Shown one piece after another: positions 1 to 64,000 of a stretch of DNA of 64,000 bases; position 1 is the stretch's first letter, and the number at the start of each line of letters is the position of its first letter. The stretch is from Comamonadaceae bacterium 2PF (GTDB lineage: Bacteria; Pseudomonadota; Gammaproteobacteria; Burkholderiales; Burkholderiaceae_C): positions 1 to 64,000 of the forward strand of contig SCMV01000011.1 in the NCBI GenBank assembly GCA_005502875.1, written 5' to 3'. The translations under genes were made by a program, and so were the position numbers. The notes beneath the pieces are model-generated. The model was not told the origin of the DNA. It ran no database searches and saw only the letters and a list, made by a program, of their open reading frames with translations.

Positions 1-111
1 ATGCCAAGTCAGCCGTACGCCACCACCGGCCTAACTGGGCGTTGCAGGGGACGCCTCCACGGCTGCGCGCTTCGGCCACGCCTTATGGGCGCCCCTGAAC
101 TTGGGCGTTAG
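1..111 (+). CDS. R2-family micro-ORF, cassette C0 (partial cassette)
   Basis: A 36-codon frame starts MPSQPYATTG and runs through attC1 to the TAG formed by its R' box. The same start and frame recur at 5560-5670 and 11169-11279, so this is the right end of a third R2 cassette whose leader lies before the window. More than half of the product is attC-encoded. No function is recognisable. Conservation across three copies is the only support for translation. Confidence 0.35.
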   Translation: MPSQPYATTGLTGRCRGRLHGCALRPRLMGAPELGR

Positions 112-113
112 GC
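29..113 (+). repeat. attC1 (type A integron recombination site)
   Basis: An 85-bp site with R'' box GCCTAAC at 29-35 and R' box GTTAGGC at 107-113. The inner arms GCAGGGG and CCCCTGAA can pair to form the folded attC substrate. It closes cassette C0. Confidence 0.93.
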
Positions 114-126
114 CCGTAGAAGCCCG

Positions 127-381
127 ATGAACGAAGCCGAGATCTACTGCCCCAGGTGCACATGGCGTCCCAGCGCCGAAGATCGCTGGGAGTGCGTGCC
201 CAGCTGCGGCACAGTTTGGAATACCTTCTGGACTAGGGGGGTGTGTCCTGGCTGCGCCCACCACTGGCGCGACACCCAATGTCTTGGGTGCGGTCGATTC
301 TCACCGCATGAACACTGGTACCACTACAAAGGCCCCGTGGAGAACGAGTCGTCAACAGCCACAGTCGAGGCACGCGCATGA
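127..381 (+). CDS. Cysteine-rich zinc-ribbon-like protein, cassette C1
   Basis: This 84-residue protein starts 13 bases after attC1, as expected for a cassette gene. It has five cysteine pairs or near pairs (CPRC at 8-11, a CxxxC near 23, CPGC near 40, CLGC near 52) and a His-rich HEHWYH segment. This suggests two or three small zinc ribbons. It has no signal peptide or membrane segment. The family is not recognised. A nucleic-acid or protein-binding role is only a guess from the fold. Confidence 0.7.
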   Translation: MNEAEIYCPRCTWRPSAEDRWECVPSCGTVWNTFWTRGVCPGCAHHWRDTQCLGCGRFSPHEHWYHYKGPVENESSTATVEARA

Positions 382-405
382 CCGTTTTCGCTTCTACGAA
401 ACAAG

Positions 406-490
406 GCCTAACTGGGCGTTGCAGGGGACGCCTCCACCAGTGCGCGCTTCGGCCTCGCCTTATGGGCGCCCCTGAACTTGGGCGTTAGGC
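406..490 (+). repeat. attC2 (type A)
   Basis: An 85-bp site, GCCTAAC at 406-412 and GTTAGGC at 484-490. It closes cassette C1. Confidence 0.93.
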
Positions 491-506
491 TCTTAGAGGC
501 GTGCAT

Positions 507-689
507 ATGGCCATCGCTGATCTCATCGCCCAAGCGCTGATTGAACTGCCTGCAGCGGGCGTCGCCAAGGTGCTTCAACGCACCACGCGCATGAGCGAAC
601 AAACCGCTGAGCTTGTTGCCAACTTCGTGATCGTCGGCATCATTGCTGGCGCATGCCTTATCGCTTGGTCCATCTATCAATCAACCTAG
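507..689 (+). CDS. Small membrane protein, cassette C2 (paralogue of C14)
   Basis: This 60-residue protein has a C-terminal hydrophobic helix (roughly residues 36-55, FVIVGIIAGACLIAW). It is preceded by an amphipathic N-terminal half with an arginine-rich turn (QRTTRMS). I chose the ATG at 507 over the in-frame GTG at 501 because AGAGG at 496-500 is well spaced from it and because the paralogue at 6124 starts at the equivalent MAIA. The two copies are about 80 percent identical and almost invariant in the last 35 residues. Function is unknown. Confidence 0.65.
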   Translation: MAIADLIAQALIELPAAGVAKVLQRTTRMSEQTAELVANFVIVGIIAGACLIAWSIYQST

Positions 690-721
690 CTGCGCCATGC
701 TCCGCCCGTTCACCAACCAGC

Positions 722-839
722 GCCTAACTGTGCGGTCAAGCGGACGCCAATACAGGCCATGCCTTCGGCATTTTCATGGCCTGTATTGGTGCCCTACGCA
801 CCTGCGGTGCTCCGGCGCCGCTTACCTTGGTAGTTAGGC
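722..839 (+). repeat. attC3 (type B)
   Basis: A 118-bp site, GCCTAAC at 722-728 and GTTAGGC at 833-839. Its variable centre forms a long stem around GGCCAT..ATGGCC, unlike the short type A centre. It closes cassette C2. Confidence 0.92.
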
Positions 840-1013
840 CCTCGCGGAACACGCCGCCTGCCAAGGCCACACGAGCCGCCTCCTCGGCGGCAGTCACACA
901 TTCGTTCTTGCCACCAAGTTGGTGTGCCGTCACCTCTGCCGCGCAGGTTGAAGCTGCGTTAGATTGAGGCATTCGTCAGCGCATGGCTGACGCCATACGC
1001 AAAGGGAGGCGTG
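840..1013 (+). other. R1 cassette leader with conserved hairpins (C3)
   Basis: This 174-base untranslated leader occurs in related form in six cassettes. It contains the hairpin GCCGCC-TCCTC-GGCGGC. Further on are two mutually exclusive stems: 974-992 (CGTCAGC/GCTGACG, 7 bp) and 979-1000 (GCGCATGGC/GCCATACGC, one mismatch). The second ends just before the Shine-Dalgarno GGGAGG at 1004-1009. I infer an RNA regulatory leader. No known riboswitch class was recognised. Confidence 0.5.
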
Positions 1014-1190
1014 ATGGCACGGTTCATCTCGGAAGCTGCCGCTGCAGCTCATCGCGCACACCAGGCTGGCGCCTCGTGTGCGGGCTCGCTGGCCGCGCAT
1101 CGGCTCTGCTACTGGCACCGGCCTAACTGGGCGTTGCAGGGGACGCCTCCACCAGTGCGCGCTTCGGCCACGCCAAGCTCGCGCCCCTGA
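1014..1190 (+). CDS. R1-family micro-protein, cassette C3
   Basis: This 58-residue protein starts MARFISEAAAAAHRAHQAG and has a strong Shine-Dalgarno GGGAGG five bases before the ATG. The first 37 residues are cassette-specific and include a conserved CAGSL and CY(W/L)H. The rest is read from attC4 and ends at a TGA inside the site. Five of six R1 copies keep this exact 59-codon frame, and substitutions between copies favour synonymous change in it. No family is recognised. It has no membrane segment or known motif. Confidence 0.5.
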   Translation: MARFISEAAAAAHRAHQAGASCAGSLAAHRLCYWHRPNWALQGTPPPVRASATPSSRP

Positions 1191-1205
1191 ACTTGGGCGT
1201 TAGGC
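1121..1205 (+). repeat. attC4 (type A)
   Basis: An 85-bp site, GCCTAAC at 1121-1127 and GTTAGGC at 1199-1205. It closes cassette C3. Confidence 0.93.
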
Positions 1206-1223
1206 GCCACACCTCGTACTTTC

Positions 1224-1610
1224 ATGAGAGTCCCGCGACCATCCACGTTGGCTGCACTCAGCTACTCCATCGCAGCAGCCATCCCTATCGGGGCATGGGC
1301 AATCATGCTGTTCGTTGCTATGCCGGAAAGTCTCTCAATCTCTCAGGCAGCACTTGGGCAGTTGCAACACACCTTCTCCGCCAATAACCCGTACTCCTGG
1401 TGGTTCATCACCTGGGCGCTTGCGCCGGCAATCCTTCTGTTCTTGGCCGTCAGCTACTACAGCAACACTCATCGAAGACCCGGCGCATCGAAGTTCCTCC
1501 TGGGTATCGGAGCGGGCGTTGCGCTCGCATCAACATACCTGTGGCCAATCATCTTTATTCCAGCCGCAGCCGGTGTTTACTATGCCTTCCGCTCACGCAA
1601 TGCTGCTTAG
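1224..1610 (+). CDS. Three-helix membrane protein, cassette C4 (paralogue of C20)
   Basis: This 128-residue protein has three predicted membrane segments: about 12-32 (IAAAIPIGAWAIMLFVAM), 60-77 (TWALAPAILLFLAVSYY) and 91-118. A polar loop FSANNPYSWW lies before the second. A near-identical second copy lies at 8678-9064, in a cassette with almost the same leader and tail, so the whole cassette was duplicated. The short cytoplasmic tail ends FRSRNAA. No named family was recognised. Confidence 0.75.
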   Translation: MRVPRPSTLAALSYSIAAAIPIGAWAIMLFVAMPESLSISQAALGQLQHTFSANNPYSWWFITWALAPAILLFLAVSYYSNTHRRPGASKFLLGIGAGVALASTYLWPIIFIPAAAGVYYAFRSRNAA

Positions 1611-1658
1611 CCCCGCTCTGCATGAACCTCCACCCTCCACTGCTTGTCATCCATCAGC

Positions 1659-1743
1659 GCCTAACTGGGCGTTGCAGGGGACGCCTCCACCACTGCACGC
1701 TTCGGTCATGCCAAGCGCGCGCCCCTGAACTTGGGCGTTAGGC
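1659..1743 (+). repeat. attC5 (type A)
   Basis: An 85-bp site, GCCTAAC at 1659-1665 and GTTAGGC at 1737-1743. It closes cassette C4. Confidence 0.93.
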
Positions 1744-1746
1744 CTC

Positions 1747-2079
1747 ATGATCTTCGCCATTGAAACAGAAGAGCGCACTCTCATGGCCTTCTTGACCGAG
1801 GCGGAGGCTGTTGCCTACTGCGAAAGTTTGGACGTGGAAGCCGCGGTCTGGCTGTTCTGGAATGACCGTGGCGACCCGCTTGAGCCCAGGTTCTCTGTTC
1901 CGAACAAGCGCGGCCTGTTCGTGGTCCGTAATGGGGTCTATTCGCTCGTTTCTGCCGGCCCCGACCACCATGCCATCTTGGACGAGGCTATCGATGAAGT
2001 TCTGACCTTTGTGGGCCCAGCTCCTTTCAATTCAGCTGAGGGCGTTCGAGCCCACATCCGGAGAGCGCGCGTTGAATGA
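1747..2079 (+). CDS. Hypothetical protein, cassette C5
   Basis: This 110-residue soluble, acidic protein begins three bases after attC5, leaving no room for its own Shine-Dalgarno. Translation may start at the internal ATG at 1783 (MAFLTEAEAVAYCESL) instead. The central WLFWNDRGDPLEPRF and the GVYSLV strand suggest a small alpha/beta domain. No family was recognised. About 110 bases after the stop (2080-2188) hold nothing I can identify before attC6. Confidence 0.6.
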   Translation: MIFAIETEERTLMAFLTEAEAVAYCESLDVEAAVWLFWNDRGDPLEPRFSVPNKRGLFVVRNGVYSLVSAGPDHHAILDEAIDEVLTFVGPAPFNSAEGVRAHIRRARVE

Positions 2080-2188
2080 GCATTCGTCAGTACGTACGCT
2101 GAGGCTTAAATTCGTGGATTGACACGTGAAGCGCAACACCCCGAAACGAAGGCAGTCGCACAATGAAAACCTTCCACTCCGCGCCCCA

Positions 2189-2273
2189 GCCTAACTGGTC
2201 GTTGCAGGGGACGCCTCCACCACTGCTCGCTTCGGCTACGCCAAGCGCTCGCCCCTGAACTTGGGCGTTAGGC
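2189..2273 (+). repeat. attC6 (type A, TGGTCG variant)
   Basis: An 85-bp site, GCCTAAC at 2189-2195 and GTTAGGC at 2267-2273. It carries the ACTGGTCG variant of the arm next to R''. It closes cassette C5. Confidence 0.93.
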
Positions 2274-2278
2274 CACTC

Positions 2279-2659
2279 ATGGACACACTGCTCGTCAGTC
2301 AGGTCACACCGTTCTCACCCGATAGCGAATCGGCCGAAGTGCGTCTGCGCAGCGAGCGCGGCGAGATTGTTGTTTTCAGTTATCCCTGCGAAGTTGCAGT
2401 CGGTGACGTAGTCCCAAATCTTCTTAGCTGCATACTCAAAGAAGCTCAAGCTGCATACCTCTCTGACTGGCCGGACGCAGAGCAGCAAGCACGCTCTGCT
2501 GAACGGCTAGAAAAAATCGGACCGTTTGCCTATCGTGGCTGCGGCCGCGTAGTGGATCAGCAGGAAGGCATCATCGAAGTGTTAGGTTTTCGCATTGAGT
2601 TCGGCGACGTTCCGTGCGATGGCCCAATTGAGTTTGAATGCGAGCGGATCGACCTATGA
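2279..2659 (+). CDS. Hypothetical protein, cassette C6
   Basis: This 126-residue acidic soluble protein starts at the ATG five bases after attC6. The upstream in-frame codons are attC sequence and are not counted. Its N-terminal part is strand-rich (EVRLRSERGEIVVFSYP) and its middle is helical (ILKEAQAAYLSDW). It ends FECERIDL. No conserved catalytic motif or family was recognised. Confidence 0.65.
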   Translation: MDTLLVSQVTPFSPDSESAEVRLRSERGEIVVFSYPCEVAVGDVVPNLLSCILKEAQAAYLSDWPDAEQQARSAERLEKIGPFAYRGCGRVVDQQEGIIEVLGFRIEFGDVPCDGPIEFECERIDL

Positions 2660-2686
2660 ACTGGTCATGCCCAACAGCCGCCACCA

Positions 2687-2804
2687 GCCTAACTGGGCGG
2701 TCAAGCGGACGCCAACACAGGCCATGCCTTCGGCATTCTCATGGCCTGTGTTGGTGCCCTACGCACCTGCGGTGCTCCGGCGCCGCTTACCTTGTTAGTT
2801 AGGC
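2687..2804 (+). repeat. attC7 (type B)
   Basis: A 118-bp site, GCCTAAC at 2687-2693 and GTTAGGC at 2798-2804. The CTTGTTAGTTAGGC end duplicates part of the R' box. It closes cassette C6. Confidence 0.92.
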
Positions 2805-3023
2805 CCTCGCGAATACACACAGTGCAAAGGCTTGCGCGATGAAGGTTCAACGCGTCATGCCGGCACATGCCACCGCCAAATGGGCCGCCTGTCCTTCGGC
2901 AGTCGTGCGCACCACCGAGTACCTCGGATTGAGTGGCGCGCCACTCTTTTGCGCAGGTTGAACGTGCGTTAAATTGAGGCATTCGTTAGCGCATGGCTGA
3001 CGCCATACGCAAAGGGAGGCGTG
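2805..3023 (+). other. R1 cassette leader, divergent subtype (C7)
   Basis: This 219-base leader begins CCTCGCGAATACACA and contains GGCCGCCTGTCCTTCGGC in place of the GCCGCC-TCCTC-GGCGGC hairpin. Its last 50 bases match the other R1 copies. They include the two exclusive stems, where a T-G wobble replaces C-G in CGTTAGC, and the GGGAGG ribosome site. The copy at 7845 has the same subtype. Confidence 0.5.
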
Positions 3024-3200
3024 ATGGCACGGTTCATCTCGGAAGCTGCCGCTGCAGCTCATCGCGCACACCAGGCTGACGCCTCGTGTGCGGGCTCGCT
3101 GGTCGCGCATCGGCTCTGCTACTGGCACCGGCCTAACTGGTCGTTGCAGGGGACGCCTCCACCACTGCACGCTTCGGCAACGCCAAGCGGGCGCCCCTGA
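3024..3200 (+). CDS. R1-family micro-protein, cassette C7
   Basis: A 58-residue protein, MARFISEAAAAAHRAHQAD, in the same 59-codon frame as 1014-1190, with TGA inside attC8. Here a G-to-A change stops the overlapping +1 reading frame (MADAIRKGRR...) early while leaving this frame intact. That favours this frame as the real one. Function is unknown. Confidence 0.5.
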   Translation: MARFISEAAAAAHRAHQADASCAGSLVAHRLCYWHRPNWSLQGTPPPLHASATPSGRP

Positions 3201-3215
3201 ACTTGGGCGTTAGGC
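3131..3215 (+). repeat. attC8 (type A, TGGTCG variant)
   Basis: An 85-bp site, GCCTAAC at 3131-3137 and GTTAGGC at 3209-3215. It closes cassette C7. Confidence 0.93.
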
Positions 3216-3223
3216 CACTGTTT

Positions 3224-3646
3224 ATGGAAGCACATGAGTTCATCGTCGGTCATGAGCGCGTCATCGCCCACTTCGGGCTTTGGCCGAGCTTTCATGATGC
3301 AGAGGTGTTCAAGCTATCTCTCGATAGGACGCAGGGCAAACCATCCCCGACACTTGACTTGCACTTGCGCGGATGGGTAATGACCTCCGAGATCACGCCA
3401 GAAGGCCGCTACAAGTTGCATGGCGATGCAGTGCTTCATTTCCGGTTTGAGGGTGTCAGCGAAGTTCACGTCGAAGGCTTCAATGGCCAGAACGTCATCT
3501 CATCACTGAACCTGGAGCTAGCGCAGGCCCGAGACAAGCAAGAGCAAACCATCATCAAAGTTGAGCTAGAGCACTGCTATCTCTTTGAGGCTTCATTCAC
3601 CGCCCAAACAGCTCAGCTCATCACCATCACGCCCTATGCGAAGTAA
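3224..3646 (+). CDS. FHDAEV-motif protein, possible Imm50-like immunity protein, cassette C8
   Basis: This 140-residue protein starts nine bases after attC8. The N-terminal FGLWPSFHDAEVFKLSLDR is followed by alternating strands (LDLHLRGW, VLHFRFEGVSEVHVEGF). This resembles the contact-dependent immunity protein family Imm50, whose members share a WPSFHDAE-type start. The match is from memory of the motif and is not verified. An immunity-type role without a neighbouring toxin would fit an orphan immunity gene captured by an integron. Confidence 0.6.
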   Translation: MEAHEFIVGHERVIAHFGLWPSFHDAEVFKLSLDRTQGKPSPTLDLHLRGWVMTSEITPEGRYKLHGDAVLHFRFEGVSEVHVEGFNGQNVISSLNLELAQARDKQEQTIIKVELEHCYLFEASFTAQTAQLITITPYAK

Positions 3647-3675
3647 GCCTTGCCTCCGCCAAGCTATAAACACTG

Positions 3676-3793
3676 GCCTAACTGGTCGGTCAAGCGGACG
3701 CCAACACAGGCCATGCCTTCGGCATTCTCATGGCCTGTGTTGGTGCCCTACGCACCTTCGGTGCTCCGGCGCCGCTTACCTTGGTAGTTAGGC
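3676..3793 (+). repeat. attC9 (type B)
   Basis: A 118-bp site, GCCTAAC at 3676-3682 and GTTAGGC at 3787-3793. It closes cassette C8. Confidence 0.92.
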
Positions 3794-3796
3794 ATC

Positions 3797-4150
3797 ATGA
3801 GTTGCATTTTGCGAATCTCCGCATCAGACATTGAAAGCCCATTAGCGGCGGTTCGCATTCAGCCATACAGGCTTGATCGCGGCACAGCCCACTTCAAGGT
3901 AAGCGATCGAGACTTCGAAGACCTTCCAGGGCAAATCCAAGATGCGCTGGAGTTCCTAAATCTTCACGCTAAAGACCTCCTCTTGGTGATGGCCTCGGGT
4001 GCTAAGGGTTCCCTAGATTTTGCTGTGTACATCCCTGCAGAGGGCTTCGCCACCCGCTCGTTTCCGGCTTCACTCGTGGAAGCCGCAGCCAGGTTAGGGT
4101 TGGGGCTCGATCTATCAATCTATCCAGGAGACGAGGAGCCTGATGCCTAA
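3797..4150 (+). CDS. Hypothetical protein, cassette C9
   Basis: This 117-residue soluble protein starts three bases after attC9, and its TAA stop is the TAA of the attC10 R'' box. The order is strand-rich N-terminus (RISASDIESPLAAVRIQPYRL), a helix LPGQIQDALEFLNLHAKDL, a strand LDFAVYIP, and a helix SLVEAAARLGLGLDLSIY. The layout looks like a complete small alpha/beta domain. Its closing LDLSIYP resembles DUF4279-type proteins, but I do not claim that family. Confidence 0.65.
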   Translation: MSCILRISASDIESPLAAVRIQPYRLDRGTAHFKVSDRDFEDLPGQIQDALEFLNLHAKDLLLVMASGAKGSLDFAVYIPAEGFATRSFPASLVEAAARLGLGLDLSIYPGDEEPDA

Positions 4151-4264
4151 CTCGTCGGTCAAGCGGACGCCAACAAGGGCCATGGCTTCGCCATTGTCCT
4201 GGCCCTTGTTGGTGCCCTTCAGTCGCTGCGCTCCTTCCGGCGCCGCTTACCTTGGGCGTTAGGC
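4145..4264 (+). repeat. attC10 (type B)
   Basis: A 120-bp site, GCCTAAC at 4145-4151 and GTTAGGC at 4258-4264. The variable centre pairs CAAGGGCCA with TGGCCCTTG. The right end CTTGGGCGTTAGGC is that of type A, so this site looks hybrid. It closes cassette C9. Confidence 0.92.
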
Positions 4265-4293
4265 CAGCATTAACAAACAGAGAGGAACACGAC

Positions 4294-4542
4294 ATGCTTC
4301 AATTGCGCCCAAGCTGCGAATGCTGCGACACGGATCTTCCGCCCGAGTCCACAGAAGCACGCATTTGCTCATTCGAATGCACGTTCTGTGCGTCCTGCGC
4401 GGAGACAACGCTCGCGGGTAAGTGTCCGAACTGTGGTGGCGAACTTGTTGCCCGCCCTCGACGCCCCGCATCCAAGCTGGTCAAGTTCCCTGCATCTACT
4501 GAACGAGTCGTAAAGCAGCATGGCTGCAACGAGCCCGCGTGA
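4294..4542 (+). CDS. DUF1272 family protein, cassette C10
   Basis: This 82-residue protein starts MLQLRPSCECCDTDLPPES, with ICSFECTFCASCAE and CPNCGGELVARPRRP following. This is the diagnostic pattern of the DUF1272 family, small cysteine-rich proteins presumed to bind zinc. Eight cysteines in the first 50 residues form CxCC, CTFC, CASC and CPNC pairs. AGAGGAA at 4281-4287 is a good ribosome site for the ATG at 4294. DUF1272 genes are usually chromosomal, so this is a captured cassette copy. The biochemical role is unknown for the whole family. Confidence 0.85.
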   Translation: MLQLRPSCECCDTDLPPESTEARICSFECTFCASCAETTLAGKCPNCGGELVARPRRPASKLVKFPASTERVVKQHGCNEPA

Positions 4543-4569
4543 ACTCATCCGTTCTCGCATTTGCCACCA

Positions 4570-4654
4570 GCCTAACTGGGCGTTGCAGGGGACGCTCATA
4601 CGTCGCATCGCTTCGGCCACGCCTTATGGGCGCCCCTGAACTTGGGCGTTAGGC
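4570..4654 (+). repeat. attC11 (type A, alternative centre)
   Basis: An 85-bp site, GCCTAAC at 4570-4576 and GTTAGGC at 4648-4654. The centre CTCATACGTCGCATCG replaces the usual CCTCCACC and recurs only in attC12. It closes cassette C10. Confidence 0.93.
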
Positions 4655-4730
4655 GCATTCAGAAAAACCATCTCATCAAGCCGCCCGCTCCGCTGCACGA
4701 CTACCGCACCATCAAAGCAGGAAGACAATA

Positions 4731-5249
4731 ATGCGAAAAATCCTTTTAGCACTCATTTACTTAATCACCCTCAACCCGGCTTACGCGGAAGGAGCAGGGA
4801 AAGCAGCTGATATTTTGGTGATTGTTGAAAAATCTGGCATGAAAACTTGGTTTCATGAGCGAAATGAAGCAAGAATTGCCAAAACAAACAAGATCATTGC
4901 CAGAGTAAATCAATCAATTGCAACACACACCAACACGCTGAATGAATCCCAGAAGCAAGCACTGACACTTGCAACAGAAAAACTCTACACCTCGATGCGG
5001 CAAGCCGTCTCACCGGAAGAGCAACTTCGCGCCTGGGTGGATGCATTTAGCTCGGGCATCTCAGAAACAGAGGCGAAACAAATACGGGATTTCTACGAAT
5101 CCCCACTCGGCGAAAAACTTTTTACCTCTTTGGCCAGAGCATCTTCAGCCATTTCAGCGTACAACGACAGCGCATCCGATAAATTGCTAAACGACAAGCT
5201 AAATGATTTTTTAGCCGAAGCCAACGCCATCATCAATACAACAAAATGA
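4731..5249 (+). CDS. Secreted DUF2059-like protein, cassette C11
   Basis: This 172-residue protein has a signal peptide (MRKILLALIYLITLNPAYA, predicted cleavage after residue 19), so it is periplasmic. The C-terminal half carries SETEAKQIRDFYESPLGEKL, the hallmark of DUF2059-type domains found in many proteobacterial exported proteins. AGGAAGA precedes the ATG. Base composition is clearly more AT-rich than any neighbour, with many AAA and ATT codons, so the cassette was probably acquired from a lower-GC source. The long 76-base leader after attC11 may hold its own promoter. Confidence 0.8.
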   Translation: MRKILLALIYLITLNPAYAEGAGKAADILVIVEKSGMKTWFHERNEARIAKTNKIIARVNQSIATHTNTLNESQKQALTLATEKLYTSMRQAVSPEEQLRAWVDAFSSGISETEAKQIRDFYESPLGEKLFTSLARASSAISAYNDSASDKLLNDKLNDFLAEANAIINTTK

Positions 5250-5322
5250 GCCACCCGACTCTACATCAACGCCACGCAATCGGGCTGCAGACTGGTGGCC
5301 GTTCTGCCACCTATCTGCCAGC

Positions 5323-5407
5323 GCCTAACTGGGCGTTGCAGGGGACGCTCATACGTCGCATCGCTTCGGCAACGCCTTATGGGCGCCCCTGAACTTGGGC
5401 GTTAGGC
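5323..5407 (+). repeat. attC12 (type A, alternative centre)
   Basis: An 85-bp site, GCCTAAC at 5323-5329 and GTTAGGC at 5401-5407, with the same CTCATACGTCGCATCG centre as attC11. It closes cassette C11. Confidence 0.93.
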
Positions 5408-5559
5408 CCTCGCGTAAATACGCCGCTTGCCCAGGTCAAGCGAGCCACCTGCTCGGTGGCTACAGGCGTCCAGGTCCGCGCTTCCTGGTTCGCGCGAAGT
5501 CTCGTAGCATGCTTGCATGCAAGCTGGCGCCAGCCCAGCAACCAACACACAGGGACATC
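5408..5559 (+). other. R2 cassette leader (C12)
   Basis: This 152-base leader contains GCCACC-TGCTC-GGTGGC, a hairpin equivalent to the R1 hairpin but with a compensating A-T pair in place of G-C. A GCATGCTTGCATGC palindrome follows. The leader ends with AGGGA ahead of the micro-ORF. It is homologous to 11017-11168. Confidence 0.45.
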
Positions 5560-5670
5560 ATGCAAAGTCAGCCGTACGCCACCATCGGCCTAACTGGTCG
5601 TTGCAGGGGACGCCTCCACCACTGCGCGCTTCGGCCATGCCAAGCGCGCGCCCCTGAACTTGGGCGTTAG
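5560..5670 (+). CDS. R2-family micro-ORF, cassette C12
   Basis: A 36-residue frame, MQSQPYATIG followed by attC-encoded LTGRCRGRLH and a TAG at the R' box. It is preceded by AGGGA at 5551-5555. The start region is shared with the frames at 1 and 11169. Function and translation are unproven. Confidence 0.35.
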   Translation: MQSQPYATIGLTGRCRGRLHHCALRPCQARAPELGR

Positions 5671-5672
5671 GC
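5588..5672 (+). repeat. attC13 (type A, TGGTCG variant)
   Basis: An 85-bp site, GCCTAAC at 5588-5594 and GTTAGGC at 5666-5672. It closes cassette C12. Confidence 0.93.
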
Positions 5673-5696
5673 GCACGCACAAACGAAGGCCAAACA

Positions 5697-5966
5697 ATGC
5701 TTAAAGCAATCGCTCGCTACTTGCTCGCGCTCATGCTTGGAGCTGTCATTGGCTTTATTGGCTTCGCAGTCATGGCAATGGCCCTGCGTCCACTCGGCCC
5801 CCTCAGCGCAGTCTTCCATATCACCGAGCCAGAGTTCCTGCTTGCCGCTACCAGCGGGGTTGCGTTTGCCGCCGCATCGACATGGCGACTTACAAAGCCG
5901 GGTGCACTACAGCGAGAACTGCCCTTCCTCGGCAAAGTGCTCACCGATGGGTCCGAACATGGCTAA
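5697..5966 (+). CDS. Small membrane protein, cassette C13
   Basis: This 89-residue protein has a long N-terminal hydrophobic segment (residues 8-30, YLLALMLGAVIGFIGFAVMAMAL) and a second weaker one (46-63, EFLLAATSGVAFAAAS). It then has a basic and polar tail ending KVLTDGSEHG. Both ends probably face the cytoplasm. It starts 24 bases after attC13. No family was recognised. Confidence 0.65.
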   Translation: MLKAIARYLLALMLGAVIGFIGFAVMAMALRPLGPLSAVFHITEPEFLLAATSGVAFAAASTWRLTKPGALQRELPFLGKVLTDGSEHG

Positions 5967-5987
5967 GCTTCCATTCACCACCGCTGC

Positions 5988-6105
5988 GCCTAACTATGCG
6001 GTCAAGCGGACGCCAACACAGGCCATGCCTTCGGCATTCTCATGGCCTGTGTTGGTGCCCTACGCACCTGCGGTGCTCCGGCGCCGCTTACCTTGGTAGT
6101 TAGGC
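5988..6105 (+). repeat. attC14 (type B)
   Basis: A 118-bp site, GCCTAAC at 5988-5994 and GTTAGGC at 6099-6105. It closes cassette C13. Confidence 0.92.
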
Positions 6106-6123
6106 TCCTAGAGGTGCACGCTT

Positions 6124-6306
6124 ATGGCCATTGCTGAGTTCCTGGCACAAGCGTTGTTTGAAGTTCCTGCCGCTGGCATAGCCTGGGCGCTTCAACGCAC
6201 CACGCGCATGAGCCAACAAACCGCTGAGCTTGTTGCCAACTTCGTGATTGTCGGCATCATTGCTGGCGCATGCCTTATCGCTTGGTCCATCTACCAATCA
6301 ACCTAG
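6124..6306 (+). CDS. Small membrane protein, cassette C14 (paralogue of C2)
   Basis: This 60-residue protein, MAIAEFLAQALFEVPAAG, has the same C-terminal membrane helix as the product of 507-689. The last 35 residues differ at one position (SQQ against SEQ), while the first 25 have diverged. The C14 leader CTCCTAGAGG resembles that of C2. The two copies are separated by eleven cassettes, so duplication is old or arose by recapture. Confidence 0.65.
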   Translation: MAIAEFLAQALFEVPAAGIAWALQRTTRMSQQTAELVANFVIVGIIAGACLIAWSIYQST

Positions 6307-6338
6307 CTTTGCCATGTGCCAGCGCATCATCAACCAGC

Positions 6339-6423
6339 GCCTAACTGTGCGTTGCAGGGGACGCCTCCAACAGTGCGCGCTTCGGCCACGCCAAGCGCGC
6401 GCCCCTGAACTTGGGCGTTAGGC
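6339..6423 (+). repeat. attC15 (type A)
   Basis: An 85-bp site, GCCTAAC at 6339-6345 and GTTAGGC at 6417-6423, with ACTGTGCG next to R''. It closes cassette C14. Confidence 0.93.
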
Positions 6424-6597
6424 ACTCGCGTAAATGCGCCGCATGCGCAGGCCACACGAGCCGCCTCCTCGGCGGCGACAGCTCACCGGCTCATGCCCTC
6501 AAGTTGGTGTGCTGGCACCCTGCCGCTCAGGTTGAAGGTACGTTAGATTGAGGTATTCGTCAGCGCATGGCTGACGCCATACGCAAAGGGAGGCGTG
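6424..6597 (+). other. R1 cassette leader (C15)
   Basis: This 174-base leader begins CTCGCGTAAATGCGCC, an R2-like start, but continues with the R1 hairpin GCCGCC-TCCTC-GGCGGC and the conserved exclusive stems. It therefore bridges the two families and shows that R1 and R2 share a 5' module. Confidence 0.5.
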
Positions 6598-6789
6598 ATG
6601 GCACGGTTCATCTCGGAAGCTGCCAATGCAGCTCATCGCAGACACCAGGCTGGCGCCTCGTGTGCGGGCTCGCTGGTCGCGCAGAGGCCCTGCTACTTGC
6701 ACCTTGGCCTAACTGGGCGTTGCAGGGGACGCCTCCACCAGTGCACGCTTCGGCCACGCCAAGCGCGCGCCCCTGAACTTGGGCGTTAG
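6598..6789 (+). CDS. R1-family micro-protein with altered tail, cassette C15
   Basis: The frame begins MARFISEAANAAHRRHQAG like its paralogues. A two-base difference just before attC16 (CACCTTGG against CACCGG) shifts the tail into another attC frame, which ends at the R' TAG after 63 residues. It keeps the GGGAGG ribosome site. The shift shows that the attC-encoded tail sequence is not under strict constraint. Confidence 0.42.
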   Translation: MARFISEAANAAHRRHQAGASCAGSLVAQRPCYLHLGLTGRCRGRLHQCTLRPRQARAPELGR

Positions 6790-6791
6790 GC
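6707..6791 (+). repeat. attC16 (type A)
   Basis: An 85-bp site, GCCTAAC at 6707-6713 and GTTAGGC at 6785-6791. It closes cassette C15. Confidence 0.93.
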
Positions 6792-6810
6792 CTCTTTTGC
6801 CACACCACGA

Positions 6811-7074
6811 ATGAAGATCCTGTATCCACTGCTAGCTTTTCTAGCCAGGGCCCTTCCAAAGCCTGACATTAAAAAGTGCGCTCATCAATGGGTTGTGCGT
6901 GGAACGGCATCTCATCCGGTGTCCCTCGAACTTATGTGCTCGAAGTGTGCTGTTCTAGGCGCGGTTCATGACCCAACGAAAGAGGAATGGGAAAGAGCGT
7001 TTTCAGCACCAACGCACCCCTACGCATGGACTCATGCTGACCGGGTGATCATCGGAAAACGAATGTTCGATTGA
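6811..7074 (+). CDS. Hypothetical CxxC protein, cassette C16
   Basis: This 87-residue protein has a short hydrophobic start (MKILYPLLAFLARAL) that could be a membrane anchor. A compact KKCAHQW...LMCSKC pattern follows that could bind one metal ion. It ends THADRVIIGKRMFD. It resembles small zinc-knuckle proteins found on phages and integrons, but no named family is claimed. Confidence 0.6.
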   Translation: MKILYPLLAFLARALPKPDIKKCAHQWVVRGTASHPVSLELMCSKCAVLGAVHDPTKEEWERAFSAPTHPYAWTHADRVIIGKRMFD

Positions 7075-7116
7075 GTCAGGTCCCATGTACTCAACCCCGC
7101 TCCACTTCGCGCCCCA

Positions 7117-7233
7117 GCCTAACTGGGCGGTCAAGCGGACGCCAACACTGGCCATGGCTTCGCCATTTTCATGGCCAGTGTTGGTGCCCTACGCCCTGTC
7201 GGGCTCCGGCGCCGCTTACCTTGGGCGTTAGGC
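7117..7233 (+). repeat. attC17 (type B)
   Basis: A 117-bp site, GCCTAAC at 7117-7123 and GTTAGGC at 7227-7233. The centre pairs ACACTGGCCATGG with CATGGCCAGTGT. It closes cassette C16. Confidence 0.92.
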
Positions 7234-7238
7234 AACCC

Positions 7239-7691
7239 ATGACCGCTTACGACCCCGAAGACTTCTTCGAAGTTGAAAGGCTGCATCGCGCAGCAGCGGA
7301 CGGCGACATCGGCGAGATGCAGCGCCTGGTCAACAGCGGCTACTCGCTAGAGCTTTTTGATGACCTCGGCCGAACTCCACTCCACTATGCAGTCGAAGGC
7401 CTACATTACAAAGCGGTGGAGTGGCTTCTTGCAGCAGGCGCCAGCGTGAACTCACACGATGAGGAGCACATCGGAGAAACGCCTCTCTGTTATGCGGCGC
7501 AATCCGACTACCCTGAACTGGTAGAGCTGCTGCTTCGCAAAGGCGCAGACCCAGACATAACGGGCTGGATGGCCAACACGGCAAGAACTAGGGCGGCGAA
7601 GCGAAACGACGATGAGGGCAGGAAGATCAGCGCTCTCATTGAGCAATACAAGCCCTCAAAGCCCAACCCAGGCAAGAAATCCAAGAGGTGA
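7239..7691 (+). CDS. Ankyrin-repeat protein, cassette C17
   Basis: This 150-residue protein starts six bases after attC17. It has about three ankyrin repeats: LHRAAADGDIGEMQRLVNSG, then GRTPLHYAVEGLHYKAVEWLLAAGASVN, then GETPLCYAAQSDYPELVELLLRKGADPD. It ends in a lysine-rich tail (KPSKPNPGKKSKR). Repeats of this kind mediate protein-protein contacts. The partner is unknown. It has no signal peptide, so it is probably cytoplasmic. Confidence 0.85.
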   Translation: MTAYDPEDFFEVERLHRAAADGDIGEMQRLVNSGYSLELFDDLGRTPLHYAVEGLHYKAVEWLLAAGASVNSHDEEHIGETPLCYAAQSDYPELVELLLRKGADPDITGWMANTARTRAAKRNDDEGRKISALIEQYKPSKPNPGKKSKR

Positions 7692-7726
7692 GTCATTCCA
7701 AGTCAATCTTGCTCATTCGCAACGTC

Positions 7727-7844
7727 GCCTAACTGGGCGGTCAAGCGGACGCCAATACAGGCCATGCCTTCGGCATTCTCACGGCCTGTATTGGTGCCCT
7801 ACGCACCTTCGGTGCTCCGGCGCCGCTTACCTTGGTAGTTAGGC
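7727..7844 (+). repeat. attC18 (type B)
   Basis: A 118-bp site, GCCTAAC at 7727-7733 and GTTAGGC at 7838-7844. It closes cassette C17. Confidence 0.92.
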
Positions 7845-8063
7845 CCTCGCGAATACACAGCATGCGCAGGCTCGTGCATTGAAAGCACAGCGAGTTGTGC
7901 AAGCACATGCCGACGCCAAATGGGCCGCCTGTCCTTCGGCAGTCGTGCGCACCACCGAGTACCTCGGGTTGAGTGGCGCGCTACTCTTCTGCGCAGGTTG
8001 AACGTGCGTTAAATTGAGGCGTTCGTCAGCGCATGGCTGACGCCATACGCAAAGGGAGGCGTG
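7845..8063 (+). other. R1 cassette leader, divergent subtype (C18)
   Basis: A 219-base leader of the same subtype as 2805-3023. It contains GGCCGCCTGTCCTTCGGC, the stretch GTACCTCGGGTTGAGTGGC, then the conserved exclusive stems and GGGAGG. Confidence 0.5.
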
Positions 8064-8240
8064 ATGGCACGGTTCACATCAAAGGCTGCCAGTTCAGCAC
8101 ATCGCGCACACCAGGCTGGCGCCTCGTGTGCGGGCTCACTGGCTGCGCAAAGGCCCTGCTACTTGCACCGGCCTAACTGGGCGTTGCAGGGGACGCCTCC
8201 ACCACCGCACGCTTCGGCTACACCAAGCAGGCGCCCCTGA
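8064..8240 (+). CDS. R1-family micro-protein, cassette C18
   Basis: A 58-residue protein, MARFTSKAASSAHRAHQAG, the most divergent R1 copy. The CAGSL and CY(W/L)H positions and the length are still retained. TGA lies inside attC19. Confidence 0.48.
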   Translation: MARFTSKAASSAHRAHQAGASCAGSLAAQRPCYLHRPNWALQGTPPPPHASATPSRRP

Positions 8241-8255
8241 ACTTGGTCGTTAGGC
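8171..8255 (+). repeat. attC19 (type A)
   Basis: An 85-bp site, GCCTAAC at 8171-8177 and GTTAGGC at 8249-8255, with a T in CTTGGTCGTT on the right arm. It closes cassette C18. Confidence 0.93.
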
Positions 8256-8291
8256 TCCACGAGCAAGCGTCAAAAAAATTGGGAGAAATAC

Positions 8292-8540
8292 ATGGATGGC
8301 CTACTTATCCTCGCTGCCGGGCTACTTCTAGGCGTAGTCCTCGCCCAGGCCTATGCCTCATTGCGCATCCACCAACTTCGCAAACAGGGCGTCTATCCAC
8401 AACCGGGTCAAGCCTCGGATGCGGACGTGATGCGCTTGCTGAAGAGTGGCTACAAGGTTGAGGCCATTCGCTGCCACCGAGAGATTCACCAGACGTCCCT
8501 CAAGGCAGCCAAGCAGGCGGTAGAAAGCTTGCCAGTTTGA
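8292..8540 (+). CDS. Membrane-anchored L7/L12-C-terminal-like small protein, cassette C19
   Basis: This 82-residue protein has an N-terminal membrane helix (residues 3-22, GLLILAAGLLLGVVLAQAYA). Its C-terminal helix-turn-helix, VMRLLKSGYKVEAIRCHREIHQTSLKAAKQAVESL, resembles the ribosomal L7/L12 C-terminal fold and the small proteins that reuse it. Similar anchored modules are common as hypothetical genes in proteobacteria. GGGAGAAA precedes the ATG. The binding partner is unknown. Confidence 0.7.
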   Translation: MDGLLILAAGLLLGVVLAQAYASLRIHQLRKQGVYPQPGQASDADVMRLLKSGYKVEAIRCHREIHQTSLKAAKQAVESLPV

Positions 8541-8574
8541 ATGCCAGCCATGCATTCGTTCTCCATCCACCAGC

Positions 8575-8659
8575 GCCTAACTGGGCGTTGCAGGGGACGC
8601 CTCCACCACTGCTCGCTTCGGCCATGCCAAGCGCGCGCCCCTGAACTTGGGCGTTAGGC
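8575..8659 (+). repeat. attC20 (type A)
   Basis: An 85-bp site, GCCTAAC at 8575-8581 and GTTAGGC at 8653-8659. It closes cassette C19. Confidence 0.93.
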
Positions 8660-8677
8660 GCCGTACTTTGCCCTCTC

Positions 8678-9064
8678 ATGAGAGTCCCACGACCATCCTC
8701 CTTGGCAGCGCTCAGCTACTTCATCGCAGCAGCCATCCCTATCGGGGCATGGGCAATCATGCTGTTCGTTGCTATGCCGGAAAGACTTTCGGTTTCTCAG
8801 GCAGCACTTGGGCAGTTGCAACAAACCTTCTCCGCCAATAACCCGTACTCCTGGTGGTTCATCACCTGGGCGCTTGCGCCAGCAATCCTTCTGTTTCTGG
8901 CCGTCAGCTACTACAGCGACACTCATCGAAGGCCCGGCGCATCGAAGTTCCTACTTGGCATCGGAGCGGGCGTGACGCTCGCATCAACCTACCTGTGGCC
9001 AATCATCTTTGTTCCAGCCGCAGCCGGTGTTTACTATGCCTTCCGCTCACGCAATGCTGCTTAG
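8678..9064 (+). CDS. Three-helix membrane protein, cassette C20 (paralogue of C4)
   Basis: This 128-residue protein differs from the product of 1224-1610 at roughly ten positions, mostly conservative (for example S to F at 15, N to D at 80). The following non-coding stretch and attC21 are also alike, so a complete cassette was duplicated seven kilobases apart. It has the same three predicted membrane segments. Function is unknown. Confidence 0.75.
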   Translation: MRVPRPSSLAALSYFIAAAIPIGAWAIMLFVAMPERLSVSQAALGQLQQTFSANNPYSWWFITWALAPAILLFLAVSYYSDTHRRPGASKFLLGIGAGVTLASTYLWPIIFVPAAAGVYYAFRSRNAA

Positions 9065-9112
9065 CCCCGCCCTGCATGAACCTCCGCCCTCCACTGCTTC
9101 CCATCCATCAGC

Positions 9113-9197
9113 GCCTAACTGGGCGTTGCAGGGGACGCCTCCACCACTGCACGCTTCGGCAACGCCAAGCGCGCGCCCCTGAACTTGGGCGTTAGGC
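9113..9197 (+). repeat. attC21 (type A)
   Basis: An 85-bp site, GCCTAAC at 9113-9119 and GTTAGGC at 9191-9197. It closes cassette C20. Confidence 0.93.
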
Positions 9198-9463
9198 CCT
9201 CATTTCTGAAGCCATGCGTGTGGCCATCATTTGAAGGCAGCGCATGTGCAAGGCTGGTGTTCATCGCAAGGCTGCATGCACACCATCAGCAAGTGGGCTG
9301 CCTGTCCTTGAAGGCAGTCAGCAAACCATCCGGGCATGCGCAACAGCCGCGTGCCACCGCATTGGCGGGCTGCCCGTCCTCAAGGCGGCCAGCTCACCAG
9401 CGGCGCACTTCAACCAGGCCTGCGCGTCTGGCAAACTCTGTGCAAATCACAAAGGGAGCGCCA
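9198..9463 (+). other. Non-coding leader with two TCCT-loop hairpins, cassette C21
   Basis: No convincing long gene occupies this 266-base stretch. It has two hairpins of the R1/R2 type, CTGCCT-GTCCTTGA-AGGCAG and GGCTGCC-CGTCCTCAA-GGCGGCC. It also has AAAGGGAGCG shortly before a small ATG frame. It looks like a third relative of the R1/R2 leaders. Confidence 0.4.
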
Positions 9464-9616
9464 ATGAATGTCAATGGCACATCGGCCTGCAGCACGCTCA
9501 TCGCGGGCTCCGCGCCCTCTGCTTCGCTCACCAGCCTAACTGGTCGTTGCAGGGGACGCCTCCACGGCTGCACGCTTCGGCAACGCCAAGCGGGCGCCCC
9601 TGAACTTGGGCGTTAG
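9464..9616 (+). CDS. Micro-ORF, cassette C21
   Basis: A 50-residue frame, MNVNGTSACSTLIAGSAPSAS, continues through attC22 to its R' TAG. GGGAG lies about seven bases before the ATG, as in R1 cassettes. Only one copy exists, so conservation cannot be judged. Confidence 0.3.
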   Translation: MNVNGTSACSTLIAGSAPSASLTSLTGRCRGRLHGCTLRQRQAGAPELGR

Positions 9617-9618
9617 GC
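9534..9618 (+). repeat. attC22 (type A, TGGTCG variant)
   Basis: An 85-bp site, GCCTAAC at 9534-9540 and GTTAGGC at 9612-9618. It closes cassette C21. Confidence 0.93.
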
Positions 9619-9792
9619 CCTCGCGGAACACGCTGCTTGCCAAGGCCACACTAGCCGCCTCCTCGGCGGCAGTCGCACATTCTTTCTTGCCACCAAGTTG
9701 GTGTGCTGGCACCGCTGCCGCTCAGGTTGAAGGTGCGTTAGATTGAGGCACTCGTCAGCGCATGGCTGACGCCATACGCAAAGGGAGGCGTG
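9619..9792 (+). other. R1 cassette leader (C22)
   Basis: A 174-base leader, nearly the same as 840-1013, with the GCCGCC-TCCTC-GGCGGC hairpin, the exclusive stems and GGGAGG. Confidence 0.5.
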
Positions 9793-9969
9793 ATGGCACG
9801 GTTCATCTCGGAGGCTGCCACCGCAGTTCATCGCGCACACCAGGCTGGCGCCCCGTGTGCGGGCTCGCTGGCCGCGCAAAGGCTCTGCTACTGGCACCGG
9901 CCTAACTGGGCGTTGCAGGGGACGCCTCCACCGCTGCTCGCTTCGGCCACGCCAAGCGGGCGCCCCTGA
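9793..9969 (+). CDS. R1-family micro-protein, cassette C22
   Basis: A 58-residue protein, MARFISEAATAVHRAHQAG, in the common 59-codon frame with TGA inside attC23. It keeps the CAGSL and CYWH positions. Confidence 0.5.
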   Translation: MARFISEAATAVHRAHQAGAPCAGSLAAQRLCYWHRPNWALQGTPPPLLASATPSGRP

Positions 9970-9984
9970 ACTTGGGCGTTAGGC
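9900..9984 (+). repeat. attC23 (type A)
   Basis: An 85-bp site, GCCTAAC at 9900-9906 and GTTAGGC at 9978-9984. It closes cassette C22. Confidence 0.93.
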
Positions 9985-10001
9985 CACCTGCTAAACGATC
10001 T

Positions 10002-10421
10002 ATGCGATTAAGGCCATACCTCTTGCCACTAATGCAATTCACGCTGATTGGCCCGGGCATGGGCGCGCTAGTCGCGATCCTGATGGGATCCGGTGGTGCT
10101 CCTGCGATGTCAGGAATCGGCCTATTTCTAGTTTTCGGCTATGGCGTCGGTCTTGCCCCAGCCGCTCTGGCAGGCATCATCTATGTGTCTGCGTGGAACG
10201 CGCGATCATTGCTCAGGGCATTGAGCGTTGGCGAATACGGTGCGCTACTTGGCGCCATCTCGGGCGCTATCGCATTTGCCGCCCTCGCCATGGCCATGTC
10301 TGGCTCTGTGGCCCCCAAGTCACCAACGATTTATCTCATCCCCATTCTGGCTGGCGCCTTTTGTGGGTGGCTCGCAGCACAAACTCGAGACGAGGCTTAT
10401 GGCTGGACTCATATCAACTAG
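10002..10421 (+). CDS. Four-helix membrane protein, cassette C23
   Basis: This 139-residue very hydrophobic protein has four predicted membrane segments: about 7-28, 38-63, 80-99 and 108-126. They are rich in glycine and alanine. It has a short polar C-terminus ending GWTHIN. The ATG at 10002 lies 17 bases after attC23. The overall look is of a small DUF-type inner-membrane protein. No transport motif was seen. Confidence 0.7.
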   Translation: MRLRPYLLPLMQFTLIGPGMGALVAILMGSGGAPAMSGIGLFLVFGYGVGLAPAALAGIIYVSAWNARSLLRALSVGEYGALLGAISGAIAFAALAMAMSGSVAPKSPTIYLIPILAGAFCGWLAAQTRDEAYGWTHIN

Positions 10422-10439
10422 GTGCCATCATCCACCAGC

Positions 10440-10524
10440 GCCTAACTGGGCGTTGCAGGGGACGCCTCCACCACTGCACGCTTCGGCTACGCCAAGCGCG
10501 CGCCCCTGAACTTGGGCGTTAGGC
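10440..10524 (+). repeat. attC24 (type A)
   Basis: An 85-bp site, GCCTAAC at 10440-10446 and GTTAGGC at 10518-10524. It closes cassette C23. Confidence 0.93.
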
Positions 10525-10542
10525 CCTCTTTTTGGCAACGCC

Positions 10543-10914
10543 ATGAAGTACAAAGAAATTGACGCGATGCTTCATAACTTTGGTCACTCGTTCGTCAGCC
10601 TGATGAACTACGTGGATGACCAGTACATCGCTGATCTTCTTCGTTCGCTCGCCATGAGCACGGCCAACAAGGAAGTTACGATCAACTTCAACGACGGGTC
10701 GGTTCTTCCCGAACTTGCATGCCCACCAGAGCTCGCCAAGTCCATTTCGTACTGGCAAGCATGGTTGCCCAAGCACATGAGCAACCATCGCATCGATCCC
10801 AAGGCACTTTCCTCTGTCCTACTGCGCTACCGACTCACCAATGTCGGGCCAGAGGTGATCGTCGAATCAATTGATGACAGAGGCAAACATCACAAGGTTT
10901 TTGTTCATGGCTAA
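10543..10914 (+). CDS. Hypothetical soluble protein, cassette C24
   Basis: This 123-residue protein has a helical N-terminal half (MKYKEIDAMLHNFGHSFVSLMNYVDDQYIADLLRSL in outline) and a strand-rich C-terminus (VLLRYRLTNVGPEVIVESIDDRGKHHKVFVHG). It has no signal peptide, metal site or recognised family. The clear coding periodicity and 18-base leader support a real gene. Confidence 0.7.
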   Translation: MKYKEIDAMLHNFGHSFVSLMNYVDDQYIADLLRSLAMSTANKEVTINFNDGSVLPELACPPELAKSISYWQAWLPKHMSNHRIDPKALSSVLLRYRLTNVGPEVIVESIDDRGKHHKVFVHG

Positions 10915-10931
10915 CTGCGCAACTGCCACCA

Positions 10932-11016
10932 GCCTAACTGGGCGTTGCAGGGGACGCCTCCACCACCGCGCGCTTCGGCTAAGCCAAGCGCGCGCCCCTG
11001 AACTTGGGCGTTAGGC
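10932..11016 (+). repeat. attC25 (type A)
   Basis: An 85-bp site, GCCTAAC at 10932-10938 and GTTAGGC at 11010-11016. It closes cassette C24. Confidence 0.93.
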
Positions 11017-11168
11017 CCTCGCGTAAATGCGCCGCGTGCGCAGGCCAAGCGAGCCACCTCCTCGGTGGCTACAAGCAGCCAAGCTTTCGTTTATTGGTTC
11101 GCGCAAGGTGTCGTGGCATGCTTGCATTCAAGCTGGCATCAGCACAGCAATCAACACACTGGGGTCTC
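11017..11168 (+). other. R2 cassette leader (C25)
   Basis: A 152-base leader homologous to 5408-5559. It contains GCCACC-TCCTC-GGTGGC, the A-T version of the R1 hairpin. Confidence 0.45.
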
Positions 11169-11279
11169 ATGCCAAGTCAGCCGTACGCCACCACCGGCCT
11201 AACTGGGCGTTGCAGGGGACGCCTCCACGGCTGCGCGCTTCGGCAACGCCTTATGGGCGCCCCTGAACTTGGGCGTTAG
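11169..11279 (+). CDS. R2-family micro-ORF, cassette C25
   Basis: A 36-residue frame, MPSQPYATTG followed by attC-encoded residues, with TAG at the attC26 R' box. Its first ten residues are identical to the frame at position 1. GGGG at 11161-11164 is a weak ribosome site. Confidence 0.35.
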   Translation: MPSQPYATTGLTGRCRGRLHGCALRQRLMGAPELGR

Positions 11280-11281
11280 GC
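11197..11281 (+). repeat. attC26 (type A)
   Basis: An 85-bp site, GCCTAAC at 11197-11203 and GTTAGGC at 11275-11281. It closes cassette C25. Confidence 0.93.
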
Positions 11282-11302
11282 ATCACAACATGGGTTCATT
11301 GC

Positions 11303-11863
11303 ATGGCAACTGATGGCGAACTGCTTTCCGCGATCTCGGGTCTCACCGGGGCACTATTGGGTGGAGTCATTGGCTGGATTGCCGCCGTGCGCGTCTCTCG
11401 AGCTTCACGCACGATGGACATGCACCGAGAGTTCAACTCCGAGCGTTTGAGTACGGCCCGCAGCTCTGCTTTCGCGCTACTACGAGATCACTGGGGAATG
11501 CGATTCACGGAAATCGCAGACCAACCCGACCTAGACCTCGCATCGGTTCCTCTCTGGGAGGTCATGTACTTCTATCAGCGACTCTGGTGGAGCATTGAAC
11601 TTCGGCAGGTCACGCACCGTGCCGTTCCATCGCTCTTTGGCGAGATATTTCTTTGGTGGTACATCGTTGTATACCGCCAGCAGCTAATTGGCACACGTTG
11701 GGCAGCCGAGTCAGACATTGATCGCTTGTACCAGTGGATCAGGGCGAAGACTCCAAGAGAGGATCTTGATCGCTGGACTACACGCTGCGAGGAAGACTTT
11801 GACAAACTGCGTCGCAGGCACATGAAGTCGCCCAATGCCGTACATGCCGCTGTTGATGCCTAG
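11303..11863 (+). CDS. Single-helix membrane-anchored hypothetical protein, cassette C26
   Basis: This 186-residue protein has one N-terminal membrane helix (residues 8-28, SAISGLTGALLGGVIGWIAAV). A long mostly helical cytoplasmic domain, rich in tryptophan and arginine, follows. The TAG stop overlaps the first box of the atypical attC27. Proteins with this layout (anchor plus about 150 residues) are common orphan cassette products. No family was recognised. Confidence 0.7.
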   Translation: MATDGELLSAISGLTGALLGGVIGWIAAVRVSRASRTMDMHREFNSERLSTARSSAFALLRDHWGMRFTEIADQPDLDLASVPLWEVMYFYQRLWWSIELRQVTHRAVPSLFGEIFLWWYIVVYRQQLIGTRWAAESDIDRLYQWIRAKTPREDLDRWTTRCEEDFDKLRRRHMKSPNAVHAAVDA

Positions 11864-11914
11864 CCCTTCGCTTGAGCCGACGCCCACCGGCGTGGCTCAA
11901 CTCAAACGTAAGGC
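11858..11914 (+). repeat. attC27 (atypical 57-bp site)
   Basis: The boxes are GCCTAGC at 11858-11864 and GTAAGGC at 11908-11914. Both depart from GCCTAAC and GTTAGGC. The centre is a nearly perfect hairpin, TTGAGCC-GACGCC against GGCGT-GGCTCAA, with one bulged base, as in bulge-bearing attC sites. It separates C26 from C27. Being unlike types A and B, it came from a different integron or has decayed. Confidence 0.6.
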
Positions 11915-12088
11915 CCATGCGGAATACGCCGCCTGCCAAGGCCACACGAGCCGCCTCCTCGGCGGCAGTCGCACATTCGTTCTTGCCACCAAGTTGGTGT
12001 GCCGCCAGTTCTGTCGCGAAGGTTGAAGCTACGTTAGATTGAGGCATTCGTCAGCGCATGGCTGACGCCATACGCAAAAGGAGGCGTG
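11915..12088 (+). other. R1 cassette leader (C27)
   Basis: A 174-base leader close to 840-1013 with the GCCGCC-TCCTC-GGCGGC hairpin and exclusive stems. The ribosome site reads AAAAGGAGG. Confidence 0.5.
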
Positions 12089-12265
12089 ATGGCACAGTTC
12101 ATCTCGGAGGCTGCCGCAGCAGCTCATCGCGCACACCAGGCTGGAGCCTTGTGTGCGGGCTCTCTGGCCTCGCATCGGCTCTGCTACTGGCACCGGCCTA
12201 ACTGGGCGTTGCAGGGGACGCCTCCACCAGCGCACGCTTCGGCCACGCCAAGCGCGCGCCCCTGA
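12089..12265 (+). CDS. R1-family micro-protein, cassette C27
   Basis: A 58-residue protein, MAQFISEAAAAAHRAHQAG. Against the copy at 1014, the 36 cassette-specific codons hold seven base changes. Four are synonymous and three change an amino acid. The overlapping alternative frame would have two and five. This supports selection on this frame. TGA lies inside attC28. Confidence 0.52.
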   Translation: MAQFISEAAAAAHRAHQAGALCAGSLASHRLCYWHRPNWALQGTPPPAHASATPSARP

Positions 12266-12280
12266 ACTTGGGCGTTAGGC
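12196..12280 (+). repeat. attC28 (type A)
   Basis: An 85-bp site, GCCTAAC at 12196-12202 and GTTAGGC at 12274-12280. It closes cassette C27. Confidence 0.93.
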
Positions 12281-12284
12281 GCAC

Positions 12285-12572
12285 ATGTCTGCGGCAATCC
12301 TTCTCGTACTCGCGGCCATCGTCGCTGGCGTCACTTATCTGCGTGGCCTTCGATCAAGCTCGAAAGCCAAGCGCTCAAACACTGGCTGGTATGGGCTCGG
12401 AGTGCTGGTACTTCTATGTGCGGGTCTATGGGCTTCAGGTCAAGCAGGCAACGAGGCTGCGGCCTACGGTTTCGGTATCGCCATCGCTCTGGCGCTCCCA
12501 CTCATGCTCCTGGTCGGTGTAGCCTCTGCGATCGGAAGAGCGGTGCAAAAACGCAGGAGCCAAACGCAATGA
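12285..12572 (+). CDS. Small three-helix membrane protein, cassette C28
   Basis: This 95-residue protein has predicted helices at about 2-19 (AAILLVLAAIVAGVTYL), 34-51 (YGLGVLVLLCAGLWASG) and 60-82. A basic patch SSSKAKRSN lies between the first two and a basic tail QKRRSQTQ ends it. The ATG lies four bases after attC28, so translation must use a weak or upstream ribosome site. No family was recognised. Confidence 0.65.
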   Translation: MSAAILLVLAAIVAGVTYLRGLRSSSKAKRSNTGWYGLGVLVLLCAGLWASGQAGNEAAAYGFGIAIALALPLMLLVGVASAIGRAVQKRRSQTQ

Positions 12573-12602
12573 ATTACACCCATCGCGCACCTATCCACCA
12601 GC

Positions 12603-12687
12603 GCCTAACTGTGCGTTGCAGGGGACGCTTCCACTACTGCGCGCTTCGGCTACGCCAAGTGTGCGCCCCTGAACTTGGGCGTTAGGC
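12603..12687 (+). repeat. attC29 (type A)
   Basis: An 85-bp site, GCCTAAC at 12603-12609 and GTTAGGC at 12681-12687. It closes cassette C28. Confidence 0.93.
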
Positions 12688-12698
12688 CACTAGCAACT

Positions 12699-13307
12699 AT
12701 GCGGTTAGACGGAACGATAAAGTCCTGGGACGATGAGCGAGGCTTCGGCTTCATCGCGCCTGATCAAGGTGGGCAAGACATATTCGTGCACATCAAGTCA
12801 TTCGAAGGCCTGCGTGAGCGCCCTAGGGCCGGTCAGCGCATCAGCTTTCAAGTTCAACTCAACACCCAAGGCAAGGCGCGCGCAATCAATGTAGCGTTCG
12901 CCAAACCGAGACAGAACCACGTCAGCCGAAGCTTGCTTGCGCGGTTGGGTATAACCACGCTCCTGACCATTCCCGCTTTTGGCATTGTGCTCACGCTTGG
13001 CTATCTGATGGGGCAGCCGCCCCGATGGTTTCTGTGGCTGTATTTGGGCGCTAGCACCTTGACCTTCATTGCCTATGCTGCTGACAAATCCGCTGCGCAA
13101 AAAGGTGAATGGCGAACCTCCGAGCAAACATTACATCTTCTGGCGCTAGCCGGCGGTTGGCCAGGGGCAATGCTGGCACAACAGATGCTGAGACACAAAT
13201 CATCAAAGCAAGAATTCCGCTCCGTGTTCTGGGTGACAGTTGCTATAAATGTCTTCGGCTTCATTTTCATCGCCAGCCCTTATGCCGCAAAAATGATCAA
13301 CCTCTAA
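12699..13307 (+). CDS. Cold-shock domain / DUF1294 fusion protein, cassette C29
   Basis: This 202-residue protein has an N-terminal cold-shock domain at residues 1-67 with the RNA-binding motifs GFGFI and DIFVH. A DUF1294 membrane domain with about three or four helices follows, ending in the typical HKSSKQEFRSVFW loop and a last helix. The fusion is a known architecture in proteobacteria and plausibly tethers single-stranded nucleic acid at the inner membrane. It is one of the few cassette genes here with a familiar fold, and it occupies one of the largest cassettes. Confidence 0.88.
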   Translation: MRLDGTIKSWDDERGFGFIAPDQGGQDIFVHIKSFEGLRERPRAGQRISFQVQLNTQGKARAINVAFAKPRQNHVSRSLLARLGITTLLTIPAFGIVLTLGYLMGQPPRWFLWLYLGASTLTFIAYAADKSAAQKGEWRTSEQTLHLLALAGGWPGAMLAQQMLRHKSSKQEFRSVFWVTVAINVFGFIFIASPYAAKMINL

Positions 13308-13322
13308 GCAACTGCAACCGCC

Positions 13323-13407
13323 GCCTAACTGGGCGTTGCAGGGGACGCCTCCACGGCTGCGCGCCTCGGCATCGCCTTATGGGCGCCCCTGAACTTGGGT
13401 GTTAGGC
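13323..13407 (+). repeat. attC30 (type A)
   Basis: An 85-bp site, GCCTAAC at 13323-13329 and GTTAGGC at 13401-13407, with GGGTGTTAGGC at the right. It closes cassette C29. Confidence 0.92.
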
Positions 13408-13440
13408 ACCCCCAAAACAACCCCGCAGCCTTCCCGCATC

Positions 13441-13932
13441 ATGTTTCCGCGCTCACTTATCGGACGTTCACTAGCAACTCTTTGGCTGTTGCTTTGCGTT
13501 GGCATCTTGGCATTCGGCTACATCCAGCGATCGGTTCATGACATGCCCATTGCATTCTTCGGGCTTACGCTCTACATCACTCTACCTGTGGGCGCATTAG
13601 CTGCGTGGACATGGCCGTTTATCTTGTCTAGTGCTGATGCGCCGGACCAAGCGTTCTTTCCTTATTTATTGGCGTGGCTTGTCTCAGTTGCCACTGCCTA
13701 CACACAGTGGTTTGTGCTCCTGCCTTGGCTATGGCGGAAACTTCCCTCAGACAGAGCCCGTTTCCGATCACTGGCCTTGTTGGGGGTTGGCATCTCTGCT
13801 GCGGCGTGGGGGCGAGAAGAGCTTCGACAAGGCCACTACGCTTGGTTCTTCAGTCGCATAGTCGTCTGCTGCATCGCCACGCTGGGCCTACTGCTTTGGG
13901 CTGCTAAGGATCCAGACAGCGTTGATTCATGA
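13441..13932 (+). CDS. Multi-helix membrane protein, cassette C30
   Basis: This 163-residue protein has about four predicted membrane helices: 9-27, 37-58, 69-92 (PYLLAWLVSVATAYTQWFVLLP) and 130-152. A basic loop KLPSDRARFRS lies between the third and fourth. The ATG at 13441 lies 33 bases after attC30. I see no catalytic or transport signature and do not recognise the family. Confidence 0.68.
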   Translation: MFPRSLIGRSLATLWLLLCVGILAFGYIQRSVHDMPIAFFGLTLYITLPVGALAAWTWPFILSSADAPDQAFFPYLLAWLVSVATAYTQWFVLLPWLWRKLPSDRARFRSLALLGVGISAAAWGREELRQGHYAWFFSRIVVCCIATLGLLLWAAKDPDSVDS

Positions 13933-13962
13933 GTAAATCACACACCAATGCGCCTTTCACCA

Positions 13963-14029
13963 GCCTAACTGGTCGTTGCACGCGGACGCCCATGCTTCGC
14001 ATGGTCGCCGGTGAACTTGGGCGTTAGGC
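13963..14029 (+). repeat. attC31 (short type A derivative)
   Basis: A 67-bp site, GCCTAAC at 13963-13969 and GTTAGGC at 14023-14029, with the compact centre CCCATGCTTCGCATGG. Both boxes are intact, so it may still recombine. It closes cassette C30. Confidence 0.88.
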
Positions 14030-14033
14030 ACTC

Positions 14034-14321
14034 ATGGGGTCTCTACTGCAATCACTTCTTGCATGCATTGCAAGTGCTGGCATGTGCGCGGCATTCCTGA
14101 TCTTGGGGATACCGGCTGATGGCTTCTCCTCGACGTCTTGGCTCCAGTGGGTCATTGGTGGGCTCATCTTGATGCATCTCGTGTGCCTCTTCACTGCGTT
14201 CGCTATGGCATCCGGCGAACACGCTGACTTAGCTCCCATGGTCGCTGGTGCGCCTGCGGCTCTTCTCTTGGGGGGCTTGTTCCTAGTCGGCCAGGCATTG
14301 AGCAGACTTACATTCCTGTGA
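14034..14321 (+). CDS. Small membrane protein, cassette C31
   Basis: This 95-residue protein starts four bases after attC31. It has three hydrophobic segments: about 5-25 (LQSLLACIASAGMCAAFLILG), 38-60 and 71-90. The short loops are ADGFSSTS and SGEHAD. No family was recognised. Confidence 0.62.
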   Translation: MGSLLQSLLACIASAGMCAAFLILGIPADGFSSTSWLQWVIGGLILMHLVCLFTAFAMASGEHADLAPMVAGAPAALLLGGLFLVGQALSRLTFL

Positions 14322-14351
14322 TGCAGCCCATAGCACGCGTCATCAGCCAGT

Positions 14352-14395
14352 GCCTAACTGGGCGGTCAAGCGGACGCTTACCTTGGTAGTCAGGC
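14352..14395 (+). repeat. attC32 (deleted type B remnant)
   Basis: This 44-bp site keeps both type B ends (GCCTAACTGGGCGGTCAAGC and CTTACCTTGGTAG) but has lost the central 70-odd bases. Its R' box reads GTCAGGC. It is probably inactive. It closes cassette C31. Confidence 0.8.
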
Positions 14396-14400
14396 CACTC

Positions 14401-14589
14401 ATGCACAACGCCAAGGTCACTGCCGTTTTACTGGCCGCAGCCGGGGCCGGATGCGGAGCCATCACAGCCAAACTTCTGGGCGAGGCATCTTGGCTCGATG
14501 CAAAGATGTACATCGTTGTTGGCTTGGCTATTGGTCTGCTCGTGTCCAAAGCCTTCGCGTATAGGAAGAAGGACGCGCCGGGTGAGTAA
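14401..14589 (+). CDS. Small membrane protein, cassette C32
   Basis: This 62-residue protein has two membrane segments, about 4-21 (AKVTAVLLAAAGAGCGAI) and 35-50 (MYIVVGLAIGLLVSKA), and a basic tail YRKKDAPGE. The ATG lies five bases after attC32. It is the last cassette gene with a recognisable closing attC. Function is unknown. Confidence 0.6.
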   Translation: MHNAKVTAVLLAAAGAGCGAITAKLLGEASWLDAKMYIVVGLAIGLLVSKAFAYRKKDAPGE

Positions 14590-14615
14590 GTCAAACCTCT
14601 GCACCTGCCACCAGC

Positions 14616-14733
14616 GCCTAACCGTGCCGTCAAACGGACGCCAACACTGGCCATGGCTTCGCCAACTTCTTGGCCAGTGTTGGCGCCCTGCGCACCTTTG
14701 GTGCTCCGACGCCGGTGAGCTTGGTAGCAAGGC
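14616..14733 (+). repeat. attC33 (degenerate type B, array end)
   Basis: A 118-bp site, GCCTAAC at 14616-14622. The R' box is GCAAGGC at 14727-14733, which lacks the GTT needed for recombination. It is the last attC of the array. Confidence 0.85.
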
Positions 14734-14826
14734 TCCCCCGTTTTGGTGGGAGCGAGCGCCAGCACTTCCATCTACGATCCCCCCTATCGCTCAACCACAA
14801 GAGCGCAAAACAATCAGGATCAGGGC

Positions 14827-15264
14827 ATGGGTCAACTTCTCTTCACTCTCTTTTTTCTCGCTTTGTTCGTTGTGGCGCCGTTCAAGGCTGCTGTGATTTT
14901 CACCGGCGCACTCTTTCTTGCGACGCTTGTCGTTCAAGCCACAACCGCCAGCATCTCGCGCGTGAACGTCTCGATCACCGACTCGTTCAAGGCCATCGTC
15001 TACGCCTGCTTCTTCACCGCTGTCGCCGTGTTCACGATGATGAGCTTCATGATCGGTGCACCAAGAGAGTTGTTTGCGAGCGCAGCTGTGCTCACGGCTG
15101 CCAGCCTCCCTCTGGTCGTGTTGCAGTACGGGTCGTTTGTTCTCGGCTTCAAAATTGCACTGGGCCTGACCTGGCTTCATGCAGCTGTTGTTGCCGTAGC
15201 GTCAACAGCGATCACCTCCGGAGCAGTTTGGTTCATCTCCAAAATGGCAACCATGCGAGCATGA
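14827..15264 (+). CDS. Four-helix membrane protein after the integron array
   Basis: This 145-residue protein has four long hydrophobic segments: about 3-37, 53-72, 77-98 and 106-140. I chose the ATG at 14827 over upstream TTG because the protein then begins with a membrane helix (MGQLLFTLFFLALFVVAPF). No attC follows, so it is either the first chromosomal gene or a cassette that lost its site. Function is unknown. Confidence 0.65.
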   Translation: MGQLLFTLFFLALFVVAPFKAAVIFTGALFLATLVVQATTASISRVNVSITDSFKAIVYACFFTAVAVFTMMSFMIGAPRELFASAAVLTAASLPLVVLQYGSFVLGFKIALGLTWLHAAVVAVASTAITSGAVWFISKMATMRA

Positions 15265-15416
15265 GATCCGAGACGGATCACATCGCTCCGAGGTCACGGT
15301 CATCGGCCATGCGTCACATCAAGGGAAGACACTCGGGCTCCTCGTGCAGCCCCGCTTGGGCAGGCGCCGCCTGATCAGCTATCGTTCGGGCTGGACCGAC
15401 AACAGGAAATGAATCC

Positions 15417-15683
15417 ATGACACCGGCAATCAAGGCAGCAGCGATGGCTGGCGCCATCGCTGCTGCGGCATTTGCGCTCAATCCCTCTGCGGAGAAGCAC
15501 AGAAATCAGATCAAGGCGTCGGTCGCAGAGCGCAGCCCCTTGGCGGGGATCCTGGGTGTCGGGGCGTTGACAGCATTCGCCAGCAACTACCACTCGCTTG
15601 GCGTGGCGTCTTACACCAGCATCCAAGAAAAAACCGTCTCGTTTGGCTTTTTGGGCATGGTCTTCGTGCTCGATTCGCACTGA
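15417..15683 (+). CDS. DUF4359-like small exported or membrane protein
   Basis: This 88-residue protein has an N-terminal hydrophobic stretch MTPAIKAAAMAGAIAAAAFALNP. AEKHRNQIK, then GVGALTAFASNYHSLGVASYT and a KTVSFGFLGMVFV end follow. This NPS-[AE]xH-IK and YHS-G-xSYT layout fits the DUF4359 family of small envelope proteins. Family assignment is from motif memory. AGGA lies just before the ATG. Confidence 0.6.
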   Translation: MTPAIKAAAMAGAIAAAAFALNPSAEKHRNQIKASVAERSPLAGILGVGALTAFASNYHSLGVASYTSIQEKTVSFGFLGMVFVLDSH

Positions 15684-15723
15684 CCGGCTCACGTCGAAAA
15701 CCCAAAGACACCTGGAAGATTTC

Positions 15724-16035
15724 ATGGGACAAGCCAAGCTGCGCGGCACACCAGAGCAACGCAAACAAGCCGCCATCGAGCGACAACTGTCTCTTCGGCC
15801 GAAACACATCGTCTGCAACAACTGCAAAGCGGAGCTCACCGACATGCACCCGATGGACATTTCGGGCATCCGCGGCATCGAGGCGGCATTCGCTGCACAT
15901 TGCCCGCATTGCTCGCACGACACCTACGCCATCAAGGGCGAGCGAGAGGCCGTGGCCAACATGCACATGGCCATCGAAGACGCCACAGGCACCGAAGCGC
16001 AAGTCGGGGTCGTGCCCGCCGCCAACAAGCGGTGA
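15724..16035 (+). CDS. Zinc-ribbon hypothetical protein with MGQAKLRGTPEQR start
   Basis: This 103-residue protein has the N-terminal MGQAKLRGTPEQRKQ, a start seen in several families of small proteobacterial proteins. A zinc ribbon of CNNC at about 31-34 and CPHC at about 61-64 follows. It ends VVPAANKR. It has no signal peptide. A nucleic-acid-binding or adaptor role is possible but not shown. Confidence 0.65.
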   Translation: MGQAKLRGTPEQRKQAAIERQLSLRPKHIVCNNCKAELTDMHPMDISGIRGIEAAFAAHCPHCSHDTYAIKGEREAVANMHMAIEDATGTEAQVGVVPAANKR

Positions 16036-16080
16036 GCCCACGCACAACGCGTGCACATTCAACCCAGTCAGGGGTTTGTC

Positions 16081-16473
16081 ATGAAGCTTGGCTACACCAT
16101 CGTCTATGTGCCGGATGTTTCGGCTTCGCTGACGTTCTTCGAGAACGCATTTGGCCTGAGGCGAAAGTTTCTCCACGAGAGCGGGACCTACGGTGAGCTC
16201 GACACCGGTGCCACCACCCTGTCTTTCGCCGCGCACGAGCTGGGTGACATGAATTTCCCCGGTGGTCATGTGCACGCGGACAAATCCTTGCAGCCGTTGG
16301 GCTTCGAAATTGCGCTGGTCACGGAGCAGGTGTCGGCGGCCCACGCGCACGCGCTCCTCGCCGGGGCCACCGAGCTGGCCGCACCACAGGTCAAACCTTG
16401 GGGTCAGACGGTCTCGTATGTGCGCTGCCCGGATGGGGTGCTCGTCGAACTTTGCTCCCCCATCAACAGCTGA
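16081..16473 (+). CDS. VOC-superfamily (glyoxalase-fold) protein
   Basis: This 130-residue protein has paired beta-alpha-beta modules: LGYTIVYVPDVSASLTFFENAFGL at the start and GQTVSYVRCPDGVLVELCSP at the end. The terminal ELCSP glutamate is the usual metal ligand. This is the fold of glyoxalase I and related metal-dependent lyases and dioxygenases. The substrate cannot be read from the sequence. GGGG lies before the ATG. Confidence 0.85.
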   Translation: MKLGYTIVYVPDVSASLTFFENAFGLRRKFLHESGTYGELDTGATTLSFAAHELGDMNFPGGHVHADKSLQPLGFEIALVTEQVSAAHAHALLAGATELAAPQVKPWGQTVSYVRCPDGVLVELCSPINS

Positions 16474-16534
16474 GCAGCGCCTGCGCGGGCCTGCTCCGGT
16501 GGTAAGGTGAGGGACACCAACCGGAGAGCATCCC

Positions 16535-16684
16535 ATGGCCAAACCCAACTACCAGTTCGAGAAGCGTCAGCGGGAACAGCAAAAAAAGCAAAAGAAGGCC
16601 GAAAAGGCCCAGCGCAAAGCCCTTCCGGCACAGACCGAGCCATCGGCCACCGACTTCCCTGTCCAGGCTCCTGCAGCCGAATGA
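16535..16684 (+). CDS. Very basic 49-residue protein
   Basis: MAKPNYQFEKRQREQQKKQ is followed by KAEKAQRKALP and a short acidic tail. The product is a Lys/Arg/Gln-rich coiled-coil-like peptide. CGGAGAG lies about 8 bases before the ATG. Similar tiny proteins starting MAKPNYxFEKRQ are widespread in Burkholderiales. Function is unknown. Confidence 0.7.
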   Translation: MAKPNYQFEKRQREQQKKQKKAEKAQRKALPAQTEPSATDFPVQAPAAE

Positions 16685-16711
16685 AAACAGGTCTCTGAAA
16701 AGGAATGCACC

Positions 16712-16858
16712 ATGGCCAAAGGCGAACAGCGAAGCAACAAAATGATCAAGAAACCGAAAAAGGACGCCAGCGCGCCCAAAGATTCGGCTTCCGTCTCAAC
16801 CCGGCCCGTCGCGCCAACGACGTCGGTCATGCCCAAGGGCAAGTTGAAGAACAAGTAG
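16712..16858 (+). CDS. Basic 48-residue protein
   Basis: MAKGEQRSNKMIKKPKKD is followed by a Ser/Thr/Pro/Ala-rich stretch and MPKGKLKNK. The AAAAGGA ribosome site is well placed. It forms a tandem pair with the similarly basic protein 28 bases upstream. Homologues beginning MAKGQxRSNRE are familiar as hypothetical proteins in betaproteobacteria. A nucleic-acid association is only inferred from charge. Confidence 0.7.
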   Translation: MAKGEQRSNKMIKKPKKDASAPKDSASVSTRPVAPTTSVMPKGKLKNK

Positions 16859-16906
16859 CCTCGGGCCTGGCAGGCCAGCTCGCCGCGAAGTGTCAGAATC
16901 GCGGCC

Positions 16907-17869
16907 ATGCAAGCCCTGCTGGACGCCATTTCCCGACTCGAACGCCCAACCGATGCCCAGCGCGTCTTCCATGGTCGGGGGGGCCTGCACCCAGGCAGCG
17001 AGCAATGGTCGCTGGACGCCTACCCGCCGGTTTGGTTGCTGACCAGCCACCAGACCGTCTCCGACCACGACCTCGAGACCGTGCTCGAGGCGCTGCGTGA
17101 ACGCTGGTCGGCTCTGGCGCCTGCCGAGCCACTGAACTGCGTGTTTCAGCTTCGCCAGGAGGCGAGCTCGCAGACGCGGGTGTTGTCAGGCGAGGTGCCC
17201 GATCCGCACACCGTGAGCGAGGGCCCTGTTCGCTTTCGTGTGCACCTGCCAAGGGGCCTGAACCACGGGCTGTTCCTGGACATGGCCGTCGGCCGGCAAT
17301 GGGTTCGCGATCGCATGCGGGCTCAGCCTGGTTCTCGGGTGCTCAACCTGTTCGCCTACACCTGCGCGTTCTCGGTGGTGGCCATGCAGGCTGGTGCCTC
17401 GCAGGTGGTCAACGTGGACATGGCGGGCGGTGCACTGAGCATCGGCAAGCAGAACCACGCGCTCAATGGCCTGGGCCAAGGTGCAAGTTTCCTGCCTCAC
17501 GACATCTTCAGTTCCTGGGGCAAGTTGCGGCGAAGCGGGCCTCATGACCTCGTGATCGTGGATCCGCCAGCCTACCAAAAGGGCAGTTTCGTGGCAGAGA
17601 AGGACTATGTGCGCCTCGTGCGTCGTTTGCCTGATTTGCTGGCGCCGGGCGGCCACGCGATGCTTTGCCTGAACTCAACCAAACTGGAAACGGGCTTTCT
17701 GCTGGACCTCGTGCAGGAGGCCGCACCGACCCTGCGCTTTGTCGAACGCCTGCCCAACCCGCCAGCGTTCGATGATGCCTCGCCCGAGCGCGCCTTGAAG
17801 GTGCTGATTTTTCAGGCGCCCATCGATGGCCCGAGCGCAGGTGAAAGCAACCCAGGTCACACGCCATGA
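16907..17869 (+). CDS. Class I SAM-dependent methyltransferase (RlmI/RlmK-like)
   Basis: This 320-residue protein has SAM motif I VLNLFAYTCAFSV near residues 144-156, the acidic VNVDMAGGAL next, and motif IV VDPPAYQKGSF near 222-232. This is the arrangement of PF10672-type methyltransferases related to 23S rRNA m5C methyltransferases. It lacks an N-terminal PUA domain. The target, probably RNA, is not certain. It overlaps the next gene by four bases (ATGA), so the two are co-translated. Confidence 0.82.
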   Translation: MQALLDAISRLERPTDAQRVFHGRGGLHPGSEQWSLDAYPPVWLLTSHQTVSDHDLETVLEALRERWSALAPAEPLNCVFQLRQEASSQTRVLSGEVPDPHTVSEGPVRFRVHLPRGLNHGLFLDMAVGRQWVRDRMRAQPGSRVLNLFAYTCAFSVVAMQAGASQVVNVDMAGGALSIGKQNHALNGLGQGASFLPHDIFSSWGKLRRSGPHDLVIVDPPAYQKGSFVAEKDYVRLVRRLPDLLAPGGHAMLCLNSTKLETGFLLDLVQEAAPTLRFVERLPNPPAFDDASPERALKVLIFQAPIDGPSAGESNPGHTP

Positions 17870-18282
17870 GCGGGAGGGCGTCATGGTTGATCGAGCTGGT
17901 GGGGTCCGAAATCGCTCGCGTCGAACAGCATGGCGAGGACCTCGTGTTGGTGCTGGCTGCGGCCAAGGTCGGCGGAGATCGGCGCCAGCTTGACCCCGCA
18001 CTCAGTGGCGGTCACCTGCTGGGCGTGAGGTGGCACCTGGTTCAAGCAAGCTGGGTGGGCCAGCCTGCCAGCCTGTTCGGTCGCATCGATGAGGCCGAGT
18101 GGCGTGGGGAGTCGGGCTCGCCCATGGCCGCAGGCATGGTCCTCGAAGCCCCCTCGCGCGTTGACTCACCCACCTCGCTGACCTTGAAGACAGCCTTGGG
18201 CGATGCCTTGCTGGTGCGCGCCAAAGCCTGGCGGGTCGAACTGCCAGCAGGCGCGCGGTTCGCGCCTTCATTGGCATGCTGA
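17866..18282 (+). CDS. Hypothetical protein coupled to the methyltransferase
   Basis: This 138-residue soluble protein begins at an ATGA overlap with the methyltransferase gene. It is strand-rich (WLIELVGSEIARVEQHGEDLVLVLAAAKV, then SLTLKTALGDALLVRAKAWRVELP) and looks like a small beta-barrel domain. No family is named. The overlap suggests a linked function. Confidence 0.65.
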   Translation: MSGRASWLIELVGSEIARVEQHGEDLVLVLAAAKVGGDRRQLDPALSGGHLLGVRWHLVQASWVGQPASLFGRIDEAEWRGESGSPMAAGMVLEAPSRVDSPTSLTLKTALGDALLVRAKAWRVELPAGARFAPSLAC

Positions 18283-18294
18283 CGCGACCAGGTC

Positions 18295-20514
18295 TCAGGC
18301 CATGACGTCGTCCAGCCAACCAGACAGGGGCATGGGCCTGGCAAAGAGGTAACCCTGCAAACACTGACAGCCGTGGCTGGTCAGGAAGGCGGCCTGCTCT
18401 TCGGTCTCGACGCCTTCAGCCACCACCCTCAGCCCCAGGTGCTGCGACACCGACAGGATGGCCTCGACGATGGCGGTGTCGTTGGGGTCGGACGGTGTGT
18501 CGCGCACGAATGTGCGGTCGATCTTGAGCTCGTACAGCGGCAGCTTCTTGAGGTAGGCCAGGCTGGAGTAGCCCGTGCCGAAGTCGTCGATCGAAAAGCG
18601 CAGGCCCAAGGCCACCAGCTCGCTCATGCGCGAGACCGTGCCCTGCCAGTCGTCGATCAGCAGCCCTTCGGTGACCTCCAGGATCAGGCCTCGGGCGTCG
18701 GCGCCGGCTTCTTTGAGCGCGTGTGAGACGCAGTCCACGAAATCGGGGCTGCGGAACTGACGCGGGCTGACGTTGACCGACAGCGTCCATTGGCGCCCCG
18801 CTTGCTGCAGCCGGGCCAGGGCCTCGCAGGCGCGCTGCAAAACCATCTGCCCCAGCTGCAGGATCAGCGTGGACTCTTCGGCCAGCGGGATGAAGACGTT
18901 GGGTGGCACGTTGCCGCGCTGGGGATGGTGCCAGCGCATCAGCAGCTCACCTCCGATGATGCGACCCTGGGCGTCGACCTGGGGTTGCACGTGCACATCG
19001 AACTGCTCGCCTGCCAGGGCGAGTTGCAGGTCCTGCTCCATGGCCAGGCGCTCTTCGACCTCGGACTGCATCGTCGCCTCGAAGAACTCGATGCGGTTGC
19101 GCCCGCCCGACTTGGCGCGGTACATGGCGGTGTCGGCCTCACGCAGGAGGTCGTCGACGGTGGTGGCGTCGCCACGCGGGAACAAGGTCAAACCGATGCT
19201 GCCGGTGCTGCTGTAGGGGAACCCTGCGACCTCGTAGCGCCCTTCCAGCACGGTGCGCACTTTCTCGGCCACCAGGCGGGCCTGCCTGGCGGCGACCTCC
19301 ACATCCGGGTCGAGGTTGCCCACCTGCACGACGAACTCGTCGCCGCCCAAACGGGCCACGGTGTCGTCCTGACGCAGCACACCGGTCAGCCGCTGCGCCA
19401 CCTGCCTGAGCAGGTCGTCGCCAACGGCATGACCGCGCGCGTCGTTGATCTGCTTGAAGTTGTCCAGGTCGATGAACAGCAGGGCCCCGAGTCGGCCGCA
19501 GCGCCGCAGGTGCGCCAGTTCGCGCTCGAGGCGATCGATCAGCAGGCGGCGGTTGGGCAGGCCCGTGAGTGGGTCGTAGTAGGCCAGGCGGTGCGTGCGC
19601 TCCTGGTGGAGCCTGCGCTCGGTGATGTCGGTGATGAAGCCGTGCCACAGGACGCTGCCATCGGGCAGGCGCTCTGGCACGGCGTCACCGAAGCGCCACT
19701 TGGTGCCCTGCTGAGGCAGCACGACGCGGTACTCGTGTCGCCAGGGCAGCATGTTGGTGGCCGAGGTCTCGATGGAATCGAGCACGGCTTGCACGTCTTG
19801 CGGGTGAATGCGCGAGATGACACAGGACGCGTCATGCAGGGCCTCTTCCGGATGGACCTCGTACATGTCCCACATGCGCTCGCTGGCATAGGGGAAGCAG
19901 CTTCGGCCGTCCGGGTAGAGCCTGAACTGGTAGATGACGCCTGGCACGCGATGCGAGAGCTGGCTCAGCAGCTGGGTGCGATCTTGCAGGTCATGCAGCA
20001 GCGTCTCCATGCGCATCGCCTGCCTGCGCAAATTGAGCTGGGCCATGACCTGCCTGGACAGCAGGGCCAGGGTCTCGCGCTGACGGGCATCCAGCCGCCG
20101 GGGCTGGCGGTCGATGACACACAAGGTGCCCAGGGCCGAGCCGTCGTCGGCGATCAGGGGTGCACCGGCGTAAAAGCGGATGAACGGATCGCCTGTGACC
20201 AGCGGGTTGCTGGCGAAGCGCGGGTCCGCGCTGGCGTCCTCGACCACCATGACGTCAGGCTGCCGGATGGCGTGATCGCAGAAGGCGAAGTCGCGCGGGG
20301 TGCTGCAAACGTCGATGCCCACGCGTGACTTGAACCACTGCCGGTCGCGGTCGATGAGGCTGACCAGGGCAATGGGCATGCCCAACACCTGGGCAACCAG
20401 GTGCGTCAGGTCGTCAAAGGCCTGTTCGGGCGGGGTGTCGAGCACACCGTGGCGAGCCAAGGACGCCAGTCGGCGTTCCTCGTCATCGTTCGTGCTTTTT
20501 GGCAAGGCGGACAT
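18295..20514 (-). CDS. GAF-PAS-GGDEF-EAL cyclic-di-GMP turnover protein
   Basis: This 739-residue cytoplasmic protein has a GAF domain at about 15-165 (RDRQWFKS, FCDHAI), a PAS/PAC-like domain at about 190-300 and a GGDEF domain at 312-478. The active-site GGDEF is intact at 390-394 and the inhibitory I-site RQDD lies five residues before it. An EAL-type domain (about 490-735) has ELL in place of EAL, with EVTEG, DDFGTGYSSL and AEGVET all present. Both synthase and phosphodiesterase activity are possible. I chose the start MSALPKS over a longer frame because the upstream stretch has no homology-like features. Confidence 0.9.
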   Translation of the reverse strand: MSALPKSTNDDEERRLASLARHGVLDTPPEQAFDDLTHLVAQVLGMPIALVSLIDRDRQWFKSRVGIDVCSTPRDFAFCDHAIRQPDVMVVEDASADPRFASNPLVTGDPFIRFYAGAPLIADDGSALGTLCVIDRQPRRLDARQRETLALLSRQVMAQLNLRRQAMRMETLLHDLQDRTQLLSQLSHRVPGVIYQFRLYPDGRSCFPYASERMWDMYEVHPEEALHDASCVISRIHPQDVQAVLDSIETSATNMLPWRHEYRVVLPQQGTKWRFGDAVPERLPDGSVLWHGFITDITERRLHQERTHRLAYYDPLTGLPNRRLLIDRLERELAHLRRCGRLGALLFIDLDNFKQINDARGHAVGDDLLRQVAQRLTGVLRQDDTVARLGGDEFVVQVGNLDPDVEVAARQARLVAEKVRTVLEGRYEVAGFPYSSTGSIGLTLFPRGDATTVDDLLREADTAMYRAKSGGRNRIEFFEATMQSEVEERLAMEQDLQLALAGEQFDVHVQPQVDAQGRIIGGELLMRWHHPQRGNVPPNVFIPLAEESTLILQLGQMVLQRACEALARLQQAGRQWTLSVNVSPRQFRSPDFVDCVSHALKEAGADARGLILEVTEGLLIDDWQGTVSRMSELVALGLRFSIDDFGTGYSSLAYLKKLPLYELKIDRTFVRDTPSDPNDTAIVEAILSVSQHLGLRVVAEGVETEEQAAFLTSHGCQCLQGYLFARPMPLSGWLDDVMA

Positions 20515-20642
20515 GGTCAGTGGCAGAAGGTGCACCGATTCTAGGAATCCTGCCCGGTTTGAAACCGCAAAACAGCACCGGCAAAAGCAAGCATGCCCTG
20601 ATTTTGTGCGAGGCGCCACACCCTGCCCCTCCTGCTGCCGCT

Positions 20643-21557
20643 GTGTATGCTTGGGGGCCAACCAGACCCGCCCCAGCAGACCACTTGCCCATCCTGATCG
20701 TCACCATCCTGGCTTTGTTGCTGATTGCCTGGCTCATCTGGCAGCCACGCCTGGTCACGCAACGGCGTGTGCGCCAGCAAACCCAGGCTTTCCCACCTGC
20801 CTGGCGGGCGATCATCCGGCGCAACGTGCCCCTGGCGGCATCCCTGCCTGCGGACCTGCAGGTTCAGCTCAGGCGCCACATCCAGGTCTTCCTGGCCGAG
20901 AAGGCCTTCGTCGGCTGCCAGGGCCAGGTCATCGACGACGAGGTGCGTGTGACCATCGCGGCGCAAGCCTGCTTGCTGCTGCTCAACCGTCCGAGCGACT
21001 ACTACCCGGCTCTCAGGCAGGTGCTGGTCTACCCAAGTGCGTTCGCGGTCGACATCGCGCACACCGACGAGATCGGCGTGGTGCAGTCCGGTCGCGACTG
21101 GCGAGCGGGTGAATCGTGGCAGGAAGGACAGGTCATCCTGTCATGGGAGGACGTGCTGGTTGGCGCCGCCGACCCCGGTGACGGCTGGAACGTGGTCGTC
21201 CACGAGTTCGCGCACCAACTGGACTCGGAGGCGGGGTTGACCGATGGCATCCCGGCGCTGCCCAGCGCTGCGCGGCAAGCCCGTTGGTCGAAGGTGATGC
21301 AAGCCGAGTTCGAGGCGCTGCTGGCTGCCCTGGATCGCGGGGTGGAAGACACCTTCCTCGACCCGTATGGCGCCAGCAACCCGGCCGAGTTCTTTGCGGT
21401 GGCGACGGAGGCCTTCTTCGAGCAAGGGCGCGAGCTGCGCGCGCACCACCCTGCGCTGTTCGAAGAGTTGCGGGCCTTTTACTGCGTTGACACCAGCGCC
21501 TGGCCGCCACCTCGTGTGCTCAGGCGCCCCGATCTGGCGCAGCAACGGGCCCATTGA
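20643..21557 (+). CDS. mtfA: MtfA-family (M90) zinc metallopeptidase
   Basis: The HEFAHQLDSEAG motif supplies the HExxH zinc site, and FAVATEAFFEQ supplies the downstream glutamate. Together with LVYPSAFAVD and the closing LRAFY this matches MtfA, the peptidase that regulates Mlc and glucose uptake in E. coli. Unlike the E. coli protein, this one has an N-terminal membrane anchor (ILIVTILALLLIAWLIW). No in-frame ATG exists. I give the GTG at 20643. TTG at 20685, directly before the helix, is an alternative. It is divergent from the GGDEF-EAL gene. Confidence 0.85.
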   Translation: MYAWGPTRPAPADHLPILIVTILALLLIAWLIWQPRLVTQRRVRQQTQAFPPAWRAIIRRNVPLAASLPADLQVQLRRHIQVFLAEKAFVGCQGQVIDDEVRVTIAAQACLLLLNRPSDYYPALRQVLVYPSAFAVDIAHTDEIGVVQSGRDWRAGESWQEGQVILSWEDVLVGAADPGDGWNVVVHEFAHQLDSEAGLTDGIPALPSAARQARWSKVMQAEFEALLAALDRGVEDTFLDPYGASNPAEFFAVATEAFFEQGRELRAHHPALFEELRAFYCVDTSAWPPPRVLRRPDLAQQRAH

Positions 21558-21714
21558 GGCGCCCAGCGCACGCCCCTGGGCTGCTGGCTCGGCGAGCTGA
21601 CCCGCGCGCGCACGGTGGTGGTGCGGGGGTTGCCAGCCAACTTGCCTGGCACCTGGCACCCAATTTGCATGTCCACTGACGAGAGCAGCTCGGACCGCGG
21701 TCACCGCTTCAGGG

Positions 21715-21836
21715 CTGAATGGGCGCTAGGGTTCCGAGTCGGTGTCACGCCGGCTGTCTGGTCCGAGAGCGCTCGGTCGCAACGGCAACAGCGGTGGCGG
21801 CTCCACGGAGGGACAAAAGCCCGGGAGGTCCTGATG
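21715..21836 (+). promoter_or_regulatory. Guanidine-I (ykkC) riboswitch
   Basis: The conserved aptamer blocks appear in order: CTAGGGTTCCG at 21726-21736, CTGGTCCGAGAG at 21758-21769 and GGACAAAAGCCCGGGAG at 21811-21827. The spacing is right. Free guanidine stabilises this aptamer. Downstream, CTTGTCCCGCCCCTCC can pair with the 3' part of the aptamer and lies beside the AGGAG ribosome site of the next gene. I therefore infer translational or termination control of cgdA onward. The preceding 157 bases (21558-21714) contain nothing else I can identify. Confidence 0.95.
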
Positions 21837-21896
21837 AAGGCGAAGAGCCGACACCAGAGTCTCTCGCGCTTGTCCCGCCCCTCCAGGAGTCAGACC

Positions 21897-22718
21897 ATGT
21901 CAGCCCAGCACCCCGAACACACCCTCGACAACCCGCCTGCCTCGACGCCGGTTGATGCCATCGCTCACTGGCAGCGTCTGCCAGCCGGCTCGCTGGCCGG
22001 AGTGAGCACCGACCACATCCTGTGGTCCGAACGCGTGCCAGGCGGTGGCCACTGGTCGTGGCGCCTCAAGCGAGGCACGGCCTTGCGCTTCGTGGCGCTG
22101 GGCGCCGACGCCAACGTGAGCGTGGTGCTCTACGCTGCGCACCAAACGCTCGAGCGCTACAACATGCCCGACTCGCTCAAGGCGCAGCACACGGCCCACT
22201 ACCGCCATGGCCACGTGCTCATGAGCGACATGGGCCGCTCGATGGCCAGCTTCACCGCCGACAGCCTGGGCTGGCACGACCCGCTGGGTGCCCTGCTCGA
22301 CACCCCCACCATGCAGCGGCGCTTTGGCGAGCACCGCTTTGAAGCCCACCGCAATGGCATGCACCGCTCGGGCAAGGACGGGCTGCTCATCGAAATCGGC
22401 AAGCATGGGCTGGGTCGCCGCGACCTGATCGCGCCGGTCAACCTGTTCAGCAAGGTGACCGTGGACGAAGAGGGGCGATTCCACTTCGCCGCCGGCCACA
22501 GCCAGTCAGGCGACTTCGTCGAGTTGCGAATGGACATGGACGTGGTGGTGGCTGTCTCGACCGCGCCCCACCCGCTCAACCCGAGCGAGGCGTACGCGCC
22601 GCCGCAGGTGGGCGTGGTGGCCTGGCGCAGCGGCCCGGCCCCGGCCGACGACTTCTGCCGCACCTTCCGGGGCGAGAACGCCCGCGCCCACCACAACAGC
22701 GACGTCTTCGCGCTCTGA
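21897..22718 (+). CDS. cgdA: Carboxyguanidine deiminase subunit A (formerly urea-amidolyase-associated protein 1, DUF1989)
   Basis: This 273-residue DUF1989-family protein lies directly under the guanidine-I riboswitch. It has [23 protein letters not shown] near the start, the [20 protein letters not shown] segment and an [21 protein letters not shown] end. CgdA and CgdB form a hetero-complex that deiminates carboxyguanidine to allophanate and ammonia. AGGAG at 21884-21888 supports the ATG. The next gene follows after 20 bases and is a paralogue, so the subunits arose by duplication. Confidence 0.9.
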
Positions 22719-22738
22719 GCACCCCAGGAGGCCACGCC

Positions 22739-23419
22739 ATGAACGCACCCCAAGCGACCGCCATCCGCATCCAGCACAGCCCCCTGCTTGAGGCCGATGC
22801 CATCCTCAACCAGCGCCACCCGGCGGGCGAGCCCATCCTCTTTCAGGTCAAGCAGGGCCAGACCCTGCGCATCGTCGACCTGGAGGGCAACCAGGCCGCC
22901 GACGTGATCTTCTACAGCGCCGATGACCTGGCCGAGCACTACAGCGCCACCGACACGCTGCTGCACCAGGGCGGCATCTACCTGACGACCGGCTCGGTGC
23001 TGATGAGCAACGAAGGCCGCCCGATGCTCACCATCACGGCCGACACCTGCGGCCGACACGACACGCTGGGCGGGGCCTGCGCGGCCGAGAGCAACACCGT
23101 TCGCTACGCGCTGCAAAAGAAGTTCATGCACAGCTGCCGCGACAACTACCTGCTGGCCATCCAACACGCCGACATCGGTCTGGACAAGGCCGACCTGGTG
23201 CCCAACGTCAACTTCTTCATGAACGTGCCGGTGACGGCCGATGGCCAGTTGACGTTTGCCGATGGCGTCTCGGGCCCCGGCAAGTACGTGGAGATGCGCG
23301 CCGAGATGGACGTGTGGGTGCTGATCTCGAACTGCCCACAGCTCAACAACCCCTGCAACGCCTACAACCCCACGCCCATCCAGCTGCTGGTGTGGGACCC
23401 GGTTGAGGCCGTGAACTGA
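22739..23419 (+). CDS. cgdB: Carboxyguanidine deiminase subunit B (formerly urea-amidolyase-associated protein 2, DUF1989)
   Basis: This 226-residue DUF1989 protein is related to the upstream subunit. It has [28 protein letters not shown] in outline, then [24 protein letters not shown], and [23 protein letters not shown] with conserved cysteines and histidines that could hold metal. CAGGAGG precedes the ATG. It works with CgdA in converting carboxyguanidine to allophanate in the cytoplasm. Confidence 0.9.
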
Positions 23420-23479
23420 GCAGCTGGCCCAAGCCTTGCTGAGCTCCCACCGAGTCGATCACATCCTGTTCAAGACGGC

Positions 23480-23525
23480 CAGCGGGACGGCCCGCTGCGC
23501 GACACACGCCCGCGGGACGGCCCGC
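23480..23525 (+). promoter_or_regulatory. Guanidine-II (mini-ykkC) riboswitch, two ACGG-loop hairpins
   Basis: Two stem-loops with the same ACGG tetraloop lie just before the carboxylase ATG. The first is CAGCGGG-ACGG-CCCGCTG at 23480-23497 (7 bp). The second is GCGGG-ACGG-CCCGC at 23512-23525 (5 bp), with a 14-base linker. Paired hairpins with GGG-ACGR-CCC tips are the definition of the guanidine-II class. The second stem ends only about 14 bases before the start codon, close to the weak GGA ribosome site at 23528-23530, so guanidine binding probably frees translation. It lies inside an operon already under guanidine-I control. Confidence 0.85.
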
Positions 23526-23539
23526 TCGGAAGCGCTCCC

Positions 23540-26500
23540 ATGTTCGACAAGGTCCTGATCGCCAACCGAGGCGCCATCGCCTGCCGCATCATCCGCACGC
23601 TCAAGGCGCTGGGTGTGCGCAGCGTGGCCGTCTACTCCGAGGCCGATGCCAGCGCGCGCCACGTGCGCGAGGCCGATGAGGCCTTCTGCGTGGGCCCGGC
23701 TCCGGCGGCCGAGAGCTACCTGCGCGCCGACGAGATCCTGCGCATCGCGCGCGAAAGCGGAGCCCAGGCCATCCACCCCGGCTACGGCTTCCTGTCGGAG
23801 AACCCGGGCTTCGCCGAAGCCTGCGAAGCGGCGGGCATCGCCTTCATCGGGCCGAACGCCGATCAGATGCGGGCCTTTGGCCTGAAGCACACCGCGCGCG
23901 AGCTGGCTCAGCGCAGCGACGTGCCCCTGCTGCCCGGCTCGGGCCTGCTCGATGACATCGCCAATGCGCAGCTTGAGGCCGCGCGCATCGGCTACCCCGT
24001 CATGCTCAAAAGCACGGCGGGCGGCGGCGGCATCGGCATGCGCCTGGTGCGGTCGGATGCCGAGCTGGCCGACGCCTTCGCCGCCGTGCAGCGCCTGGCC
24101 TCGGCCAACTTCAAGGACGCCGGCCTGTACCTGGAGAAGTTCGTCGAGAACGCTCGCCACATCGAGGTACAGGTGTTTGGCGACGGGCGCGGCCAGGTCA
24201 TCGCCCTGGGCGAGCGCGACTGCTCGGTGCAGCGCCGCAACCAGAAGGTCATCGAAGAAACGCCGGCGCCTGGCTTGAGCGAGGCGCAACGACAGGCCTT
24301 GCTCGACACCGCTGTGCGCCTGGCCCAGGCCGTGAACTACCGCTCCGCCGGCACGGTGGAGTACGTGTACGACGCCGACACGGCGCAGTTCTACTTCCTG
24401 GAGGTCAACACCCGGCTGCAGGTCGAGCACGGCGTGACCGAGCAGGTCTGCGGCGTGGACCTGGTGGCCTGGATGGTGAAGCTTGCTGCCGGCGAGCTGC
24501 CTGAGCTCACCTCGCTGCAACCCCAGCCACAAGGCGCCTCCATCCAGGTGCGCCTGTACGCCGAAGACCCGGCTCGCAACTTCCAACCCAGCGCGGGCTT
24601 GCTGACCGAGGTGAGCTTCCCGACCTGCGCCGAGTTGAACGCCCGCGTGGACGGCTGGGTCGAACGCGGCACCGAGGTGCCCGCCTGGTACGACCCGATG
24701 CTGGCCAAGCTCATCGTCACCGCAGGCACCCGTGAGCAAGCCCTGGCCAAGCTCGACCAAGCCCTGGCCGACACCCGCCTGGCCGGCATCGAGACCAACC
24801 TGCCCTACCTGCGCCAAGTGGTGAAGCACCCGGTGTTCCGCGAAGGTCGCCAGGTCACGCGCTTTCTGAGCACCTTCGCCTTCCAGCCCGACACCATCGA
24901 GGTGCTGGCCGCTGGCGTGCAGACCGCCGTGCAGGACTGGCCTGGCCGCCAGGGCCTGTGGGACGTGGGTGTGCCGCCTTCGGGCCCGATGGACGCCCTC
25001 GCCCACCGCCTGGCCAACCGCCTGGTGGGCAACGCGCCCGACGCCGCCACGCTGGAATGCACCCTGGCCGGCCCGACGCTGAAGTTCCACGTCGACACCG
25101 TCATCGCGCTCACGGGCGCGCCCATGCCGGCCGAGCTCGACGGACAGCCACTGAGCCTTTGGCAAAGCCACGCCGTGCGCGCCGGCAGCGTGCTCACCCT
25201 GGGCCGCGCCGAAAGCGGCCTGCGCAGCTACCTGGCCGTGGGCGGCGGCCTGGACGTGCCCACCTACCTGGGCAGCCGCGCCACCTTCACGCTCGGCCAA
25301 TTCGGTGGCCACGGCGGGCGCAACCTGCGCGTGGGCGACGTGTTGCACCTGGCCACACCCGGCGCCGGCACCGCAGGCCATCAGGTGTCGGCCGAAGCCC
25401 GCCCCCACATCGGTCAGCACTGGGACATCGGCGTGCTCTACGGCCCGCATGGCGCGCCCGACTTCTTCCAGGACGAGGACATCGCCACCTTCTTCGCCGC
25501 CGACTGGAAGGTGCACCACAACTCCAGCCGCACCGGCGTGCGCCTGATCGGGCCCAAGCCGAAATGGGCCCGTACCGACGGTGGTGAGGCCGGCCTGCAC
25601 CCCTCCAACATCCACGACAACGCCTACGCCATCGGCGCCATCGACTTCACGGGCGACATGCCCGTCATCCTCGGCCCCGACGGCCCGAGCCTGGGCGGCT
25701 TCGTCTGCCCGGCGGTGGTGGTCAACGCCGAGCTGTGGAAGCTGGGCCAGCTGCGCCCCGGTGACACGGTGCGCTTTCACCGCATCTCGGCTGTGCAGGC
25801 CGCGGAACGCGAGGCCGTGGTCGAAGCCAGCATCCACACGCTCAACACGCCCTTGCCCGCGGCGCCCCACGACCACGCTCACGCCTGCGTCAGCCCCATC
25901 CTGGCCGACGTGCCGGCCGATGGCGAAAAGCCCCACGTGGTGGTGCGTCAGGCCGGCGACCGCTACGTGCTGATGGAGTTTGGCCCGCTGGTGCTCGACC
26001 TCGAGCTGCGCTTTCGGGTGCACGCGCTCATGGCCGAGCTGAAAAAGCTCAACGGCGGTCAGGGCCTGGCCGGCGTCATCGACATGACCCCGGGCATCCG
26101 CTCGCTGCAGGTGCACTTCGACCCGGCCGTGCTGCAGCGCGACGAGCTGCTGCGCGTGTTGCTCGACGTCGAAGACCACCTGCCGCCGCTGGACGACATC
26201 ACCATCCCCAACCGCGTGGTGCACCTGCCGCTGTCGTGGGACGACGCGCAAACGCGCCTGGCCATCGAGAAGTACATGCAGTCGGTGCGGCCCGACGCAC
26301 CCTGGTGCCCCAGCAACATCGAGTTCATCCGCCGCATCAACGGCCTGGACAGCATCGAAGAGGTCTTCAACGTCGTCTTCGACGCCAGCTACCTCGTGCT
26401 CGGCCTGGGCGACGTCTACCTGGGCGCGCCCGTGGCCACGCCGGTCGACCCGCGCCACCGCCTGGTCACAACCAAGTACAACCCGGCGCGCACCTGGACA

Positions 26501-27193
26501 CCCGAGAACGCCGTGGGCATCGGCGGCGCCTACCTGTGCGTCTACGGCATGGAAGGCCCGGGCGGCTACCAGTTCGTCGGGCGCACGCTGCAGATGTGGA
26601 ACCGCTGGCGACATGGCGAACAACAGGGGCAGGCAGTCCATCCGGCATTCGCGCAACCCTGGCTGCTGCGCTTTTTTGACGAGATCCGCTTCCACCCCGT
26701 CAGCGAAGACGAACTGCTGCGCATCCGCGCCACCTTCCCGCACGGCGGCTACGCGCTGAAGATCGAAGACAGCAGCTTCAACCTGCGCAGCTACCGCCAG
26801 TTCCTCGCCGATCAGGCCGACAGCATCGCCGCGTTCAAATCACGCCAGCAAGCGTCGTTCGAGGCCGAGCGCCAGCGCTGGATCGCGAACGGCCAGGCCG
26901 ACTTCGCCAGCGAAAGCGACGTGGCCAGCGCCAGCCCCGACACCGAGCTCGACCTGCCCGAGGGCGGCCGCTTCGTGGCCACCAGCGTGCCCGGCAACGT
27001 CTGGCAGGTGGCCGTGAAGGAAGGCCAGACCGTGAAAGCCGGCGAGGTGCTGGTGGTCGTCGAGTCCATGAAGATGGAGTTCGCCATCACCGCCCCCTGC
27101 GACGGCACCGTGCACCGCGTGCTGTGCCGCGAAGGCGCGCCCGTCGCAGCCGGTCAGGACGCGCTGATCCTGATCGAACAACGCCCGAACTGA
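23540..27193 (+). CDS. Guanidine carboxylase (biotin-dependent, urea-carboxylase family)
   Basis: This 1217-residue enzyme has a biotin carboxylase domain at about 1-450 (ATP loop [13 protein letters not shown]). AHS/KipI-KipA-like domains make up the carboxyltransferase (about 470-1060). The C-terminal biotinyl domain has ESMKME, biotin lysine about 1178. It carboxylates guanidine using ATP and bicarbonate, and the product goes to CgdAB. Classical annotation would be urea carboxylase. The two guanidine riboswitches and cgdAB argue for guanidine as substrate, with urea probably used less well. Confidence 0.9.
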
Positions 27194-27241
27194 AATGAGC
27201 ACCGCCCCGCACACGTCCAGCACCAGGAAGGACCCCAGCCG

Positions 27242-29131
27242 ATGAGCCCGACCGAGATCGCGTCCCAGCCCCCCGCCAACGACCTCAGCCAACTGAGCTT
27301 CGACCTCGCCAGCTTGCGCTGCGCCTACCGCCAGGGCCTGAGGCTGCGCGATGTGATCGCCGAAGCCGCACGCCGCTGTGCGAGCGACGCCCACCACGCC
27401 TTCATCCACCGCCTCAGCGAGGCCGAGCTCGAGCCCCACCTGGCACGACTGGAAGGCCTGGACGCCAGCAGCCTGCCGCTCTACGGCGTGCCTTTTGTCA
27501 TCAAGGACAACATCGACCTGGCGGGGGTGCCCACCACCGCCGCGTGTCCTGAGTTCGCCCACACCCCGAACGCCAGCGCCTTCGTGGTGCAGCGCCTGCT
27601 GGATGCGGGCGCCATCCCGATGGGCAAAGCCAACCTCGACCAGTTCGCCACGGGCCTCAATGGCACGCGCTCGCCTTACGGCGCCTGCGCCAACGCCTTC
27701 GATGCGGACTTCATCAGCGGCGGATCCAGCTCCGGCTCGGCCGTGTCCGTCGCCAAAGGCTGGGTCAGCTTCTCGCTGGGCACCGACACGGCTGGATCGG
27801 GTCGCGTGCCCGCCGCCTTCAACAACCTGATCGGCCTGAAGCCCACGTGTGGCCTGCTCTCGACCACCGGCGTGGTGCCCGCCTGCCGCTCGCTCGACAC
27901 GGTCAACATCTTCGCGCTGCACGCGGGTGACGCACACGACGTGCTGCAGGTGGCCGCCGGCTTCGACAACAACGACGCCTTCAGTCGAACCGCCGCGCCA
28001 CACGGCGTGGATTTCTCGGGCGGCCCGTTCCGCTTTGGCGTGCCGCGCGAGCAAGACCTCGCCTTCTTTGGCAACGACGCCGCCCGCAAGCTCTTTGATG
28101 CGGCGGTGCAGCGCGCCATCTCTCTCGGTGGCACCCCCGTCGAAGTCGACTTCTCGCCTTTCCTCGAAACCGCGCGCCTGCTCTACGAAGGCCCTTGGGT
28201 CGCAGAGCGCTACCAGGCCATCCGCGACTTCATCGACGAACAGCCTGAAGCGGTCTTCCCTCCGGTCCGCAGCATCATCGAAGCCGGTCGTGACAAATCG
28301 GCCGCTGACCTGTTTGCCGCCCAGTACCGCCTCAAGGCCCTCAAGCGCGCGTGCGACCAGGTCTGGCAAACCGTGGACTGCCTGCTCACCCCCACGGCCG
28401 GCACGATCTACCGCATCGCCGAGATGCAGGCCGACCCGATCCGCCTGAACAGCCACCTGGGCCACTACACCAACCACATGAACCTGCTGGACTACGCCGC
28501 CGTGGCCGTGCCCGCAGGCTTCCTGGCCGATGGCGATGCCGCCGGCCTGCCCTGGGGCGTGACCTTCGCAGCCCCCGCGCACAAGGACATCTCGCTGCTG
28601 CGCCTGGCCGACCGATTCCAGCGCAGCCTCTCGTTGGAGGTCGGCGGCTACACACTGGGGGCCACCACCACGTCCCTGGCCAATGTGGACAAGATGGGCG
28701 AGCCCGTCGGCTTGTTGACCGACAACCCGGCGCGCAGCGGCACCATCCCCGTGGCCGTGTGCGGCGCCCACCTCAGCGGCCTGCCGCTCAACCCGCAGCT
28801 CACCTCGCGCGGTGCGCGCCTGCTCTGCGCCATCGACTCGGCGCCGCGCTACAAGCTCTTCGCCCTGCCCGGAGGCCCCGTCGCCCGCCCCGGCATGGTC
28901 CGCGTGCCCGAAGGGGGGCAGGCCATCCCGCTGGAGGTGTGGGAGGTGCCTGCCGAGCACTTCGGCAGCTTCGTGGCCGGCATCCCCGCGCCGCTGGGCA
29001 TCGGCAAGGTAGAGTTGGCAGACGGCCGCGTGGTGCCTGGCTTCATCTGCGAAGGCATCGGCACCGAAGGCGCCACCGACATCACGCACTTTGGCGGCTG
29101 GCGCGCCTACCTGGCCAACCGAAGCACCTGA
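27242..29131 (+). CDS. atzF: Allophanate hydrolase
   Basis: This 629-residue protein has an amidase-signature domain with the Ser-Ser-Lys triad: lysine in VIKDNIDLAG near 85, and the serines in GGSSSGSAVSVAKG near 160-173 and in DTAGSGRVPAA. A C-terminal allophanate hydrolase domain (about 470-629) has VCGAHLSGLPLN and PGMVRVPEGG. It splits allophanate into two ammonia and two CO2, the last step of the guanidine route. It is 48 bases downstream of the carboxylase and in the same operon. Confidence 0.92.
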   Translation: MSPTEIASQPPANDLSQLSFDLASLRCAYRQGLRLRDVIAEAARRCASDAHHAFIHRLSEAELEPHLARLEGLDASSLPLYGVPFVIKDNIDLAGVPTTAACPEFAHTPNASAFVVQRLLDAGAIPMGKANLDQFATGLNGTRSPYGACANAFDADFISGGSSSGSAVSVAKGWVSFSLGTDTAGSGRVPAAFNNLIGLKPTCGLLSTTGVVPACRSLDTVNIFALHAGDAHDVLQVAAGFDNNDAFSRTAAPHGVDFSGGPFRFGVPREQDLAFFGNDAARKLFDAAVQRAISLGGTPVEVDFSPFLETARLLYEGPWVAERYQAIRDFIDEQPEAVFPPVRSIIEAGRDKSAADLFAAQYRLKALKRACDQVWQTVDCLLTPTAGTIYRIAEMQADPIRLNSHLGHYTNHMNLLDYAAVAVPAGFLADGDAAGLPWGVTFAAPAHKDISLLRLADRFQRSLSLEVGGYTLGATTTSLANVDKMGEPVGLLTDNPARSGTIPVAVCGAHLSGLPLNPQLTSRGARLLCAIDSAPRYKLFALPGGPVARPGMVRVPEGGQAIPLEVWEVPAEHFGSFVAGIPAPLGIGKVELADGRVVPGFICEGIGTEGATDITHFGGWRAYLANRST

Positions 29132-29166
29132 CACCGTCGCCCTTGAGCGCAAGCACCCAACAGGCC

Positions 29167-30465
29167 ATGCTCGACCTCCTGATCCAGAACGCGAACCTGC
29201 CCGATGGGCGCCAACGCATGGGCGTGGCCGTTCAGAACGGCCTCATCGTGGAGGTCACCGAGGGGTTGACCGCGCAGCAAGCCCCGGCGCGCGAAGTGGT
29301 CGATGCAGGCGGGCTGCTGCTCAGCCCGCCCTTCGTGGACGCCCACTTCCACATGGACGCCACGCTCAGCCACGGTCTGCCTCGCGTCAACCAGAGCGGC
29401 ACCTTGCTCGAAGGCATCGCGCTGTGGGGAGAACTCAAGCCCGATCTCACGCAGGAAGCGGTGATGGCGCGCGCCCTCGCCTACTGCGACTGGGCCGTGG
29501 CCCGTGGCCTGCTGGCCATCCGCACCCACGTCGACACCTGCGACCCCCGCCTGCTGGCCGTGGACGCGCTGCTCGAAGTCAAGCGGCGCGTCGCCCCCTG
29601 GGTCGACCTCCAGCTCGTCGCCTTCCCGCAGGACGGCGTGCTGCGCTCGCGTGGCGCCTGGGAGTTGCTGCAAGAAGCCTTGCGCCGTGGCGTGGACGTG
29701 GTGGGCGGCATCCCGCATTTCGAGCGCACCCAGGCCGATGGCGCCGCCAGCGTGCGCATGCTCTGCGAGCTCGCGGCCGAACAAGGCAAACGGGTCGACA
29801 TGCACTGTGACGAGTCCGACGACCCGATGTCGCGCCACATCGACACGCTCACCGCCGAAACCCAGCGCCTGGGCCTGCACGGCCGCGTCACCGGTTCGCA
29901 CCTGACCTCCATGCACAGCATGGACAACTACCACGTCAGCAAACTCATCCCGCTGATGGCCGAGGCCGGCATCAACGTGGTGGCCAACCCGCTGATCAAC
30001 ATCACCTTGCAGGGCCGCCACGACGCCTACCCCAAGCGGCGCGGCATGACCCGCGTGCCCGAGCTGCTGGCCGCGGGTGTGCCCGTGGCCTTCGGTCACG
30101 ACTGCGTGATGGACCCCTGGTACAGCCTGGGCTCGGGCGACATGCTCGAAGTGGCACACATGGGCCTGCACGTGGCGCAGATGACCGGTCAGGCCGCGAT
30201 GCGTCAGTGCTTCGATGCCGTGACCAGCACGCCAGCGCGCATCCTGGGGCTCGATCACTTCGGCCTGCAGGCGGGCTGCGAAGCCAGCTTCGTGTTGCTG
30301 CAGGCGCGCGATCCCGTCGAAGCCTTGCGGCTGCGCGCCCACCGCCTGCGGGTGTACCGGCGCGGCCAACTGCTGGCCCACAGCGAGCCCGTGCAGACCA
30401 CACTTGCCCTGCCGGGTCGCCCAAGCAGCACGCGGTTTTTCTGGCCAGCGCCCCCCAACCCCTGA
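29167..30465 (+). CDS. Cytosine-deaminase-like amidohydrolase
   Basis: This 432-residue protein is of the CodA type. Metal ligands are seen as DAHFHMD near 58-64, VDMHCDESDD near 213, SHLTSMHS near 246 and FGHDCVMDPWY near 312. The YPKRRGMTRVPELL block is typical of CodA. The residue after the metal-binding Asp is Cys (GHDC), where E. coli CodA has Asp (GHDD), a position that influences substrate choice. It closes the guanidine operon, 36 bases after atzF. The substrate may be creatinine or another cyclic amidine, but that is inference. Confidence 0.82.
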   Translation: MLDLLIQNANLPDGRQRMGVAVQNGLIVEVTEGLTAQQAPAREVVDAGGLLLSPPFVDAHFHMDATLSHGLPRVNQSGTLLEGIALWGELKPDLTQEAVMARALAYCDWAVARGLLAIRTHVDTCDPRLLAVDALLEVKRRVAPWVDLQLVAFPQDGVLRSRGAWELLQEALRRGVDVVGGIPHFERTQADGAASVRMLCELAAEQGKRVDMHCDESDDPMSRHIDTLTAETQRLGLHGRVTGSHLTSMHSMDNYHVSKLIPLMAEAGINVVANPLINITLQGRHDAYPKRRGMTRVPELLAAGVPVAFGHDCVMDPWYSLGSGDMLEVAHMGLHVAQMTGQAAMRQCFDAVTSTPARILGLDHFGLQAGCEASFVLLQARDPVEALRLRAHRLRVYRRGQLLAHSEPVQTTLALPGRPSSTRFFWPAPPNP

Positions 30466-30504
30466 GTGCACGGAGCCTGCCCGGGGCAGCAGCCCAATCG
30501 GCCG

Positions 30505-31044
30505 TCAGCCCTGGCCCGCTGACATGGGATGGGGCGGGTGCAATGGCGGCATGGTCGCGGCCATCAGCTGCAGCCGCCCGGTGACCACGCCGCGCAACGC
30601 GGTCATGCGGTTGGCGATGGCCTGCAGCCGGGCGGCTGGCCCCTGCACCAGGATCACCTCCATCATCTGCTGGCCCATCAGGTGCACGTGCAGCGAGCTG
30701 ATGACCTCGTCGATGTGGTCGCACTGCAGGTCGGCCAGCTCCTTTTGCAGGCCGCGCACCGAGCGGTCGTAGAGCAAGGTGATGGTGCCCACCATCACCT
30801 CATCGCCCAGCTGGCGTTTGTGCTCGAGCAACTGCAGGTTGATCATCTCCGAGATGGCCTGAGACCTGCTCTCGAAGCCGCGAGCCGACACCATGCCGTC
30901 AAGTTCGGCCAACAGGTCTTCCGGCATGGACACGCTGATGCGCGCCACGGGGCTGTTGCGCTGATCGGTTGGCGAAACCACAGCGGGAGGCGGGTTGCTC
31001 GGCATGGCGAAGGGCCCTGGTTGATCCTGTGAGTGGTCCGACAT
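30505..31044 (-). CDS. nikR: NikR-like ribbon-helix-helix regulator with altered metal site
   Basis: This 179-residue protein has an N-terminal ribbon-helix-helix (ARISVSMPEDLLAELDGMVSARGFESRSQAI) after a proline-rich extension. A C-terminal ACT-like domain with LHVHLMGQQMMEVILVQG follows. Against E. coli NikR, the ligands H87 and H89 are kept in LHVH. By alignment H76 becomes Cys and C95 becomes Met. It ends the - strand operon with glnT and the ABC transporter, with no nickel genes nearby. It may sense a different metal or none. The MSDHSQD start was chosen. MPSNPPP at 31005 is possible. Confidence 0.8.
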   Translation of the reverse strand: MSDHSQDQPGPFAMPSNPPPAVVSPTDQRNSPVARISVSMPEDLLAELDGMVSARGFESRSQAISEMINLQLLEHKRQLGDEVMVGTITLLYDRSVRGLQKELADLQCDHIDEVISSLHVHLMGQQMMEVILVQGPAARLQAIANRMTALRGVVTGRLQLMAATMPPLHPPHPMSAGQG

Positions 31045-31096
31045 TGTGGCCTGCGGCAGGTGGCCCCGGTGTCCGTGGACCAGGGCCACACAGGCA

Positions 31097-32482
31097 TCAG
31101 AACATGTGGCTGTAGCGCTCGACTTCCCACTGGCTGACCGACAGGTGGTAGGCCTCCCACTCCTGCGTCTTGTAGGTGATGAACTCGTCGCGCAGCTCCT
31201 TGCCCAGCGTGCGCTCGACCAGCGGGTCGGCGGCGAAGGCCTGCACCGCCTCCTGCAGCGTCTGCGGCAGGAAGTCGATGCCGCGCTCGCGGCGCTGAGC
31301 GTCGCTGAGCTCGTACAGGTTGTCCTCGTTGGGCAGGCCTGGGTTCAGGCCTTCGCGGATGCCTTCGAGCCCGGCGGCCAGGGCCAGCGCCGCCGCCAGG
31401 TAGGGGTTCACCGCGCCATCGGCGTTGCGCGACTCGCAGCGCCCGCCACCGGCCGGGATGCGCACCGAGTTGGTCCGGTTGTTCGAGCCGTAAGAGTTGA
31501 ACACCGGCGCCCACGAGAAGTAACTCATGGCGCCGCGCCGCACCAGGCGCTTGTAGCTGTTGACCGTGGGCGCGAAGGCCGCGCACAGGGCCCGTCCATG
31601 CTTGAGGATGCCGGCCACGAACTGGTAGCCCAGGGGCGTCAGGCCGATGCCGCGCGGGTCTTCTTTCGGGTCGCAGGCGAACAGGTTCTTGCCCGTCTTG
31701 AGGTCGTACAGCGACATGTTGAAGTGCGCGCCCGTGCCCGTCTTGTTGGCAAAGGGCTTGGGCATCATCGTGGCGAGCAGGCCTTCTTCTTCGGCGTAGT
31801 GCTTGGCCATCATGCGAAAGAAGGTCAGGCGGTCGCAGCTCGTGAGCGCGTCGCTGTAGTTGAAATCGAACTCGAACTGGCCGTTGGCGTCCTCGTGGTC
31901 GAACGAGTACAGGTCCCAGCCCAGCTCGTTGATGCAGCCGCCCACCTTGTCGAGCCAGCTGAAGTTGTCCATGAAGCCCTGCACGTCATAACAGGGCTTG
32001 ACCAGCTTGTCGTTGGCATGCGGCACGGCCAAGCTGCCATCGGCCTGCTTTTTCAGCAGGTAGATCTCGCACTCGATGCCCAGGTTCATGCCAAAGCCCA
32101 TCTCGGCGGCCTGCGCCAGCACGTTCTTGAGCGCCACGCGGGTGCTCAGGGGGTAAGGCTTGCCCTGGAAGTGGTTGTCGGCCGGCATCCAGGCCACCTT
32201 GGGCTCCCAAGGCAGCTGCACGATGTGATCGAGGTCGGGCACCGAGGTCAGCTCGTCGTCGTTGGGGGCCTGGCCCAGGCCGTCGAGCGCGTAGCCGGTG
32301 TAGCGCTCGGAACCCGCCGCCATCTGCGGCAGGTGGTCGATGGGCACGACCTTGGCCTTTTGCACGCCATGGATGTCGACGTAGGCGCCGATGCAGTACC
32401 TCACACCCTTGGCTTTGAGCGACTGCTGGATGGCGGCGATCTCTTCGGGCGACTTGACGGGGAACAACTCAGGGGACGACAT
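31097..32482 (-). CDS. glnT: Type III glutamine-synthetase-like ligase (GlnT)
   Basis: This 461-residue protein is of the glutamine synthetase fold. It has the ECEIYLL metal strand, [14 protein letters not shown] for the HxN loop, [13 protein letters not shown] for the glutamate and phosphate site, and [20 protein letters not shown] at the core. Members annotated as type III glutamate-ammonia ligase occur in nitrogen-scavenging operons and some form gamma-glutamyl amides instead of glutamine. It lies between the creatininase-like and NikR-like genes, so it probably captures ammonia or an amine released by the pathway. Confidence 0.85.
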
Positions 32483-32593
32483 GGACGGACTCCGGGTTTG
32501 AGAACGGACGACGAAGGGCCTTCGGGCTCGTGGCCCGAGGACGGAGAGGGTCGGTTGGCGATGTGGCTGCCTTGCGCAGTCAGCAATCGGCGA

Positions 32594-33391
32594 TCAGCAA
32601 GGCGAGGCGGAACCGGGCGGACCGGCAGCGCCCCAGCAGGGATCGAAATACGAATGCGGCAACGGAGGCCCTTGCGTGAGCCCCTTGCGGATCAGAGCAG
32701 ACAGGTCCTGCACCATCCAGCCAAAGGCCTCGAGGCCTTTGTCGGCCGTGGCGCGGCTAGGGAAGCCCGTCACCCCATTGGCGCTGGTGCGGTTGACTGG
32801 GTGCGCGAACACGTGTCCATCGGTGCGATCGGGGTCATCGCCTTCGGCCAGCTTGTCGGGCCGCACCATCTCGGGCGACACCGCCAGCATCAACGAGGTC
32901 TCGGCATCGTTGGCATGCCAGTCCACCGCATCGGCAAAGTGGAATGCCCTGACCCGCTCGCTGATGTCCGGCGAGTTGATGACGGCCACCATCAGGTCGT
33001 CGTGCTCGGCGCGCAGCATCTCCAGCGCGCAGCGCAGGGGCGCCGCGTTCGTCACGTGCGTGTTGACGATGAACAGCCTGCGCACGCCGCTGTGATAAGC
33101 CCCGTCACCGATCTGCTTGACGAGCTCGATCAAGGTAATGGGCTGCACGGCGATGGTGCCCGGCCAGCGGCGGCTGTGGCCCAGCGAGCAGCCATACGGC
33201 AGCGGCGGCAACATCGGCACGCCGGTGGCCTGCGACACCGCGCGGCAGAGCTTGTCGGCGATCTCGGTGTCCATGCCGCAGCCCATGTGCGGGCCGTGCT
33301 GCTCGGTCGCGCCCACGGGCAGGATGGCGGCCTGGCCAACGGCCTTCAAGGCATCGGGCAACTCGGCCCAGGTCAGGTGAGACCAGAACAT
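32594..33391 (-). CDS. Creatininase-family amidohydrolase
   Basis: This 265-residue protein has family metal residues in TEQHGPHMGCGMDTE (E30, H32, D41), an NTHVTN loop in place of the usual NGHGGN (H112), and DWHANDAETS in place of HAGExETS. The deviating NTHVTN and HANDAETS suggest a substrate other than creatinine. AGGAG precedes the ATG. It follows the ABC transporter ATPase gene after 10 bases, which links it to the imported compound. Confidence 0.82.
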   Translation of the reverse strand: MFWSHLTWAELPDALKAVGQAAILPVGATEQHGPHMGCGMDTEIADKLCRAVSQATGVPMLPPLPYGCSLGHSRRWPGTIAVQPITLIELVKQIGDGAYHSGVRRLFIVNTHVTNAAPLRCALEMLRAEHDDLMVAVINSPDISERVRAFHFADAVDWHANDAETSLMLAVSPEMVRPDKLAEGDDPDRTDGHVFAHPVNRTSANGVTGFPSRATADKGLEAFGWMVQDLSALIRKGLTQGPPLPHSYFDPCWGAAGPPGSASPC

Positions 33392-33401
33392 GGCGGGCTC
33401 C

Positions 33402-34322
33402 TCACTCGACGTCGTCGCCGACGTTGGTCAGGCGGATCACCTGGGGCACCACGTCCGGCTCGGGGTCGCCCTCGGTGTGCTCGGTCGGTGGGTGGATCAA
33501 GGCCTCGATGTGCGCCTTGGTGGCGCGGAACTCGGGGCTGTTGAACTGCAGCGGGCTGCGCGGGCGCGGCACCGGCACCTCGATGAGCTCCTGCACCTCG
33601 CCCGGGTGCGCCTTGAGCACCAGGATGCGGTCGGCCAGGTACACGGCCTCGTCCAGGTCGTGCGTGATGAACAGGATGGTGATGTCGATGTTGCGCCAGA
33701 TCTCCAGCAGGTGCGCCTGCATCTTGGCGCGCGTCTGCGCGTCCAGCGCGCCAAAAGGCTCGTCCATCAACAGGATGCGCGGCTGGTTGGCCAGCGCCCG
33801 CGCGATCGCCACGCGCTGCTTCATGCCGCCCGAAAGCTGGTGCGGGTAGGCATCGGCGAACTTGGTCAGGCCCACCAGCTCCAGCCACTGCCGCGCCTGC
33901 GACTCGGCCTCGTTGCGCCCCGCGCCATTGACCTCCAGCCCGAACATCACGTTCTTCTTGACCGTCAGCCACGGGAACAGCGTGTAGCCCTGAAAGACCA
34001 TGCCCCGGTCCTTGCCAGGGCCCTGCACCGGCTCGCCATCGAGCAGCACCTGGCCACTGCTGTAGGACTCCAGCCCCGCCAGGATGCGGATCAGCGTGGA
34101 CTTGCCGCAGCCCGACGGCCCCAGCACGCACACGAGCTCGCGCCGGTGGACCCGGAAGTCGACGCCTTTGAGCGCCGTCACCGGCCCCTGGTGCGAGTCG
34201 TAGACCTTGCCCAAGTCCTTGACCTCCAGCACCACGTCGCGCGCCTTGAGCCGATCGAATCGAGCCTTCACGGCCTCGGACTGATCGCGGTAGCTCACGT
34301 TGGAAACTGCGTTGTCGCTCAT
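33402..34322 (-). CDS. NitT/TauT-type ABC transporter ATP-binding protein
   Basis: This 306-residue protein has Walker [10 protein letters not shown]-loop QGYTLFPW, signature [15 protein letters not shown], Walker [12 protein letters not shown] and the H-loop in FITHDLDEA. It is the nucleotide-binding subunit for a small nitrogen or sulfur compound importer. An extra C-terminal region of about 40 residues ([14 protein letters not shown]...) is unusual. It starts at ATG 34322. A GTG nine bases upstream is possible. Confidence 0.9.
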
Positions 34323-34346
34323 GTCATGCACCCCGAGATCCCGCGA

Positions 34347-35312
34347 TCAAGACTTGCCCTGAGAGCGATCCCAGGGAAAGAGCCGTCGCCCCAGCCACGC
34401 CAGCACCAGGTCGATGCCCAGCCCGATGATGCCGATCATGGCGATCGCCGCGTAGACGTTCTCGAAGTGCTGGTAGCGCGCCTGCTGCGTGATGAAGAAG
34501 GTGATGCCCGAGCTGGTGCCGATCAGCTCGGCCACGATCAGGTACGTCCAGGCCCAGCCCAGCAGCACGCGCTGGTCGCGGTACAGATCGGGCAGGATGC
34601 CGGGCAGCACCACGCGGCTGAGCAGCTTCCAGCGTTTGGTGCCCAGCGTCAGCGCCGCTTCGAGCAGGCCGAACTCCAGCTTGCGCGTGGTGTTGGCGAT
34701 CACCAGCACCTGCTGAAAGAAGGTGCCGATGACGATGATGGCGATCTTCGGGCCGTCGTGGATGCCCAGGATGGCCACCGCCAGCGCCCCGAAAGCCGGC
34801 GCAGGCAGGTAGCGAAAGAATTCGATGAAGGGCTCGTTGAGCCGCGAGATCGGCGTGTAGACCCCGCACAGGATGCCCAGCGGCACGCCGATCAACGACG
34901 AGATCACGAAGCCCCAGAAGATCACCTGCATGCTCTGCCACAGGCTCTCGTGCAGCCACAGGCCGTCCTTCTGCTCGGGCGCCGTGGTGAAGGCCGTGTA
35001 GAAGGCCCGCGCCACCTCGTGCGGCGCCGGCAGGTAGACCGGGTTGGCTGGCGTGCCCTGCGGCGGCGCCTTGCCCGCCTCCTGCATGGCCGACACCTCT
35101 TCGGCGAACAGCGCGCGGTCCATGCGCATGCCCACCTCCAGGTAGTCGACGTCGCCCACCGAGCTCACCAGCACCTGCGGGTGCCACAACCAGGGCACGT
35201 AGCTCACGGCGGCCCACAGCAGCAGCGGCAGCAGGAACGAGCCGATGCCCAGCAGCAGCTTGCGTCGAGGCGTCAGGGGCGCGCGCACGGCGAACCAGGC
35301 GGAGGCACTCAT
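34347..35312 (-). CDS. NitT/TauT-type ABC transporter permease
   Basis: This 321-residue inner-membrane protein has about six helices and the EAA-loop EAALTLGTKRWKLLSRVVLPGILPD. A long periplasmic insert (roughly residues 45-110) after the first helix is typical of SsuC/TauC-like permeases of the urea and guanidine-associated type. It sits between the binding-protein gene and the ATPase gene and should form the channel. Confidence 0.9.
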   Translation of the reverse strand: MSASAWFAVRAPLTPRRKLLLGIGSFLLPLLLWAAVSYVPWLWHPQVLVSSVGDVDYLEVGMRMDRALFAEEVSAMQEAGKAPPQGTPANPVYLPAPHEVARAFYTAFTTAPEQKDGLWLHESLWQSMQVIFWGFVISSLIGVPLGILCGVYTPISRLNEPFIEFFRYLPAPAFGALAVAILGIHDGPKIAIIVIGTFFQQVLVIANTTRKLEFGLLEAALTLGTKRWKLLSRVVLPGILPDLYRDQRVLLGWAWTYLIVAELIGTSSGITFFITQQARYQHFENVYAAIAMIGIIGLGIDLVLAWLGRRLFPWDRSQGKS

Positions 35313-35449
35313 GGTGATCCCGTTGTGCAGGTTTCAAAGGGGGTGCGAGGGGCCGACGCTGGCTCGATGACCAAGTGACACGCCGGCCCGTCGCTCGACA
35401 CGCTCAAACGCTCAACCGCCGCACGACTCGGCGATCGAGGCACACAGGC

Positions 35450-36454
35450 TCATTTGGCCGCCGCGTTCGTCAGCGACGCATCGATGTAGCCGTCGATCGG
35501 CTGGGCCTTCTTGTAGACGTCGTTGGCCACGTTGAAGTCATCGGCGATCTTGGTCGAGCCATGCAGCGACTTGAAGCCCTCGCCCTTGGCCATGATGGCC
35601 TTGCCTTCCTTGAGCGACAGCAGCTTGGTGCCCTTGAGGAAGCTGCCGTAGGCCTCGGCCGGCACGCCCACGCGCGCGGCCATGATCTTGAGCGCCTCGG
35701 GCTGGGTCTTGGGGTCGTTGATGAAGCTCACCACCTTGTCCCACACGAGCACCACCTTCTGCCACTCGGCCTTGCGCGCGGCCAGGCTGGTGGGGCTGAC
35801 GGCCAGCACGTCGTAAATCAGGCCCGGCTCGTCGGCCGAGGTGTAGATGGGGCGCGAGCCCGGCAGTCCTTTGATGGCCTGACCGGCGATGGGCTGCCAG
35901 GCGCCCACGGCGGCCACGTCGCCCGAGGCCAGCACCTGCGGCATCTCGTTGGTCTTGGCGTTGACCAGGGTGACGTCCGACTCCTTCATGCCCGCCTTCT
36001 TCAGGCCATTGAGCAGCAGCAGGTGCTCGACCAGGCCGAACTCCACCGCCACCTTCTTGCCCTTGAGGTCCTTGAGCGACTTGATGCCGGGCTTGCCGAT
36101 GATCATGTCGTTGCCGTTGGAGTAGTCGGTCAGCATGATCATGACGCTGCGGGCACCACCCGCGCCGGTGACCAGGGCATCGCCGTTGGTCATGGTCACG
36201 GCGTCGATCTTGCCGGCCGCGAAGGCCTCCATCGAGGCCGAGTAATCGAACCACTCGAACTTGACGTCCACGCCCGCCTGCTTGAACCAGCCCTTGTCGA
36301 TGGCCACCTGCCAGGCCACCCAGCCCGGCCAGTCGCTGTAGCCCACCTTCAGCGGCTCAGCCGCCCAGCTGACCTGCGACCCCACCACGGCGGCCACGGC
36401 CACCACGGCCTTGACCCCACCCACCAGACGCTTCAAAACGGCTTCAGACAACAT
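35450..36454 (-). CDS. ABC transporter periplasmic substrate-binding protein (NitT/TauT type)
   Basis: This 334-residue protein has an N-terminal signal peptide ending VVGSQVSWA. The mature protein begins [20 protein letters not shown], the common start of nitrate/taurine/urea-type binding proteins. It has the [11 protein letters not shown] hinge region. It is the first gene of the - strand operon. The likely ligand is a nitrogen compound related to guanidine, inferred from context only. Confidence 0.88.
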
Positions 36455-36469
36455 GATCGGCCCATCCAC

Positions 36470-36500
36470 GGTTATTACGGATTGAACAAGTGGTAATACC
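36470..36500 (-). promoter_or_regulatory. Possible GntR/FadR-type operator upstream of the ABC operon
   Basis: On the - strand GGTATTACC (36492-36500) forms a near-perfect palindrome, and GTAATAACC (36470-36478) faces it, 14-46 bases before the start codon. GntR-family regulators often use GGTxxxACC sites. No ykkC-type element is visible here. This is a pattern match only. Confidence 0.3.
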
Positions 36501-36670
36501 GAAGATGCCAATGCATCAAGCGTGCCAAGGGCTTTTGCCTGGGAAACGCCTGTGCTGATGGGTGAGGTGGTGCAGCGGGCTGCCTGAGCACACCCCAAAG
36601 CCGGGAGCCGCCGCACCGCCGCTGTGCGCCCTGTGCACCGACACCGATGCACAGCGTCGCGGGAAGGCGT

Positions 36671-36808
36671 TCAGCCCAGTTGGCGCATGAAACCCAGGCC
36701 CAGCAAGACAACGCTGCCCAGCATGCAGGCAACGCCCAACAGCGCCATCCACAGTCCGAGGCGGCTGCGGGCGCGGTCATCCAGCGTGATCAGGCGGCGC
36801 GTGGGCAT
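36671..36808 (-). CDS. Small single-helix membrane protein
   Basis: A 45-residue frame, MPTRRLITLDDRARSRLG followed by a membrane helix WMALLGVACMLGSVVLLGLGF and a short tail. A longer frame starts at 36931 but its extra part looks random. Tiny proteins of this type are common near tRNA genes, but support is weak. The 214 bases between it and the tRNA contain nothing I can identify. Confidence 0.4.
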   Translation of the reverse strand: MPTRRLITLDDRARSRLGLWMALLGVACMLGSVVLLGLGFMRQLG

Positions 36809-37022
36809 GGTGGGTGGGCAAGGTGTCAGCGCATTGCAAAGGTCGCGCCTTGGCATGGCATCCGGGGCATCCCGAACAAGCGACGGCCTTCGCGGGTTGT
36901 CCGAGTTGGGGACAACACCGATTTGTGACAATGTGCGTCAAAACGCTGAGCTGCGGTGCCACGAAAAACGGGCAAATGACCGCGCGAACCGTCGCTCTCC
37001 CGAGCGGCGACCCAGGTCAGGG

Positions 37023-37101
<79 letters not shown>

Positions 37102-37176
37102 CCTGAAAACAGTCCGCGATTGTAGGCGGGCCTTGCAAGCCCCACCCTCACCGCTCAGCTCGGGTTCACGCCCGAT

Positions 37177-38196
37177 TCACTTTTGACTCAAGGCGTTCGA
37201 CACCAGCCGCGAGGTGATGTCCACGATCTCGATCATGCGGTCGTAGGCCATGCGCGTCGGCCCGATCACGCCCAGCGTGCCGACCACCCGTCCGTCGATC
37301 TGGTACGGGGCCGAGACCACCGACAGCTCTTCAAAAGGCACGACCTGGCTTTCGCCGCCGATGTAGATGTTGACGCCCTCGGCGCGGCTGGAGCCGTCGA
37401 GCAGGCGCATGAGCTGCGTCTTTTGCTCGAAAAGGTCGAACATGCGGCGCAGCGAGCCCATGTCGCTCGAAAAATCCTGCACCGTCAGCAGGTTGCGCTC
37501 GCCAGAGACGACCACGCTCTCCTGCGATTCGGCCTCGACCTCGCTGCCAGCCTGCACCGCCGCCTGCATCAGGCTGCCGATCTCGGTGCGCAACTGATCA
37601 ACCTCGCGCTTGAGCCGCTCGCGCATCTCTTCGATGGTCAGGCCGCTGTAGTGCTCGGTCAGGAAGTTGCTGGCCTCGATCAGTTGGGCGGGGTTGTAGT
37701 CCTGCGCGGTGAAGATGACGCGGTTCTGCACGTCACCGTCGGGCGAGACCAGGATCACCAGCAGGCGCTTTTCACCCAGGCGCAGGAACTCGATGTGGCG
37801 AAACACCGTGGCCTTACGCGGCGCCGTGACCACGCCCACGAACTGCGACAGGCTCGAGAGCATCTGCGCCGCGTTGGAGATGACGCGCTGAGGCTGGTCG
37901 GGCTGGAGCTGGTCGCGGGTCTCGGCCGAGAAGTCGCCCATGTTCAGCGGACGCGCCGTGAGCATGGTGTCCACGAACAGGCGGTAACCGCGCGCGGTGG
38001 GCACGCGCCCGGCCGAGGTGTGCGGGCTGACGATCAGACCCAGCTCTTCGAGGTCGGCCATCACGTTTCGGATGGTGGCGGCCGAGAGCTCCAGCCCTGA
38101 AGCACGAGACAAGGTGCGCGAGCCCACGGGCTGCCCGTCGGCGATGTAGCGCTCGACCAGCGCTTTCAACAGGATCTTGGCACGGTCATCCAGCAT
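37177..38196 (-). CDS. hrcA: Heat-inducible transcription repressor HrcA
   Basis: This 339-residue protein has an N-terminal winged helix ([29 protein letters not shown], then [18 protein letters not shown] and [16 protein letters not shown]) that is diagnostic for HrcA. The GAF-like central and C-terminal parts follow. It represses groE and dnaK class genes by binding CIRCE elements. No CIRCE palindrome was seen in its own upstream region. It is divergent from nadK, an arrangement common in betaproteobacteria. Confidence 0.95.
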
Positions 38197-38300
38197 GGTT
38201 CGACCATTCTAAGGACTGCGCGCGGCCCCGCCCCTCCCCCCAGCGCAGGCGTCCGATTTCACGGGGCGATCTGACACCTCGCTGTGGTGTAATTCCGCGC

Positions 38301-39203
38301 ATGCCCAATCAGCTCCCCTGCCGATTCCGCCACGCCGCCCTGGTCGGTAAATTCCAGGCCCGCGGCATCCGCGCCGTGCTGGAGGACGTGGCCCACCTGC
38401 TGGCACGCACCGGCCTGGACGTGTCGCTGGAAGCCGAGACCGCGCTCAACACCGGCATGACCGACTACCCGGCGCTCAGCATGGCCGAAATCGGCCAGCA
38501 GTGCGACGTGGCCATCGTGCTGGGCGGCGACGGCACCATGCTGGCCACCGCGCGCGAACTGGCCCGCTACAACATCCCGCTGGTGGGCATCAACCAGGGG
38601 CGCCTGGGCTTCATCACCGACATCCAGCTCAAGGACGTTGCCACCTCCCTGCCCCTGATCCTCAGCGGCCAGTACGAGGCCGAAACCCGCCACATGCTCG
38701 AAGGCGCCGTGCTGCGCCCGCACCGCAACGGCGAGCTGGAAACCATCTATGAAGGGCACGCCATCAACGAGGTGGTGGTCAGCCGTGGCGCCACAGCCAG
38801 CATGGTCGAGCTGCGCGCCGAGGTCGACGGCCAGTTCATCGCCAACTACCGCGCCGACGGCCTGATCGTGGCCTCGCCCACCGGCTCGTCGGCCTACGCC
38901 ATGTCGGCTGGTGGCCCCATCCTGCACCCGGCGCTGGGCGGCTGGGTGATCGTGCCGATCGCCTCGCACACGCTGTCGAACCGGCCCATCGTCATCCCCG
39001 ACACGGGCACCGTGAGCATCGAGATCGTGGCCGGCCGCGACGCCAGCATGAACTTCGACATGCAGTCACTGGCCAGCCTGCTGCACCGCGACCGCATCAC
39101 CGTGCGCCGCTCGGCCCACAAGGTGCGCTTCCTGCACCCCGAAGGCTGGAGTTACTACGCGACCCTGCGCCGCAAGCTGCGCTGGAACGAAGGAGTGAGC
39201 TGA
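38301..39203 (+). CDS. nadK: NAD kinase
   Basis: This 300-residue protein has the nucleotide loop VLGGDGTML with GGDGT at 75-79, GRLGFIT near 104, INEVVVSR near 160 and [16 protein letters not shown] near 199. It phosphorylates NAD to NADP in the cytoplasm. It starts 104 bases from hrcA on the other strand and is followed by recN after five bases, so nadK-recN-rapZ is one unit. Confidence 0.95.
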
Positions 39204-39208
39204 AAGCC

Positions 39209-40960
39209 ATGCTGCGCCGACTGAGCCTGCGTGACTTCGTCATCGTCACCGAACTCGACATCGAACTGGACAGCGGCTTCACGGCCCTGACCGGCGAGAC
39301 CGGTGCGGGCAAGTCCATCCTGATCGACGCCCTGCAGCTGACGCTGGGCAGCCGCGGCGATGCCGGCGTGGTGCGCGAAGGCGCGCCCCGCGCCGACCTG
39401 AGTGCCGAGTTCGACCTCACGCCCGCGCTGGCTGCGCGCCTGCGGCCCTGGCTGGACGAAGCCGGCTTCGACATGGGGCCAGGCGCGGACGAAGGCAGCC
39501 TGCTGCTGCGCCGCGTGGTCGACGCCCAGGGCAAGAGCCGAGCCTGGGTCAACGGTGCGCCAGCCACGCTCACGCAACTGCGCGAGCTGGGCGAGCACCT
39601 GGTCGACATCCACGGTCAGCACGCCTGGCAGAGCCTGACCCGCCCCGACAGCGTGCGCGAGTTGGTTGACGAGCAAGCGGGGGTGGACACCGCTGCCCTG
39701 CAAACCGCCTGGGCGGTGCGCCGCGAGGCCCACAAGCGCCTGCAGGACGCCCGCGCCAGGCAGACCGACCTGGAACGCGAGCGCGAGCGCCTGCAATGGC
39801 AAATCGCCGAGCTGGACAAGCTTGGGCCGCAGGCCGGCGAGTGGGACGAGCTCAATGCCGAGCACACCCGGCTGAGCCATGGCCAGTCCATCCTGGACGC
39901 GGCGCAACTGGCGCTGGACGCCGTCTCCGAAGCCGACGTCAACGCAGAGAGCCTGGCCGCACGGGCCATCGATGCGCTCGAAGCGGTGGCGGGCTACGAG
40001 CCACGTCTGGGCAACGCCCTGGAGGTGCTGCGCGAGGCACAAGCTCAATTGCAGGACGCAGCCCACAGCCTGCACGGCGTGCTCGGCCACACCGAGCTCG
40101 ACCCGGACCGCCTGAACGAGCTCGATGCCCGCGTGTCGGCCTGGATGAGCCTGGCGCGCCGTCACCGCCGCCCGCCCGCCGAGCTGCACGAGCTGCTGCA
40201 GGGTTGGAAGGCCGAGCTCACCGAGCTGGACGCCGCCACCGACCTGGCCGCGCTGGAGCGCAGCGCCGAGCAGGCGCATGCGGCATGGCTCAAGCAGGCA
40301 CAGCAGGCCTCGAAACTGCGCAAGCTTGCCGCGCCCCGCCTGAGCGACGCGGTGAGCGCCGCCATGCAGGAGCTGGGCATGGCTGGCGGCCGCTTCGAGG
40401 TGGCGCTCGCGCCCCTTGAAGAGCCCCAGGCTGGCGGCCTGGAAACCATCGATTTCCTCGTGGCCGGTCACGCGGGCAGCACACCACGTCCGCTGGCCAA
40501 GGTGGCCTCGGGCGGCGAGCTCTCGCGCCTGGCCCTGGCCATCGCCGTCACCACGACGCAGCAACGAGACGGCCAGGGCGCGGCCACGCTGATCTTCGAC
40601 GAGATCGATTCCGGCGTGGGCGGTGCGGTGGCCGACACCGTGGGCCGCCTGATGCAGCGCCTGGGCCAAGCCCAGGAAGGCCGACAGGTGCTGGCCGTCA
40701 CCCACCTGGCCCAGGTCGCCGCCTGCGCCCACCACCACCTGCTGGTCGCCAAGTCCCTGCAAGGCACACAAACCACCAGCCGCATCGGCGAGGTCAGCGG
40801 TCAAGCGCGAGAAGCCGAGGTGGCCCGCATGCTTGGCGGCGCGGTCAGCGACACCAGCCTGGCCCACGCCCGAGTGATGCTGCAGACCGCGCATGCCGCC
40901 ACCCAAGGCAGCGCTCAAGCCCAGGCCACACGCGGCAAAGCGCGCAAGGAACCCGCATGA
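39209..40960 (+). CDS. recN: DNA repair protein RecN
   Basis: This 583-residue SMC-like ATPase has Walker A GETGAGKS at 29-36, a long central coiled coil (about 150-370), then [15 protein letters not shown] signature and [12 protein letters not shown] Walker B. RecN holds broken DNA ends together during recombinational repair. It overlaps rapZ by four bases (ATGA), so translation is coupled. Confidence 0.95.
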
Positions 40961-41895
40961 AGACGCTTGACATCGTGTTGCTGACCGGCATCTCTGGCTC
41001 GGGCAAGTCGGTGGCGCTCAACGCCCTGGAAGACGCTGGCTATTTCTGCGTCGACAACCTGCCACCCGAACTGCTGCGCGGCATGATCGAGCTGGAGGTC
41101 GAGCGCGCCCCGGACCGACGCCGCCGCGTGGCCGTCTCGGTGGACGTGCGCAGCGCGGACACCCTGCCCCACCTCACCCCGATGCTCGAAGAGTTGCGCG
41201 CGGACGGGCACAAGGTCCGATCCGTCTTCCTGGACGCCAGCACCGACGCCCTGGTCCGGCGTTTCTCGGAAACCCGTCGCCCGCACCCGCTGTCTCAGGT
41301 GCGCGCCGTGCCAGCCGCCGTCATCGGGTCACCTCGCCGCCGCGCCAGCGACCACGACGCCAGTGTGACGTCCACCGCCGACCAGGTCCTGATCGATGCG
41401 ATCCGCACCGAGCGAGAGTTGCTGAGCCCGCTGCGCGAGCTCTCCACCGTCATCGACACGACGCTGCTTCGGCCGGCGCAGTTGCGCACCTGGATCCGCA
41501 ACATCGTGCAAGCAGCGCCGTCCAAGCTGACGCTGGTCTTCGAGTCCTTCGCCTTCAAGCAGGGCGTGCCGATGGACGCTGACTTCGTCTTCGACGTGCG
41601 CATGCTGCCCAACCCGTTCTACATCAAAGAGCTCAAGCCGCTGACGGGGCGAGATCCGTCCGTCATCGAGTACCTGGGGCAGCAGCCTGAGTCGGCGGAG
41701 TTGATCGCGCAGATCGAGGCTTTTTTGTTGCGCTGGCTGCCGACGCTCGAGGGCGATCAGCGCAGCTACGTGACCGTGGCCATCGGCTGCACGGGCGGAC
41801 AGCATCGCTCGGTTTACTGCGTTGAGCAGTTGACCCAGCGCTTTGCGCAGCGTGGGGTGGTGCTGTCTCGGCACCGCGAGTTGGACGCCAAGTGA
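40957..41895 (+). CDS. rapZ: RNase adapter protein / nucleotide-binding protein RapZ
   Basis: This 312-residue protein has Walker A GISGSGKS at 11-18, [12 protein letters not shown] near 29-40 and the C-terminal domain with RMLPNPFYI and [12 protein letters not shown]. In enterobacteria RapZ guides RNase E to the sRNA GlmZ. In betaproteobacteria the domains are conserved but the RNA target is not known. It contains an insert [19 protein letters not shown] region between domains. Confidence 0.93.
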
Positions 41896-42008
41896 TTCGC
41901 TTGGGTTCGCTGACCTCCTGAGTGCGCTCCACTCCTTGGTGAGGTTGGGTTGGTTGGGTGAGGGGTTGCACGGTTTGAGCGTCGGGCTGAGGGCGAGGGG
42001 TGCCTGCT

Positions 42009-42346
42009 CCGGCCCTGCGCGGGGCACCACCGAGCGCCGCCTTCGTCACCCCTTGAACACGAGCCTGGCTGTTGCCGAGCCATGACACCGCACATGTCGG
42101 GCCTGCGCAGGCACCCCTCGCCCCCATCCCGCGACAAACCGTGGCATGCGAAGAAGGAAGAAGAAAGGCGACGCAAGCGTCGCCTTTCTTCTTCCGCAAC
42201 CCCCGCCGTGCGCGGTGGTTCGGGTCCGGTGGGTGGGGTGGGTGTGAGCCGGCCCGACATGTGCGGTGTCATGGCTCGGCAACCACCTGACTGGTGTTCA
42301 AGGGGTGAAGCCCCAACCCGCTCGGTGGTGCCCCGCGCAGGGCCGG
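42009..42346. repeat. Large nested inverted repeat between rapZ and the SDR gene
   Basis: Three perfect inverted pairs are nested around one centre. The 28-bp outer arms lie at 42009-42036 and 42319-42346. The 33-bp middle arms lie at 42071-42103 and 42251-42283. A 19-bp inner hairpin (GGAAGAAGAAAGGCGACGC and its complement) lies at 42156-42174 and 42177-42195. Shorter matching pieces lie between them. No transposase gene is present. It lies between convergent genes. Confidence 0.85.
42156..42195. terminator. Bidirectional terminator-like hairpin
   Basis: A perfect 19-bp stem with a two-base AA loop. The T-rich right arm (CTTTCTTCTTCC) reads similarly from both strands. It sits between the ends of rapZ (+) and the - strand operon, so it can stop both. 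It lacks a clean T run, so termination efficiency is uncertain. Confidence 0.5.
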
Positions 42347-42400
42347 ATCACACCCACTCCGCCCACCGGACCACGCACCAGCCGCCGCACAAAAAACAAA

Positions 42401-43330
42401 TCAACCCTGAGCAGCCGTCCTCAACGCAGCGCGCAACTGCTCGCCAATCTCGGGCTTGCCCGCGAACGGATCCGTCGGGTTGCGCCCCTGCACCACGTCT
42501 TCCAAACGTGTCTGCACCATGCCCAAGGCTTGCGGGTGCGTGTACACGTAGAACTTGCCCTGGTTGATGGCGTCGAACACCAGCTGAGCCGTGTCCGCCG
42601 CCGTCACCTTGCCCGACGTCACCGCCTTGGTGCTCATCGCCTGCGCGATCATCTGGCTGGCCGTCGGCTTGCCCTCGCTGCGCAGCTCCTTGGGGCGGTT
42701 GCGGTGCGACTGGTGGATGCCCGTGGGCACGAAGTAAGGACACAGCACCGAGGCATGCACCTGCTCGGTCACCAGCGACAAGTCCTGATAAAGCGTTTCA
42801 GACAGGCTCACCACCGCGTGCTTGCTGACGTTGTAGGCACCCATGTTGGGCGAGTTCAACAGCCCGGCCATCGAAGCCACGTTGACGATGTGCCCCTGGT
42901 AGGCAGCGTCCTTGGCGGCAGCGGCCAGCATCAGCGGCGTGAACACGCGCACGCCGTGCACCACACCGAACAGGTTCACGCCCAGCACCCATTCCCAGTC
43001 GCGCTGGGTGTGCTCCCAGATCAGGCCCCCATGGGCCACGCCGGCGTTGTTGATGACGATGTGCGGCGCGCCAAAGCGCTCCAGGCACAGGTCGGCCAGG
43101 GCCTGCACGTCTTCGGCACGCGAGACGTCGCCACGCAAGGCAGCCACCTTGGCGCCCATGCCGGTGAGCTCGGCCAGGGCGGCGTCGAGCGCGTCCTGCT
43201 GCACGTCGGTGATGACGAGGTTCAGGCCCTGCTTGGCGCCCAGGCGGGCCAGCTCCAGGCCGAAGCCGCTGGCGGCACCGGTGATGACGGCCGTCTGGCC
43301 AGGGCGGATGGTGAGGTGTTGAGCGGACAT
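42401..43330 (-). CDS. SDR family NAD(P)-dependent oxidoreductase
   Basis: This 309-residue protein has a Rossmann TGAASGFG motif, NNAG at the middle, catalytic NVASMAGL...YNVSK (Ser-Tyr-Lys) and an extended C-terminal tail of about 60 residues. It probably oxidises or reduces a hydroxy/keto acyl or alcohol intermediate. It is the last gene of the - strand operon that starts at 50127. Confidence 0.88.
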   Translation of the reverse strand: MSAQHLTIRPGQTAVITGAASGFGLELARLGAKQGLNLVITDVQQDALDAALAELTGMGAKVAALRGDVSRAEDVQALADLCLERFGAPHIVINNAGVAHGGLIWEHTQRDWEWVLGVNLFGVVHGVRVFTPLMLAAAAKDAAYQGHIVNVASMAGLLNSPNMGAYNVSKHAVVSLSETLYQDLSLVTEQVHASVLCPYFVPTGIHQSHRNRPKELRSEGKPTASQMIAQAMSTKAVTSGKVTAADTAQLVFDAINQGKFYVYTHPQALGMVQTRLEDVVQGRNPTDPFAGKPEIGEQLRAALRTAAQG

Positions 43331-43365
43331 GTCGGGTTCTTCGTCGATGAAGTCGATGAGATGGG

Positions 43366-44394
43366 TCAGATCAGCTTGACCAGTTGCTTGCCGAAGTTGC
43401 GGCCCTTGAGCAGGCCCAGGAAAGCCTCGGGCGCGCTGGCGATGCCTTGCGCCACCGACTCGCGGAACTTCATGCGCCCGGACGCCACCAGCCCACCCAG
43501 CTCTTGCATGGCCTGGGGCCACACCTCGGGGTGCTCGCTCACGATGAAGCCTTGCAGCTTCATGCGGTTGACCAGGATCAGGGCGGGGTTCTGCATGACC
43601 AGGGGCTCGCCGTTGTAGCCTGCGATCAGCCCGCACAAGGCCACGCGGGAGAAGGCATTGGCGCGCAGCATCACCGCGTCCAGGCCGATGCCACCGACAT
43701 TCTCGAAGCAACCATCGACACCGTTGGGCGCCGCGGCCTTCAGCGCGGACGAGAAGCTGCGCAAATCGGTCAAGGCCTTGTGATCGAGGCAGGCGTCAAA
43801 GCCCAGTTCTTCGGTCACGTATCGGCACTTGTCGGGTCCACCCGCGATGCCGACCACGCGACAGCCGTGCACCTTGGCCAACTGCCCCACCACGCTGCCC
43901 ACCGCGCCACTGGCGGCGCTAACCACGATGGTCTCGCCCGCCTTGGGCGCGATGATCTTCATGAGGCCGTACCAGGCGGTCACGCCGGGCATGCCCACTG
44001 AGCCCAAGTAGGCCGACAGCGGGATCTGCCGGGTGTCGACCTTGGTGAGGATGCCGCGCTGGTTGGCGTCGACCACGCTGTACTCTTGCCAGCCGCCCAT
44101 GCCGACGACCGAGTCGCCCACGGCATAGCGCGCGTGCTTGCTGGCGATCACCTCGCCCACCGTGCCGCCGATCATCACGCTGTTCAAGGGCTGGGGCTCT
44201 GCGTAGCTCTTGCTGTCGTTCATGCGGCCGCGCATGTAGGGGTCGAGCGAGAGGTAGTGGTGGCGCACGAGCACCTGGCCATCGGTCAGTTGATCGACCG
44301 TGGGCACCGGTGCTTCGACCAGCTTGAAGTTGTCGGTGGTGGGCTCGCCCGCAGGGCGCGAAGCCAGCAGGATCTGGTGATTGATCAGGCTCAT
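43366..44394 (-). CDS. NADP-dependent MDR-family oxidoreductase (CurA/YncB-like)
   Basis: This 342-residue zinc-independent medium-chain reductase has LDPYMRGRMND, GMPGVTAWYGL and the nucleotide loop SAASGAVGSVVGQLAK near 150-165. It ends GKQLVKLI. Relatives reduce alkenal or alkenone double bonds with NADPH. It lies between the SDR gene and the thioesterase gene of the acyl operon. Confidence 0.9.
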   Translation of the reverse strand: MSLINHQILLASRPAGEPTTDNFKLVEAPVPTVDQLTDGQVLVRHHYLSLDPYMRGRMNDSKSYAEPQPLNSVMIGGTVGEVIASKHARYAVGDSVVGMGGWQEYSVVDANQRGILTKVDTRQIPLSAYLGSVGMPGVTAWYGLMKIIAPKAGETIVVSAASGAVGSVVGQLAKVHGCRVVGIAGGPDKCRYVTEELGFDACLDHKALTDLRSFSSALKAAAPNGVDGCFENVGGIGLDAVMLRANAFSRVALCGLIAGYNGEPLVMQNPALILVNRMKLQGFIVSEHPEVWPQAMQELGGLVASGRMKFRESVAQGIASAPEAFLGLLKGRNFGKQLVKLI

Positions 44395-44436
44395 CTTGTG
44401 GACTCCTGGTTTGCCAAGGGAGCCGGCTGCTGGAGA

Positions 44437-44889
44437 TCAGTCCGAGCCGGCGTGGCGTGCCAGCGGCTTGACCTCTCGGTCGGCCGTGGGCAGCGCGCGA
44501 AGGAACTTGAAGGTGCCCGTCGCGTGGGCACAGACACGGCCCTGCTCATCGAGCACGCGGCCTTCGGTGAAGGCCATGGAAGCGGTGGCGTGCAGCACCT
44601 GGCCGATCACGCGGATGCGGCCCTGCGCCGGGCGCATGAAGCTGGTTTTCATTTCGACCGTGACGAGACCTGGGCCACCGCCCGGCTGCTCAAGGTGGCG
44701 GCTGCGCGCCGCATGGGCCATGGCCACGTCGAGCAAGGTCATCTGCAGGCCGCCATGCGCGACGCCGAAGGAGTTGGTGTGCGGCTCCTGCACGTCGAGC
44801 GTGATCTCGGCCTCGCCGCCCTCGAAGCGCTGCAGCTCGGCGCCGATGCCGGCCAGGAAAGGGATGTGAACCGGGAACGCGATGGCCAT
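44437..44889 (-). CDS. PaaI-type hotdog thioesterase
   Basis: This 150-residue protein has the hotdog-fold motif NSFGVAHGGLQMTLLDVAMAHAA near 40-60 and VTVEMKTSFMRPA. PaaI-type enzymes hydrolyse acyl- or aryl-CoA thioesters in the cytoplasm. The last 20 residues (REVKPLARHAGSD) extend past the usual domain. Confidence 0.88.
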   Translation of the reverse strand: MAIAFPVHIPFLAGIGAELQRFEGGEAEITLDVQEPHTNSFGVAHGGLQMTLLDVAMAHAARSRHLEQPGGGPGLVTVEMKTSFMRPAQGRIRVIGQVLHATASMAFTEGRVLDEQGRVCAHATGTFKFLRALPTADREVKPLARHAGSD

Positions 44890-44948
44890 GTTCAGGAGCC
44901 CGTGTTGCGTGGTCGGTGTCGTTCGAGGCAGGTGCTGGGCTTCGTGCC

Positions 44949-45746
44949 TCAGCCGCCCACCACGGCACTCACGCCACCATCGACCGCCAGGATCTGCCCG
45001 GTGATGTGCTTGCCCGCGTCGGACGCGAACAGCAGGGTTGCGCCTTTGAGGTCTTCGTCGTCGCCCAGGCGTTGCAGCGGGGCGCTGGCGGCCAGGCGAT
45101 CTTCGCCCACGGCGGCCAGCGTGCCCGCCGTCATCTTGCTGGGGAAGAACCCCGGCGCAAGCGCGTTGACGCGGATGCCCAGGTGGCCCCACTCACAGGC
45201 CAGCGCCTTGGTGAAGTTCACCACCGCGCCCTTGCTGGTGTTATAGGCGATCGTCTGCATGAAGGGGTGGTTGCCACCCAGGCCGGCGATGGAGGCCACG
45301 TTGATGATGCGGCCCTGCTTGCGCGGGATCATGCTCGCCCGGGCGATGGCTTGCGAGAGCAGGAAGTAGCCGCGCACGTTGAGGTTCATCACCTTGTCCC
45401 AGGCTTCGAGCGGGTACTCAGCCGCGGGCGCACCCCAGGTGGCACCGGCGTTGTTGACGAGGATGTCCACGTCGCCCACGCGCTCGAGCGTTTCATCGGC
45501 CAGGCGCTGGATGTCCTGCGGGTTGCCCGCGTCGGCGGCGATCCAGCGTGCGTCGATGCCCGCGTCCTGCAGGGCCATCACAGCCTGCTCCAGGTCGGCG
45601 GCCTTGCGCGAGCTGATCACCACCTTGGCACCGGCCTCGCCCAGCGCGTGGGCCATCTGCAGGCCCAGGCCGCGCGAGCCGCCGGTGATCAGGGCCGTCT
45701 TGCCCGTGAGGTCGAAGAGTTGCTGAACGATGCGGGGGGTGGTCAT
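44949..45746 (-). CDS. SDR family oxidoreductase, gluconate-5-dehydrogenase-like
   Basis: This 265-residue protein has TGGSRGLG, NNAGATWG, NVASIAGLGG, YNTSKGAVVNFTK and the end GQILAVDGGVSAVVGG. Classical SDR with Ser-Tyr-Lys. In the operon it may act as a beta-hydroxyacyl dehydrogenase in acyl-CoA turnover. The substrate is not certain. Confidence 0.88.
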   Translation of the reverse strand: MTTPRIVQQLFDLTGKTALITGGSRGLGLQMAHALGEAGAKVVISSRKAADLEQAVMALQDAGIDARWIAADAGNPQDIQRLADETLERVGDVDILVNNAGATWGAPAAEYPLEAWDKVMNLNVRGYFLLSQAIARASMIPRKQGRIINVASIAGLGGNHPFMQTIAYNTSKGAVVNFTKALACEWGHLGIRVNALAPGFFPSKMTAGTLAAVGEDRLAASAPLQRLGDDEDLKGATLLFASDAGKHITGQILAVDGGVSAVVGG

Positions 45747-45815
45747 GGCGGTGAGCTTTCAGCCTTGCCCAGGCAAGGCCTGAGGCGCGCGGTGAGTGAT
45801 GGGCGTCGAAGCGGC

Positions 45816-46097
45816 TCAGACGAGGTAATCGAGCACGTGGCGCGTGGCCGCCATCTGGCGGATCTGCGCGACCACGCCCTGGTGGTGCGGGTGTGGCACG
45901 TAAGCGGCCAGCGCGGCGGCGTCCTCGAAGGTCGAAACGAGGACCACGTCGCAGTTGGCTTCCAGTCCCTCGGCCTTGATGCCCACGTCGAACTCGTGCA
46001 TGCCGGCAACGAGCCCCTTGCAGCTGTCGAGCAGGGCCTTGACCTGGGGCGCGTCGGCCGGGTCTTTGAGGGTCCACATGACGATGTGTCGCAGCAT
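45816..46097 (-). CDS. Dabb (stress-responsive A/B barrel) protein
   Basis: This 93-residue ferredoxin-like fold protein has MLRHIVMWTLKD at the start and VLVSTFEDAAALAAYVPHPHHQGVV with the family's H-P-H end. Dabb proteins form dimers and are often found next to catabolic genes. The specific reaction is unknown. Confidence 0.88.
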   Translation of the reverse strand: MLRHIVMWTLKDPADAPQVKALLDSCKGLVAGMHEFDVGIKAEGLEANCDVVLVSTFEDAAALAAYVPHPHHQGVVAQIRQMAATRHVLDYLV

Positions 46098-46138
46098 GGT
46101 GTGCGGTGCTTTCTTGTTGAATCTTTGAGGGGAAGGGA

Positions 46139-48013
46139 TCAGAACCAGTCGGCCTCGGCCTGCGCGCAGGTCAGGTCGCGGCGCGAGACCACGCCCAGCC
46201 AGGCATCGATCTTGGGCAGCTCGTAGGCGAAGAAGTAGTCGGTGGCGGCCAACTTGCCTTTGAGGAAGCCGGGGCCCAGGGGCGACGCGTCCCACTGGCC
46301 TTGCGCCTGCGCAGCCTTGGCGGCCAGGCCCAGTTCCAGCCAGATCCACGCCAGCACGGTGTGACCAAAGGCCTGCAGGTAAGGCGTGGCGTTGGCCAGG
46401 GCCTCTTCGGGCACGCCAGTGGACCAGGCTGCCTTCGTGGTGGCGCCCACCTTTTGCAGGGCCTGGGCCAACGCGTTGGCGTGTTCGGCCAGGCCATTGA
46501 CGTGACCGGCCTTCTGGATGGTTTCGCTGATGCGCTCGGCCAGCACGCTCAGGGCCTTGCCACCGTTCATCACCACCTTGCGGCCCAGCAGGTCCAGGCC
46601 CTGGATGCCGTGCGTGCCTTCGTGGATCATGTTGAGGCGGTTGTCGCGCCAATACTGCTCGACGGGGTAGTCGCGCGTGTAGCCATAACCACCCAGGATC
46701 TGGATGGCCAGCGAGTTGGCTTCCTGCGCCCATTCGCTGGGCCAGCTCTTGGCGATCGGGGTGAGCAGCTCGAGCAGCAGGCCGGCTTTTTCGGCCTCTT
46801 CGCCGTTGCCAGTGTGCTGGTCGTCCACCAGCTGTGCGCACAGCAGGCCCAGGGCCAGGCCGCCTTCGGCGATGGCCTTTTGCATCATCAGCATGCGCTT
46901 GACGTCGGTGTGGCCGATGATGGGCACCTGCGGCGCGCTGTGGTCCTTGCCGCCTGCGCCCATGTGCCGGCCTTGCGGACGGTCTTTGGCGTACTGCAGC
47001 GAGTATTCATAGCCGGCGTAGCCCAGCATGGTCGCGCCCACGCCCACGCTGATGCGGGCCTCGTTCATGAGCGTGAACATGCATTTGAGGCCCTCGCCTT
47101 CCTTGCCGATCAGGTAGCCCACCGCACCGGCTTCGCCGTTGACGGGGAACTTGCCTTCACCGAAGTTCAGCAAGGTGTTGACGGTGCCGCGGTAGCCGCA
47201 CTTGTGGTTCAGGCCGGCCAGGGCCACGTCGTTGCGCTGCGAGGTGATCGAGCCATCGGCCTTGACGAGCTTGCGCGGCACGATGAACAGCGAGATGCCC
47301 TTGACGCCCGGCACCGGCTTGCCATCGGGCCCCGGGATCTTGGCCAGCACCAGGTGGACGATGTTCTCGCCCATCTCGTGCTCGCCGCCCGAGATCCACA
47401 TCTTGTTGCCCTTGAGGCGGTAGCGCTTGCCCAGGACATCTTGCGTCCAGTCCACGCCCGTGCCATCGCCCTTCACATCGGGCACGGCGCGCGTGCTGAT
47501 GTCAGACAGGCTGGAGCCGGCCTGCGGCTCGCTCAGGCACATGGTGCCGAAGGTGCGGCCTTCGAAGCCGCCCTTGGCGAACACCTCGATCTGCTTCGGG
47601 GTGCCGTGTGCGAGGATGGTGTTGGCGTTGCCGCGCGTGAGCATCGGGTACGCGGCCAGCGACACGCTGGCCTTGTAGAAGAAGCTCATCGAGGCGATCT
47701 CGACCACCGTGGGCAGCTGCATGCCACCCAGGTCGACGTCCTTGCTGGCCGCCATCAGACCGGCCTCGTTGAACGCGGCCATGGCCACGGCCGTTTCCTT
47801 GGGCAGCGTCACGGTGACGCCATCGAAGGTCGGCTCGTGCTCGTCGGTCAGGCGGTTGATCGGGGCGAACTGCTCGTTGGCGATCTTCTCGCTGAGGTCG
47901 AGCACGGCGTCGAAGGTCTCGCGGCTGTGCTCGGCGTGGCGTTCACGCTGGCAGAGGGATTCGGCCTGGAGCCAGTCGTGCAGCAGGAAGTCAACGGTGG
48001 CGCGGTGGGTCAT
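46139..48013 (-). CDS. Acyl-CoA dehydrogenase (large FadE/DmdC-type)
   Basis: This 624-residue flavoprotein has an N-terminal domain, the FAD-binding MCLSEPQAGSSLSD and WISGGEHEMGE segments, and ILGGYGYTRDYPVEQYWRDNRLNMIHEGTHGIQ with the typical catalytic-region pattern. It ends in an extra C-terminal helical domain of about 120 residues. It introduces the alpha-beta double bond in acyl-CoA. It follows the bifunctional gene after 17 bases. Confidence 0.93.
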   Translation of the reverse strand: MTHRATVDFLLHDWLQAESLCQRERHAEHSRETFDAVLDLSEKIANEQFAPINRLTDEHEPTFDGVTVTLPKETAVAMAAFNEAGLMAASKDVDLGGMQLPTVVEIASMSFFYKASVSLAAYPMLTRGNANTILAHGTPKQIEVFAKGGFEGRTFGTMCLSEPQAGSSLSDISTRAVPDVKGDGTGVDWTQDVLGKRYRLKGNKMWISGGEHEMGENIVHLVLAKIPGPDGKPVPGVKGISLFIVPRKLVKADGSITSQRNDVALAGLNHKCGYRGTVNTLLNFGEGKFPVNGEAGAVGYLIGKEGEGLKCMFTLMNEARISVGVGATMLGYAGYEYSLQYAKDRPQGRHMGAGGKDHSAPQVPIIGHTDVKRMLMMQKAIAEGGLALGLLCAQLVDDQHTGNGEEAEKAGLLLELLTPIAKSWPSEWAQEANSLAIQILGGYGYTRDYPVEQYWRDNRLNMIHEGTHGIQGLDLLGRKVVMNGGKALSVLAERISETIQKAGHVNGLAEHANALAQALQKVGATTKAAWSTGVPEEALANATPYLQAFGHTVLAWIWLELGLAAKAAQAQGQWDASPLGPGFLKGKLAATDYFFAYELPKIDAWLGVVSRRDLTCAQAEADWF

Positions 48014-48030
48014 GGTGGTTCTCGCCTCGT

Positions 48031-50127
48031 TCAGCCCGTGAAGCCCTTGCCTTCGGTGGCCAGCTTGGCCAGCAGCGGCGCCGGCGTCCAGAACGCGGGG
48101 TCAGAGCCGCCATTGGCAGCGAAGCCCTTCATCAGCTCGATCACCTTGGGCAGACCCAGCATGTCGGCGTAGAGCATCGGGCCGCCGCGGTAGACCGGGA
48201 AGCCATAGCCCGTGAGGTAAACCATGTCGATGTCCGATGCCTTCGACGCGATGCCTTCTTCGAGGATCAGCGCGCCTTCGTTGACCATGGCCAGCACCAG
48301 GCGCTGCACGATCTCGTCGTCGCTGATCTGACGCGGCGTGACGCCCTTGTCTGCACGCACCTTGTCGATGCAACCCTGCACCTCGGCCGAGGCGATGGGC
48401 TCGCGCTTGCCGGCTTCGTAGTCGTACCAGCCCTTGCCGACCTTCTGACCGAAGCGGCCGAGCTCGCAAATGGCGTCGCCCACCGGGCTGTAGATGACGT
48501 CGGGGCGCTCGACGCGGCGGCGCTTGCGGATGGCAAAGCCGATGTCGTTGCCCGCCAGGTCACCCACGCGGAACGGGCCCATGGCAAAACCAAAGGCCTC
48601 GGCGGCCTTGTCCACCTGCTGCACCGTGGCGCCCTCTTCCACCAGGAAGAAGCCCTGGCGCACGTACTGCTCGAACATGCGGTTGCCAATGAAGCCGTCG
48701 CACACGCCCGAGACCACGGCGACCTTCTTGATCTTCTTGGCCACGGCCATCACGGTGGCCATCACGTCCTTGGCGGTGTGCTTGCTGCGCACCACTTCCA
48801 GCAGGCGCATCACGTTGGCCGGGCTGAAGAAGTGCAGGCCGACCACATCGCCCGGGCGCTTCGTCACTTCGGCGATCTTGTCCACGTCCAGCGTCGAGGT
48901 GTTGGACGCCAGGATGGCGCCTGGCTTCATCACGGCATCCAGCTTGGTGAAGACCTGCGACTTCACGCCCATGTCCTCGAACACGGCCTCGATGACCATG
49001 TCGGCCTGGGCGATGTCGTCGTAGCTCAGCGTGGTGGTCAGCAGACCCATGCGCTGCTCGTACTTGTCCTGCGCCAGCTTGCCCTTGGCCACTTGCGCTT
49101 CGTAGTTCTTGCGGATGATGCCGACGCCACGGTCGATGGCTTCCTGCTTCATCTCCAGCAGCTTGACGGGGATGCCAGCGTTGAGGAAGCACATGGTGAT
49201 GCCGCCGCCCATGGTGCCGGCGCCGATCACGGCCACCTGCTTGATGTCGCGCAGCGGGGTGTCGGCGGGCACATCGGGGATCTTGCTGGCAGCGCGCTCA
49301 CCAAAGAACGAATGGCGCAGCGCGCGGGCCTGGTCGCCCGTCACCAGGCCTTCGAAGACCTCGCGCTCGAATTGGATGCCCGCGTCCAGGTCCAGCTTGG
49401 TGGCCGCTTCAACGCAGTCCACGCAACGCTGCGGGGCGATGAGGTTCTTGCGGGACTTGGCCAGCTCGGCACGGGCCTTGTTGAAGGCGTCGGCATCGGC
49501 CGGTGCAGCCACCTTCAGGTCGCGCACGGAGGGCAGCGGGCGGGCAGCAGCGATGTCTTTCGCAAAAGCGATGGCGGCCGGCAGCAGGTCACCGTCGACC
49601 AGCTTGTCGAACAGCTTCTGGCCCGGTGCGGCAAAGAGCTTCTCCGACATCACCGAAGCGCCGGTGGTGATCATCTGCAGGGCCGCTTCAACGCCCAGCA
49701 CGCGCGGCAGGCGCTGCGTGCCGCCGGCACCCGGCACGATGCCGATGTTGACCTCGGGCAGCGCGATCTGCGTGCCCTTGGCGACCACGCGGTAATGGCA
49801 GCCCAGGGCCAGCTCCAGGCCACCGCCCATGGCCACGCCGTGGATGGCGGCGACAACCGGCTTGGCCGAACGCTCGACCGCTTCGATGGTGACGTGCAGG
49901 TTGGGTTCGGCAAACGCCTTGGGGCTGCCGAATTCGCGGATGTCGGCGCCACCGCAGAACACCTTGCCGGAGCCGATGATCACCACGGCCTGCACGGCGG
50001 CATCGGCATTGGCCGTGGCCAGGCCGTCCACGATGCCGGCGCGGGTGCCCTGACCGAGGCCATTGACCGGGGGGTTGTCCAGGGAGATGACGGCCACGCC
50101 GTCGGTGACTTGGTAGGTAGCGCTCAT
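48031..50127 (-). CDS. Bifunctional enoyl-CoA hydratase / 3-hydroxyacyl-CoA dehydrogenase (FadB/FadJ-like)
   Basis: This 698-residue protein has a crotonase domain at about 1-190, with GGGLELALGCH giving E105 and LPEVNIGIVPGAGG giving E125. The NAD-binding GAGTMGGGI follows at about 302-310. The 3-hydroxyacyl-CoA dehydrogenase domain (HFFSPANVMRLLEVV, NRMFEQYVRQ) and a duplicated C-terminal domain complete it. It carries out two consecutive steps of fatty acid beta-oxidation. It is the first gene of the seven-gene operon. Confidence 0.93.
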   Translation of the reverse strand: MSATYQVTDGVAVISLDNPPVNGLGQGTRAGIVDGLATANADAAVQAVVIIGSGKVFCGGADIREFGSPKAFAEPNLHVTIEAVERSAKPVVAAIHGVAMGGGLELALGCHYRVVAKGTQIALPEVNIGIVPGAGGTQRLPRVLGVEAALQMITTGASVMSEKLFAAPGQKLFDKLVDGDLLPAAIAFAKDIAAARPLPSVRDLKVAAPADADAFNKARAELAKSRKNLIAPQRCVDCVEAATKLDLDAGIQFEREVFEGLVTGDQARALRHSFFGERAASKIPDVPADTPLRDIKQVAVIGAGTMGGGITMCFLNAGIPVKLLEMKQEAIDRGVGIIRKNYEAQVAKGKLAQDKYEQRMGLLTTTLSYDDIAQADMVIEAVFEDMGVKSQVFTKLDAVMKPGAILASNTSTLDVDKIAEVTKRPGDVVGLHFFSPANVMRLLEVVRSKHTAKDVMATVMAVAKKIKKVAVVSGVCDGFIGNRMFEQYVRQGFFLVEEGATVQQVDKAAEAFGFAMGPFRVGDLAGNDIGFAIRKRRRVERPDVIYSPVGDAICELGRFGQKVGKGWYDYEAGKREPIASAEVQGCIDKVRADKGVTPRQISDDEIVQRLVLAMVNEGALILEEGIASKASDIDMVYLTGYGFPVYRGGPMLYADMLGLPKVIELMKGFAANGGSDPAFWTPAPLLAKLATEGKGFTG

Positions 50128-50219
50128 GGCAGTGTCGGTGATGGAAGTGAAAACACGCGCACACCGCCCCTGCCCCAGCTGAGAGGAGAAGGCTGGCGGC
50201 GTCCGCTCAGCAATCCGCA

Positions 50220-50262
50220 ATTCTGACAATGGATCTTGTAAGAATTGAACAAGATTCTGACA
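50220..50262. promoter_or_regulatory. Putative operator between the beta-oxidation operon and alkB
   Basis: Two direct repeats ATTCTGACA (50220-50228, 50254-50262) flank the inverted repeat ATCTTGT-AAGAATTGA-ACAAGAT (50233-50255). This AT-rich island is the only clear regulatory structure in the 456-base divergent intergenic region 50128-50583. The rest shows no gene or repeat I can identify. The regulator is unknown. The TetR at 61001 is a candidate. Confidence 0.4.
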
Positions 50263-50583
50263 CAGCTCTCAAAGCCTTGCTCGGGCTCCTTGCATGCCGA
50301 ACCACAAGCCTCGCACAACAACTTCCGTTGCGGCACCTCGGTTTGTCCGATTGACCTCATCGAATCGAGCTCGGGCATGCCTGACGACAAAGATGTCGCG
50401 CCAGATTTCTTGTGCTGCTGGCGGCTTTCTCAAAGCACTGGTTCACCGTTGCGAATCGCCGGGCATGCACCGAGGTCCGATCAGATCAGGGCGCCTCAGG
50501 CGCCCCCTTTGCAAACTGCCGCCAAGGTCTGAGACGCATCCGCGCCTCGATCGCCTTCAACGCACCGCAAGGAGACAACCAAC

Positions 50584-51759
50584 ATGTCCAAGTACATCAA
50601 GGGCTGGCTGATGCCAGCGCTGGGCGCCTTTTTCTTCCTCACCCTGCTGCAAGGCGGTTGGTGGATGTGGGCCCCATTTGCCGCCGCCATCGTGTTCTTC
50701 ATCGGCGCCGATGCACTGTTGCCGCGCGACCTGTCAGAGCCGCCGCGCATGCAGTTCGCCGCCTTGCTGAACCTGCCGCTTTACCTGATGCTGCCGCTTC
50801 TGGCGCTGCTGAACTTCACGGTGCTGTGGATGTTCGGCTCGGGCGACTTCCTGGGCTATGGCGCCTGGATGAAGGAGCATGTCGGCCTGGACCTGTTCGC
50901 TGGCCGCGCAGCCACCACGCACTGGTTGCAATGGGCCGGCTGCGTCATCACCGTGGGCCTGATGAACGCCGTCGGCGGCACCGTCACCGGTCACGAACTC
51001 ACTCACCGCACCAACCCCTTTGACCTGTTCATGGGCCGCTGGATGCTGGCCTTCACCTGCGACACCTCGTTCGCCATCGAACACGTCTACGGCCACCACG
51101 TGCAAGTGGGCACCCAGGCCGACCCGGCCACCGCGCGTCGCGGCGAGAGCTTCTACAAGTTCACCGTGCGCTCGACCATCATGAGCTATGTGCACGCCTA
51201 CCAGGTGGAACGCGCCCGCCTCAAGAAGATCGGCAAGTCGGTGTGGAACCCGTTCGCCAGCCCCTTCCTGCGCGGCAACCTCGAAAACATCACTCTCTTT
51301 GTGGCGGCCTACGCCATCGCGGGCTGGCCAGGCGTGGGGTTCTGGGCGCTCATTGCCTTCGTCGGCAAGCAGTACCTGGAGATCACCAACTACTTCGAGC
51401 ACTACGGCCTGGTGCGCGTGCCGGGTGAGCCGGTGCAGCCTCGCCACTCCTGGAACTCGAACCACTGGGCCAGCACCAACGTGTTGTTCAGCCTGGCGCG
51501 CCACTCGCACCACCACGCCGAAGGCGAAGCCCCCTACTGGACGCTCTACGCCTACCCGAACGCGCCCATGCTGCCCAACGGCTACCTGTCGATGCTGCTG
51601 ATCGCCCTGGTGCCCCCGCTGTTCAAGAAGATGATGACCCCGGCCTTGAACGAATGGGATGAAAAGCACGCCTCGCCCGCCGAGCGCAAGCTGGCCCAAC
51701 AAGCCAGCCAGCAAAGCGGCATGTCGGGCCTGAAGATCGCACAGGCCAAGCTGAGCTGA
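50584..51759 (+). CDS. alkB: AlkB-type membrane alkane/alkyl monooxygenase
   Basis: This 391-residue membrane di-iron hydroxylase has histidine boxes HELTHR at 137-142, EHVYGHH at 166-172, NYFEHYG at 269-275 and RHSHHHAEGE near 306-315. Membrane helices lie before each box. Such enzymes oxidise terminal methyl groups of alkanes or alkylaromatics. CAAGGAGAC supports the ATG. The partner reductase follows in the same orientation after 86 bases. The last box differs from the common LQRHSDHHA, so the substrate range is uncertain. Confidence 0.9.
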   Translation: MSKYIKGWLMPALGAFFFLTLLQGGWWMWAPFAAAIVFFIGADALLPRDLSEPPRMQFAALLNLPLYLMLPLLALLNFTVLWMFGSGDFLGYGAWMKEHVGLDLFAGRAATTHWLQWAGCVITVGLMNAVGGTVTGHELTHRTNPFDLFMGRWMLAFTCDTSFAIEHVYGHHVQVGTQADPATARRGESFYKFTVRSTIMSYVHAYQVERARLKKIGKSVWNPFASPFLRGNLENITLFVAAYAIAGWPGVGFWALIAFVGKQYLEITNYFEHYGLVRVPGEPVQPRHSWNSNHWASTNVLFSLARHSHHHAEGEAPYWTLYAYPNAPMLPNGYLSMLLIALVPPLFKKMMTPALNEWDEKHASPAERKLAQQASQQSGMSGLKIAQAKLS

Positions 51760-51845
51760 GCGGCTTCCCACGTCCACAACACCCCGGAGCGACCCTGCCG
51801 AGTGCGGCTGGGGTCGCTGCCGCTTCAACCCGACAAGGCCACACC

Positions 51846-52928
51846 GTGTTCGAACGATTCTTCCGACGCAGCCCCAGCGAGTTCCAGCTGCAGGTCAACC
51901 CGACGGGCGCACCCTTCACCGCTGCGGCCAAAGACAGCCTGCTGCTGAGTGCCCTGCAAAACGGCATTGCCTTTCCGCACAACTGCCGGGTCGGTGGCTG
52001 TGGTGAATGCAAATGCAGGCTGGTCTCGGGCAAGGTCAAGGAGCTCACCGACAAGACCTACCTGCTCTCCGCCGAGGAGCTCAAGCAGAACTACATCCTT
52101 GCCTGCCAAAGCCAGCCTCGCTCGGACGTGGTGATCGAGGTCACGCTGCGCGAGCAGGCCGCAGCCCACCCGGTGATCGAAACCCGCGGCCGCATCACGG
52201 CCTGCAGACCCCTGACCCACGACATCCTCCACGTCAGCATCGAGGCCGCAGGGCCGCTGCCACACACGGCGGGTCAGTACGTCGACATCGCGCTGCCCGA
52301 GGCCGCAGGGGGGACGGGCAAAGAGGTGCGCAGCTACTCGTTCGCCCGCGCGCCCGCGAGCGCGTCACCCACCGCCCTGGATTTCTACATCCGCAAGGTG
52401 CCAGGAGGCGCCTTCACCGACTGGCTGTTTGCCCAGGATCGAACAGGGGAAACCTTGAACCTAATCGGCCCACATGGCAGCTTTGCCTTGCGCGCGGACG
52501 TGGGCCCGATCGTCTGCATCGCAGGCGGCAGTGGTTTCGCGCCGATCCAGGCCGTGCTCGAGCAAGCCATTCGCGACCAACAAGCGACGCGCCCCCTGGT
52601 CATCGTGATGGGCGCGCGCACCCAGGCTGACGTGTACGCTCAGGAACACATTGACCAGCTGCGCCGCAGCTGGAGCGGTCGCTTTCACTTCGAGGCCATC
52701 CTCTCGGCAGAGCCCGAGGGCAGCAACTGGCAGGGCAAACGGGGACTGGTCAACGAACACCTGCCGGCGCTGCTGGGCACGCGCTTTGCGGAGCACAGCG
52801 CCTACCTCTGCGGCCCACCAGCGATGATCGACGCCTGCGTCAGCGCCTTGCGGAGCGGGGGCGTGCCCGCCACCCGCATCCACTTCGACAAGTTCCTCGA
52901 TCGCAGCAACGCCCCGGCTTCGCGCTGA
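51846..52928 (+). CDS. 2Fe-2S ferredoxin / FAD-NAD(P)H reductase fusion for the hydroxylase
   Basis: This 360-residue protein has an N-terminal plant-type ferredoxin domain, CRVGGCGECKC with Cys47, Cys52, Cys55 and a later LACQS Cys87. An FAD domain (RSYSFA near 164) and NAD domain (CIAGGSGFAPIQAVLE, end YLCGPPAMID) follow. This layout is that of XylA-type electron-transfer components. It feeds electrons from NAD(P)H to the AlkB-like hydroxylase directly, so no rubredoxin is needed. Confidence 0.9.
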   Translation: MFERFFRRSPSEFQLQVNPTGAPFTAAAKDSLLLSALQNGIAFPHNCRVGGCGECKCRLVSGKVKELTDKTYLLSAEELKQNYILACQSQPRSDVVIEVTLREQAAAHPVIETRGRITACRPLTHDILHVSIEAAGPLPHTAGQYVDIALPEAAGGTGKEVRSYSFARAPASASPTALDFYIRKVPGGAFTDWLFAQDRTGETLNLIGPHGSFALRADVGPIVCIAGGSGFAPIQAVLEQAIRDQQATRPLVIVMGARTQADVYAQEHIDQLRRSWSGRFHFEAILSAEPEGSNWQGKRGLVNEHLPALLGTRFAEHSAYLCGPPAMIDACVSALRSGGVPATRIHFDKFLDRSNAPASR

Positions 52929-52952
52929 AGCCAGCCTGCCCTCGGCCGCCGA

Positions 52953-53648
52953 TCACACCTCGAGCCACTCGCGCCGCACGTACTTGTCGGCGCGCAGCTC
53001 ATCGGGGGTGCCGTGGAACACCACCTCGCCATGCCCCATCACGTAGCAGCGCTGCGAGATGTCCAGCGCGATGGTGAGCTTTTGCTCGACCAGCAGCACG
53101 CCCAGGCCGCGCTTTTGCAGCTCCTTGAGGTACTCACCCACCAGCTCGACGATCTTGGGCGCCAGGCCCTCGGTCGGCTCGTCGATCATGATCAGGTCGG
53201 GGTCACCCATCAAGGTGCGGCACAGCGTCAGCATCTGCTGCTCGCCCCCCGACATCACGCCGGCCTCGGTGTGCTGGCGCTCTTTCAGGCGCGGGAACAT
53301 CTGGTACATGTCGTCCAGGCTCCAGCGGCCCTTCTTGCGCCCCGACTGCTGACCCAGCAGCAGGTTCTGCTCGACCGTCAGCTTGGGGAACACGTCGCGG
53401 CTTTCGGGCACGTAGCCGATGCCATGGCGGGCGATGTCATAGGGCTTGGTGCCCAACATCTCCTTGTCCTGCCACTTGATGGAGCCATGGCCATCGACCA
53501 GGCCCATGATGGCCTTGATGGTGGTGGAGCGACCTGAGCCGTTGCGGCCCAGCAGGCTGACGATCTCACCAGGTTTGACCTCCATGTCAACGCCATGGAG
53601 GATGTGGCTCTTGCCGTAGAAGGCATGCAGGTTTTCGATCTTCAGCAT
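52953..53648 (-). CDS. livF: Branched-chain amino acid-type ABC transporter ATP-binding protein LivF
   Basis: This 231-residue protein has Walker A GRNGSGRS (last lysine replaced by arginine, since the usual is GAGKS or GxGRS in LivF), GVMSGGEQQMLTLCRTLM and IMIDEPTEGLAP. Gene order livJ-livH-livM-livG-livF is complete on the - strand. Confidence 0.92.
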   Translation of the reverse strand: MLKIENLHAFYGKSHILHGVDMEVKPGEIVSLLGRNGSGRSTTIKAIMGLVDGHGSIKWQDKEMLGTKPYDIARHGIGYVPESRDVFPKLTVEQNLLLGQQSGRKKGRWSLDDMYQMFPRLKERQHTEAGVMSGGEQQMLTLCRTLMGDPDLIMIDEPTEGLAPKIVELVGEYLKELQKRGLGVLLVEQKLTIALDISQRCYVMGHGEVVFHGTPDELRADKYVRREWLEV

Positions 53649-53651
53649 GTC

Positions 53652-54476
53652 TCAGGCTCCTGCGGTGGACGCGGCTTCAGCGGCTTGCGCCTCGGCGCGC
53701 TGGCTCTCGGCCAGCACCGAGCCCAGGTAGGCCTCCTTGACGCGGTCGTTGGCGCGCACGTTCTCGGGTGTGTCGAAGGCGATCACCTCGCCGTACACCA
53801 GCACCGCGATGCGGTCGGCCAGACCGAACACCACGCCCATGTCGTGCTCCACCGTCAGCAGCGTCTTGCCCTCGGTGACCTCGCGGATCATCTTGACGAA
53901 GTTGGCCGTCTCGGACTTGCTCATGCCCGCGGTCGGCTCGTCGAGCAGGATGACGTTGCCGCCACCGGCGATGGTCACGCCCACCTCGAGCGCGCGCTGC
54001 TCGGCGTAGGTCAGGTTGGCGACGTGGGTGTCGCGCTTGCGGCGCAGGCGGATCATGTCCAGCACCTCTTCGGCGCGTTGGTTCACGGCCGTGAGGTCCG
54101 ACAGGAAGCGCCAGAAGCTGTAGCGCTGACCCATGGACCACAGCACCGCGCAGCGGATGTTTTCGAACACCGACAGGCGCGGGAACAGGTTGGAGACCTG
54201 GAAGCTGCGGGCCAGGCCGCGCCGGTTGATCTCGTAAGGCTTCATGCCGTGGATGGCTTCGCCATTGAGCAGGATCTGCCCGCTGGTCGGAGCCATGCGG
54301 CCGCTGATGAGGTTGAACAGCGTGGACTTGCCTGCGCCGTTGGGGCCGATGAGGGCAACGCGCTCGCCGGCTTTGACGGCCAGGCTGGTGCCACGGATGA
54401 TCTCGGTCTTGCCGAAGGACTTGCGCAGGTCGCGCAACTCCAGGGCCAGGCCGTTCGATGAGGATGCGGAACTCAT
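53652..54476 (-). CDS. livG: Branched-chain amino acid-type ABC transporter ATP-binding protein LivG
   Basis: This 274-residue protein has Walker A GPNGAGKS, the LivG-specific RRGLARSFQVSNLFPRLSVFENI, LTYAEQRALEVGVTI and LLDEPTAGMS. The ATG at 54476 gives MSSASSSNGLALELRDLRKSFG. It pairs with LivF as the ATPase heterodimer. Its end is three bases from the livF start. Confidence 0.92.
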   Translation of the reverse strand: MSSASSSNGLALELRDLRKSFGKTEIIRGTSLAVKAGERVALIGPNGAGKSTLFNLISGRMAPTSGQILLNGEAIHGMKPYEINRRGLARSFQVSNLFPRLSVFENIRCAVLWSMGQRYSFWRFLSDLTAVNQRAEEVLDMIRLRRKRDTHVANLTYAEQRALEVGVTIAGGGNVILLDEPTAGMSKSETANFVKMIREVTEGKTLLTVEHDMGVVFGLADRIAVLVYGEVIAFDTPENVRANDRVKEAYLGSVLAESQRAEAQAAEAASTAGA

Positions 54477-54539
54477 GTTCTCAATGCTCCGATAGAGGGA
54501 CACGTGGGGGTCGATCGATGGAAGTGGGCACACAGGCCA

Positions 54540-55832
54540 TCACTGGCCATCGCGCCGCAGGTTCTCGGCCTCGATCTCCTCCTGGATGTGGCCCCACTGG
54601 CGCATGAACTCGCGCCGCGCCACCTCGAAACAACCCACGCCTGTGATGAGCAGGAACACCGCTCCCACCCAGGCATCGACCCCGCGCGTGTCCAGCATCA
54701 CACCCATGAAGCTCATCTCAGGGCCCAGGGCCTCGTTGAGCTTGATGTGGTAGACCATCTCGACCATCACGGCCAGGCCCAGGATCACGGTCAGGCCCGT
54801 GCCGGCCAAAGCCAGGTAGCTCGTCCACAGCTTGCGCAGGAAGCCATAGGCCGCCACGCGCAGGTTCATCATGATCAAGCTGGAAATGCCGCCCGGTGCG
54901 TACATCACCATCAGCAGGAAGAACACACCCAGGTAGAGCAGCCAGGCCTTGGTCAGCTCCGACAGCAGCACCGTGGCCAGCACCATCAGCACCGCGCCAA
55001 TGATGGGCCCGAAGAAGAACAGCGCCCCACCCAGGAAGGTGAACAGCAGGTAGGCGCCCGAGCGATGCGCCCCCACCACCTCGGCCGTGACGATCTCGAA
55101 GTTGATCGTGTACAAGCCACCGGCGATGCCCGCAAAGAAGCCCGCGATCATGAAGGCGATGTAGCGCACGCGCTGCGTGTCGTAACCAATGAACTCGACG
55201 CGCTCCGGGTTGTCGCGCACCGCGTTGAGCATGCGCCCCAGCGGGGTCTGCGTGAACGCGAACATCAGCGCCGTGCACACGAAGCAATAGAACGCGATGA
55301 GGTAGTAGACCTGGGTCTGCGGCCCGAAGGTGATGCCCATGACAGGCTCGCCCACCACGCGGTTGCTCGAAACCCCGCCTTCACCGCCGAAGAACTCCGG
55401 CAGCATCAGCGACATCGACCACACCAGCTCGCCCACGCCCAGCGTGATCATGGCGAAGGTGTTGCCGGACTTCTTGGTGCTGACCGCGCCCAGCAGCGCC
55501 GCCACGAGCAGCCCCGCCAGCCCGCCCACGATGGGGATCAGGCTGACCGGGATGGCCCACTCGCCAGCACCCACCTTGTTGAGCGTGTGGATGGCGGCGA
55601 AGGAGCCCAGGCCCGAGTAAACGGCGTGCCCGAAGGAGAGCATGCCCCCCTGCCCGAGCAGCATGTTGTAGGACAGGCAGACGACGATGCCGATGCCCAT
55701 TTGCGTGAGCATGGTCATGGCCAGGCTGCTGGTGAACAGCTTGGGGGCCACCAGCAGGACGAGGGCGAACAGCGACCACAGGATGATGCGGCCGACGTTC
55801 CAGGGTCGGAAGGTATAGGCTTGTGATGACAT
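54540..55832 (-). CDS. livM: Branched-chain amino acid-type ABC transporter permease LivM
   Basis: This 430-residue protein has about nine helices, the GIVVCLSYNMLLGQGGMLSFGHA block and the EAA-like RDNPERVEFIGYD. It is about 100 residues longer than typical LivM. Extra helices lie in the C-terminal part (TSYLALAGTGLTVILGLAVMVE) followed by the cytoplasmic tail EIEAENLRRDGQ. Such long forms occur in Burkholderiales aromatic and fatty-acid-associated transporters. Confidence 0.9.
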   Translation of the reverse strand: MSSQAYTFRPWNVGRIILWSLFALVLLVAPKLFTSSLAMTMLTQMGIGIVVCLSYNMLLGQGGMLSFGHAVYSGLGSFAAIHTLNKVGAGEWAIPVSLIPIVGGLAGLLVAALLGAVSTKKSGNTFAMITLGVGELVWSMSLMLPEFFGGEGGVSSNRVVGEPVMGITFGPQTQVYYLIAFYCFVCTALMFAFTQTPLGRMLNAVRDNPERVEFIGYDTQRVRYIAFMIAGFFAGIAGGLYTINFEIVTAEVVGAHRSGAYLLFTFLGGALFFFGPIIGAVLMVLATVLLSELTKAWLLYLGVFFLLMVMYAPGGISSLIMMNLRVAAYGFLRKLWTSYLALAGTGLTVILGLAVMVEMVYHIKLNEALGPEMSFMGVMLDTRGVDAWVGAVFLLITGVGCFEVARREFMRQWGHIQEEIEAENLRRDGQ

Positions 55833-55836
55833 GTGT

Positions 55837-56859
55837 TTACTCCTCGCGCGTGCCCAGCAGGCCCTTGGGTCTGAAGATCAGGATCAGCACCAGGAGGAGG
55901 TAAGGCAGGATCGGCGCCATCTGCGACACCGAGATCTTGAGCAACGGGTACGCCCAGTGTTCAAAGTCGATCGGGCTGCCCAGCTTCTCGAGCAGGGTCA
56001 GGCCAGAGACGTCGATCACCACGGCGAAGGTCTGGATCAGGCCGATGATCAGCGAGGCCAGGAAGGCGCCGGCCAGCGAGCCCATGCCCCCGACCACCAC
56101 CACCACGAAGATGATGGCGCCCACCGAGGCGGCCATGTTGGGCTCGGTCACGAAGGCGTTGCCGCCGATCACGCCGGCCAGGCCGGCCAGCGCACAGCCG
56201 CCGCCGAAGACGCCCATCATCACGCGCGGCACGTTGTGGCCCAGCGCCTGTGTCATGTCCGGGTGGGTGAGCGCTGCCTGGATGATCAGGCCGATGCGGG
56301 TGCGCGTCAGCAGCAGCCACAAAGAGCCGAGCATGAACAGCGCCACCAAGGCCATGAACCCACGGTAGATCGGGAACTGCGTGCAGCTGTTGCCTGCCGT
56401 GGCACACAGCGCGGCATCGCCGGCACCGGCCATCCAGCTCAGGCCCTGGTCCTTCACGCTGGCCAGCGTGAACAGCGGGCCGCTGAGCGACTCGGGCACA
56501 CGGTAGTCAACGTTGGCAGGCCCCCAGACCAGGCGCACCACCTCGAGCACGACGTAAGACAGGCCGAACGTCACCAGCAGCTCGGGCACGTGTCCATACA
56601 CGTGCACCTTGCGCAAGCTGTAGCGCTCGAAGGCCGCCCCCAGCAGGCCCACCAACAGCGGCGAGAGCACGAGCGAGGGGAAGAAGCCGATGATGCCTGT
56701 CAGCGCATAAGCGATGTAGGCCCCCAGCATGTAGAAACTGGTGTGCGCGAAGTTGAGCACACCCATCATGCTGAAGATCAGGGTCAGGCCCGAGCTCAGC
56801 ATGAACAGCAGCAGCCCGTAGCTGATGCCGTTCAGAAAGAAGACGAAGAAGGTTTCCAT
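55837..56859 (-). CDS. livH: Branched-chain amino acid-type ABC transporter permease LivH
   Basis: This 340-residue protein has a METFFVFFLNGISYGLLLFMLSSGLTLIFSMMGVLNFAH start in outline, GHNVPRVMMGVFGGGCALAGLAGV and the EPNMAASVG segment, all typical of LivH. It has about eight helices. It ends two codons before livM begins. Confidence 0.92.
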   Translation of the reverse strand: METFFVFFLNGISYGLLLFMLSSGLTLIFSMMGVLNFAHTSFYMLGAYIAYALTGIIGFFPSLVLSPLLVGLLGAAFERYSLRKVHVYGHVPELLVTFGLSYVVLEVVRLVWGPANVDYRVPESLSGPLFTLASVKDQGLSWMAGAGDAALCATAGNSCTQFPIYRGFMALVALFMLGSLWLLLTRTRIGLIIQAALTHPDMTQALGHNVPRVMMGVFGGGCALAGLAGVIGGNAFVTEPNMAASVGAIIFVVVVVGGMGSLAGAFLASLIIGLIQTFAVVIDVSGLTLLEKLGSPIDFEHWAYPLLKISVSQMAPILPYLLLVLILIFRPKGLLGTREE

Positions 56860-56980
56860 GTCAGGCAGACGTGACGCATGCCGACGGGATCTCCGGGCAT
56901 GCAGGGCCCTGGCGGCGGCGACCGCGCGAGAGCCGGGAGACCCACCCAGCCGGTCAGGCCAGGCGAGCCACTTCGAACAC

Positions 56981-57019
56981 AAAACGACCGATCGCCCCCA
57001 AGCAGGAAACGATCGGTCG
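56981..57019 (-). terminator. Attenuator-type terminator between livJ-like gene and livH
   Basis: A perfect 10-bp stem CGACCGATCG / CGATCGGTCG with a 15-base loop lies 38 bases after the binding-protein stop. On the - strand it is followed by TTTT. This probably reduces transcription from the abundant binding-protein gene into the permease genes. Confidence 0.6.
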
Positions 57020-57057
57020 GGTACTTCTCAAGGCGAGCCAGCCTCAGAGATGACGCA

Positions 57058-58293
57058 TCACGAAGGACGCTTCATCTGACAAGAGGTCGGCGTGCTCGAG
57101 ACGTAGGCATCGAAGGCCTTGACGGGCACGAAGGTCATGCCGGTCTTCTCGACGTCGTACGTGTTCTTGGCGTCCAGCGGCGCCCACTGCGCGATGAACA
57201 GCGGCTGCTGCAGTTGGTGGTCGGTTTTGCGCATCTCGACCTCACCGTTGAAGGACTTGAACTTCATGCCCTCCATGGCCTTGGCCACCTTGACCGGGTC
57301 GGTCGACTTGGCATTGGCCATGCCCTGCGCCAGCATCGTCAGCGAGGTGTAGGTGGCCTGCGAGTAGTAATCGTCGTTGAAACGCTTCTTGAACTCGCTG
57401 ACCAGCTGCCCAGCGGTACCACCCAGGTTGTAGTGACCGTAGCCGACCTGGAACACGCGGCCATCGGCGGCCTTGCCCAGTGCCGTCGGCGTGCCGCCGA
57501 AGTTGGCGTAGTAGGTGTAGAACTTGGCGGTCAGGCCCGCGTCGTTGGCGGCCTTGACCAGCAAGGCCAGGTCGGAGCCCCAGTTGCCGGTGATGACCGT
57601 GTCGGCACCCGAGGCCTTGATCTTGGCCACGTAGGGCGCGAAGTCACGCACCTGTGCCAGCGGGTGCAGGTCGTCGCCCACCACTTGCACATCGGGGCGC
57701 TTGCGCTTGAGGTTTTCCTTGGCGTACTTGGACACCTGCTGTCCGTGCGCGTAGTTCTGGTTGATCAGGTAGACCTTCTGGATGTCCTTCTGGTCCTTCA
57801 TGAAGGTGGTCATGGCCTCCATCTTCATGGACGTGTCCGCATCCAGGCGGAAGTGCCAGAAGCTGCACTTGCTGTTCGTCAGGTCCGGATCGACCGCAGC
57901 GTAGTTCAGGAAAACGACTTCCTTGCCAGGGTTGCGCTCGTTGTGCTTGTTGATGGCGTCCACCAGCGCGCCTGCGGCACCGGAGCCCAGGCCCTGCACG
58001 ACGTAGCGCACGCCCTGGTCAACGGCCGACTTCAAAGCGTTGAGGGATTCAGCGGGGCTCAGCTTGTTGTCGATGCTGATGATTTCGAACTTCACGCCGG
58101 CGGGATTGCTGGCGTTGAGCTTCTCTGCGACGAACTGGTAGCTCTTGAGCTGGTTCTGGCCCACGCTGGCCATCAGGCCCGAGAGGGGGTCGATCCAGGC
58201 GACCTTGACGGTCTCGCCTTTCTGGGCCAGGGCGGCACCGGCGGTCAGGGAAGTCATGACCAGCACGCTCAGTGCACGAACGGGGAATCTCAT
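57058..58293 (-). CDS. Liv-type ABC transporter periplasmic substrate-binding protein
   Basis: This 411-residue protein has signal peptide MRFPVRALSVLVMTSLTAGAALA. The mature protein begins QKGETVKVAWIDPLSGLMASVG, with VRYVVQGLGSGAAGAL and the usual two-lobed binding protein pattern. CTAAAGGAGAAAGC precedes the start. The neighbours suggest an organic acid or aromatic/fatty acid derivative as possible ligand, not only amino acids. It is the first gene of the transporter operon. Confidence 0.9.
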   Translation of the reverse strand: MRFPVRALSVLVMTSLTAGAALAQKGETVKVAWIDPLSGLMASVGQNQLKSYQFVAEKLNASNPAGVKFEIISIDNKLSPAESLNALKSAVDQGVRYVVQGLGSGAAGALVDAINKHNERNPGKEVVFLNYAAVDPDLTNSKCSFWHFRLDADTSMKMEAMTTFMKDQKDIQKVYLINQNYAHGQQVSKYAKENLKRKRPDVQVVGDDLHPLAQVRDFAPYVAKIKASGADTVITGNWGSDLALLVKAANDAGLTAKFYTYYANFGGTPTALGKAADGRVFQVGYGHYNLGGTAGQLVSEFKKRFNDDYYSQATYTSLTMLAQGMANAKSTDPVKVAKAMEGMKFKSFNGEVEMRKTDHQLQQPLFIAQWAPLDAKNTYDVEKTGMTFVPVKAFDAYVSSTPTSCQMKRPS

Positions 58294-58470
58294 TGCTTTC
58301 TCCTTTAGTCGAGGCTCACAGCCGAACACAATTTACCCCCCTTGCCTTGGGGGTCGCTTCAGGGATGACCCGCAACAACACACACTTCAAACGAACGTTC
58401 GGACGCCTTCATTGCAGAAACGGTCATCGGCCGGAGATGCCGATCAAATGGGGCATTGCGGGCGATGAAC

Positions 58471-58504
58471 AAAAAAAGGACCACCCCTTTCGGAATGGTC
58501 CTTT
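58471..58504 (-). terminator. Rho-independent terminator after the acyl-CoA synthetase gene
   Basis: On the - strand, AAAGGACCA and TGGTCCTTT form a 9-bp stem around a 12-base loop and end in a run of T (seven in total). It lies 75 bases after the synthetase stop and upstream of the binding-protein gene. The remainder of 58294-58579 is a promoter region with nothing else seen. Confidence 0.8.
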
Positions 58505-58579
58505 CAGCGCACACGACAACGCATGCGATGGCATCCACGAGGCCACCCAGTGACCTCGCTCAAGCTGTCATCAACAAGC

Positions 58580-60211
58580 TCAAGCAGTGGGCAGCTGGTG
58601 CTCCTTGAAGCGCTCGCGCAGTTGCAACTTCGAGATCTTGCCGGTCGCCGTGTGAGGGATCTCATCGACGAACACCACGTCATCCGGCGTTTGCCACTTC
58701 GGGATCTTGCCTTCGTAGAAAGCGATGAGCTCTTGCACCGACACCTCGGCGCCCGGCTTCTTGACCACCACCATCAGCGGGCGCTCGTCCCACTTGGGGT
58801 GGAAGCAGGCGATGGCCGCCGCCTCGTGCACCGCAGGGTGGGCCATCAGCACGTTCTCCAGGTCGATGGAGCTGATCCACTCGCCACCCGACTTGATCAC
58901 GTCCTTGGAGCGGTCGGTGATCTGCATGTAGCCATCGGCATCGATGGTGGCCACGTCACCCGTGGGGAACCAGCCGTCGTGCAGCGGCGACTTGTCCATG
59001 TTGAAGTAGCTGTTGATGACCCAGTGACCGCGCACCTCCAGGTCACCAGCGGCCTTGCCGTCCCAGGGCAGCACCTTGCCATCGCCATCGACGATGCGCA
59101 TGTCCACACCGAACACCGACTTGCCCTGCTTCTCCAGCAGCTTTTGCTTGTTTTCGGTGGACCACTCGGCGTGCTTGGTCTTGAGGCGACCCAGCGTGCC
59201 CAAAGGCGACATCTCGGTCATGCCCCAGGCGTGGATGACTTCAACACCGTACTCGTTCTCGAAGGCGCGGATCATCGCGGGCGGGCAGGCCGCACCACCG
59301 ATGACCGTGCTCTTGAAGGTGCTGAACTTCAGGCCGTTGGCCTTGACGTGGTTGAGCAGACCCAGCCAGATGGTCGGCACACCGGCCGACATCGTGACCT
59401 TCTCTTCTTCGAAGAGGTTGTACAGCGAGGCGCCATCAAGGTGGTGGCCGGGCATCACCAGCTTGCAGCCCACCATCGCGGCGGCATAAGGTAGGCCCCA
59501 TGCGTTGACGTGGAACATGGGCACCACCGGCAGCACCGTGTCGGTGGCCTTCAGGCACATGGCATCAGGCAAGGCGGCGGCGAACGCGTGCAGCACGGTC
59601 GAGCGGTGCGAGTAGACGGCGCCCTTGGGGTTGCCGGTCGTGCCCGAGGTGTAGCAGATGCTGGCAGCGGCGTTCTCGTCGAACGAGGGCCACTGGTAGT
59701 TGCCATCTTCGGCGGCCAGCAGCTCTTCGTAGCAATGCAGGTTCTGGAGCGCCGACTCCTTGGGCATGTGTTCGCGCCCGCACATCAGCACCACGTGCTT
59801 GAGCGTGGGCAGCATGGACGCCAGCTTCTCGACCAGCGGGAAGATGTTGAGGTCAACGAAGATGACCTGGTCTTGCGCGTCGTTGGCGATCCAGGCCACC
59901 TGCTGCGGGAACAGGCGCGGGTTGATGGTGTGGCACACGCGCTGCGAGCCCGACACCGCGTAATAGATCTCGAGGTGGCGGTAGCCGTTCCAGGCCAGCG
60001 TGCCGACGCGCTCGCCGGCCTTGACGCCCAGGCGTTCCAGGGCCTGGGCCAGCTTGCGCGAACGCAGCTCGACCTCGGCCCAGGTGGTGCGATGCATGTC
60101 GCCCTCGACGCGCTTGGAAACGATCTCGGTGTCGCCGTTGTGGCGCGCTGCGTGGGTCAGCAACGACGAGATCAGCAGGGGCATGTGCATCATCTGGCCC
60201 ATCAGGCTCAT
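58580..60211 (-). CDS. AMP-forming acyl-CoA synthetase (long-chain fatty-acid-CoA ligase type)
   Basis: This 543-residue protein has AMP-binding motifs [16 protein letters not shown] near 192, [13 protein letters not shown] near 320, [12 protein letters not shown] near 420 and the lysine-bearing [14 protein letters not shown] near the end. It activates a carboxylic acid to its CoA thioester. Sequences of this type act on medium to long chain or aryl acids. The alternate start at MMHMPLL is possible. Confidence 0.93.
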
Positions 60212-60264
60212 GGAAACCTCCGAGGAAACGGCTCAAAGAAAGACAAACTGGTGTGGCACCCTCA

Positions 60265-60288
60265 ATCTGATAACAACAGATATCAGAT
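60265..60288. promoter_or_regulatory. Operator-like inverted repeat upstream of the acyl-CoA synthetase gene
   Basis: A perfect 8-bp inverted repeat, ATCTGATA and TATCAGAT, with 8-base spacing, 54-77 bases before the start codon at 60211. It is a likely dimeric repressor site. The regulator is unknown. Confidence 0.5.
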
Positions 60289-60384
60289 GCACCCAGAAAT
60301 CATAGACGGCCGAGCACGTGCGATTTCGCGACCAGCGCCAGGGAATACCCGCATGGCGCATGCCCACCCTGCGCGTGAACTGAA

Positions 60385-60825
60385 TCAATCGGGCGACTGA
60401 AGCCGCTTCAAAGCCTGAAGAAACGCCTCGGGCAAGTTCGTGGGCCTGCGCTCCTGGCGGTCCACGTAGACGTGCACGAAGTGCCCACAAGCCGCGCTCA
60501 TCGCCTCACCCTGCTCAAACAGGCCAATTTCGTAACGCACGCTGCTCTTGCCGACGTGGGCCACGCGGATGCCGGCCTCGACGTTGCGCGGAAAGGCCAA
60601 TGGCGCGAAGTAATTGCAATGCGTCTCGATGACCAGGCCGATCACCTCGCCCTCGTGGATGTCGAGCACGCCCGCTTCGATCAGGTAACGGTTCACCGCC
60701 GTGTCGAAGTAGCTGTAATAGGTGACGTTGTTGACGTGCCCATAGACGTCGTTGTCCATCCACCGCGTGGTGATGGTGCTGAAGTGGGCATAGGCCTCGC
60801 GGGGCTGGGGTTGAGGGCGGTTCAT
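60385..60825 (-). CDS. Acyl-CoA thioesterase, 4HBT/YbgC-like
   Basis: This 146-residue hotdog-fold protein starts [45 protein letters not shown] in outline. The Asp-x-Tyr-GHVNN motif is diagnostic for 4-hydroxybenzoyl-CoA thioesterase-type enzymes. It hydrolyses short or medium acyl-CoA. It is divergent from the TetR gene. Confidence 0.9.
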
Positions 60826-60890
60826 GCCGAAACCATAACCGATCAGGCCGCCCGTCGGCGTTGACCTGTTTCGGTGGCGACAGCTACATT

Positions 60891-60908
60891 AATGACCCAA
60901 GAGTCAGT
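60891..60908. promoter_or_regulatory. Possible TetR operator in the thioesterase/TetR intergenic region
   Basis: TGAC and GTCA half sites, separated by CCAAGA within AATGACCCAAGAGTCAGT, form a short palindrome between two divergent genes. TetR regulators of acyl-CoA genes often use TGACxxxxxGTCA sites. This is a pattern match only. Confidence 0.4.
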
Positions 60909-61000
60909 TATTTGCCAACCGCTTGAAACGAGTCCAGCCCCCCGTTGGCGGCGCCCTGCCCACCGACCCGCCCGCTACAGGCTGCCCGCTGAGCGAAGCC

Positions 61001-61654
61001 ATGGCCGCGCTCAGCCAGGCCTTGCCACGCGGCCGACAGCGCCGCAAAGCCGCGCGCCCGCAAGAATTGCTGGACGCAGCCCTCGACCTTTTCGTTGAAA
61101 AAGGACTGGCCGCCACGCGCGCCGAAGAAGTGGCCCACCGGGCGGGCGTCTCCAAGGGCACGCTCTACCTGTACTACCCCAGCAAGGACGAGCTCTTCAA
61201 GGCCGTGGTGCGCGCGCACCTGATCGACGCCATCAGCGCCGGTGACGAGCTCGCCGATCACTTCGAGGGCTCCACTTCGGAGTTGCTGCGCCTGCTGGCC
61301 GAGACCTGGTGGACCAAGGTGGGCTCGTCGAAGGCCGCCGGCCTGCTGCTGCTCATCATGAGCGAGGCCCGCGCATTCCCGGATGTCGCGCAGTTCTACC
61401 TCGACGAGGTGGTGGCTCCCAGCCACACCTTGTTGTCGCGCGTGATCCGGCGCGGCATCCAGCGTGGCGAGTTCAGAGACATGGACGTCACCTCCGTGGT
61501 CCACGGGCTGATCGCCCCGGCGCAATTCCTCATCCTTTATCGCCAATGCACCTCGGTGTGCTCGTCCAACCCCGCGCCGCTGGACCCACAGCGCTTCATG
61601 CACACCCAGATCGAGCTGATCCTCAAAGGCCTGGAGCACCCACCGCAGTCGTGA
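61001..61654 (+). CDS. TetR/AcrR family transcriptional regulator
   Basis: This 217-residue protein has an N-terminal helix-turn-helix (RPQELLDAALDLFVEKGLAATRAEEVAHRAGVSKGTLYLYYPSKDEL in outline, about residues 20-66) and a ligand domain with YYRQC-like aromatic residues. ATG 61001 was chosen. TTG at 60923 would add an unlikely proline-rich tail. Located beside the thioesterase and near the synthetase gene, it probably senses an acyl-CoA. Confidence 0.9.
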   Translation: MAALSQALPRGRQRRKAARPQELLDAALDLFVEKGLAATRAEEVAHRAGVSKGTLYLYYPSKDELFKAVVRAHLIDAISAGDELADHFEGSTSELLRLLAETWWTKVGSSKAAGLLLLIMSEARAFPDVAQFYLDEVVAPSHTLLSRVIRRGIQRGEFRDMDVTSVVHGLIAPAQFLILYRQCTSVCSSNPAPLDPQRFMHTQIELILKGLEHPPQS

Positions 61655-61771
61655 AGCCGACACAAATGCCGCCCCGCGCGACGGCAATCCACCCCGAGTC
61701 GGGTGGGTCTTCTTAAAATCTCAGTTTTCCCCGGATACCTTCCCCTTACCGTCTCCCGTAGGATGCCCAGC

Positions 61772-62425
61772 ATGAACGTCGAACAAGCCCGCTTCAACAT
61801 GATCGAGCAACAGATCCGCCCCTGGGATGTCCTGGACACCTCGGTGCTGGAGCTGCTGTCGGCCGTGCGACGCGAAGACTTCGTCCCCGCCGCACACCAG
61901 GCTCAGGCCTTCATGGACCTGGAGCTGCCCCTGGGCGGTGGCCGCAGCCTGCTGGCTCCGCGCGTCGAAGCCCGCCTGGTGCAAGACCTCAACCTGAGCA
62001 AGCGCGACACCGTGCTGCAGGTGGGCGCGGCCACCGGCTACGTCACCGCCTTGCTGGCCCGCAAGGCCCAACGCGTGATCGGCCTGGAAGCCGATGCCGC
62101 ACTGGCCTCTCAGGCCCGAGCCAACCTGCGCAAGGCCGGCGTGAACAACGCCGAAATCGTGCAGACCGACGGCACATCAGGCCTCGCCTCGCAAGGCCCG
62201 TTCGACGCGATTTTGCTTTGTGGCTCGCTCGCCGAGGCACCTCAAGCCCTGCTCGACCAGGTCAAGGTCGGCGGGCGCCTGCTGGCCATCCTCGGCCAGG
62301 AACCGGTCATGCAGGCCACGCTGTTCACCCGCGTGGCCGCCAGTCAGTTCAGCCGCCAGGAGCTGTTCGACACCGTGGCAGCCCGGCTGCCAGGTTTTGC
62401 GGAGCCCAGCCGCTTCAAGTTCTGA
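61772..62425 (+). CDS. pcm: Protein-L-isoaspartate O-methyltransferase
   Basis: This 217-residue protein has the PCMT start MNVEQARFNMIEQQIRPWDV, REDFVP near 35, and SAM loop VLQVGAATGYVTALLARKAQRVIGLEAD near 77-104. It repairs isoaspartyl damage. ATG at 61763 (MPSMNVEQ) is a second candidate. In betaproteobacteria pcm commonly lies directly before a tolC-family gene, as here. Confidence 0.9.
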   Translation: MNVEQARFNMIEQQIRPWDVLDTSVLELLSAVRREDFVPAAHQAQAFMDLELPLGGGRSLLAPRVEARLVQDLNLSKRDTVLQVGAATGYVTALLARKAQRVIGLEADAALASQARANLRKAGVNNAEIVQTDGTSGLASQGPFDAILLCGSLAEAPQALLDQVKVGGRLLAILGQEPVMQATLFTRVAASQFSRQELFDTVAARLPGFAEPSRFKF

Positions 62426-62471
62426 CCCATCGCGGTCACCCCCCTCGCGCTACCCACTTCAAGGATCGAAG

Positions 62472-63881
62472 ATGTCCCAGCTCGCCGTCACGCCCCTGCC
62501 CCAACGCGCACCGTCGGTTCGCCGCCGCCGCTCTGCCGTCTCCCGGGCGATCGCTGTGATGGCAGCCGGCGCATTTGCCTCGGGCATGGCACAGGCCGAC
62601 AACCTGCTCGAACTCTACGAAGCAGCCAAGCTCTACGACGCGGCCTACCTGGCGGCTCGCGCCCAGGCCGAGTCGGCTTACAGCAAGGCCGATCAGGCCA
62701 AGGCACTGGTGCGCCCCTCGCTGAACCTGCAGGCCAGCATCACCCGCACCGACTTCAACTCCAGCGCGAGCGCTCAGACCACCGTGCCAGGCGCTGCCGC
62801 GTCCTACGACAGCAACACCACCAACAAACGCGCCGGCATCCAGGCGCGTCAAACCCTCTACAACGCCGACAGCTTCGCGCGCCTGGACCAGGCCGACCAG
62901 TCGCGCCTGGTGGCCGACGCCGACCTGCAGGTCGCCTCTCAAGACCTCGCGGTGCGCGTCACCCAGGCGTACTTTGATGTGCTGGGCGCCCAGGACGTGC
63001 TCAGCACCGCACAAGCCAACAAGGCCGCGCTGGCCGAGCAACTGGCGGCAGCCAAACGCAGCTTCGAAGTTGGCAACTCCACCATCACCGACACGCGTGA
63101 AGCCCAGGCTCGCCATGACCTGGCCACGGCCCAGGAACTCGCCGCCGCCAACGAATTGCGCATCAAGCGCATCACGCTCGACCAGTTGGTGGGACGCGCC
63201 AACGTGATCCCCAACCCACTTCGCACCCCCGCCACGCTCGACAGCCTGGCCCCTGGCGAGATGGAAGAGTGGGTGAACCAGTCCCAGGCCTCGCCCAACG
63301 TGCTCAAAGCCTCGGCAGGACTGGAAGCCGCCAAGCTCGAGATCAAGCGCGCCCGCGCAGGTCACCTGCCCACGCTGGACGCGGTGGCCAGCCTGCAGCG
63401 CACCGACATCGACTCATCCAACCAGCTGGCCAAGACATCGGGCGGCGCAGGCACCTCCGCCGCGATCGGCCTGGAGATGAACATGTCCCTGTATGCCGGC
63501 AACTCGGTGCAGAACCGCATCGCCGAGGTGCTCAAGCTCCAGGAGAAGGCCGAGCACGACCTCGACAACGCCAAGCGCCAGGTCACACTCGGCACCCGCC
63601 AGGCCTATTTGGGCGTGCAGTCAGGGCTGGCGCAGGTCAAGGCCTACGAGGCCGCTGAATCGTCGGCCAAGCTGGCCCTGGAGGCCACACAACTGGGCTA
63701 CCGCGTGGGTGTGCGCATCAACAAGGACGTGCTGGATGCCCAAACCCAGCTGGCCAACACGCAGAAGGACCTGTTCAAGTCGCGCTACGACGTCATCGTG
63801 GGCTCGATGAAACTGCGCCAGGCCAGCGGCGTGCTGACGCAGGACGACCTGGCCGAGCTCAACAAGCTGCTGGCGAACTGA
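62472..63881 (+). CDS. tolC: TolC-family outer membrane efflux protein
   Basis: This 469-residue protein has a signal peptide of about 42 residues (basic RRRR, then AIAVMAAGAFASGMAQA). Two outer-membrane efflux repeats follow, with NLLELYEAAKLYDAAYLAARAQ at the start and QAYLGVQSGLAQVKAYEAAESSAKLALEATQLGYRVG in the second in outline. It forms the trimeric outer-membrane channel of type I secretion and RND pumps. The N-terminal basic run is long for a signal peptide. Confidence 0.92.
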   Translation: MSQLAVTPLPQRAPSVRRRRSAVSRAIAVMAAGAFASGMAQADNLLELYEAAKLYDAAYLAARAQAESAYSKADQAKALVRPSLNLQASITRTDFNSSASAQTTVPGAAASYDSNTTNKRAGIQARQTLYNADSFARLDQADQSRLVADADLQVASQDLAVRVTQAYFDVLGAQDVLSTAQANKAALAEQLAAAKRSFEVGNSTITDTREAQARHDLATAQELAAANELRIKRITLDQLVGRANVIPNPLRTPATLDSLAPGEMEEWVNQSQASPNVLKASAGLEAAKLEIKRARAGHLPTLDAVASLQRTDIDSSNQLAKTSGGAGTSAAIGLEMNMSLYAGNSVQNRIAEVLKLQEKAEHDLDNAKRQVTLGTRQAYLGVQSGLAQVKAYEAAESSAKLALEATQLGYRVGVRINKDVLDAQTQLANTQKDLFKSRYDVIVGSMKLRQASGVLTQDDLAELNKLLAN

Positions 63882-63911
63882 CCCGCGCAGCTCAAGGAAG
63901 CCAGACAAAAG

Positions 63912-63941
63912 AAAAGGGCCTGCGTGAACGCAGGCCCTTTT
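63912..63941 (+). terminator. Rho-independent terminator after tolC
   Basis: A 13-bp stem AAAAGGGCCTGCG / CGCAGGCCCTTTT with a TGAA loop, 30 bases after the tolC stop, followed by TTTT. It can act in both directions, ending both tolC and any transcript from the tRNA side. Confidence 0.9.
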
Positions 63942-63954
63942 GCTTGGGGGTGTC

Positions 63955-64000
63955 TGGTGCCGGCTGTCGGGTTCGAACTGACGACCTACCGCTTACAAGG
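63955..64000 (-). tRNA. tRNA-Thr (TGT anticodon), truncated by the window edge
   Basis: On the - strand the visible 3' portion reads CTTGTAA for the anticodon loop, then GGTAGGTC and the T arm GTCAG-TTCGAAC-CCGAC, an acceptor AGCCGGC, A73 and CCA. The T stem has an A-C mismatch at its fourth pair (GTCAG against CCGAC), which is unusual. The 5' part lies beyond base 64000. Confidence 0.85.

Follow-up and report, generated by a model that had tools for sequence, protein, structure and literature searches.

Published two-class guanidine riboswitch operons

The operon of Vreelandella boliviensis is one of the closest described systems in which two classes of guanidine riboswitch are set in one series of guanidine-assimilation genes. 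The parts of Sinn et al. 2025 (PMC12508155) drawn on here place a Guanidine-I element at the start of this operon and a Guanidine-II element between cgdB and gca, describe the layout as occurring "like in several other bacteria" and cite Nelson 2017 for it. According to the same parts, in-line probing showed that the Guanidine-I RNA bound guanidine and, in the tested range, not methylguanidine, and the Guanidine-II RNA binds guanidine and methylguanidine alike in vitro. In addition, the operon carries an ABC transporter and mgdH/mgdL. A like layout is given for three guanidine-using enterobacteria in the consulted sections of a 2025 review (PMC12186494). In the published model of Guanidine-II action, as taken from excerpts of several sources including Huang 2017, guanidine binding leads to a loop-loop contact that frees the Shine-Dalgarno sequence. 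Further literature was drawn on in excerpt (PMC9094411, PMC11410670, PMC5486947, PMC9800807).

The window analysed in this study comprises positions 1 to 64,000 of the forward strand of contig SCMV01000011.1 (GCA_005502875.1, Comamonadaceae bacterium 2PF), and features are on its plus strand unless stated otherwise. Rfam models and gene profiles locate a Guanidine-I element upstream of an operon and a Guanidine-II element between cgdB and gca, both on the same strand as the genes. As far as the cited parts of the V. boliviensis paper go, the two operons have in common the Guanidine-I element at the start, the Guanidine-II element between cgdB and gca, and the pathway genes; unlike in V. boliviensis, Guanidine-I in the window has cgdA as its immediate downstream neighbour, and the pathway genes are followed by one for a cytosine-deaminase-like protein. 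With the enterobacteria, as outlined in the review sections, the window shares a Guanidine-I group containing the carboxyguanidine deaminase, followed by a Guanidine-II group with carboxylase and allophanate hydrolase, whereas importer genes belong to the Guanidine-I group of the enterobacteria and are absent from that of the window. Since this layout has already been published for other proteobacteria, the window represents another case of a known arrangement. The locus is very probably a guanidine-assimilation operon in which two guanidine-responsive ON switches follow one another, arranged as in those organisms.

The guanidine operon of Comamonadaceae bacterium 2PF

Profile matches give the gene order cgdA, cgdB, carboxylase, allophanate hydrolase and cytosine-deaminase-like gene, which bears out the sequence-only reading of this DNA, where the carboxylase gene had been named as the third of the operon. 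The two carboxyguanidine deiminase subunits are encoded by cgdA (21897..22718; UAAP1, TIGR03425, 325.6 bits, cut-off 205.95) and cgdB (22739..23419; UAAP2, TIGR03424, 338.2 bits, cut-off 284.7); we take UAAP1 and UAAP2 to be CgdA and CgdB. The third gene, gca (23540..27193), encodes a guanidine carboxylase of 1217 aa that matches the NCBIfam model named urea carboxylase (TIGR02712, 1891.3 bits, cut-off 1303.85), and a gap of 48 nt separates it from the allophanate hydrolase gene (27242..29131; TIGR02713, 787.7 bits, cut-off 511.05). The cytosine-deaminase-like amidohydrolase gene (29182..30465; NF005748, 765.9 bits, cut-off 438) is possibly the last gene of the operon; it also follows the allophanate hydrolase gene in the near relatives L068-L070 and is unmatched in L071-L073. 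The operon genes and both RNA elements would be carried on one transcript. A simple scan of 21550-23600 found no sigma-70-type promoter and thus lends no support to an internal promoter at 23420-23480.

The substrate of the carboxylase can be judged from a single specificity position. Asp702 of the window enzyme (GAIDFTGD) aligns with an Asn of the urea amidolyase chain of K. lactis (Kluyveromyces lactis; GAINFTGD). This Asn is presumably N1330, which agrees with a count along the alignment. Asp occupies the position in 80 of 80 relatives, these being the best 80 of at least 581. According to the sections used of the 2025 review (PMC12186494), Asp is characteristic of guanidine carboxylases and Asn of urea carboxylases, and with Asp at this position the window enzyme is predicted to be a guanidine carboxylase. 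Among the matches listed, Aquabacterium parvum is the nearest named relative, with a carboxylase that is 94% identical.

On the minus strand, a gene cluster pointing at the guanidine operon (30505-36652) encodes a substrate-binding protein, a permease, an ATPase, a creatininase-like hydrolase, a type III glutamine synthetase and a NikR-like regulator. This cluster perhaps serves to take up guanidine or a compound related to it; an Rfam search of 30460-37200, with E-values of 2 or less considered, found no further guanidine riboswitch near it. In other loci, glnA3-nikR either immediately precedes cgdA in the same orientation (e.g. L096, L097, L101-L103, L105-L108) or is convergent and downstream (L071-L073, L104). 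A weak hammerhead II match inside cgdB (22948-23016; 23.3 bits against a cut-off of 37) is probably due to chance.

The Guanidine-I leader

The leader of the operon contains a Guanidine-I (ykkC) riboswitch aptamer, which Rfam RF00442 matches at 21715..21829 with 86.1 bits against a gathering cut-off of 63; the sequence-only reading, which had set the element at 21715-21836 before cgdA, is thereby confirmed. The segment CGGGAG at the end of the aptamer (21822-21827) has the potential to pair with CTCTCG (21861-21866), and the two may form a switching hairpin (21822..21866). Both segments are invariant in seven of seven aligned leaders, the window included. The tail after CTCTCG is T-poor, and a simple scan of 21550-23600, including this leader, found no intrinsic terminator meeting its rules. 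The Guanidine-I switch would lie at the CGGGAG/CTCTCG pairing: guanidine bound to the leader may keep the aptamer end from pairing with CTCTCG, allowing transcription to enter the operon.

The Guanidine-II element

The Guanidine-II (mini-ykkC) riboswitch element is located at 23479..23525, immediately before the carboxylase gene, and matches Rfam RF01068 over all 48 model positions with 28.9 bits (E 0.0026; bias correction 5.6 bits). As this score falls short of the gathering cut-off of 32, the element is missed at the default threshold and was found with an E-value threshold. The cut-off is a threshold set by the curators, not a structural trait, and we think that the shortfall is a scoring effect of the G+C-rich sequence. 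The covariance-model check proposed with the sequence-only reading matched both families, Guanidine-I above its cut-off and Guanidine-II below it, and the two ACGG-loop hairpins claimed at 23480-23525 ahead of the carboxylase gene are indeed there. P1 (23480-23497) has 7 bp and P2 (23512-23525) has 5 bp, each with an ACGG loop, and the spacer between them (23498-23511) measures 14 nt; the spacer is at least 13 nt in the great majority of Guanidine-II RNAs, according to the part of Huang 2017 drawn on. The family traits present are two GC-rich hairpins with ACGR tetraloops and a spacer of at least 13 nt in the window, and two-sided stem change among its relatives. The window element thus resembles RF01068 in its GC-rich ACGR-loop hairpins, its 14 nt linker and its place before a carboxylase gene, and differs in scoring slightly under the gathering cut-off and in that the five loop-closing pairs of P1 and P2 are identical.

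The score below the cut-off and the bias correction could suggest that two GC-rich palindromes have come together at 23479-23525 by chance, and the folding energy of 23420-23575 is likewise not unusual (z 0.17; 114 of 200 shuffles are as stable). Against this, a search for paired hairpins with ACGR loops, stems of 5 bp or more and a separation of 3-45 nt returned this pair and no other on either strand of the window, besides 13 single ACGR hairpins, and 20 sequences obtained from the window by dinucleotide shuffling contained no pair. Across the genome, where 150 of 791 first-look candidates were scored, the second-best Guanidine-II hit reaches 17.6 bits (E 0.66). Moreover, the element recurs at the same place in relatives, where it exceeds the Rfam cut-off in 7 of 12 scanned loci, including L071-L073 with 33.2-38 bits; the five below it are L068-L070, L130 and L140. 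Together with the two-sided changes in the stems described below, these observations reduce a chance origin to a negligible probability, and it was rejected on the shuffles and the conservation.

Conservation of the Guanidine-II stems

The stems were compared across the 57 sequences, the window among them, for which two hairpins had been called; 40 distinct P1 stems and 10 distinct P2 stems occur in this set. The hairpin caller is rough and requires ACGN loops and four pairs, so that pairing of the inner four positions arises by construction and only two-sided changes and outer pairs count. Pair 3 of P1 is G-C in 30 distinct stems, A-T in 5, C-G in 4 and G-T in 1; pair 3 of P2 is G-C in 7 and A-T in 3. 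Outer pairs 5, 6 and 7 of P1 are standard in 38, 34 and 33 of the 40 distinct stems, respectively, as is pair 5 of P2 in 10 of 10. Near relatives L068-L073 closely share both the Guanidine-I and the Guanidine-II element. For both RNAs, the analysis directly supports their presence, location and conservation; it equally supports the two-sided changes of the Guanidine-II stems and, by sequence, the identities of the enzymes.

Even if real and conserved, the hairpins between cgdB and gca might have another task, namely to adjust subunit ratios through mRNA stability or processing with no sensing of guanidine. Their location in an intergenic gap would suit such a role, as would the lack of Shine-Dalgarno masking in the folding test below. 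The loops speak for a ligand-binding element instead: both are ACGR in 48 of the 57 sequences, which were chosen by ACGN loops and include the window, and one is ACGY in the other 9. In addition, the V. boliviensis Guanidine-II RNA, in the same operon position, binds guanidine in vitro in the cited parts of PMC12508155. A pure stability or processing role is accordingly considered improbable, and the hairpins are best read as a Guanidine-II riboswitch.

Among the best 80 of at least 581 carboxylase relatives, Guanidine-II-like hairpins with one ACGC or ACGT loop were observed upstream of gca in L096, L099, L101, L102, L106, L107, L108, L109, L111, L112, L116, L121, L125 and L143; most of these relatives bear labels such as Thiobacillus, Hydrogenophilales or Gallionellaceae. 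Five of these (L102, L106, L107, L112 and L121) are one-hairpin loci with ACGC in P2. Twelve of the 14 loci were scanned and 11 of the 12 fall below the Rfam cut-off; some also have an interrupted P1. The excerpt of Huang et al. 2017 describes this loop position as conserved as A or G, and no title or abstract start among the matches listed in a literature search dealt with ACGY-loop variants.

Folding around the carboxylase start

A probable Shine-Dalgarno sequence, GGAAG (23528..23532), follows right after P2, 7 nt before the carboxylase ATG. In a crude folding test, the Shine-Dalgarno-like stretch was defined as the best six-letter match to AGGAGG within a fixed stretch, and its mean unpaired probability over the 57 sequences was 0.40 in the free fold and 0.42 when both hairpins were forced. 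Forcing raised the value by more than 0.05 in 10 sequences and lowered it in 2; in the window, the values were 0.53 free and 0.51 forced. This simple test on 57 sequences gave no signal of Shine-Dalgarno masking by an anti-Shine-Dalgarno segment in the linker, and as it revealed no clear change in accessibility, the translational step rests on what is established for the family. When the window is folded without constraint, P1 strands pair with P2 strands and the two hairpins are not formed. This strand-swapped fold is not claimed as an OFF state, since a constraint to both hairpins carries no energetic penalty in L072 and L073.

Distribution of the two-class arrangement

The 80 carboxylase loci surveyed are the best 80 of at least 581 relatives, a sample that leans to near relatives, and 77 remain after leaving out 3 without readable upstream DNA. 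Among these 77, two hairpins were called before gca in 56, one in 9 and none in 12. The two-hairpin group includes L110 and L122, where the two hairpins are about 150 nt apart and the first may be a chance occurrence, and L086, which has no cgdB on its contig. In several of the nine one-hairpin loci, a second, interrupted hairpin is visible by eye. The gap between cgdB and gca is at most 26 nt in 11 of the 12 hairpin-less loci and 176 nt in L090.

In the DNA preceding gca, covered over at most 4 kb, 34 of the 80 loci were found to contain Guanidine-I. The whole genomes of 36 of the 46 loci with no nearby Guanidine-I were searched and 22 contained one; in fetched DNA, 19 of the 22 share the strand of gca and precede it by 4.2-6.8 kb, with L096, L097 and L101 unplaced. 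Ten loci with less than 4 kb before gca lay outside this search (L082, L086, L091, L098, L109, L121, L133, L136, L141 and L146). Both classes are therefore present in 42 of the 77 loci from the best 80, of which 39 have two called hairpins (38 if the spacing in L110 and L122 is due to chance, the total of 42 being unaffected). Of the 36 genomes searched, 14 have at least one called Guanidine-II-like hairpin ahead of gca, and no Guanidine-I was found in them (L102, L103, L105-L108, L110, L112, L116, L125, L134, L138, L143 and L144). Conversely, Guanidine-I occurs with no called hairpin in 11 loci of the sample (L081, L087, L090, L093, L094, L095, L124, L129, L132, L145 and L147).

In a separate set of 199 genomes, a stacked pair on one strand and within 8 kb was found in 21, that of strain 2PF included, and in 13 of these Guanidine-II exceeds the Rfam cut-off. 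The count used all 70 Guanidine-I rows and the 44 Guanidine-II rows whose E-value was 0.03 or lower; weak matches are lost to the stricter filters that apply once a search covers more than 40 genomes. In 18 of the 21 genomes, Guanidine-II was seen to be surrounded by cgdA, cgdB and gca; G019, G033 and G166 lay outside that check, and G166 has a weak Guanidine-II match (23.4 bits). The sequence-only reading had regarded the stacking of two classes as uncommon, a view that does not hold: the arrangement has been published for V. boliviensis, "several other bacteria" and enterobacteria, and it recurs in the 21 genomes and 42 sampled loci counted here.

Proposed regulation and significance

Most likely, in the presence of guanidine, Guanidine-I would let transcription go on and Guanidine-II would boost translation of the carboxylase. 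By analogy with its family, Guanidine-II may bind guanidine through its two ACGG hairpins in loop-loop contact and then raise carboxylase translation, so that the carboxylase, the ATP-consuming first enzyme of the pathway, would be made only when guanidine is present at the time of translation. It is plausible that the second sensor could set the carboxylase level apart from that of the deiminase subunits, which fits the published view of Guanidine-II as a translational switch.

A refinement of this scheme, not a full rival to it, proposes that Guanidine-I reads guanidine strictly and Guanidine-II also methylguanidine, the operon thereby integrating two signals. The difference in ligand range was measured on the V. 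boliviensis RNAs (cited parts of PMC12508155), but that operon, in the same account, has genes for methylguanidine demethylation between gca and atzF, where the corresponding gap in the window is only 48 nt; such integration appears rather unlikely here. Similarly tentative, and doubtful in our judgement, is the idea that the two RNAs are not redundant: a strict Guanidine-I would open the operon, and Guanidine-II, with a broader ligand range or a different threshold, would separately gate carboxylase translation, so that the amount of carboxylase relative to deiminase would follow the composition of the guanidino compound mixture. The one-ACGY-loop elements of some Thiobacillus-like relatives may rely on one good site to sense the signal or respond to a different ligand.

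The guanidine operon of strain 2PF, with its two ON switches most probably acting in series, extends the known two-class guanidine riboswitch operons to a lineage near Aquabacterium, and the layout is frequent among its near relatives. As these relatives comprise organisms with both classes, with Guanidine-I alone and with Guanidine-II alone, what the second sensor adds to the control of guanidine assimilation becomes testable.
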